Origin: Gemmatimonadota bacterium | GTDB lineage: Bacteria; Gemmatimonadota; Gemmatimonadetes; Gemmatimonadales; GWC2-71-9 | Assembly: GCA_003223415.1 (NCBI GenBank) | Contig: QHUY01000057.1 | Coordinates: forward strand, 1 to 32,885 | Length of the DNA: 32,885 nt | Direction of reading: 5' to 3' | Part shown: positions 1 through 32,885 of the stretch, piece by piece | Position numbering within the stretch: position 1 is the first letter of the stretch | How the letters are laid out: each line of letters starts with the position of its first letter | Notes under the pieces: model-generated | What the model saw: only the letters and a program-made list of their open reading frames with translations | Databases searched by the model: none | Told to the model about the DNA's origin: nothing | Program-made: the position numbers and the translations under genes

Positions 1-162
1 ATCAGTGGCTCCGAGGCACAAGGGGTCAAAAACGGCCCCTAACGTATGCCCCGCCCCCCCAACTGGCTAGTGCCGGTCCAACTCGTCTCCCCAGTCTCAC
101 GGCGGAAGGCAGCTAGGCAGGGCGCGGAGTGCGCGAGTGAACTCGCGACTCGGCATCTGCCC

Positions 163-230
163 GTGCCGTTCCAACGTGTCATCGAGATTGAGATCGGCGC
201 CAGCTACCGGTGAGCACGTTGGAACGGCAC
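163..230. repeat. 16-bp perfect inverted repeat
   Basis: GTGCCGTTCCAACGTG at 163-178 is exactly reverse-complemented at 215-230, leaving a 36-nt loop. It lies about 190 nt before the first gene. It could be an operator, a transcript hairpin or a mobile-element end. There is no T-tract after it, so it is not an obvious intrinsic terminator. Confidence 0.75.
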
Positions 231-410
231 CCGTAAACGGGCGTGATTGCCCCGCTTCAGCGGAAGGAGCCGAGTCGCGGCTTCAGCCGCGCATCACGGG
301 CACGCGGTCGGCCAGACTTTTTCAGCACCCTGCTATCGATTGCTCCTTTGCTAGGCGTCCATCGTCTCCCAAGACTCCCGGGATACCCATCACGCGACGC
401 CAGGTCGGTG

Positions 411-416
411 TATTAT
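411..416 (+). promoter_or_regulatory. putative -10 box, leaderless gene start
   Basis: TATTAT stands out in GC-rich DNA and ends 7 nt before the ATG at 424. There is no Shine-Dalgarno between them, so a transcript starting about 7 nt downstream of the box would begin at or next to the start codon. No clear -35 hexamer is seen. Confidence 0.4.
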
Positions 417-423
417 CCGGGCC

Positions 424-1494
424 ATGGACAACCTCGCCCACGCGCTGGTGGGGGCCGCGCTCGGGCGCGCCGTGGCCGACGGCCGCGCCCCCCATGCAGC
501 GCTCGTGGGGGCCGTGGCGGCCAACGCACCCGACTGGGCAGAGTTCCTGATCGGCTTCCGCGGGCGGCGGCTCGACTACTACACGCTCCATCGCGGCATC
601 ACGCACTCCTTCCTCGGCGCCGCCGTGGAGATCGCGGGCCTGACGCTGCTCATCGGGCTTGGCGCGACGTGGTGGGCACGGCGGCGCGGCGCCCCCTCGC
701 CGGCATGGGGCTGGATCGCGCTCTGCGTCGGAGCCACGGTGCTGAGCCACCTGGTCATGGATTGGCAAGGTTCCTACGGGCTGCGGCCGTGGCTGCCGTG
801 GAGCGAGCGATGGTACTACGGCGACGCCGTAGCGATTGTGGATCCGTTCTTCTGGCTGGTCCCGCTCGTTGCTCTGGGATGGGGAGGCCGGCGGCACTGG
901 CGGCCGCTCGCGCTGGTGGGGGGGGTGGGCGTGCCGATCACGGTTGTGGTCCTCCGCGCCGACCAAGCAGGCTCCTGGCTCAAGGTGGTGTTCGCCGGGC
1001 TGTGCGTGGTCGCGGCCCTCGGCTGGACGCGCCACTGGTTCGGGGTGGTCGGGCGGCGCCGCGCGGCCGCGACGGCGCTGGTCGCGCTCGCCGGCTACGC
1101 GCTCGCCCAGGGAATCGCCAGCCTCCCCGCCAAGGCCGCCGCGCGGCGGGCCGCGATCGTGCGGTTCGGTCCCGGAGCGCAGTGGGCGGCCCTCACCGTC
1201 GTGGGGCGGCCGTTCTCGTGGGAGCCGATCTATGCCAGCGCGGACACCGTGGCGGGCGACGACTGGGCCCTGCCCCGCCACCTCAACGACCCACAGGTGC
1301 AGGATGCCCTCCTGCACACGTCCGAGGGTCGCGCGATGCTGCAGTTCGCCAGGTTTCTGACGGCGGAAGTGGATACCGGACCCAGCGAGGGAGGGGGGGG
1401 CATGCTGGTCTTGCTGCGCGACGCGCGCTACACGCGCGTGGCGCGGGCGGGCTGGGCGGTGGTCGTGATCCGGATGTCGGGGGGCGGGGGATGA
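424..1494 (+). CDS. membrane-bound metal-dependent hydrolase (DUF457/YdjM-like)
   Basis: A 356-residue polytopic inner-membrane protein of the DUF457/YdjM family of predicted metal-dependent hydrolases. The family motifs are visible: DNLAHAL at residues 2-8, HRGITHS at 56-62 and SHLVMDWQGSYG at 108-119, whose His and Asp residues probably bind metal. Hydrophobic segments follow at roughly 66-86, 95-112, 140-160 and 170-215, and the C-terminal part is less conserved. The substrate of the family is unknown; members are often described as acting in envelope or stress responses. The ATG is preceded by no Shine-Dalgarno but by a TATTAT box 7 nt upstream. Its stop overlaps the ATG of the downstream kinase gene (ATGA), so the two are probably co-translated. 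Confidence 0.8.
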   Translation: MDNLAHALVGAALGRAVADGRAPHAALVGAVAANAPDWAEFLIGFRGRRLDYYTLHRGITHSFLGAAVEIAGLTLLIGLGATWWARRRGAPSPAWGWIALCVGATVLSHLVMDWQGSYGLRPWLPWSERWYYGDAVAIVDPFFWLVPLVALGWGGRRHWRPLALVGGVGVPITVVVLRADQAGSWLKVVFAGLCVVAALGWTRHWFGVVGRRRAAATALVALAGYALAQGIASLPAKAAARRAAIVRFGPGAQWAALTVVGRPFSWEPIYASADTVAGDDWALPRHLNDPQVQDALLHTSEGRAMLQFARFLTAEVDTGPSEGGGGMLVLLRDARYTRVARAGWAVVVIRMSGGGG

Positions 1495-3224
1495 CGAAGC
1501 CTGCTACCGCGGCGACTCCTGAGACGCCCTCCGTCGATCTCCTCACCGGCCTCACCGAAGCGCTGGAGCCGGCCTTCCGGCTCGAGCACCTCGTGGCGTT
1601 GTCGCGCGAGCGGGCGCTGTACCAGGCCTGGGACGGGATGCTGAAGCGGTTCGTCGCGCTGCGGGTGCACCTGTCGCCCGACTCGCCGGGGCGGGCCTGG
1701 TTCCTGCGCGAAACCGAGACACTGGCCGCGCTCGACCATCCTGCCATCCGCCACGCGTACCACGCGGCAGTCGTGGGCCCGTTCGCCTACCGCACCGCCA
1801 ATTGGATCGACGGCGAGAGCCTGGCGACAGCGATCCGGCGCGGGCCGCGCCCGATCCCGGCAGTGATGTCCCTGGTCCGCGACCTACTGGGCGCGCTCGA
1901 GCACGCACATGCCCGGGGCATCATCATGCGCCGCATCACGCCCACCACGCTGATGTTGGATCTCGCGGGCCGCGGCATCATCACCGACCTGCGCTATGCC
2001 AACTGGTGCCTGCCCCTCGTGCCCGCGGGCGACGGCGCCGGCACGGAGGCGTTCAGCGCTCCGGAGGTGCGCGGCGGCGACGCCGGCGAGCCCGCGAGCG
2101 ATGTGTATGGCGTCGGCGCCATCGTCTATTACGCGCTCACGGCCCAGGAGCCGGCCGCCGACCCCGCGGCCGTGACGCCACCCCGGCAGCTGCGGCCCAC
2201 GATCCCCGTCGTGGTGGAACGCGTCATCCTGCGCGCGCTGCACCCGCGACCGGCCGACCGCTACTACACCGCAACCGAGATGCTCGAGGACTTCGTGGCG
2301 GACGCCGGCGTCTTCCACGCCCCGGCGGCCGAGCCGCCGCTCGCGGAGTCCGGCTTCGAGCGGCGCCTGCGCCGGGCGCTGGGCGACGACTACGAGCTAC
2401 TCGACGAGATTGGCGCCGGCGGGTTCGGGCGCGTCTACCGGGCGCGCGACCTCGGCCTGGAGCGCGACGTCGCCATCAAGGTGCTGCACCCTTCGCTGAC
2501 CGCCGATGCGGCAGTGGTAGAGCGCTTCCGGCGGGAGGCGCAGCTTGCAGCCCGGCTGCGGCACCCCAACATCGTGAGCATCTACGACATCGCCGGACGC
2601 GCCGGGCTGCAGTGGTACACGATGGAGCTGGTGCCGGGGCTGAGCCTGGCCCAACTGGTGCAGCAGCAGGGCCCGCTGGCGGTGGACCGCGTCACCCGGA
2701 TGCTCGGCGAGGCGCTGTCGGCGCTCGAGCACGCCCACGCGCTCGGCCTCGTCCACCGAGACTTGAAGCCCGAGAACATGCTCATCGAGCCGGACGGGCG
2801 CCTCCGCATCACCGACTTCGGCCTCGCCCTAGCACTGCGCGGCGAGCGCTTCGGCGGCGCGTCGTCCCGCAGCGGCACGCCGCAATTCGCCGCCCCGGAG
2901 CAGCTGCTGGGCGAGCGGGTGGACCAGCGGGCCGACCTCTATTCGCTTGCCGCGGTCGGCTATTATGCCCTGCTGGGCCGGCCCCCGTTCGAGGGAATTA
3001 CGCCGGAGGTCGTGCTGGCCAAGCAAACCGCCGAGGTGCTCCCACCTCTGCAGGGGGAGCGCGGCGACGTGCCGCGGGAGCTCGAGGAGGTGCTGCGCCA
3101 CGCGATCGCCAGCGAGCCCGCACGGCGCTTCCCCACCGCGCAGGCGTTCCGCGAAGCGCTGCAGAAAGCGACCGCCGGGTTCCTGCGCCGTCTGTGGGAC
3201 GTGGTTTGGGGGGGAAGCAACTGA
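1491..3224 (+). CDS. tandem pseudokinase / serine-threonine protein kinase
   Basis: A 577-residue soluble protein with two kinase-like domains and no membrane anchor or sensor domain. The C-terminal domain (about 301-560) is a complete Hanks-type Ser/Thr kinase: glycine loop GAGGFG 308-313, catalytic Lys330 in VAIK, Glu349, HRDLKPEN from 422, DFG 442-444 and APE 468-470. The N-terminal domain (about 30-275) keeps the fold pattern (ALR 56-58, APE-like SAPE 189-192, SDVYGVG after it). However, Arg replaces the ATP-binding Lys, MRRIT replaces HRD at 146-150, and TDLR replaces DFG, so it should be catalytically dead. It starts in a 4-nt overlap with the membrane hydrolase gene. A regulatory role for the pseudokinase half is inferred from analogy with pseudokinase-kinase pairs; the substrates are unknown. 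Confidence 0.9.
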   Translation: MTKPATAATPETPSVDLLTGLTEALEPAFRLEHLVALSRERALYQAWDGMLKRFVALRVHLSPDSPGRAWFLRETETLAALDHPAIRHAYHAAVVGPFAYRTANWIDGESLATAIRRGPRPIPAVMSLVRDLLGALEHAHARGIIMRRITPTTLMLDLAGRGIITDLRYANWCLPLVPAGDGAGTEAFSAPEVRGGDAGEPASDVYGVGAIVYYALTAQEPAADPAAVTPPRQLRPTIPVVVERVILRALHPRPADRYYTATEMLEDFVADAGVFHAPAAEPPLAESGFERRLRRALGDDYELLDEIGAGGFGRVYRARDLGLERDVAIKVLHPSLTADAAVVERFRREAQLAARLRHPNIVSIYDIAGRAGLQWYTMELVPGLSLAQLVQQQGPLAVDRVTRMLGEALSALEHAHALGLVHRDLKPENMLIEPDGRLRITDFGLALALRGERFGGASSRSGTPQFAAPEQLLGERVDQRADLYSLAAVGYYALLGRPPFEGITPEVVLAKQTAEVLPPLQGERGDVPRELEEVLRHAIASEPARRFPTAQAFREALQKATAGFLRRLWDVVWGGSN

Positions 3225-3313
3225 ATCCAGAACTCCGGCACCGAGCGTCTCCCACTGGGGTATTCAACATCACGCGGGATACTCAGAACCCAAAGCGTAA
3301 GGAGGCTAGACCC

Positions 3314-3706
3314 ATGCGCGTTGTCGTCGGAACCATGCTCTGCGCCATCGGCCTCACGGCCTGCGGTGGGTCCAGCTCCATGAGCGCCAATGGCTCGAAC
3401 CCGACAGGGAGTGGCGGCGGGGGCATCGCCGCCAACGTGACCATCGCCAACACCGCCTACTCGCCTGCCAGCATCACGATAACGGCGGGTGGCAGCGTCA
3501 AGTGGACCAACACTGACGGTGTCACCCACAGCGTGACAGCCGACGCAGGAGGGTTTGCGAAGGACCTGATGGGCACCATGCCCGATAATTACGGAGGGAT
3601 GACAGGGGGAGGGACCTTTACCCAGACCTTCCCCAGCGCCGGGACGTTCGCCTACCACTGCACCTACCACTCCTCGATGAAAGGCACGGTGACGGTGAAT
3701 CCGTAG
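3314..3706 (+). CDS. cupredoxin (plastocyanin-like) lipoprotein
   Basis: A 130-residue exported blue-copper-type protein, probably an electron carrier at the outer face of the cytoplasmic membrane. Residues 1-17 form a lipoprotein signal ending in the lipobox LTAC (Cys17), followed by a Ser/Gly-rich linker to about residue 40. The cupredoxin domain carries a type 1 copper set: His72 (THSV), then Cys116, His119 and Met122 in YHCTYHSSM. The start is set by a strong AAGGAGG at 3299-3305, 8 nt before the ATG. Its TAG stop is immediately followed by the stop of the convergent ABC permease gene, with no base between them. The 89-nt gap from the kinase gene suggests its own transcript. The electron-transfer partner is not identifiable here. 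Confidence 0.9.
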   Translation: MRVVVGTMLCAIGLTACGGSSSMSANGSNPTGSGGGGIAANVTIANTAYSPASITITAGGSVKWTNTDGVTHSVTADAGGFAKDLMGTMPDNYGGMTGGGTFTQTFPSAGTFAYHCTYHSSMKGTVTVNP

Positions 3707-4730
3707 TCAGCGCCAGCGAAAGATCTTCAGCGCGATGCCGAAGCTGATGAGACCCCACGCCGCGACGATGGCGAGGGGCGCCCCCAGCCGGGTGACCGCG
3801 GTGCCGTCGATCATGACGGCGCGCAGCGCGTCGTTCAGCGCGGTGAGCGGCAACGCTTTGACGAACGGCTGCATCGCGTCGGGGAAGCGGGCGTAGGAGA
3901 AGAAGGTGCCGGAGAGCACCCACATCGGCAGCATCACCAGGTTCATCAGCCCGGAGACGGCCTCGATCGTGCGGGCGCGGCTGGCGACCAAGAGGCCGAG
4001 CCCCGCGAAGCTCAGCGCGCCGAGCACGTTGATCGCCCCGAGGGCCGCGAACGACCCGCGCACGCCCACGCCGAACATCACCCACCCGAAGCCGATCAAC
4101 GCCACGACCTCGCCGCACAGGAACAGCAGCCGCGAGAGGATGAACCCCAGCAGGTAGTGGCTGCGATGCATCGGCGTGGCCATGAAGCGCTTGAGGAGCT
4201 TCTTCTGGCGCGCCTGCACCACCGAGAAGCCGACGCCCCAGATACCGCTCCCCAGCAGATTCATGCCGAGCAGCCCCGGGATGAGGAAGTCGATGTAGCG
4301 GGAGCCGGGCTCGGTGACCCGCTCGTCGCGCACGGTGGCGGGGTCGGTCCGGCCGCGCAGGCGCTGCAGCACCGCATCCACTTCGAGCCGGGCCAGCCGG
4401 CTCTCGGTGCGGGTCGAGTCGTAGCGGTACACGAGGGGATCCCCCGGCACCACCAGCAGCGCGATGCGGCCGGTGCGGAGCCGCTGGCGGCCCTCGGCGG
4501 AGTCGAGCACCATGGCCTTGAGCGCCGGCGAGCCGTCCAGCGCCGCGGCGATTGCACTGTCGCCCCCGCCGCGCAGGACCGCGACGTTCAGCTCGCCGGG
4601 GCCGCGGCTGCGGAACGCGATGCCCAGCGCGAACGCGAGCACGATCGGGAACCCGAACACCCAGAAGATCGCCTCCGGCTCGCGGTAGAACTCCCGCATT
4701 CGGGAGAGCGTCAGCTGCACCAGCGGGTGG

Positions 4731-4738
<8 letters not shown>
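3707..4738 (-). CDS. ABC-2 type exporter permease
   Basis: A 343-residue membrane subunit of an ABC-2 (DrrB/NatB-like) exporter. One hydrophobic segment near residues 23-43 is followed by a large extracytoplasmic domain to about 155. A cluster of about five membrane segments then spans roughly 165-335, the classic 1+5 arrangement of this subfamily. The start overlaps the end of the ATPase gene by 8 nt, so the pair is translationally coupled and probably forms a full dimeric exporter. It is the last gene of the long minus-strand operon; no terminator hairpin lies between it and the convergent cupredoxin gene. The substrate (drug, lipid, polysaccharide or sodium) cannot be read from the sequence. 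Confidence 0.88.
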
Positions 4739-5674
<936 letters not shown>

Positions 5675-5678
<4 letters not shown>

Positions 5679-6049
5679 TTCTTGGCTTTGTCTTTGGCCT
5701 CGGGAGCCATCGCGGCCTTCAACGCCTGGTCGAGCTGCATGTCGAGGCTATTCACGCCGTCGGTCAGACCGCGGAGCTTCATGTTGAGGCCGCCGGTGCG
5801 GCTCGCCATGATCGCCAGCGCGCCGGCGATGTCCGCCACCGTCCCGATCGGAGCCGTCAGCAGGCGTTGGCGCATCTGGGACAGCTCCCGGGCGATGGAG
5901 CCGCAGAGGTTGGTCACGATGGTCGTCTTGGCGGCCCGGTTGGACTCGAGCTCGGTGACAAGCGTCCGGACGTGGCTCACCGTCTTCTGGAGCTCCGTGA
6001 TCTCGTCGACTTTGCGCTGCTGGTTGGGGGAGAGCTGGTGCTGGACCAT
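5675..6049 (-). CDS. small coiled-coil hypothetical protein
   Basis: A 124-residue soluble protein of unrecognised family. It is rich in Gln, Glu, Lys, Leu and Thr, with heptad-like hydrophobic spacing over roughly residues 10-65 (around ELQKTVSHVRTLVTELES) and again near 85-112, then an Ala/Lys tail. It has no signal peptide or membrane segment. The ATG at 6049 has a good GAGGTGA just upstream, inside the last codons of the phosphatase gene 6 nt away. Its stop overlaps the GTG of the exporter ATPase. Its fixed place between phosphatase and exporter suggests an accessory or scaffold role for the exporter, but that is only inference. Confidence 0.75.
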
Positions 6050-6055
6050 GCGGGC

Positions 6056-7645
6056 TCACCTCGGGGGTTCGAGCGCTTCCTTGAGGACACGCCCATCGAG
6101 CAGACTGAACGGCGACAAGCCGAGCAGCTGCGCGAGCGTGGGGGCGATGTCCACGGTGTTCGCCCGCTTGTCGTAGGTGCCGTGCTGGATCCCCCGCCCC
6201 CACAGGATCAGGGGGACGTGGGTGTCGAGATCCGACGGCTGGCCGTGCTGCGCAATCGGCAGCGGGCCGCTCCACGCGTCGAACGGCCGCAACGTGACGA
6301 CCAGCGCGATGCGGGAGTCCCCAGCCACGTGGTGCAGCCAGCGCCGCGCGATCGGATCCTCCGCGGTATCCGCTCGGGCGAGGTCGGCCGGCCGGTCGAC
6401 GCGCGCGACGCCGGGCACCGCCCGAACGCGCGCGGCGAGCGCCGCCAGCGCACTGTCGAGGTTCACGCCGGAGGCGGCGAGCCGGCCGTTGTCCCGGAAG
6501 AACAGCAGCCCGATGTCGAAGTCCAGCCAGCGCTTTGTCGTATCAGTGCCGCCCAGTCGCGTCAGTTGGGCGTTGGCCGCACGCACGAGGGTGTCGAGGC
6601 TCACCCAGCGCGCGTCGGCATGCCCCTGCTGGCGGGAGGCCTCGGGAAACGGAGTGACGCCGTGGTCGGCGGTGAGCACCACGACCACATTCTGGCGCCC
6701 CACGCGGTCGAACAGCCGCTGCAGGAACCACTGGAGATAGCCGTCGAGCCGCAGAATCTGATCGTGGATCTCGCGCGAGTCGGGCCCGAAGGCGTGCCCG
6801 ATGGCGTCGGTGGTGGAGAGGCTCACGGCGAGCAGGTCGGTGGGGCCGCGGCGGCCGAGTCTCAGCGCCTCGAGGCCGGCGAGCGCGAAGGCGAGGGTGA
6901 GCGAGTCCATTTGGGGGACCCCGGCGAACGCGGCCGCGGCACCCGCGCTGTCGGCGGGGAGGGCGTGCGGAAAAGCGACCCCACGCCCTCCGTTTTCCCA
7001 TGGCTCGCTGTCCGGCTCGGAGTAAACCGAGTCCGGCCGCAGCAAAGTCCACCTGGTGCCGGCCGCCTCCTGCGGGACGCGCAGCGCGTTGAAGGCCTGG
7101 ACCCAGATGGGCAAGGTATCCTGGTAATAGCGGCTCGTCGTGAACAGGCCCGACTGGTACCAATAGACCTGCGCCTTGGCGCGGCCGATCGGCAGGATGG
7201 CGCCGCGGTCCTTGCGGGATACCGACAGGGCGCGGCTCGTGGTATCCGCGGCCTTGAGCCAATCGAACAGCGCGGTGCCCCGGAATCGCCGCGGCGACGC
7301 ACCCGGGCCCAGGACGCCGAGTAGCGGGGTGGTCGAGTCCAGCACGCCTTCAGTGTTGCTGATGATCCCCGTGTGCGCGGGCCAGCGGCCGGAGAGCAGA
7401 GTCGAGTGGCCCGGGGCCGTCTCGGTGACGGCATGGTCCTGGAACGCGTTGGTGAACACCGCGCCGTCGGCGAGCAGCGTGAAGAAGCCGCCCGTGAGCT
7501 GCTGCCGCCAGCGGACGAGGTAATCCGCCCGCAGCTGGTCGACGGTGATCACTACGACGAGCTTGGGGCGTGGGGGCGCGGCACGCGGGGCGCCCGCGGC
7601 CGGCGACAGACCGAGGGCGAGCACGACTGGGGTGAGCATGGTCAC
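6056..7645 (-). CDS. PafA-like alkaline phosphatase
   Basis: A 529-residue exported phosphomonoesterase of the alkaline phosphatase superfamily, closest in motifs to the Elizabethkingia PafA group. An N-terminal hydrophobic signal segment is followed by the metal Asp36 (TVDQLRADY), the TETAPGHS motif at 74-81 with the predicted Thr nucleophile, Asn97 (SNTEG) and the Lys145-x-Arg147 pair (SRKDRGAI) that marks PafA in place of the Arg of classic enzymes. Later zinc ligands appear in DAIGHAFGPDS, TADHG and QQGHAD. It would release phosphate from organic esters in the periplasm. The start is GTG 7645 or ATG 7639; neither has a strong ribosome-binding site. It lies 13 nt after the MFS gene in the operon. 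Confidence 0.88.
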   Translation of the reverse strand: MTMLTPVVLALGLSPAAGAPRAAPPRPKLVVVITVDQLRADYLVRWRQQLTGGFFTLLADGAVFTNAFQDHAVTETAPGHSTLLSGRWPAHTGIISNTEGVLDSTTPLLGVLGPGASPRRFRGTALFDWLKAADTTSRALSVSRKDRGAILPIGRAKAQVYWYQSGLFTTSRYYQDTLPIWVQAFNALRVPQEAAGTRWTLLRPDSVYSEPDSEPWENGGRGVAFPHALPADSAGAAAAFAGVPQMDSLTLAFALAGLEALRLGRRGPTDLLAVSLSTTDAIGHAFGPDSREIHDQILRLDGYLQWFLQRLFDRVGRQNVVVVLTADHGVTPFPEASRQQGHADARWVSLDTLVRAANAQLTRLGGTDTTKRWLDFDIGLLFFRDNGRLAASGVNLDSALAALAARVRAVPGVARVDRPADLARADTAEDPIARRWLHHVAGDSRIALVVTLRPFDAWSGPLPIAQHGQPSDLDTHVPLILWGRGIQHGTYDKRANTVDIAPTLAQLLGLSPFSLLDGRVLKEALEPPR

Positions 7646-7658
7646 AAACTAGTGCCGG

Positions 7659-8853
7659 TCAGGCAGTGGCCGCCACCGGGGTCTGCCGCGGCTCGCGGAC
7701 GGCGAGCACGAAGGCCACACCGACGATCCCGGCCGCGAGCAGGAACGGCACCCCGTGGCCGAAGGCGTCGAACGTCAGCGTCGCGCCCACGGGGCCGACG
7801 ATGCTCATGATGCCGCGGAACGTCTGCTGCGCCCCCATCATCAGTCCGACTTCCTCTCGGTCGGACCGCTGGCTGACGAGCGAGGTGGACGCCGGGAAGA
7901 GGAGGGCGGTGCCCATCGGCACCAGCACGAGGAAGACGATGAACAGCGCCATCGCCGGAGCCGCCGGAACGAGCGCCGCCGGGAGCGGCATGAGTGCGAG
8001 GCCGAGGCCCAACAGGACGGTGCCGATCTGCGAGGTGCGCACCATGCAGATCGGCAGCGGCCTGTTGGGCCGCGGCCTCGCACTCATGCCGCCCCCGGCG
8101 GCGCTCGTTCCGGCGGCTCCGGCGCTGGCGCGGGTCATCGTCGTCCTCGTGCTGGTGCCGAACGTTCAGGGCCAGCATCCCGACCACGTAGATCCAGATC
8201 ACCCGGTGGGAGGGGAGCGCCGGGTGCCGCATGATCTCCCACAGGGCCCGTTTCACAGAGCGGGCCTGCGGCGGCGCGTAGCGACCGCTCGGCGTCGTCG
8301 GGTGCGCGTGGAGGACGCGGGATTCGGGCAGCCATTTCCAGGCGAAGACGACGTTGATCAGCACCAGCGCCGCCGCCACCACGCCGGGCACGGCCGTGCC
8401 GAAGCGGTGGGCGACCGACCCGATGAAGGGTCCGATCACGACGCCCGCGCTCGTCGCTGCCGAGAGCCACCCCAACGCCTTGGCGCGCTCGGCCGGCTGC
8501 ATCGTGTCGGCCACGTACGCCTGGGCGACGCCGGTCGTGCCGCCGCCTAACCCCTGCACGATGCGCGAGGCGAACAACAGCCACAGGCTGTTGGCGTACC
8601 CGAAGATGACGTACGCGAACGCCGAGGCGCCGAGGCCGACGAGCAGCGCCGGACGCCGGCCGTAGCGGTCGGACAGCTTACCCCAGACCGGCGAGGAGAT
8701 CAGCTGCGCCACGGCAAACGATGCGATGAGCGGGCCGACCAGCCATTCGGGGGCGTGCAGTCGCAACGCGTAGAAGGCCATCAGCGGGGCGACGAGCATC
8801 AGGCCCAGCATGTCCACGAAGCAGACGGCCATCAGCACCGAGAGTCGCTTCAC
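7659..8853 (-). pseudogene. MFS transporter, disrupted by palindrome
   Basis: A major facilitator superfamily (TCR/MdtG-like) drug or metabolite efflux gene, broken in the middle. From GTG 8853 (GTGA overlap with the permease stop) the first half reads normally through six membrane segments, with the family motif GKLSDRYGRRPA, up to GMLALNV near residue 231 in the seventh segment. The frame then runs into an inverted copy of downstream sequence, giving charged nonsense. The remaining C-terminal segments, from QIGTVLLGLGLAL to the stop at 7659, lie in another frame. Roughly 50-60 residues expected between the halves are absent. Either the gene is truly inactivated by a fold-back duplication or the assembly is wrong here; an intact protein would be about 400-420 residues. 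Confidence 0.85.
7916..8161. repeat. 246-bp spacerless palindrome
   Basis: Two 123-bp arms meet at 8038/8039 with no spacer; the centre is the self-complementary GGTGCGCACC. Pairing positions sum to 16077. I count ten mismatches: two next to the centre and eight along the arms. The left arm (7916-8038) is the native copy, since on the minus strand it encodes good MFS membrane sequence. The right arm is its inverted duplicate. All eight arm differences fall at codon positions 1 or 2 of the native frame; five are T to G and the others are C to G, T to C and A to C. Confidence 0.93.
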
Positions 8854-10471
8854 CGGCGGGCTCCGATCGAGAGAACAGCGGCACTGCACACCATGAGCAG
8901 CACCCCGAACACCGCGGCCACACCCAGCTCGTTCAGGCGCAAGCTGGACATGATCTCGATGGCGATGGGCCGGGTGTCGTACGTATAGAGCACGACGGAC
9001 GACACAAAGTCGCCCAGCGCGCCGACGAACGCGAGGCTCGCCCCCGCGGCGAGCGCGGGCCCGAGGAGCGGCAGCGTGACGCGCCGCAGCGTGACCCAGC
9101 GGCCGGCGCCGAGGCTCGCCGCCGCCTCCTCGAGCGCCGGGTCCAGCTGGCGGTAGCCCCCGAGGATGGCGCGACCCGCGACCGGCAGCGACCGCACCAC
9201 GTACGCGAGCGGCAGCAGCACGACCGTCCCTACCAGGACCCACCGCAGCGCCAACGGCTTGCTCACCCCGAAGGCGGTCGCGAGCGCGACGGCGAACACG
9301 GTCCCAGGCAGCGCCCACGGCAACTCCAGGAAGCTCTCGATCCAGCGGCGCACGGCCACCCGGCGGCGGACGACGAGCCAACCCGCCGCGAGGGCCACGA
9401 CGACGGCCGCGGCGGTACTCACCGACGCCATCCAGAACGAGTTGAGCAGCGGCCGCAGCCGCTCCGGCTCCGAGAAAACGCGTCGGTAATTGACGAGCGA
9501 GAGAACCGGCGGAAGCGTCTCGGTGGTCCAGGTGGCGTACGGCACGAGCGAGACGAGCAGCAGCGTGAGGTGCGGCAGGAGCAGCAGCACGGCGAAGAGC
9601 CAGCCCGCCGCCGTGGCCAGGGCCCGCACGGCCGGCCGCTCGATGGGCCGCCGCCGCGGGGCGGTCCCTTTCCCCAGCGCGACGAGGAGATCCTCCCCCT
9701 GGGTGTGCCGCAGCAGCACGAGCCCCACCACGGCGACGAGGGCCAGGGCGAGCGTCTCCACCATGGCGAGCGCCAGGTCGCCGTTCACCTTGGTGCTGTA
9801 GATCTGGGTCGTCATGAGACGGAAGCCGCCGCCGAAAACGTAGGGCGCGCTGAAGGAGCCGAGCGCGGTCATGAACGTGAGCAGCGCCGCGCCGGCGAGC
9901 GCGGGCCGCAACAGGGGCAGGACGACGCGCCGGAAGATGCGGCCCCGCCCGGCGCGGAGCGCCTGCGCCGCCTCGAGCATCGACTGGTCGAGCCGGGCGA
10001 GGCCGGCCCGCGTCAACAGGTAGAAGTAGACGTACATCGAGTACGCGTGGACCAGCAAGATCGCACCCGCGCCTTGGAGGCGCCACGGCGCCCGGGCGAG
10101 GCCGAGCGCGTGCTGCAGCGCCCGGGCGACGAAGCCGGACTCTCCGTACAGGAACAGGAACGCGATGACGCCGACGAACGGCGGCAGCACCGCCGGGAGC
10201 GCGATCAGGGCGCCCAGCGCCTTGCGGCCCGGGAACTCGAACCACTCGAACAGGAACGCCAGCGGCACGCCGATCAGCGCCGCGAGCGCTACGCTGGCCA
10301 GCGAGATCCACAGGCTCGCCCACAGCGCCGCCCATTCGCCCGGCCGCGACACGAACGCCCGCAGCGCGTCGGCATGCGCGGCGTCACCCGCCACGATGAG
10401 GATGGGATACACCACCAGCCAGGCGAGCAGCAGCGCCAGGGCGAGACCAAACACCTGTCCGCGCCGGCCGT

Positions 10472-10475
<4 letters not shown>
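8850..10475 (-). CDS. fused ABC importer permease (iron/phosphonate/thiamine type)
   Basis: A 541-residue polytopic permease made of two homologous halves, as in FbpB, ThiP and 2-aminoethylphosphonate permeases. Each half carries an EAA loop that docks the ATPase: EAAQALRAGRGRIFRRVVLP in the first half and EEAAASLGAGRWVTLRRV in the second. About twelve hydrophobic segments are evident. It overlaps the upstream ATPase gene by 4 nt (ATGA) and the downstream MFS gene by 4 nt (GTGA). With its binding protein and ATPase it forms a complete importer. Ferric iron is the commonest substrate of this architecture, but a phosphatase gene in the same operon also makes an organophosphorus substrate possible. 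Confidence 0.9.
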
Positions 10476-11427
<952 letters not shown>

Positions 11428-11431
<4 letters not shown>

Positions 11432-12504
11432 CGACCTGTCCCTCGTCCCCCGTCCCCCTTCCCCCGGACGTTTGCGTCCCAGTACCGCATCCACTCGGCC
11501 CCACGCACCGCGAGCAGGTCCCAGTCCACGTCCGCGACCTTCATGCGCCGCCGGACGTCGCGCACCCAGCCCGGCAGCGAGTCCACGGGCAAGTCCGCGC
11601 GCGCGGGCAGGCGGTACACCTGGCGCGCGGCGAGCAGTTGCGCCTCCACGCTTCCCACCCATTCGACGAAGGCTCGCGCCGCGTCGCGATGCCGCGCGTT
11701 GCGCACCACCGCGATGGCATCCTCGATCACCGGGGTCCCGCTCTTCGGGAACACGTAACCGAGCTGCAGGCCGTCACGAATATTGATCTGGATGTCCGGC
11801 AGGTCCCAGATCGTCACCAAGCCCTCCCGGCGGACGATCTTCTGATCGAGCAGGGAGCCGTTGAGCACGTACTCCTTCGTCTGCGCGTCGAGCCGGCGCA
11901 GCCACTGGAAGCCGGCCGCGGTGTCGCCCGTCTGTTTCACGCCGCGCTCGATGAGCATCCCCCAGACGGCGCGCATCGTGCCGCTCGCGAGCGGATCGCG
12001 GATCAACACCTGCCCCTTCCATTTGGGGAGCAGGAGGTCGTCCCAGTCCTGCGGCGCTTCCGCGGGCCGCATCGCCTGCGCGGCGTAGACGATGACCGCC
12101 GGGGTCTCGAAGACAGCGAAGTACAGGTCGGCGGGCCCGCGACCGTGCGGGTCGATGGCCCCCGCCCAGCTGGGGCGAAATGGCTCGAGCAGCGAATCGG
12201 CGGCACCGCGCGCGAAGATCGTCGCCGGCCCGCCGAACCACACGTCCGCCTGGGGATTGGCGCGCTCGGAGCGCAGGCGGTCGTACACCTCCTGCGAGCC
12301 CATGTCCAGCCAGCGCACGTCGACGTCCGGATGGAGCTGCTCGAAGCGCCGCTCGAACAGCGTGAGGAGATCGCGGCCGTGGGGACTATAGATCACCAGA
12401 GGAGTGCGGGAATCCCGCGTGCAGGCGAATAACACCAGGGAGCACAGAGCAGGGAGCAGTACCTTCCGGTGCCCGCGGCCGCTGCGGCTCGCGTCGGAGA
12501 GCAC
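11428..12504 (-). CDS. ABC importer substrate-binding lipoprotein
   Basis: A 358-residue extracytoplasmic solute-binding protein of the ferric-iron/phosphonate (FbpA-like) group. With GTG 12504 as start, a basic n-region ending HRK leads to a hydrophobic core and a lipobox-like LFAC, after which the mature protein begins with a typical first strand (PLVIYSPHG). Characteristic stretches include ADVWFGGP, QDWDDLLLPKWKG and LVTIWDLPDI. ATG 12537 in the same frame is an alternative start that would overlap the preceding gene by 11 nt. The hydrophobic core is encoded by a heptamer repeat, and the C-terminal tail by another. The ligand is not certain: canonical Tyr pairs for iron are not clear to me, so phosphonate or another anion is possible. 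Confidence 0.85.
11438..11465. repeat. 4 x 7-bp tandem repeat at gene end
   Basis: GTCCCTC, GTCCCCC, GTCCCCC and TTCCCCC form a heptamer tract over the last codons of the substrate-binding protein gene. On the minus strand it encodes a Gly/Lys/Asp/Arg-rich tail (GKGDGGRGTGR) unlike the rest of the protein. Confidence 0.85.
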
Positions 12505-12535
12505 TGCTCCGTGCTCCCTGCTCCGGCTAGGGAGC
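12437..12535. repeat. inverted heptamer tracts (AGGGAGC family)
   Basis: Heptamers AGGGAGC, ACAGAGC, AGGGAGC at 12437-12457 (followed by AGT) are answered by the inverted series ACTGCTC, CGTGCTC, CCTGCTC at 12503-12523. The arms match at 19 of 22 positions. A further AGGGAGC stands at 12529-12535 over the PIG-L stop. The structure straddles the start and signal-peptide codons of the binding-protein gene and may act as a hairpin in the operon mRNA. Confidence 0.8.
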
Positions 12536-15010
12536 ATTGGCCTTTCTGAGCGCCAGGAGATTGGCAAAGAGCCGATACGCTCCCGGGACCCCGGCGGGCA
12601 GCTCCCGGAAGAACGCGAGCGCGGTGTACACGTATGCGCCGCGCCCCAGCGGTGCGACCAGCAGGCCGCCCTCGAGCGGCGGCCCGCCCGGATCGTGCAT
12701 CTCGAGCAGCGGCTTGTAGGCGGGGTCCCACTCGTGGGCGAAGTACAGGCCGCGCTCCTGCACCCAGCCCTGCCAATCCTCGGCCGTGATGCGGTTGGGC
12801 GAGCGGAACACCGCGCCCGTAGAATCGAGCAGCGTCACCGGCGCCGTCTCGTCGGTCACGCGATCGTGCGGCTGGGCGATCGTCAGCCGGTAGGGCGCAA
12901 AGCCGCCCTGGATGAAGGGGTACTGCTGGTACTGCACGATCACCAGCCCACCGCCGCGAGCGTACTCGAGCAGCCGACCGTTGTTGGCCACGAGGGCCGG
13001 ATCGGTCTCGTAGGCGCGGCTGCCGATGACGATGGCGTCGTAGCGCGCCAGATCGCCGCGGGCGAGCGTGTCGGCATCGAGCAGCTCGATCGGCACCCCC
13101 ACCGCCGCGAGCGCCTCCGGCACGCGGTCCGACGCGCCGCGCACGTAGCCCACGCGGCCCAGCGAGGGAAGCGCGATCCGCGCCAGACGGATTTCCGCCG
13201 TCGAGGGCTGGACCACCGGGCGGGGGCGGATATGCGGGTAGTCGATGATCGCGAGAGTGCCCTCGCTCCGGCGACCGTCCTGCCCGAGCACTGCCGCTCG
13301 CAGCTCGACGCTGCCCGGTTGCGCGCCCGCCGGCGGTGTCGCGGTGACGGTGACGCTCTGCGTCTCGTCTTCACGCGTGAACGCTAGACTCTCCGGCGCC
13401 GCCGGCTGCCACCCCCGTGGCAGAGTCAAGACGACCTGTCCCGCGGCCGGCCCGCGCGTCCGGTTGGTCACGGTGATCGTGAAGCGCCGCGCGCCGCCGG
13501 CTTTCCCGTTGATCGGCCATACCACGAGCTCGGGCGTGATCGCGACGTCGAACGGCCGGGTGACGAAAACAGGCCGCCGGATCTCGCCGATCGCCTGGTC
13601 CCGGTAGCGGTACACGATTTCGCGCTCGAGCGTGAGGGTTACGCCGGCGAAGACGACACGCGCGCGGAGGGCGAGCGGCGGCGGCGCGAACGGCTCGCCG
13701 CGCACGTCTGGGGGCACCCCGGACCAGTCGTACAGCGCGCCGGTGAGCGGCCGCCGCAGGAAGTACTCCGCCGAGCGTTCGGCGTCCTCGGCCACGGACA
13801 CCGTGAAGCGGCGCGTGAACACCGTTCCCGGCGCGGCAGCGCCGGTGGCGTCGGCCGGCGGCGTCACGATCCAACCCGGTGGGGCCGTTACCTGGATATC
13901 CTCCACGCGCGCTGCGGAATCACCGGCGTTCCAGATCACCGCGTCCACCTGCAGTCGCTGCCCCGGAATCACGATGCCGTCGTCGCCGACGCCGTCCACG
14001 GCGATCCCCGCGGCCTCCGCGATCGCACGCTCGAGCAGCGCGCGCTGCCGGCGTTCCCCGGAGCCGAGGTCCCGCGCGGCGCGCGTCAGATACGGCAGGA
14101 TGGCCTGCGGAGCCCACGCGTTGAGCCGCACCCGAGCCGAGTCGATCAGCGCGACGAAGCGCGTCTGGCCGCGCAGCACGGTGTCGACGCCGGCGAAGAG
14201 CCCGGGGTCGTCGCTGCCCGAGTGGGGAGGAGCCCGCGAGGCGAGCAGCGCCAGCCGCACGAAGCTCGGCCCCGGACGCTGCAGCTGCCCCTGATCCTGC
14301 GAGCGATGGCGGCTGCGGCTGGCCGCGGCGATCTGCGCGTACGACTGACCGGCCAGGGGGTCGAGCATGCCGGCCGGCATCGTGAGCGTGGTGCCGGTGG
14401 TGTCGAACCCTGCGCTGCGGTACAGCTTCACCGGGCCCCAAGCGGAGTCCTTCAGGATCTCGAACGCCTGCCGTGCCAGCTGGCCGGACACCTGGTGCTG
14501 GCCGTGGCCGTCCCGGGGCGTGCCGCTGAAGATCGAGATGATGATCTGGGGTCGAAATTTCCGGATGACGGCGATGACGTCCTCGAGCAGCGAGTCCCGC
14601 GGCCAGAAGCGGAACGTTTCGTCGGCCGACTTGGAGTACCCGAAATCGTAGGCGCGGGTGAAGAACTGGCCGGCGCCGTCCAGCTGGCGGGCCGCCAGCA
14701 GCTCCTCGCTGCGGATTATTCCCAGCTCCACCCCGAGCTCGGGGCCGATCAGGTTCTGGCCGCCCTCGCCCCGGCTCAGGGAGAGATAGGCCGCCTGGAC
14801 GCCGTAGCCCCGCGAGAGAAGCGTGAGCAGCTGGTTGTTCTCGTCATCGGGGTGCGCGCCGATCATGAGGACGCGCTTGTCGGCGCCGAGCTGCTGCAAG
14901 TCGCTCATCAACGCCGCGACGCCGCCGGTGCCGACGGGGGCGAGCGTCTGCCCCCGTGCGGTCCCGGCGGCGCAGGCGAGGCCTAGAAGACACGCACCGA
15001 GATGTCGCAA
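12527..15010 (-). CDS. secreted PIG-L/LmbE-family deacetylase, multidomain
   Basis: About 827 residues. An N-terminal signal peptide (MRHLGACLLGLACAAG) is followed by a PIG-L/LmbE N-acetyl-sugar deacetylase domain: zinc motif AHPDDE at 52-57, a downstream His in GHGQH, and the family stretch SLSRGEGGQN. The middle holds two NEW3-like beta domains (VTAPPGWIV and LTLPRGWQP). The C-terminal third resembles a glutamine-amidotransferase/ThuA-like fold (AIVIGSRAYETDP, YARGGGLVIVQYQQ). It probably trims acetyl groups from amino sugars outside the cytoplasm. No ATG fits: TTG 15010 or TTG 15019 are the best starts, overlapping the amidohydrolase end by about 30 nt. Neither has a clear ribosome-binding site, so coupled translation is likely. 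Confidence 0.85.
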   Translation of the reverse strand: MRHLGACLLGLACAAGTARGQTLAPVGTGGVAALMSDLQQLGADKRVLMIGAHPDDENNQLLTLLSRGYGVQAAYLSLSRGEGGQNLIGPELGVELGIIRSEELLAARQLDGAGQFFTRAYDFGYSKSADETFRFWPRDSLLEDVIAVIRKFRPQIIISIFSGTPRDGHGQHQVSGQLARQAFEILKDSAWGPVKLYRSAGFDTTGTTLTMPAGMLDPLAGQSYAQIAAASRSRHRSQDQGQLQRPGPSFVRLALLASRAPPHSGSDDPGLFAGVDTVLRGQTRFVALIDSARVRLNAWAPQAILPYLTRAARDLGSGERRQRALLERAIAEAAGIAVDGVGDDGIVIPGQRLQVDAVIWNAGDSAARVEDIQVTAPPGWIVTPPADATGAAAPGTVFTRRFTVSVAEDAERSAEYFLRRPLTGALYDWSGVPPDVRGEPFAPPPLALRARVVFAGVTLTLEREIVYRYRDQAIGEIRRPVFVTRPFDVAITPELVVWPINGKAGGARRFTITVTNRTRGPAAGQVVLTLPRGWQPAAPESLAFTREDETQSVTVTATPPAGAQPGSVELRAAVLGQDGRRSEGTLAIIDYPHIRPRPVVQPSTAEIRLARIALPSLGRVGYVRGASDRVPEALAAVGVPIELLDADTLARGDLARYDAIVIGSRAYETDPALVANNGRLLEYARGGGLVIVQYQQYPFIQGGFAPYRLTIAQPHDRVTDETAPVTLLDSTGAVFRSPNRITAEDWQGWVQERGLYFAHEWDPAYKPLLEMHDPGGPPLEGGLLVAPLGRGAYVYTALAFFRELPAGVPGAYRLFANLLALRKANAP

Positions 15011-16317
15011 GATGGACAAAGGTAGACGATTCCGCCCTTCATAACGAACTTGACGCGCTGGAGTTCCGTGATGTCCCGCAGCGGGTCGCCGGCGACGGCC
15101 ACGATATCCGCGAGCAGGCCGGGCGCGATGGCCCCCAGGTTGTCCTGCTGGCCGAGCAGGTCCGCGGCGACCGACGTGCCGGACTTGATCGCCTGCATCG
15201 GGGTCATGCCGTACTGGACGTAGTACTCGAATTCTTTGGCCTGGTTGATCTCCGTCCAAGGGAAGCCGCCCACGTCGGTGCCGGCCACGATCTTGACGCC
15301 CTTGCGGAGGGCGTGCTGGAAGGCGCGCCGCTGGGCGGCGACCATGGGTCCCCACACGCCGCCGCGCGGGCCCGCCACGTACTGGGAGACGGTGACCGTT
15401 GGCACCCAGAAGACCCCCCGCGCGACGAGCACGTCGAGCAGCGAGTCCGTGAGGCCGTCGCCGTGCTCGATGGAGTTCACGCCGGCCCGCAGCGCGGCGG
15501 CGATCCCATCGGACCCGATGGCGTGGGACGCGACACGACGGCCGAGGCGATGCGTCTCCTCCACGATGGCGCGGGCTTCGTCGTCGGTGAAATTGACCCA
15601 GCTGTGCAGCACGCTGTCGGGGCCGAAGTAGTAGCGGCGGTCGGAGTAGTATTTGATCCAGTCGGCGCCGTGGGACACCTGTTCCCGCACCGCGAGCCGA
15701 GCTCCGTCCACCCCGTCCACCGGCTGCACGCCGTGGGGCAGCTCGAGCTCCCAGTTTGTGCTCACGATGGGATACATCCCGGTCGGCGCCATCGCGCGCG
15801 TCGAGACGAACATCCGCGAGCCCGGGACCTCGCCGCGATTGATGGCGAGCTTGACGTCCACGTCCGCGTACATCGCGCCCTCGGTCTCGACATCGCGCAT
15901 CGTCGTGAAGCCGTGCTCGAGGGCGAGTCGGGCGTTTCGGGCGGCGAGAATCGCCCGGTAGGGAATGGATTCGTAGAGCAGCTGCCGGTCGTAGGACTCG
16001 GAGGTCGGGTCGCCCTGGAGCAGGATGTGCGTGTGGGCGTCGATGAGACCGGGCAGCACGGTCATCTGCGACAGGTCGATGACCCGCGGCGTCCTGGCCT
16101 GCCCCTGCACCTGTGCCAGCGGGCCGACGGCCTTGATCCGCTCGCCCTCGATCAGGATGCCCATGTTGGGCAGGGCGGCGTCGCCGCGGCCGTCGATCAG
16201 GCGGCCGGCCTTGATCAGGATCTGCTGGAGCGGCGGAGCGGGGGCGGGCGCCCCTTGGGCGGCGAGGGCCGCGGGCAGCGCGAGGAGCGCGAGCAGGGCG
16301 GCGAGCAGGCGGCGCAT
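14983..16317 (-). CDS. secreted metal-dependent amidohydrolase
   Basis: A 444-residue amidohydrolase-superfamily (imidazolonepropionase/prolidase-like) enzyme with a signal peptide (MRRLLAALLALLALPAALAA). The metal site is readable: HxH in DAHTHILL, Lys in WIKYYSD as the likely carboxylated bridge, His in ASHAIGSDG, His in IEHGD and Asp in GTDVGGF. ATG 16317 follows a GGAGAG; further upstream the frame reads as non-protein sequence. It is the first gene of the ten-gene minus-strand operon and is divergent from the acyl-CoA dehydrogenase gene. The last 15 residues, including CPSC, are encoded in the overlap with the next gene and are probably not functional. The substrate is unknown; peptides with C-terminal or imino acids are typical of the group. 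Confidence 0.88.
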   Translation of the reverse strand: MRRLLAALLALLALPAALAAQGAPAPAPPLQQILIKAGRLIDGRGDAALPNMGILIEGERIKAVGPLAQVQGQARTPRVIDLSQMTVLPGLIDAHTHILLQGDPTSESYDRQLLYESIPYRAILAARNARLALEHGFTTMRDVETEGAMYADVDVKLAINRGEVPGSRMFVSTRAMAPTGMYPIVSTNWELELPHGVQPVDGVDGARLAVREQVSHGADWIKYYSDRRYYFGPDSVLHSWVNFTDDEARAIVEETHRLGRRVASHAIGSDGIAAALRAGVNSIEHGDGLTDSLLDVLVARGVFWVPTVTVSQYVAGPRGGVWGPMVAAQRRAFQHALRKGVKIVAGTDVGGFPWTEINQAKEFEYYVQYGMTPMQAIKSGTSVAADLLGQQDNLGAIAPGLLADIVAVAGDPLRDITELQRVKFVMKGGIVYLCPSCDISVRVF

Positions 16318-16381
16318 CGGTCTCTCCGGGTGAAGGCGAGGCCAATCTAGCCCCTCCCCTGCTGCCCCGGGAGGCTCTGGG

Positions 16382-16387
16382 TATAGA
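16382..16387 (+). promoter_or_regulatory. putative -10 box, leaderless start
   Basis: TATAGA (within GGTATAGATT) lies 8 nt before the ATG of the acyl-CoA dehydrogenase gene, with no Shine-Dalgarno between. This spacing would place the first transcribed base at or within 2-3 nt of the start codon. No consensus -35 is visible. Confidence 0.45.
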
Positions 16388-16395
16388 TTGGGCGC

Positions 16396-18300
16396 ATGAC
16401 CACGACTGCCGCCGAACCCAAACGCCCCGTTTCCGCCGCAGAGGCCCGCGACGTCGCCGAAGCGGCGCGCGAGCAGGAATGGGCCGCGCCGAGCTTCGTC
16501 CGCGACCTCTTCCTCGGCAAGCTCCGGATGGAGCTGATCCATCCCTACCCCGAGCAGGACGCCGAGGAAGTCGCCCGCGCCAAGCCGTTCCTCGAAAAGC
16601 TGGAGCGGTTTCTGCGGCAGCAGGTCGATTCCGACAGGATCGACCGCGAAGGGGAGATCCCCGAGGAGGTGATCCAGGGCCTGCGGGAGCTGGGCGCCTT
16701 CGGGATCAAGATCCCGCGCGAGTACGGCGGGCTCGGCCTCTCACAGCTCTCGTACATGAAAGCGATCGAGCTGGTCTCCTCCGTCGACGGCTCCATCACC
16801 GCCTTGTTGTCGGCGCACCAGTCGATCGGCGTGCCGGGACCGCTCAAGATGTTCGGCAACGAAGCCCAGAAGAAGCGATACCTCCCCCGGCTCGCCAAAG
16901 GCGCGATCTCCGCCTTCGCCCTGACCGAGCCGGGCGTCGGCTCCGACCCCGCCGCCATGGAGACCCTGGCGGTGCCGAGCGAGGACGGCCAGGCCTGGAT
17001 CCTGAACGGGGAGAAGCTGTGGTGCACCAACGGGACGAAGGCCGAGCTGCTGGTGGTGATGGCGCGGACGCCGTCGAAGATCGTGAACGGCAAGGAGAAG
17101 CGGCAGATCACGGCGTTCATCGTGGAGACCGATTGGCCCGGGGTGACCGTGAAGCACCGCTGTCACTTCATGGGGCTGAAGGCGATCTACAACGGCGTGA
17201 TGCACTTCGCCAACGTCCGCGTGCCCAAGGAAAACGTGCTGTGGGGCGAGGGCAAGGGGCTGAAGCTCGCGCTGATCACCCTGAACACCGGGCGACTCAC
17301 CCTGCCCATCTCGTCCGTCGCGGCGGGGAAGCGCTGTCTCGAGATCTCGCGCCAATGGTCCAACGAGCGGATCCAGTGGGGCCGGCCGATCGGCCAGCAC
17401 GACGCGATCGCCCAGAAGATCGGCGCCATGGCCGCGAACACCTTCGCCATGGAAGCGGTCGCCGAGCTGTGCGGCCTGATGGCCGAGCGCGGCGGCTACG
17501 ACATCCGTCTCGAGGCGGCGATCGCTAAGCTGTATAACTCCGAGGCCGGGTGGCGCATCATCGACGATACCGTGCAGATCCGCGGTGGCCGCGGCTACGA
17601 GACGGCCGACTCGCTGCGCGCGCGCGGCGAGCAGCCGATCCCGGTCGAGCGCATCATGCGCGACTTCCGGATCAATTTGATCTTCGAGGGCTCGAGCGAG
17701 ATCATGCACCTGTTCATTGCCCGCGAGGCGGTGGACAAGCACTTCCAGGTGGCGGGCGACGTCGTGCTGCCGGGCAAAACCGCCGGCCAGCGGCTCGCGG
17801 GCCTGGTCCGCGCGGCCCTCTTCTACGCGTGGTGGTACCCGTCACGCTGGATCGGCTGGAGTTTCTGGCCCAAGGACGGAGCGTTCGGTCCGCTCGCGAC
17901 GCACGTGCGCTACGTCGAGCGCGCGGCGCGGCGCCTGGCGCGCGGTGTGTTCCACTCGATGATGCGCTTTGGGCCCAAGCTCGAGTACCGCCAGGCCGTG
18001 CTGTTCCGGCTGGTGGACGTCGGCGCCGAGCTGTTCGCGATGGCGGCGACGTGCGCGCGGGCCCTGTGGCTGCTCGGGCAGGATGCTGAGGCCGGCCGCC
18101 ACGCCATCGAGCTCGCCGATCTATTCTGCCGTCAGGCGCGCGGCCGTGTGCAGGCCAAGTTCGGGGGGTTGTGGCGCAACGAGGACACGCACACGTACCG
18201 CGTCGCCCAGCAGGTCCTGAAGGGGGACCATCGGTGGCTGGAGAGCGGGATGGTCACGCAGTCGGACAGTCGGACGGTCACGCTGCTTGATGCGCGATGA
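16396..18300 (+). CDS. acyl-CoA dehydrogenase, very-long-chain type
   Basis: A 634-residue flavoenzyme catalysing the first, alpha-beta desaturation step of fatty-acid beta-oxidation. It has the ACAD core with FALTEPGVGSD (FAD/substrate contact), WCTNG, the dimer-cofactor motif QIRGGRGYE and the catalytic Glu in FEGSSEI. About 180 further residues match the C-terminal extension of VLCAD/ACAD9-like enzymes. An unusual N-terminal stretch of about 75 residues precedes the core. The ATG has a TATAGA box 8 nt upstream and no ribosome-binding site. The last codons (VTQSDSRTVT) are made of an octamer repeat, and the stop lies 23 nt into the convergent downstream gene. Confidence 0.92.
   Translation: MTTTAAEPKRPVSAAEARDVAEAAREQEWAAPSFVRDLFLGKLRMELIHPYPEQDAEEVARAKPFLEKLERFLRQQVDSDRIDREGEIPEEVIQGLRELGAFGIKIPREYGGLGLSQLSYMKAIELVSSVDGSITALLSAHQSIGVPGPLKMFGNEAQKKRYLPRLAKGAISAFALTEPGVGSDPAAMETLAVPSEDGQAWILNGEKLWCTNGTKAELLVVMARTPSKIVNGKEKRQITAFIVETDWPGVTVKHRCHFMGLKAIYNGVMHFANVRVPKENVLWGEGKGLKLALITLNTGRLTLPISSVAAGKRCLEISRQWSNERIQWGRPIGQHDAIAQKIGAMAANTFAMEAVAELCGLMAERGGYDIRLEAAIAKLYNSEAGWRIIDDTVQIRGGRGYETADSLRARGEQPIPVERIMRDFRINLIFEGSSEIMHLFIAREAVDKHFQVAGDVVLPGKTAGQRLAGLVRAALFYAWWYPSRWIGWSFWPKDGAFGPLATHVRYVERAARRLARGVFHSMMRFGPKLEYRQAVLFRLVDVGAELFAMAATCARALWLLGQDAEAGRHAIELADLFCRQARGRVQAKFGGLWRNEDTHTYRVAQQVLKGDHRWLESGMVTQSDSRTVTLLDAR
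18253..18284. repeat. 4 x 8-bp tandem repeat at gene end
   Basis: GTCACGCA, GTCGGACA, GTCGGACG and GTCACGCT are consecutive octamers over the last codons of the acyl-CoA dehydrogenase and the convergent stop codon of the next gene. The octamer GTCGGACG also makes up the repeat inside the SURF1 gene at 26988-27019. Confidence 0.85.
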
Positions 18301-18940
18301 TGATGCTCTTCAACCGCTCGGGGGTTTCCCCGGCGGCGTCGCCGTAGGGCGAGGGGTGCCCCCGCGGGTCCACCACCACGGACGGGCAGACGAGCGGATA
18401 CTGGCGGGCGCGGACGCGCTCGGCCGCCGCCTCGGTGGCCACCGGCGTCGCGATGGCCAGCTGGCGCGCGCCGAGCCGCTCGGCGGCCTTCGCCGCCGCC
18501 AGCACTTTCCAAGGGAAGATCACCTGGCCGTCCACGATGACCGTCGCGCGACCCGCCAGCTTCTTCACCGGCCGATGCGTGCGGTAGAGGACCAGGTCCT
18601 GTCTGACTCTGGCCCGCGACTCATCGATCGCTGACTGCAACTTCTCGAGCAGATTCATTCCCGGCTGAAAGTCGGGGTCCATCTCGGCCGGTGAGTCCTC
18701 GGCCATGGCGCCGATGGGGGCGAGGTTGGAGCCGAGGCGGATGAACGCGGCCACCAGGACGTCGAATGGCGCCCCCATCGCCTTGGCCGCATGCGCGGCC
18801 ACCTCCACACCGTCCGGCGTGATCCCCAAGAGGATGCAGGACGTGTAGCCGCGCGCGGCGAGCTGCTGGCCCAGCAGGGCGCCGGCGCTCGATTTCGTGG
18901 GATACAGGCTGGGACGGGAGGCGGACGGCTGGTCGGGCAT
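18278..18940 (-). CDS. phosphoribosyltransferase-like protein, PRPP loop lost
   Basis: A 220-residue soluble protein that lines up in order with COG1926 predicted phosphoribosyltransferases: a first Rossmann strand with GVEVAAHAAKAMGAPFDV (about 44-61), IGAMAED (76-82), a helical region ending in LYRTHRPVKKLAG, and GARQLAIATPVA (147-158). The two PRPP-binding elements are degenerate. The usual DDG-x-ATGAT loop is replaced by VDGQVIFPWK near 126-135, and the PRGG-type loop by GITPDG. It is therefore unlikely to be a normal transferase and may be a binding or regulatory protein. The ATG at 18940 has no ribosome-binding site but a TTAACT box 7 nt upstream. It is convergent with, and overlaps, the acyl-CoA dehydrogenase gene. 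Confidence 0.7.
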   Translation of the reverse strand: MPDQPSASRPSLYPTKSSAGALLGQQLAARGYTSCILLGITPDGVEVAAHAAKAMGAPFDVLVAAFIRLGSNLAPIGAMAEDSPAEMDPDFQPGMNLLEKLQSAIDESRARVRQDLVLYRTHRPVKKLAGRATVIVDGQVIFPWKVLAAAKAAERLGARQLAIATPVATEAAAERVRARQYPLVCPSVVVDPRGHPSPYGDAAGETPERLKSIIIAHQAA

Positions 18941-18947
18941 GAGCCCA

Positions 18948-18953
18948 AGTTAA
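18948..18953 (-). promoter_or_regulatory. putative -10 box, leaderless start
   Basis: On the minus strand TTAACT ends 7 nt before the ATG at 18940, with no Shine-Dalgarno between. This is the same geometry as at 411-416 and 16382-16387. Confidence 0.3.
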
Positions 18954-19028
18954 GCCATCAGCGATCAGCCGTCAGCCGTGAGGAAGCCTGGCGCTGGTCT
19001 GATGGCCGATGGCTGATGGCTGACGGCT
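18954..19028. repeat. inverted heptamer arrays in divergent promoter region
   Basis: Four heptamers in the AGCCATC/AGCCGTC family occupy 18954-18981. After 19 nt, four inverted heptamers GATGGCC, GATGGCT, GATGGCT and GACGGCT occupy 19001-19028. Three of the four heptad pairs differ by one base, so the tract can form a long imperfect hairpin. It fills most of the gap between the divergent phosphoribosyltransferase-like and citrate synthase genes, where both promoters must lie. Confidence 0.88.
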
Positions 19029-19068
19029 CCCTTATCTTCCACCCGCACCGTTTCCCAGGACGACGGCC

Positions 19069-20358
19069 GTGCCCAAGGACTCCCTCACCATCACGGACAA
19101 TCGCACCGGGCAGAGGTACGAAGTTCCGATCCAGGACGGGACGATCCGGGCGATGGACCTGCGGCAAATCAAAGCGTCGGCCGACGATCTCGGCCTGATG
19201 AGCTACGATCCCGCGTACATGAACACCGCCTCGTGTCGCAGCGCGGTCAGCTACATCGACGGCGACCAAGGCATCCTGCGCTATCGCGGCTACCCGATCG
19301 AGCAGCTGGCGGAGCAGAGCACGTTCCTGGAGACCGCCTACCTCCTGCTGCACGGGGAGCTGCCCTCGGCGAGCGAGCTGGACGGCTGGGTGTACAACAT
19401 CACCCACCACACCATTCTTCACGAGAACATCAAGAAGTTCATCGACGGCTTCCACCACGACGCGCACCCGATGGGGATGTTCGTGAGCGCCGTGGCGGCG
19501 CTGTCGACGTTCTACCCGGCCGCCAAACACATCGCCGACGAGACGTCGCGCCGCGACCAGATCTTCCGGCTCATCGCCAAGACCCCGACCCTGGCGGCGT
19601 TCGCCCACCGGCATTCCGTGGGGATGCCCTACGCCTACCCGGACAACGACCTGAGCTACACGGGCAACTTCCTCAACATGATGTTCAAGGCGACGGAGGT
19701 GAAATACCAGCCGAATGCGGTGCTCGCGCGGGCGCTCGACGTGTTGTTCATCCTGCACGCGGACCATGAGCAGAACTGCTCCACCAGCGCCATGCGCAGC
19801 GTCGGCTCGTCTCACGCCGACCCCTATTCGGCGATGGCGGGCGCGGCGGCCGCGCTGTACGGCCCGCTGCACGGCGGGGCCAACGAGGAAGTGCTGCGGA
19901 TGCTGCGGGAGATCGGCTCGAAAGAGAACATCCCGGCCTACATCCAGCGCGTGAAGAACGGCGAGGTGCGACTGATGGGGTTCGGGCACCGCATCTACAA
20001 GAACTACGACCCGCGCGCCCGCATCATCAAGCGCGTCGCCGACGAGGTGTTCGACGTCACGGGCAGGAATCCGCTCCTCGAGATCGCCGGGGAGCTGGAG
20101 CGCATCGCCCTGCAGGACGACTACTTCATCTCGCGCAAGTTGTACCCGAACGTGGACTTCTATTCAGGGATCATCTACCAAGCGATGCGCTTCCCGGTGG
20201 AAATGTTCCCGGTGCTCTTCGCCATCGGCCGCACGCCGGGCTGGCTCGCTCAATGGCAGGAGATGCTGCTCGACAAGGAACAGAAGATCGCGCGACCGCG
20301 GCAGGTGTATATCGGGTCGCCGCAGCGCGATTACGTCTCCATAGAGAAGAGAGCCTGA
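19069..20358 (+). CDS. gltA: citrate synthase
   Basis: A 429-residue type II (hexameric-type length) citrate synthase that condenses acetyl-CoA with oxaloacetate at the entry of the TCA cycle. The catalytic residues are readable: His in LHGGANEE, His in MGFGHRIYKNYDPRA and Asp in NVDFYSG. The start is GTG 19069; only a weak AGGA-like sequence lies about 10 nt upstream, and no in-frame ATG is nearer. A TTATCT about 35 nt upstream could be its -10 box. The stop lies 28 nt inside the end of the convergent helicase frame, and a 13-bp repeat array follows immediately. Confidence 0.97.
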   Translation: MPKDSLTITDNRTGQRYEVPIQDGTIRAMDLRQIKASADDLGLMSYDPAYMNTASCRSAVSYIDGDQGILRYRGYPIEQLAEQSTFLETAYLLLHGELPSASELDGWVYNITHHTILHENIKKFIDGFHHDAHPMGMFVSAVAALSTFYPAAKHIADETSRRDQIFRLIAKTPTLAAFAHRHSVGMPYAYPDNDLSYTGNFLNMMFKATEVKYQPNAVLARALDVLFILHADHEQNCSTSAMRSVGSSHADPYSAMAGAAAALYGPLHGGANEEVLRMLREIGSKENIPAYIQRVKNGEVRLMGFGHRIYKNYDPRARIIKRVADEVFDVTGRNPLLEIAGELERIALQDDYFISRKLYPNVDFYSGIIYQAMRFPVEMFPVLFAIGRTPGWLAQWQEMLLDKEQKIARPRQVYIGSPQRDYVSIEKRA

Positions 20359-21590
20359 CTTGAAACGTAAGGAGGCTGCGTAAGCAGAGAGGCGTAAGGA
20401 AGAGACGTACGCCTTCTCCTTACGCGGCTCACCGTACGGTTCTTCCCTACGTCTCTACCGGCGGTTCCGCACTGTCCGAACCCGGGGATCACTTCCCGCG
20501 GGAACGTCTGTCCGATCAGCTTCTCGATGTCCGCCATCACGAGCCACTCGTCGGGGGAGAGCAGCGTGAGCGCGAGCCCACGCGCGCCAGCCCGGGCCGT
20601 GCGGCCGACGCGGTGCACGTAGGTCTCCGGATCGTTCGGCACGTCGAAGTTCACCACCATCCGGATCCCGTCCACGTCGATGCCACGCGCCGCGATGTCG
20701 GTCGCGACGAGGATTTCGGCCGCCCCCTGCCGGAACGCGTCGAGCGTGCGTGTGCGGTGGCTCTGCGCCTTGTCGCCGTGCAGCGCGTGCGCCGGGATGC
20801 CTTCTTTCTTCAGGTACCCGGCCAGCTTGTCCGCCCCGTACTTGGTGCGGGTGAACACCAGCGTCTGCCCCGCAGGCTTGGCCTGCAGGATCTTCGCGAG
20901 CGCCGCCCGCTTCTGCAGTTTGTCCACCGCGACGATCACGTGCTCGATCCCGTCGGCGGCCTGCGCCCGGCGACCGATTTCCACCGAGGCGTGGCCGTTC
21001 AACGCCGCGCGGGCGAGCGCATCCACCTCGAGCGAGATGGTCGCGGAGAAGAGCAGCGTCTGCCGCTTGGCGGGCAGCGCCCGCAGGATGCGCCGCACGT
21101 CGGGCGCGAAGCCCATGTCGAGCATCCGGTCGGCCTCGTCCAACACCAGCACCTCGAGCCGCGAGAAGTCCACGTGCCCGCGCTCCATGTGGTCGAGCAG
21201 ACGGCCGGGGGTCGCCACCACGATGTCCACGCCGCGGCGCAGCGCCTGCGTTTGCGGCTCCATCCCCACGCCGCCGTAGATCGCGGCGGCGCTGAGTCGG
21301 GTGTGCCGCCCGTAGGTGCGCGCGCTCTGCAGCACCTGCTCGGCGAGCTCGCGGGTGGGCGCCAGCACCAGGGCACGCAGCGTGTGCTTCGGACCCGGCG
21401 CCAGGCGCTGCAGGATCGGCAGCATGAATGCCGCCGTCTTACCGGTCCCGGTCTGGGCGGAGCCGATCAGGTCGCGGCCCTGGAGGGCGAGCGGAATGGT
21501 CTCCTGTTGGATGGGAGTGGGATGTGCGTACCCCTCTTCGGTTACGGCACGGACTAACTCGGGCGTGAGCCCAAGGGAAGCGAATGGCAT
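20331..21590 (-). CDS. DEAD-box RNA helicase (RhlE-like)
   Basis: A 419-residue ATP-dependent RNA helicase for RNA remodelling, commonly linked to ribosome assembly and cold adaptation. All motifs are present: Q motif (ending PTPIQQE), motif I AQTGTGKT, Ia PTRELA, Ib TPGRL, II DEAD, III SAT, V ATDIAARGID and VI HRVGRTARAG. ATG 21590 follows a TAGGAG 4 nt upstream. The conserved core ends near PREVIPGF. The last 45 or so residues are read through the 13-bp array at 20366-20455 and into the citrate synthase gene, so the tail is not a normal RhlE tail. An original C-terminus may have been replaced by the array. Confidence 0.93.
   Translation of the reverse strand: MPFASLGLTPELVRAVTEEGYAHPTPIQQETIPLALQGRDLIGSAQTGTGKTAAFMLPILQRLAPGPKHTLRALVLAPTRELAEQVLQSARTYGRHTRLSAAAIYGGVGMEPQTQALRRGVDIVVATPGRLLDHMERGHVDFSRLEVLVLDEADRMLDMGFAPDVRRILRALPAKRQTLLFSATISLEVDALARAALNGHASVEIGRRAQAADGIEHVIVAVDKLQKRAALAKILQAKPAGQTLVFTRTKYGADKLAGYLKKEGIPAHALHGDKAQSHRTRTLDAFRQGAAEILVATDIAARGIDVDGIRMVVNFDVPNDPETYVHRVGRTARAGARGLALTLLSPDEWLVMADIEKLIGQTFPREVIPGFGQCGTAGRDVGKNRTVSRVRRRRTSLPYASLLTQPPYVSSQALFSMET
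20366..20455. repeat. 13-bp-period array A, head-to-head
   Basis: CGTAAGG-type units start at 20366, 20379, 20393 and 20406; inverted units have ACG at 20409, 20422, 20436 and 20449, giving spacings of 13-14. GCGTAAGGA at 20392-20400 pairs perfectly with 20417-20425. The array lies between the convergent ends of citrate synthase and helicase and may serve as a bidirectional transcription stop. Confidence 0.85.
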
Positions 21591-21909
21591 GGTACTCCTA
21601 ACATGATGACAGCGTAAGGAAGACGGCGTACGCAGTTAATCCGTACGGAGAACGACGTACGCTTTCTCCGTACGCTGTTGCTCTACGCCTCTGTCCCTAC
21701 GACTTCTGTTTTGAACCTAGGGATTGAGCCTACAGATGTGAGGCCCGCTCCTGAGCGGGACCGTCCTCGGAGGGATGCCAGCTCGCGGTTCTTGAACTTC
21801 GGGATTGAAGCTAACTACGTATGGAACGGGCGTCAAGGTAGAGACGTCGAGAAGAAGCGTCACCGAGTCTCCGCGACGCCCTCTCTCTACGAATTCTCCT
21901 TACGACTTT
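21591..21909. other. intergenic region with repeats, no gene
   Basis: Between the helicase start and the amidohydrolase stop no coding sequence is convincing. The stretch holds two 13-bp-period arrays (21613-21703 and 21831-21920). Between them are two similar copies of a TTGAACYTMGGGATTGARSCTA element at 21711-21732 and 21792-21813 (18 of 22 identical), and a 7-bp-stem, 2-nt-loop hairpin at 21744-21759 (CCCGCTC/GAGCGGG). It must also hold the helicase promoter if that gene is not read through from upstream; I cannot place it. Confidence 0.7.
21613..21703. repeat. 13-bp-period array B1, head-to-head
   Basis: CGT phases at 21613, 21627, 21642 and 21656 are followed by inverted ACG phases at 21659, 21672, 21685 and 21699 (spacing 13-15). 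CGTACGGAGAA at 21642-21652 is perfectly complementary to 21664-21674, giving an 11-bp stem with an 11-nt loop. The array lies just upstream of the helicase start. Confidence 0.8.
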
Positions 21910-21920
21910 TTACTTGACGC
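21831..21920. repeat. 13-bp-period array B2, contains a stop codon
   Basis: Direct CGT phases at 21831, 21845 and 21858 are followed by inverted ACG phases at 21876, 21889, 21902 and 21917. On the minus strand the last unit, GGCGTCAAGTAAA, contains the final Gly-Val-Lys codons and TAA stop of the TolB/amidohydrolase gene, so the array begins inside the gene. Confidence 0.8.
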
Positions 21921-24900
21921 CGTTAGGTTCTTGTCCCCACCACCACATCGAGGGAAGCGGGCGCGACCTCGGCCAGATTTCGTTCAGCGTCTCGGCCTCG
22001 TACAGCCGCCCGTTCTTCATCACGTAGCGGATCTTGGCGGTGTTGTGGATGTCTTCGAGCGGACTGGCGTCGAGCACCATGAGGTCGGCGAGCTTGCCGG
22101 GCTCGAGCGAGCCGAGGTCGTGTTCCATGCCGAGCGCGCGGGCGCCGTCCATCGTGCCCACCTGCAGCACCTCGTGCGGCGTCATGCCGCCCGCCGCCAT
22201 GGCCCACAGCTCCCAGTGGCAGCCGAGACCGTCGAGCTGGCCGTGGCAGCCGAGGCCGACATTGCCCCCAGCGCGTAGAATGGCGGCCGCCGAGCCGGCG
22301 ATGCGCGGGAAGACGTACTGGTTCTCGCGGAACCAGGGGCGCCGCTCGGCGCGGCGATCGATTTCCTCATGGGGAATGAAGCGCCGAATCTTGGCGTTGT
22401 CGTGAATGTCGTAGCGCTCGTAGAAGTAGTTCTCGCTGAACGGCCCGCCGTAGGACACCAGCAGCGTCGGAGTGTAGGTGATCCCCGATTGGGCGATCAG
22501 CTGCACGTCGTCGCTGTAGAGCGGCATGATGGGGTAGCTGTGCTCATGGCCCGGGTAGCCGTCCAGGGCCTCGGTGAGGTTCATCTTGAAGTCGAGCCCG
22601 CCCTCCGTGGTGGGCATCAGCCCCAGCTCCTTCGCGGCCATGATCACCCACTGCCGCTGCTTGCGGGTGCCGGTCATGTACTCCTTGATCCACTTGGTGC
22701 CGTAGAACTCGCTGTAGCGCCGCAGCGCGTGGCGCGCGTCGTCGAGGCTCTGGAAGTTCTCGTCCCAGAAGACGCCCGGGCCCGTATGATAGATCCGCGG
22801 CCCCAGCAGCTCGCCCGTCTCCACCTGGTCCGCGTAGGTGAGGACGTCCGTCGTCGCCGTCTGCGGATCGCGGGTCGTCGTGACGCCGTAAGCGAGGTTG
22901 GCCAGGTACTTCCATACCTGGGTCTGGTGGATGCCCCACTCCGGCCAGGGATGGGCGTGCACATCGATGAAGCCGGGGATGATGGTCTTCCCGGCGAGAT
23001 CCATCACCCGGGCGCCCGCCGGGACTGGGCAGCTGCCCTTGGCGCCCACGCAGGCGACGCGGTTATCGGTGACGACGACGTCGCCGCTTTCGATCACCTC
23101 GTCGCCCTTCATCGACACCACGCGGGCGCCGCGCAGCACGAGCGACCCCCGTGGCACGTCGCGGGGGGCCCGGATGGTCACGTCGACCCGCACCGGCTCA
23201 TACGCGGGCAGCTTGTTCAGTGAGTCCACGCGCGCCTTGAAGGCCGAGTCGGGCTTCCACCCGCGGGCGCTGTCGGGCTTGAGCGAGTCCGTCCGCGCCG
23301 AGTCGACCGCAGCCCTGATCTTCTGGAGCGAGTCGGCGACCGCGGGGTCGTAGCGGAAGAAGCTTCGCCCGATGGACCAGTACGCCGACTTTCCGTCCGC
23401 CGCCCAACCGATGAAGTCGCCGCCGATGCGGGTCAGGCGCTTCACGGGGAAGGGGGCGGCGGCAGGATCGGAGACGTTGATGCTGGGCGTCTCGCCCCCC
23501 ACCTGCGGCAGGGTCACGAGGTAGACGTTGTTGCCCGCCTGCGCCAGCACCCGGTCGGTGTCCGGCGCGACGAGGATCTCATCGGCCGGGTCCGGCTCGG
23601 CACCAGGGCCCGGGTACGTGTACCCGGTCACTTTGAGGTAGGCCCGCCGATCGGTGCCGTCATAGCGCATGGACACGAGGCCGTCGCCGGCGTCGTAGAT
23701 GAAGATCCGGTCGGGGTCGCGCCCGAAGTGGGGCCGGCCCACGTTGCCGAGCGGCGTGATCCGGGTGCTCGCCCCGCCGGCCGCCGGCATCCAGGCGAGC
23801 TCGTAGCCCGGACCGGAGTGCTCGGTAATGCGGGGCAGCCGCGGGCCCTTGATCACCACGATGCGCTGGCCGTCGGGCGACCAGGCCGGCGTGTCATAGA
23901 ACGCGGCCTCCGGCGTGAGCCGGACCGGGGCGCTGCGCCCGTCGGCGCGCGCTTTGGCCACGTACCCGCCTTCCTCCGTCCAGGTGACGTATGCGATCCA
24001 TTGCCCGTCCGGCGACCACACCGGCACCTGCTCGTGCACCGTGTCGCTCGTGAGACGCCGCGGCGGGCCGCTCGGCAAGTCCATGAGGTACACCTTGTCG
24101 AGCGCGCTGAATGCCACCCGACGGCCGTCGGGTGAGAGGCTGGCGTTGCGGATCTGGCGGGCCAGCACCTGGCCCGTGTCGGCCCGGTTGTCGAAGCGGA
24201 CCAGCGGGCCGAGGTTCTGCTCCACGTGCGCCGTGAACGGGATCTCGCTCGCCTGCCCGGAGGCGATGTCCACCCGCATGATCTTGCCGTTGTAGGCCGT
24301 GATGAGGGCCTTCGAATCCGGCGTGAACGCCGATCCGGGCATCAGGTCGCGCGTGAAGCGGGACTCCTGGTCGTCCCGGGTGACCGGGTAGACCAGCCAA
24401 CGCTCGTCGCCGCCCGCCAGGTTGCGCAGCCGCAGTCCAGTCTCGGCGTCGTACCGGGTGGCGTACACGAGCCACTTCCCGTCGGGCGACAGGATGGGGC
24501 GCATGGCGCTCCCGTAGAGATCGGTCTGGGGGAAGATCTTGCCCGTCTGGCGATCGTAGAGCGCCAGCTGCCACAGCGGGTACTGCAGGTTGTAGCCGAA
24601 GCCACCACGGTGCCGGCTGACCCAGATGTAGCGGCGGTCGGGGCCGAAGGCGGCGCTCAGCGTGTTCATGGCCGGCACCCCGGGACGGGGGGGTGGATTC
24701 TTGACCATGGCGACGCCCGAGCCTCCGTCTTTGTGATAGAGCCACAGCTCGTAGACGCTGCCTAGCACCCCGCTCGTGCGCGAGGCGACGATATAGTTGC
24801 CGTCTGGGGTCCACACTGGGGAGGCGTACAGCTGATTGGTGCCTTTGGTCAGGGGCTTGGCGTTCTTCCCGTCAGCGTCGCAGATCCAGATGTTCTCGGC

Positions 24901-25257
24901 GCCCGAGCGGTCCGAGAGGAAGACGATGTGCTTCCCGTCGGGTGCGTAGCGTGGCTGGGAGTCGAAGGCCGGCCCGGAGGTGATGCGCGTCGCCGTGCCG
25001 CCCGCGATCGCCAGCGTGTACAGGTCCCCCAGCAGCTCAAACACGATGGTCCGGCCGTCGGGAGAGACGTCGAGCGAGAGCCACGTGCCGTCGGAGGTCG
25101 TGAAGTCGACCTTGCGAGTCGGGGTGAGCGGCAGCGAGTCCGTCTTGCTGCGCGCCGTGTCGGCCGCGGGCTTCGCGGCGGGCGCCGGCTGTTGCGCCGG
25201 ATTAGGGGTGAACGGGAGGACGGCGGCGAGGGACGTCGCGATGACCAACCGGCGCAT
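21910..25257 (-). CDS. secreted TolB-propeller / amidohydrolase fusion
   Basis: A 1115-residue exported protein. A signal peptide (MRRLVIATSLAAVLPF) is followed by a long TolB/WD40-like beta-propeller region (about 50-620) with repeated SPDGR, APDGK and TPDGN blade motifs. A Ser/Asp/Lys-rich linker (DSARTDSLKPDSARGWKPDS) follows, then a metal-dependent amidohydrolase domain (about 720-1090). That domain has HxH in DVHAHPWPEWG, Lys in KWIKEYMTG, His in GHEHSYP, and a His-rich GCHGQLDGLGCHWE. Such fusions are common secreted hydrolases or dipeptidase-like proteins in this kind of bacterium; the substrate is unknown. ATG 25257 has CGGAG 8 nt upstream. A longer reading frame upstream is just the 13-bp array read as protein. 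Confidence 0.9.
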   Translation of the reverse strand: MRRLVIATSLAAVLPFTPNPAQQPAPAAKPAADTARSKTDSLPLTPTRKVDFTTSDGTWLSLDVSPDGRTIVFELLGDLYTLAIAGGTATRITSGPAFDSQPRYAPDGKHIVFLSDRSGAENIWICDADGKNAKPLTKGTNQLYASPVWTPDGNYIVASRTSGVLGSVYELWLYHKDGGSGVAMVKNPPPRPGVPAMNTLSAAFGPDRRYIWVSRHRGGFGYNLQYPLWQLALYDRQTGKIFPQTDLYGSAMRPILSPDGKWLVYATRYDAETGLRLRNLAGGDERWLVYPVTRDDQESRFTRDLMPGSAFTPDSKALITAYNGKIMRVDIASGQASEIPFTAHVEQNLGPLVRFDNRADTGQVLARQIRNASLSPDGRRVAFSALDKVYLMDLPSGPPRRLTSDTVHEQVPVWSPDGQWIAYVTWTEEGGYVAKARADGRSAPVRLTPEAAFYDTPAWSPDGQRIVVIKGPRLPRITEHSGPGYELAWMPAAGGASTRITPLGNVGRPHFGRDPDRIFIYDAGDGLVSMRYDGTDRRAYLKVTGYTYPGPGAEPDPADEILVAPDTDRVLAQAGNNVYLVTLPQVGGETPSINVSDPAAAPFPVKRLTRIGGDFIGWAADGKSAYWSIGRSFFRYDPAVADSLQKIRAAVDSARTDSLKPDSARGWKPDSAFKARVDSLNKLPAYEPVRVDVTIRAPRDVPRGSLVLRGARVVSMKGDEVIESGDVVVTDNRVACVGAKGSCPVPAGARVMDLAGKTIIPGFIDVHAHPWPEWGIHQTQVWKYLANLAYGVTTTRDPQTATTDVLTYADQVETGELLGPRIYHTGPGVFWDENFQSLDDARHALRRYSEFYGTKWIKEYMTGTRKQRQWVIMAAKELGLMPTTEGGLDFKMNLTEALDGYPGHEHSYPIMPLYSDDVQLIAQSGITYTPTLLVSYGGPFSENYFYERYDIHDNAKIRRFIPHEEIDRRAERRPWFRENQYVFPRIAGSAAAILRAGGNVGLGCHGQLDGLGCHWELWAMAAGGMTPHEVLQVGTMDGARALGMEHDLGSLEPGKLADLMVLDASPLEDIHNTAKIRYVMKNGRLYEAETLNEIWPRSRPLPSMWWWGQEPNGVK

Positions 25258-25280
25258 AATTGATCTCCGGGGCGGGGAGC

Positions 25281-25383
25281 GGCGTAAATACTGAAGGCGT
25301 CGAGGAAAAGCGTCAAGGAAAGGGCGTCGAGGAACGGCGTCAAGGAGAGACGTCAAGGAAAGACGTCAAGGGGAGACGTCACT
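25281..25383. repeat. 13-bp array C, seven direct units
   Basis: CGT phases stand at 25298, 25311, 25325, 25338, 25351, 25364 and 25377, that is, six steps of 13, 14, 13, 13, 13 and 13. Consensus is GRCGTCRAGGARA. A degenerate unit starts at 25281. Unlike the other arrays there is no inverted half. It lies in the divergent gap between the TolB/amidohydrolase and rpsU genes and ends 3 nt before a perfect TTGACA. Confidence 0.95.
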
Positions 25384-25385
25384 AG

Positions 25386-25391
25386 TTGACA
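25386..25391 (+). promoter_or_regulatory. putative -35 box upstream of rpsU
   Basis: A perfect TTGACA lies directly after array C and points toward rpsU. At 17-nt spacing the -10 position reads GAAACT (25409-25414), only a weak match, so the promoter is tentative. Confidence 0.35.
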
Positions 25392-25470
25392 AACTCGGTC
25401 CATGGTGCGAAACTTCCCGGCGAGCGACATGGCGCGGCACGGTGCTGCGCTGAATACCAGTGACTGTCAG

Positions 25471-25500
25471 AGGACCTGGGCTTCGCCCGCGGTCCTTTTT
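25471..25500 (+). terminator. leader terminator/attenuator before rpsU
   Basis: AGGACC (25471-25476) pairs with GGTCCT (25491-25496), with an inner GGGC-TTC-GCCC stem-loop at 25478-25488. A TTTTT run covers 25496-25500, followed by CGTTT. This is a textbook intrinsic terminator, 35 nt ahead of the rpsU ATG and downstream of any promoter near array C. It could attenuate the operon or end a short leader RNA. Confidence 0.8.
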
Positions 25501-25535
25501 CGTTTCTGGTGAGCCTCTCTCCGGGAGCGCGGCCG

Positions 25536-25730
25536 ATGGAAATCACGCTGGGCGAGAACGACCGACTGGACTGGGTCCTGAAGAAGTTCCGCCGGCAGAT
25601 CACCCGGGCCGGTCTGTTCCAGGACTTGAAGCGCAAGCGCTTCTACGAGAGCAGGGCCGCTCAGCGACGGCGGAAGGACAAGTCCGCAGCCCGCCGCAAG
25701 GCGAAAGCCGCGCGCCGTCGCGAACATTAA
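25536..25730 (+). CDS. rpsU: 30S ribosomal protein bS21
   Basis: A 64-residue basic protein of the small ribosomal subunit, needed for efficient initiation. MEITLGENDRLDWVLKKFRR followed by an Arg/Lys/Ala-rich tail (KDKSAARRKAKAARRREH) is the typical bS21 pattern. ATG 25536 has GGGAG about 8 nt upstream; the longer in-frame ATG at 25509 lacks one and adds residues not found in the family. An 18-nt gap to the cold-shock gene indicates a shared transcript. The leader hairpin with a T-tract suggests control by attenuation. Confidence 0.95.
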   Translation: MEITLGENDRLDWVLKKFRRQITRAGLFQDLKRKRFYESRAAQRRRKDKSAARRKAKAARRREH

Positions 25731-25748
25731 GTCAGGAGTGTCACCAGT

Positions 25749-25958
25749 ATGGCACGCATCACCGGTACCGTGAAGTGGTTCAACGACGCGAAGGGCTTCG
25801 GCTTCATCACGCCCGAGAACGGCGACAAGGACTGCTTCGTGCATCACACCGCGATCCAGCAGGATGGCTTCAAGACCCTGGCCGAAGGCCAGCGTGTCGA
25901 GTTCGAAGTGGTTCAGGGGCAAAAGGGCCCCGCCGCTCAGAACGTCGTGAAGCTGTAA
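25749..25958 (+). CDS. cold-shock protein (CspA family)
   Basis: A 69-residue single cold-shock domain that binds single-stranded RNA/DNA and keeps mRNA unfolded. The RNA-binding motifs are present: KGFGFI (RNP1) at residues 15-20 and CFVHHT (RNP2-like, usually VFVHHS) near 29-34. Ser-to-Thr and Val-to-Cys changes in RNP2 are mild. The gene has AGGAG upstream of the ATG, follows rpsU by 18 nt and ends before a strong intrinsic hairpin. Cold-shock regulation is plausible given the company of a ribosomal protein but is not shown. Confidence 0.96.
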
Positions 25959-25980
25959 CCGACCGCGGTACCGCGAAACG

Positions 25981-26010
25981 AACGGCGCCGCCCCTACGGG
26001 CGGCGCCGTT
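25981..26010. terminator. strong hairpin after rpsU-csp operon
   Basis: A perfect 13-bp GC-rich stem (25981-25993 with 25998-26010) encloses a 4-nt loop, CTAC. It is followed by TTTGC, so the T-tract is short. It separates the plus-strand csp gene from the convergent HTH gene ending at 26035 and can work in both directions. Confidence 0.85.
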
Positions 26011-26034
26011 TGCATGTCCGGAGATCGGGGGTGC

Positions 26035-26736
26035 CTAGATCGCCAGCGCCCGCTTCTGCCGCGGCGCGGGCTCCTGAGTCCGGAGCACGATCCGCATCGT
26101 CTGTGTCTCGAAATCGAGGTCCCAGGTGCCGATGCGGGGCCGAAAGAAGTCCTCCACGTCCGTCGCGGTGAGGGAGGACGGCGTCGCGTCCAGGAACTCG
26201 AGCAGCTTCATCCGGAGCTCGAGATACGTGCACCCCTCGCGGCCGGAGGCCACCCGGATGCCCACCTCATCGTCCAGCTGGCGGCGCACGAAGCCCTGGG
26301 CCACCTCGAGCAGTCGCTGCGCCACCAGGGCATCCAGCGGCGGCCCCCCGCCCCCCACCGCCCCACCCCCCACCCGCTTCTGCGTCAGGCGGCGGACCAA
26401 CACGCGCGCGCGGGCCGGATCGCACAGCTCCAGCAACAGCTCCCGCACCCGGGGGGACGGCCGGCGTCGGCTGGGTCCCTCTCCTTCCCGCTCCGCCCTG
26501 GCGCACGTCGGCAGGTCGTTGCGGTGCAGCCGCAGGAACTTGGTCATCGGCGCATACACGTCCGCACGCGTTGGCGCGGGAGGCAGGCGCCGGCCCGACA
26601 CCAACTCCGCGATGAAGCGCTCGGTCACCTGCAAGGCTTCGGCGAGCTCGCGGGGCGTGCGCTTCAACTCCTTGAGACGGCGGCGCACGAGCTGGCCAAC
26701 CTTGACGGGGCGCTTGAGCGGGATGGCAGCGGGCAT
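26035..26736 (-). CDS. HTH-domain transcriptional regulator
   Basis: A 233-residue protein with an XRE/Cro-like helix-turn-helix near residues 13-50 (RRRLKELKRTPRELAEAL then QVTERFIAELVSGRRLP). The rest, rich in Arg and Leu, matches no family I recognise. A Gly/Pro run near residue 150 (VGGGAVGGGGPP) is encoded by a C-rich near-heptamer tract. ATG 26736 has GAGGAG 7 nt upstream; longer frames are unsupported. The gene is 102 nt downstream of SURF1 on the same strand and ends against the csp terminator. Target genes are unknown. Confidence 0.7.
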   Translation of the reverse strand: MPAAIPLKRPVKVGQLVRRRLKELKRTPRELAEALQVTERFIAELVSGRRLPPAPTRADVYAPMTKFLRLHRNDLPTCARAEREGEGPSRRRPSPRVRELLLELCDPARARVLVRRLTQKRVGGGAVGGGGPPLDALVAQRLLEVAQGFVRRQLDDEVGIRVASGREGCTYLELRMKLLEFLDATPSSLTATDVEDFFRPRIGTWDLDFETQTMRIVLRTQEPAPRQKRALAI

Positions 26737-26838
26737 GCAGGCACTCCTCTCGAGGATAGCAGACGAAACGGCCCGCCGGTGCATCAGCGGGGACGCACGC
26801 CGCGGGCGAATGGACCCCAAATATCGCCTCGCGGAGCC

Positions 26839-27552
26839 TCAAATGGTAGGGTGTGTCGATTCGTAGCGCGCCTTCCGCAGCAGGGCGGCCGTGCCCACGA
26901 GCGTGATCACGGCGAAACTGAACCACTGGATAGCGTAGGAGAGATGCGGCCCGTCACCCAAGACAGGGGCAGGCCAGCGATAGAGCCGTCGGACGGTCGG
27001 ACGGTCGGACGGTCGGATGGAAGGCGTTTCCTGGATGATGAAGGCGTATAAGGGGTACGAAACCGAGTCTTTGAGCCGGGTGACGTCCACGTCCCCGCGT
27101 GCCCGGGGGACCGCGAAGGCGAGCCCTTCGACGGTCGCAGTGTCCCCTTCCCGTACCGCCGCCTGGTCGATGTGCCTGCCGTCGGGCGATGGCACCCAGC
27201 CACGGTCCACGTAGACCGCCCCGCCCCCGGCGAGCCGCAATGGGGTCAGCACCGCCACGCCCGGGGTCCCCTCGTAGGTGCGCCCCGCCCACAGCCGCTC
27301 GGCGGAATAGTCGTACGTGCCGCGTGCTGTGACGCGGCGGTCTTGGACGGAATCGGGTGCGAGTTCCCCCCCCCCTGCCCCTGCCGTAGCGCCGAGCACA
27401 ATCGGCGGGAGTGCGCGCCGCGCCGCGATGCTGGCGTTCCGAGCGCGTCGCTGCTGCAGGCGGTGCACCTGCCAGACGCCGAGGCGCACGAACAGCGCCG
27501 CACAGGCCAGCGCCACCCCGACCCCGGCCCAATCCCACGGTCGCAGCTTCAC
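26839..27552 (-). CDS. SURF1-family cytochrome oxidase assembly protein
   Basis: A 237-residue membrane protein of the SURF1/Shy1 family that helps insert haem a into aa3-type cytochrome c oxidase, which points to aerobic respiration. Two membrane segments flank a large external domain: residues about 9-27 (GVGVALACAALFVRLG, with the family GxWQ motif directly after) and about 208-226 (HLSYAIQWFSFAVITLVG). VYVDRGWVP is typical of the domain. A 32-bp octamer repeat encodes the RPSDRPTVRR loop around residue 180, just before the conserved GPHLSYAIQW. The start is GTG 27552 in a GTGA overlap with the GIY-YIG gene. Confidence 0.92.
   Translation of the reverse strand: MKLRPWDWAGVGVALACAALFVRLGVWQVHRLQQRRARNASIAARRALPPIVLGATAGAGGGELAPDSVQDRRVTARGTYDYSAERLWAGRTYEGTPGVAVLTPLRLAGGGAVYVDRGWVPSPDGRHIDQAAVREGDTATVEGLAFAVPRARGDVDVTRLKDSVSYPLYAFIIQETPSIRPSDRPTVRRLYRWPAPVLGDGPHLSYAIQWFSFAVITLVGTAALLRKARYESTHPTI
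26988..27019. repeat. 4 x 8-bp tandem repeat inside SURF1 gene
   Basis: GTCGGACG occurs three times in a row, then GTCGGATG. It is read in frame as an Arg/Pro/Ser/Asp/Thr/Val loop in the SURF1 protein. The same octamer appears at 18253-18284. Confidence 0.95.
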
Positions 27553-27803
27553 CCGCCCTCCGACTTCCGCACGAGCCGGCGCTTGGCGGTGGGGCTCAAT
27601 CGCTTGATTGCCGCCTCCCGCTTTAGCGCACCCCCCAGCGTGGCGCGGCGCTCGCGGTAGACGAGCCGCACCGGAAGGCGCGACCGCGTGTAGCGGCTTC
27701 CCTTCCCGGCGCGGTGGGCGGCGATGCGACGCCTCAGATCGGTGGTGATGCCGGTGTACAGGGAGCCGTCCCGACAGCGGAGCATGTAGACGAACCAGGT
27801 CAC
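27549..27803 (-). CDS. GIY-YIG endonuclease-like protein (UPF0213/YhbQ)
   Basis: An 84-residue single-domain GIY-YIG protein. FVYMLRCRDGSLYTGITTDL carries the VYML...YTGIT form of the motif, with Arg and His (RRRIAAHRAGKGSRYTR) and the Glu of REAAIKRL following, as in YhbQ-type proteins. Members cleave or bind nucleic acids; a specific function is not established for most. The start is GTG 27803, 4 nt after the OsmC stop, and the gene overlaps SURF1 by 4 nt, so it is part of an OsmC-GIY-YIG-SURF1 operon. Confidence 0.9.
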   Translation of the reverse strand: MTWFVYMLRCRDGSLYTGITTDLRRRIAAHRAGKGSRYTRSRLPVRLVYRERRATLGGALKREAAIKRLSPTAKRRLVRKSEGG

Positions 27804-27807
27804 GCCG

Positions 27808-28239
27808 TTACCCCAGCTTCGCCTCCAGGGTCAAGGTCACGTTGCCCTTGAGCGCCCGCGACACCGGGCAACCGCTCTTGGCCTCTTCAGCCGCCTTCTG
27901 GAATCGTCCCTGATCGATTCCAGGCACGGTCCCCCGCACGCTCAGCGCAATGGTTGTGATTGTCGGTGCGCCCCCCACCGTGTCGATGGTGCAGCGCGCC
28001 TGCGTTTCAATCCGGGTCGCCGGCGTGCCCGCCTTCTCGAGCCCGGCCGAAAGGGCCATACTGAAGCAGGCGGCATGCGCCGCCGCGATCAACTCCTCAG
28101 GGTTCGTGCCCTTCGCACTCTCGAACCGGGTCGCGAAGGTGTAGGTGCCGCCGAACGCCCCGCTCCCGGCCTTGAAGGTGCCCTTCCCGTCCTTGAGCTT
28201 GCCTTCCCACATCGCCGTCGCCGTGCTCGTCGTGGCCAT
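27808..28239 (-). CDS. OsmC-family peroxiredoxin
   Basis: A 143-residue OsmC/Ohr-type peroxidase that reduces organic hydroperoxides with a pair of cysteines. These are seen in HAACFSMAL (near residue 60) and SGCPVSRAL (near 123), the peroxidatic and resolving cysteines. The family N-terminal beta strands (GKLKDGKGTFKAGSGAF) and the NPEELIAAAHAACF block are intact. ATG 28239 has GGGAG-like sequence upstream; a longer frame to 28317 is not supported. It is the first gene of the minus operon and divergent from the VOC gene. Confidence 0.95.
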   Translation of the reverse strand: MATTSTATAMWEGKLKDGKGTFKAGSGAFGGTYTFATRFESAKGTNPEELIAAAHAACFSMALSAGLEKAGTPATRIETQARCTIDTVGGAPTITTIALSVRGTVPGIDQGRFQKAAEEAKSGCPVSRALKGNVTLTLEAKLG

Positions 28240-28328
28240 CGTCCGCCTCGCTCCCTGGGTTTCCTTAATCTGGCGTGGGCGCGGGTCCGCGGCTACGCTT
28301 GAGGCCGGCGACATCACCAGGAGAGATC

Positions 28329-28790
28329 ATGGCCACCAAGAAGAGAGTCAAGCGTTCCCCTGCACGCGCCCGGCCCCGCCCGCGGCGGACACCACGCCAG
28401 CAGCCCGAATCGTTTCGCGCCCGCAGCGTAGCCACGGGTCTGACGGTGAACGACCTTCAGCGCAGCATCGCCTGGTACCGAGACGTCCTGGGATTCACGG
28501 TGAAGGACCGCTGGGAGGATGGCGGGAAGATGGTGGGGGTAGAGCTCGCTGCCGGCAGCGCGTCGGTGATGCTGAGCCAGGACGACTTCGCGAAGGGCCG
28601 CGACCGGAAGAAGGGCCAAGGCATGCGGCTGTGGCTCAACACTGTTCAGGACATTGACGCGCTCGCCATGCAGATCAAGGGGCGCGGCGGCGTGCTCGAC
28701 CAGGAGCCCAGGGACATGCCCTGGGGGGCCCGCGTGTTCACGATCAGCGACCCGGACGGCTTCAAGTTCAACGTCGTCCAGGAGCATTGA
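28329..28790 (+). CDS. VOC/glyoxalase-family protein with basic tail
   Basis: A 153-residue protein. The C-terminal 115 residues form a glyoxalase/bleomycin-resistance (VOC) domain: SIAWYRDVLGF, MLSQDDF, MRLWLN and DPDGFKFNVVQ with the final Glu. Whether it binds a metal or a substrate is not evident. The first about 35 residues are unusual: an Arg/Lys/Pro-rich tail (KKRVKRSPARARPRPRR) resembling histone-H1-like or RNA-binding tails. ATG 28329 has CAGGAGAG upstream. Its TGA stop overlaps the TTG start of the GMC oxidoreductase gene. Confidence 0.85.
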   Translation: MATKKRVKRSPARARPRPRRTPRQQPESFRARSVATGLTVNDLQRSIAWYRDVLGFTVKDRWEDGGKMVGVELAAGSASVMLSQDDFAKGRDRKKGQGMRLWLNTVQDIDALAMQIKGRGGVLDQEPRDMPWGARVFTISDPDGFKFNVVQEH

Positions 28791-30709
28791 AACCTCAATC
28801 CGTCCGCACCCTCGGCGCCCTGGCGGAGACGTTCGTCCCGGACGGCGCGCGCGTGCAGCTCGCCGAACGGCTGGTCGAGGCGGTGGGCCGACTGCCGCGC
28901 GCCGCCGACCGCGCGGAGCTCGAGCAGCTGCTCGGCATGCTCGAGAGCCGCGCCGTCAACTTCGCGCTCGCCGGCATCCCCCGCCGCTTCACGGCGATGT
29001 CGCCCCCGCAGCGCGAGCGCTATCTGGCGGGCTGGGCGACGAGCCGCCTCGGCCTGCGTCGCAGGGCGTTCCAGGCGCTCAAGCGCCTCGCGACCGTGCT
29101 CTACTACACGGCCACCGACCCCGCGGGGCAGAGCCCGGTGTGGGCCGACCTCAAGTACCCCGGCCCGCTCGGGCCGCCGCCGCCGATGCCGAAGCGCATC
29201 CAGCCGCTCGCCGTCACGGGTGACACGAAGCTCGACTGCGATGTGGTGGTAATCGGCTCGGGTGCCGGAGGCGGCGTCGTCGCAGGGGAGCTCGCCGCTC
29301 TTGGCAAGGACGTGATCGTGCTCGAGAAGGGAGGCTACGTCGCCGAGGCCGACTTCACCCACCGCGAAGGTGACGCGCTGCGGCGGCTGTACGACGCCGG
29401 GGGCCTCCGCGCCACGGACGACCTCGGCCTCGTCATCCTGCAGGGGAGCTGCCTCGGCGGCGGCACGGTGGTCAACTACACCACCGGCTTCCGCACGCCC
29501 GACGGCGTGCGGGAGCAATGGGCGGACGAGCACAACCTGCCGCACTTCCTGGGCCCCGAGTTCTCGGCTTCACTCGACGCCGTGGCGCGGCGCGTCAACG
29601 TGAACACCGACGAGTGCCGGCCCAGCGGGCGCGACGAGGTACTGATCCGCGGCCTCGATCGCCTCGAATGGGACCACGGCTTCCTGCCGCGCGACACGCG
29701 GGGCTGCCCGCAGGACGACGAGTGCGGCTACTGCGGCTTCGGCTGCCGCCGCGGCGCCAAGCAGTCGACTCTTGTCACGTACCTCCAGGACGCAGCCGAC
29801 TGCGGGGCGCGGATCGTCGTGGACTGCGAGGTCCGGCGGGTGATCCTGGAAGGCCGCTACGCGGTCGGCGTCGAAGCGCGCGTCGGGCCATACGCCCTGC
29901 GGGTGCGGGCGCGGGCGACGGTGGTCGCCGGCGGCGCGATCCATTCCCCCGCGCTGTTGCTGCGCTCCGGGGTAGACCTGCCGACGCTGGGTGGGCACCT
30001 CGCACTGCATCCCGCGACAGCGGTCTTCGGCCTGATGGACGAGGAGGTCCGCCCTTGGACCGGTACGCTGCAGGGGCACTACTCCGACGAATTCGCCGAC
30101 CTGGACCGTGGATACGGCTTCAAGTTCGAGACGGTGCCGATCCACCCGTCGCTCGCAGCCCTCGCCTTCCCGTGGGAGTCCGCCCGGGACCATCGCGACC
30201 TGATGACGCGGCTGCCGCACGTGGCTTTGGCCGGCATCCTGCTGCGGGACCGGGACGGCGGCCGGGTCACCGTGGACCGCGACGGGACCCCCGTCGTGTC
30301 CTATCGCGTCTCGGAGTACGACACGGCGCACCTGCGTCGGGCAATCGCCGCCGCTGCCGAGCTGCTCGAGGCGGCTGGGGCCCGGGAGATCTGGACGCCT
30401 CAATCCCGGTGGGTCGCGTATCGCCCGGACGAAGGGCCCGGCGCCCGGGCACGCTGGGGAGGGCGGGTTGATGCGGCCGGGTACAGCCCCAACGACCTGC
30501 TCCTCGTCACGTTCCACCAGATGGCCTCGTGCCGGATGGGCGGCGATGCGCGCACCTCGGTGGTGAACCCCGACAATCAAGTGCACGGCATCGGCGGGCT
30601 GTTCGTGGCCGACGCGAGCACGTTCCCCACCGCGTCCGGGGTGAACCCGATGCTCACGATCATGGCGATCGCGCACCGCGCGGCGCGGGTCATCGGGGCG
30701 GCGCTGTGA
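28787..30709 (+). CDS. GMC-family FAD oxidoreductase (long-chain alcohol oxidase-like)
   Basis: A 640-residue flavoprotein. An N-terminal helical region (to about 140) is followed by the dinucleotide-binding motif GSGAGGG (157-163), the LEKGG end of the second strand, the GSCLGGGTVVN block and the C-terminal GMC signature. The predicted catalytic His577 is in TFHQMASCRMGG, with the FADAS-like FVADASTFP after it. A Cys cluster (C313-x2-C316-x3-C320) sits in the middle, as in long-chain fatty alcohol oxidase relatives. The start is TTG 28787: an AGGAG lies just upstream and TTGA overlaps the VOC stop. Oxidation of a hydrophobic or sugar alcohol is expected; the electron acceptor is unknown. Confidence 0.9.
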   Translation: MKPQSVRTLGALAETFVPDGARVQLAERLVEAVGRLPRAADRAELEQLLGMLESRAVNFALAGIPRRFTAMSPPQRERYLAGWATSRLGLRRRAFQALKRLATVLYYTATDPAGQSPVWADLKYPGPLGPPPPMPKRIQPLAVTGDTKLDCDVVVIGSGAGGGVVAGELAALGKDVIVLEKGGYVAEADFTHREGDALRRLYDAGGLRATDDLGLVILQGSCLGGGTVVNYTTGFRTPDGVREQWADEHNLPHFLGPEFSASLDAVARRVNVNTDECRPSGRDEVLIRGLDRLEWDHGFLPRDTRGCPQDDECGYCGFGCRRGAKQSTLVTYLQDAADCGARIVVDCEVRRVILEGRYAVGVEARVGPYALRVRARATVVAGGAIHSPALLLRSGVDLPTLGGHLALHPATAVFGLMDEEVRPWTGTLQGHYSDEFADLDRGYGFKFETVPIHPSLAALAFPWESARDHRDLMTRLPHVALAGILLRDRDGGRVTVDRDGTPVVSYRVSEYDTAHLRRAIAAAAELLEAAGAREIWTPQSRWVAYRPDEGPGARARWGGRVDAAGYSPNDLLLVTFHQMASCRMGGDARTSVVNPDNQVHGIGGLFVADASTFPTASGVNPMLTIMAIAHRAARVIGAAL

Positions 30710-30729
30710 TCCGAAATCCGCAATCCTGA
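30709..30729. repeat. 3 x 7-bp tandem repeat between genes
   Basis: ATCCGAA, ATCCGCA and ATCCTGA follow directly on the GMC stop codon (the first A is the last base of TGA) and fill most of the 32-nt gap before the M1 peptidase ATG. Confidence 0.8.
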
Positions 30730-30741
30730 ACGGGAGACCCC

Positions 30742-32619
30742 ATGCTCACCCTGCTCACCGTCTCTCTCCTGGCGCTCCAAAGCGTCGCCGACTCCTCCCC
30801 CTTCCGCGCGCTCGCGCTGCCGACGCCCACGACGGTCCGCAGCAGCGCCGGGGCCCCGGGGCCGCGGTACTGGCAGCAACGCGCCGACTACGTGACCCGC
30901 GCTACACTCGACACCGGCGCGAACGTGCTCACCGGCAGCGAGCGCATCCGCTACGTCAACCACTCCCCCGACGCGCTCGACTTCCTGTGGGTGCAGATCG
31001 AGCAGAACATCTTCGCGCCGGGCAGCATCACCTACCAGCTGAACCAGCCGCCGCTGCACTTCGCCGGCGGCGCGGTGTTCGACTTCACCGGCAAAGGCTT
31101 CCTCGGCGGCATTGCGATCGACAGGCTCACCGCCGGTGGCAAGCCGCTCGGCCGCACCGAGTACGGCACGATGATGCGCGTGGACTTGCCGCGGCCGCTC
31201 CTGCCCGACAGCGCATTCACGTTCGAGGTGGGCTGGCACTTTCCCGTCCCGCCCTACGGCGGTGGCCGCATGGGGCGCATCGGCTCCCGGTTCTACGAGA
31301 TCGGCCAGTGGTACCCGCGCCTGGCCGTCTACGACGACGTGCACGGCTGGAATCCCCTGCCCTATATCGGCGCGGGGGAGTTCTACCTCGAGTACGGCGA
31401 CTTCGACGTGAGCCTCACCCTGCCCGCCGGCTTCGTCGTCGCGGCGACGGGCACCGTCCAGACGCCGGCGGAGGTATGGACTGCCGAGCAGCGCGCGCGC
31501 CTCGCCCGCGCCCGGGGCTCCGCAGAGCGTGTGCAGATCATCACCAAGGCAGAGGCGTCGGCGAACGGCGCACGCCGCACGCCCGGGACCAAGACCTGGC
31601 GTTTCACCGCCTCCAACGTCCGCGACTTCGCCTGGGCTGCCGGCCCCGACCTGCGCTGGGACGCCAGCACGTGGCACGGGGTCCTGATCGAGACCTATTA
31701 CCATCCCGAGGCCGCGCCGTGGGAAGAGGCGAACAAGATGGCACGGTTCACGATCCAGCACTTCAGCGAGACCTGGGGGATGTACCCCTGGCCGCACGCG
31801 ACCACCGTCGAGGGGCTGGTCGAGGGGATGGAGTACCCGATGATTACCTTCGTGCCGTCGCTCGAGAAGCGGGAAGACCAGTACTGGGTCCTGATGCACG
31901 AGTTCGGGCACGAGTGGTTCCCGATGATGGTCGGCTCGGACGAGCGACGGTACCCGTGGATGGACGAGGGGTTCAACACCTTCATCGACTACGGCGCGGC
32001 GGAAGGCTACTTCAAGGGGACCGCCTACGGCGACACGGTGCGCCGCGAGCTGCTCGCCGACTACCAGGTCTCGGCCGTGCCCGGCCCCGAGCAACCGCTC
32101 ATCGACAAGCCGGTGGAGCAGCGCGACCTCGCCTGGGCGGCCTACCAGAAGCCGGCGTTGATGCTCACGATCCTGCGCGACGCGGTGCTCGGCCGCGAGA
32201 CGTTCGAGCGCGGGATGCGCGAGTACGTGCGGCGCTGGCAATTCAAGCACCCGCAGCCGGCCGATTTCTTCCGGACGATCGAGAATGTCTCGGGGAAGGA
32301 CCTCGACTGGTTCTGGCGTGAGTGGATCTACACGACCGCCCGGCTCGATCAGGCGGTGGACTCGGTCACGGCGGGCCGCGATACCACATTCATCTACCTA
32401 TCGAACCGCAAGGAGATGATGCTACCGGTCACGCTGGAGCTGCGCTACGCGGACGGGTCGAAGGAGACGCGCGAGCTGCCGATCGAGATGTGGAACCTGG
32501 GCAGCCGGTTCACCTACGGGGTGGCGACGAAGAAGCCGGTGGTCGCGGTGACCATCGACCCGAAGGGGATCTACCCGGACGTGGCGCGGGGGAACAACAC
32601 CTGGGCGGCGTCGAGGTAA
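30742..32619 (+). CDS. secreted M1-family metallopeptidase
   Basis: A 625-residue gluzincin aminopeptidase-like protein with an N-terminal export signal (MLTLLTVSLLALQSVA). The zinc site is HEFGH at 386-390, with the third ligand Glu409 exactly 18 residues after the second His. The substrate motif GxMEN appears as GMEYP (362-366). The beta-rich N-terminal domain and the C-terminal tail (from about 510) fit bacterial M1 proteins of this length. The ATG follows CGGGAG. The last codons and TAA (GGCGTCGAGGTAA) form the first unit of 13-bp array D. Peptide scavenging is the likely role. Confidence 0.93.
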   Translation: MLTLLTVSLLALQSVADSSPFRALALPTPTTVRSSAGAPGPRYWQQRADYVTRATLDTGANVLTGSERIRYVNHSPDALDFLWVQIEQNIFAPGSITYQLNQPPLHFAGGAVFDFTGKGFLGGIAIDRLTAGGKPLGRTEYGTMMRVDLPRPLLPDSAFTFEVGWHFPVPPYGGGRMGRIGSRFYEIGQWYPRLAVYDDVHGWNPLPYIGAGEFYLEYGDFDVSLTLPAGFVVAATGTVQTPAEVWTAEQRARLARARGSAERVQIITKAEASANGARRTPGTKTWRFTASNVRDFAWAAGPDLRWDASTWHGVLIETYYHPEAAPWEEANKMARFTIQHFSETWGMYPWPHATTVEGLVEGMEYPMITFVPSLEKREDQYWVLMHEFGHEWFPMMVGSDERRYPWMDEGFNTFIDYGAAEGYFKGTAYGDTVRRELLADYQVSAVPGPEQPLIDKPVEQRDLAWAAYQKPALMLTILRDAVLGRETFERGMREYVRRWQFKHPQPADFFRTIENVSGKDLDWFWREWIYTTARLDQAVDSVTAGRDTTFIYLSNRKEMMLPVTLELRYADGSKETRELPIEMWNLGSRFTYGVATKKPVVAVTIDPKGIYPDVARGNNTWAASR

Positions 32620-32704
32620 GGGATCAAGGAAAAACGTCGAGGGGAATCGTCCCCACGACTCCCCTCGACGTTCTTCCTCGACGTTCTTACTCGACGTCGT
32701 TCAG
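32609..32704. repeat. 13-bp-period array D, head-to-head, spans two stop codons
   Basis: Direct units start at 32609, 32622 (degenerate), 32635 and 32648; inverted ACG phases are at 32655, 32668, 32681 and 32694. All steps within each half are exactly 13. The first unit contains the M1 peptidase TAA (32617-32619). The last inverted unit runs into the TGA (32702-32704) of the convergent gene, so the array is both gene ends and the whole gap between them. Confidence 0.93.
32633..32672. terminator. bidirectional hairpin formed by array D
   Basis: The arms 32633-32650 and 32655-32672 pair over 18 bp with one mismatch and a CCCC loop. On the minus strand the hairpin is followed by TTTTTCC, a usable T-tract; on the plus strand by CTTCC, which is weaker. 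It sits between two convergent genes. Confidence 0.75.
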
Positions 32705-32885
32705 GTCTTATCCGGCCGATTCTCGTCGTCGATCAGCTCGGTGTTCGTGATGTTCCCCGCCCCCGGGCCGAAGCCGGTTTTGCCGACGCGGTCGGGAATC
32801 GTGATCAGCACCTCGGCGACGTTGTTGTCGTACCTGCTCTCGAGGAGCTGGTGGCAAAACCCGTCCGGGTCCACGTGCGGGCACG
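32702..32885 (-). CDS. lysyl-oxidase-like protein, C-terminal fragment
   Basis: Only the last 61 codons are in the window; the gene runs in from beyond the right edge. The frame ends in a TGA at 32702-32704 and reads CPHVDPDGFCHQLLESRYDN, then NVAEVLITIPDRVG and a polar tail ending in DDENRPDKT. The DP-x-CH-x-LLES-x-YDNNVAEV pattern resembles the end of bacterial lysyl-oxidase-like or CARDB-type secreted proteins (ESD-NNVA). The identity rests on this motif alone, so it is a moderate guess; coding status is well supported by frame and codon use. Confidence 0.55.

Follow-up and report, generated by a model that had tools for sequence, protein, structure and literature searches.

The lipoprotein gene and its heptamer repeat

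The window (the whole stretch of 32,885 nucleotides of a Gemmatimonadota genome that was analysed; this genome is denoted G000, its contigs C and a number, and the compared loci L and a number) carries on its minus strand, in this order, genes for a PIG-L family protein, the substrate-binding lipoprotein of an ABC transporter, an ATP-binding protein and a permease. Searched against NCBIfam, the binding protein comes nearest to models of 2-aminoethylphosphonate transport, namely binding proteins whose cut-offs it misses by a wide margin, and all three transporter proteins fall under the cut-off of every model listed for them. The Pfam PIG-L match (1.9e-15) was obtained on an open reading frame, 12527-16345, longer than the gene listed here. 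The features of the locus are:

11428-12537, minus strand: ABC-transporter substrate-binding lipoprotein gene, 369 residues from its ATG (Pfam SBP_bac_8, 2.7e-15)
12527-14908, minus strand: upstream PIG-L family gene, stop codon TAG at 12529-12527, start from a home-made gene finder
12535-12537, minus strand: most likely start codon of the lipoprotein gene, ATG, overlapping the PIG-L end; judged from orthologue starts relative to the PIG-L stop and from a frame test
12502-12504, minus strand: alternative start codon, GTG, in the same frame, picked by the home-made gene finder
12439-12524, minus strand: whole inverted repeat, with 41-nt arms (12439-12479 and 12484-12524) that are 73% complementary
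12503-12525, minus strand: purine-rich heptamer arm, 5' in the mRNA, reading RSREHGA
12460-12502, minus strand: loop, reading LSDASRSGRGHRKV
12436-12459, minus strand: pyrimidine-rich heptamer arm, reading LLPALCSL, the core of the predicted signal peptide

On the plus strand, positions 12437-12457 read AGGGAGC ACAGAGC AGGGAGC, three heptamers of which the middle one has two mismatches, so that the tract is not clean. Translation of the minus strand from 12459 to 12433 yields the leader core LLPALCSLV, with a V before it and LFAC directly after, and an earlier note on this DNA, which had recognized the tract as the core of a signal peptide in front of LFAC, is borne out by both the sequence and this reading. 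The leader has the cysteine behind a hydrophobic core that marks bacterial lipoproteins, and in all 81 loci compared below a cysteine is among the nine residues that precede the conserved TPLV-type beginning of the mature protein; the phenylalanine at -2 in LFAC is not the usual lipobox residue.

A repeat search paired 17 nt of the two arms at 94%, besides the longer arms listed above, and the minus-strand segment 12400-12560 has a predicted folding energy of -82.1 kcal/mol (z -3.79), with none of 200 shuffles as low. An Rfam search of the window matched nothing at the hairpin and, with three units per arm and some of these lacking GGG (ACAGAGC, ACGGAGC), the four intact G-tracts of a quadruplex were not found. 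When up to two mismatches were allowed, AGGGAGCAGGGAGC matched the window five times, where 0.51 matches would be expected, and all but one of these matches are the heptamer site itself. The border between arm and loop, GAGCAGTGCTCTCCGACG (12509-12492), has two perfect matches genome-wide, its own site and a hairpin copy at C4:4579-4596 of G000.

Other heptamers were noted nearby. A GTCCCCC-type tract at 11438-11465 encodes the last residues of the binding protein, RGKGDGGRGTGR, so heptamers occur at both ends of this gene, and a CTCCCGC tract at 11098-11126 within the gene for the ATP-binding protein is read inside GILGGGSREAGAVQ.

The junction in related species

The comparison comprised 81 loci, the window and 80 orthologues (the best 80 of 279 found), the latter mostly from uncultured MAGs titled Gemmatimonadetes, Gemmatimonadota or Gemmatimonadales, followed by Acidobacteria-type genomes. 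At an inverted-repeat score threshold of 11, which missed L205 though heptamer arms are visible there by eye, 25 of the 81 have an inverted repeat in the segment that leads from the PIG-L stop to the mature protein; this threshold, the tract score and the start window of -15 to +25 used below were all chosen after inspecting the data. Both ends of the junction were located in 70 loci; of the 11 left out, nine lacked a recognizable PIG-L end, and L224 and L229 lacked a start. The group L176-L189 comprises 14 loci of 81 to 86% identity: a heptamer pair occurs in ten of them and a single tract in L184, and the junctions of L176, L180 and L183 are compact. The unit differs between loci, being AGGGAGC in the window, AGTGGGG in L177, ATTGCGG in L186 and L187, AACGCGG in L179, L181 and L182, and AATGCGG or AGTGCGG in L178, L185, L188 and L189; more distant units are GGTGCGT (L196), a GGGAGA type (L195), GTGAACG (L208) and GCAGAGT (L242 and L246). 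Palindromes of other types were found at the same junction in further loci, L209, L222 and L232 among them; in L232 (and L056), the junction of another species bears the long palindrome TGTCATCCTGAGCGGAGC.

The ATG at 12537-12535 stands eight bases ahead of the PIG-L stop. In many relatives, the ATG of the lipoprotein gene is located at or just past this stop, and the frame then passes through arm, loop and arm to the hydrophobic core, as in the leader of L185, MRNAECGMRSGPCACRTRRSASRIGPSPAIPHSAFRIPHWLVAAPLLVLLSIAC; the corresponding start in the window would give MLPSRSREHGAVLSDASRSGRGHRKVLLPALCSLVLFAC, and the leader at the compact, hairpin-free junction of L176 is MRLLARVTLLVLLTSAC. An in-frame, open start between -15 and +25 relative to the PIG-L stop was found in 22 of the 25 hairpin loci, compared to 4 and 3 in the shifted frames, and the three failures (L223, L232 and L246) count against a translated hairpin. 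The leader up to the cysteine has a median length of 49 residues in the 25 hairpin loci and 25 in the 45 others; that of the window would have 39 from the ATG, which is long for a lipoprotein and likewise counts against, as does the observation that the pyrimidine arm is itself the core only in the window and a few relatives, the core following the arm in most close relatives. The second arm is more hydrophobic than the first in 18 of the 25 hairpin loci, not in all. Taken as a whole, the comparison suggests that the start is the ATG overlapping the PIG-L stop codon, in which case both arms and the loop are translated, most likely as part of the export signal; we infer that this leader directs export.

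The earlier note had taken as the likely start a GTG (12504-12502) surrounded by the inverted tract, which by pairing of the two arms could be hidden. Pairing of the arms is upheld by the 17-nt match and the predicted fold, but the orthologues favour the ATG, which puts the purine arm inside the coding sequence and leaves the GTG at its edge. That the hairpin is intergenic and non-coding, initiation taking place at this GTG or later so that only the pyrimidine arm is coding, appears rather unlikely, although the GTG is in frame, was the choice of the home-made gene finder and would give a leader of ordinary length, 28 residues up to the cysteine, and although heptamer repeats of Xanthomonas are located after stop codons and upstream of open reading frames in the accessible part of that study (PMC4692102). 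Against it, the whole hairpin is open in 24 of the 25 loci compared to 10 and 17 in the shifted frames, and no downstream start common to all is visible among the 26 loci inspected for it. Preservation of the frame bears also on phase variation, which the note had proposed; in this reading, slippage would alter heptamer copy number and toggle the lipoprotein gene. The HMW adhesins exemplify heptamer-driven phase variation. Such variation is described in other bacteria (PMC8262952, in part), and the window does hold 7-nt tandem units within a coding frame. However, it has just three units with two mismatches, not the long near-perfect tract of a phase-variable locus, and the frame is kept in the 22 hairpin loci noted above as well as, from an ATG near the PIG-L stop, in all 12 arm-bearing loci of the window's clade (the window plus eleven of L176-L189 with a tract). 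The length from stop to gene is 1 modulo 3 in ten of these 12, L178 and L189 using a later in-frame ATG, and no one-unit difference that breaks the frame was seen in this between-species comparison, which leaves out the three compact loci (stop-to-gene lengths 68, 58 and 71). Because the units are few and imperfect and the frame is kept across species, a phase switch is not supported, and at the level of species it was rejected as highly improbable; on these alignments, the repeat looks like a tolerated, fast-changing sequence and not an on/off switch.

The two arms appear to change in concert. In seven orthologues, which have three different units among them, arms and loop form a gapless alignment with 93.3% of cells paired and eight pairs changed on both sides, and RNAalifold gives the same helix. 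Covariation was 0.286, a value inflated by related rows; shuffled alignments gave 0.148, none of 500 reaching the observed value, and sliding the arms gave no more than 0.062. The count of further pair types was no higher than in shuffles, 344 of 500 of which equalled or exceeded it. The well-supported sister pairs L177/L187 and L178/L179 carry different units on a tree built from 28 mature proteins. Unit labels, assigned by hand to these 28 chosen loci, require 15 changes on the tree; shuffled labels need 16.5 on average, and 32 of 200 shuffles needed no more than 15. Absence of the hairpin is clustered, with 5 changes against a shuffled mean of 8.4. Template switching has been reported to homogenize the arms of inverted repeats, coding DNA included, and to create compensatory changes (PMC8604942, PMC8794818; both in part). 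As this process alone yields covariation, the covariation seen here is not proof of RNA function, though selection for the hairpin could alternatively account for it; the arms at this junction were probably rewritten together by template switching.

Heptamer tracts elsewhere in the genome

The genome sample covered 31% of the genome, the window included, with contigs taken mostly via pattern matches and not at random. In 809,550 bases of this genome there were 115 tracts of period 7, belonging to 40 unit groups, compared to 2 in one block shuffle; period 8 was also raised (40 tracts), while periods 5, 10 and 11 gave 6, 5 and 4, and periods 6, 9 and 12 gave 16, 18 and 18. A sample of 1,096,694 bases held 196 heptamer tracts at a lower threshold and 146 at a higher one. 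A complementary partner lay within 200 nt of 78 of the 196, compared to 6 of 980 random stretches, and the corresponding values for periods 8, 9, 6 and 12 were 13/52, 1/115, 0/102 and 2/107. The purine arm comes first in 34 of 42 distinct pairs, as it does at the window site. Few period-7 tracts were found in smaller samples, of 100 kb each, from four other genomes: four (G015), two (G026), two (G034) and none (G019).

The gene finder, which is home-made and crude, places 64 of 153 tracts of a smaller sample inside genes (44 in purine sense, 20 in pyrimidine sense), with 12 at the ends of genes and 15 at their starts. Tracts were not enriched in signal peptides, with four of 27 near-start tracts in a predicted core, and this counts against the explanation preferred below; by a loose rule that 301 of 964 genes satisfy, six of the 27 lie in signal-peptide-like genes. 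The window's own tracts are absent from the 27, the coding arm being below threshold and the other arm ending at the start chosen by the gene finder.

Individual copies were followed in relatives. In a second signal-peptide gene of G000, C209:17113-18354, a heptamer pair spans the leader, MRNRSDAGPSRRGVSWLGLALEFRIPHSALRILLLLSLTTAPLLAQ; matches to it occur in 33 of 37 genomes, and among the 20 best loci, of which it is one, the pair is also present in L282 and absent from the other 18. The leader core of a peptidase-like gene on C205 contains an AGGGAGC-type heptamer, MNRNVLLPAPCSLVMVLSL, and matches to this protein in 36 relatives were partial, at most 43% identical among those listed. In a gene that, judging by its sequence, we take to encode LeuRS, a heptamer tract makes up the variable linker in G000 and a tract of another unit does so in G015, with none in the other 14 of the 16 loci in which the linker motif was found (of 24 fetched); the linker has a length of 39 in ten of the 16, G000 and G015 included. 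A copy on C83 was considered as a third signal peptide and dropped, since it sits inside a gene that, read by eye, presumably encodes an AMP-binding enzyme.

Several further repeats were recorded. Within the window, a heptamer inverted pair, AGCCATC / GATGGCT, lies between two divergent predicted genes (18953-18979 and 19001-19028) with its pyrimidine arm first, opposite to most pairs; a perfect octamer repeat of 3.8 copies, GTCGGACG, lies in a predicted gene at 26988-27017, and its unit recurs in the genome sample; a 13-base tandem array occupies 25294-25381; and an Rfam match to the cspA thermoregulator at 25697-26012 scored 78.6 bits, the gathering score being 78. At L062 16801, L128 10704 and L129 17204, predicted genes end in heptamer tracts that supply both the last residues and the stop codon (LTADG* or MTDNG*).

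Interpretation and known systems

Two further explanations were considered. As a functional RNA, the hairpin would attenuate translation so that less binding protein is made in relation to the PIG-L protein encoded upstream, and its very stable predicted fold, its covarying arms and its position right behind the start codon and the stop that overlaps it are all consistent with this. We nonetheless consider it improbable: such a hairpin is lacking from 45 of the 70 loci in which both ends were located, and these include the close relatives L176, L180 and L183; sister species differ in both unit and loop; heptamer tracts are dispersed throughout the genome; and the covariation is explicable by template switching alone, going by the available portions of the reports cited above. 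A miniature element mobilized by a transposase, for instance this genome's own RAYT (Y1_Tnp), likewise seems a poor candidate. Orthologous sites are both occupied and empty with absence clustered on the tree, the sister copy at C4 shares an 18-nt border of arm and loop, and a search with PF01797 found Y1_Tnp above cut-off in 17 of 41 genomes. However, the palindrome bordering the RAYT gene at C265:18870 is GCTGACCCCGGG and not the one found here; G009 and G044, which are 77% and 89% complete, have heptamer arms at this junction (recognized partly by eye) and no RAYT match; and the LeuRS tract keeps the length of the linker, unlike an insertion.

The full-length RAYT of this genome was accordingly rejected as the mobilizer, its palindromes not being heptamers; a second, partial Y1_Tnp match lies on C151. 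The RAYT-type gene between GCTGACCCCGGG palindromes (L079 18700-19290, on C265 of G000) was noted as a separate REP-like system. A fixed element family was also rejected, as GAGCAGTRCTCTCCGAYG with up to three mismatches gave 15 matches compared to 13 for a reversed control, of which only the two perfect ones are convincing.

The explanation that we regard as reasonably probable is that a dispersed heptamer palindrome, of the kind known from Xanthomonas, lies in a tolerant lipoprotein leader, its arms probably having been template-switched and its frame kept by selection. The feature would be one copy of an abundant class of palindromes, each composed of a purine-rich arm, a short loop and a complementary pyrimidine-rich arm. 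As this copy straddles the PIG-L/lipoprotein junction, arms and loop would be translated, the purine arm and loop providing a polar, arginine-containing n-region and the pyrimidine arm a hydrophobic core before the lipobox cysteine. A unit without T on one strand has zero stop codons in all six frames, and pyrimidines at second codon positions specify hydrophobic or small residues; these two consequences of the genetic code make translated arms tolerable and such an arm a suitable raw material for signal peptides. Selection on the leader would retain frame and hydrophobicity and little besides, and both the complementarity of the arms and their joint rewriting would stem from template switching plus slippage during replication, not from selection for a switch. 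A broader proposal, that some process quickly replaces the heptamer in every unit of the two arms, genes included, and that the lineage draws signal-peptide leaders and protein linkers from the arms, since these are mostly stop-free and encode first polar and then hydrophobic residues, is offered as a doubtful extension.

If the hairpin is translated in this way, the locus illustrates a route by which repeat DNA can enter a signal peptide and, with close species carrying different heptamers in both arms and the frame kept, both rewriting and protein tolerance become directly testable. It also carries two warnings: an RNA function of heptamer hairpins is not proved by covariation, and where they occur the annotated gene start may be wrong.

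In searches by title and start of abstract, with most subscription papers outside their reach, no paper was found on heptamer repeats in signal peptides; nor, under the same coverage, was any found on heptanucleotide repeats in Gemmatimonadetes or on short tandemly repeated repetitive heptamers. Heptamer repeats are common in some bacteria, and the accessible parts of the papers cited leave their origin and role open. The nearest likeness is to the G-rich dispersed tandem heptamers of Xanthomonas (GGGAATC) and Nostoc (GGGGA(T/C)T), which form convergent inverted pairs, 70 cases in one genome and 75 in the other, favour the vicinity of stop codons on the sense strand and sites upstream of open reading frames on the antisense strand, and are under-represented in coding sequence, with repeats lacking four G-tracts counted too (PMC4692102, in part). 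G000 shares with them both the dispersed excess of tandem heptamers over other unit lengths and the convergent inverted pairs. It differs from what the available text describes in having many unit families in one genome, often within coding sequence, in a pair apparently translated as a lipoprotein leader, and in close species with other units in both arms.

The TAACTGA heptamers of the Beggiatoaceae also lie beside start codons; their forward repeats provide stops in three frames, and sets inside open reading frames are reversed (PMC4679880, in part). Unlike the repeats described here, they are of a single unit and nearly all direct, with one inverted case in the portion of the paper available. 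Template-switch homogenization has likewise been described as a joint change with complementarity kept, in coding DNA too, though for short repeats in yeast and RNA genes (PMC8604942, PMC8794818; both in part) and not for tandem heptamer arms as here. Rickettsia palindromic elements, of about 150 bp and ten families, lie in frame within protein genes and specify a conserved peptide (PMC10969869, in part). The palindrome at the lipoprotein leader resembles them in its in-frame position within a protein gene, as judged from open frames here and in the second gene on C209; in contrast to the elements as described there, which share a sequence family across copies, its arms are variable heptamers and its border has one other exact copy in the genome, that on C4.
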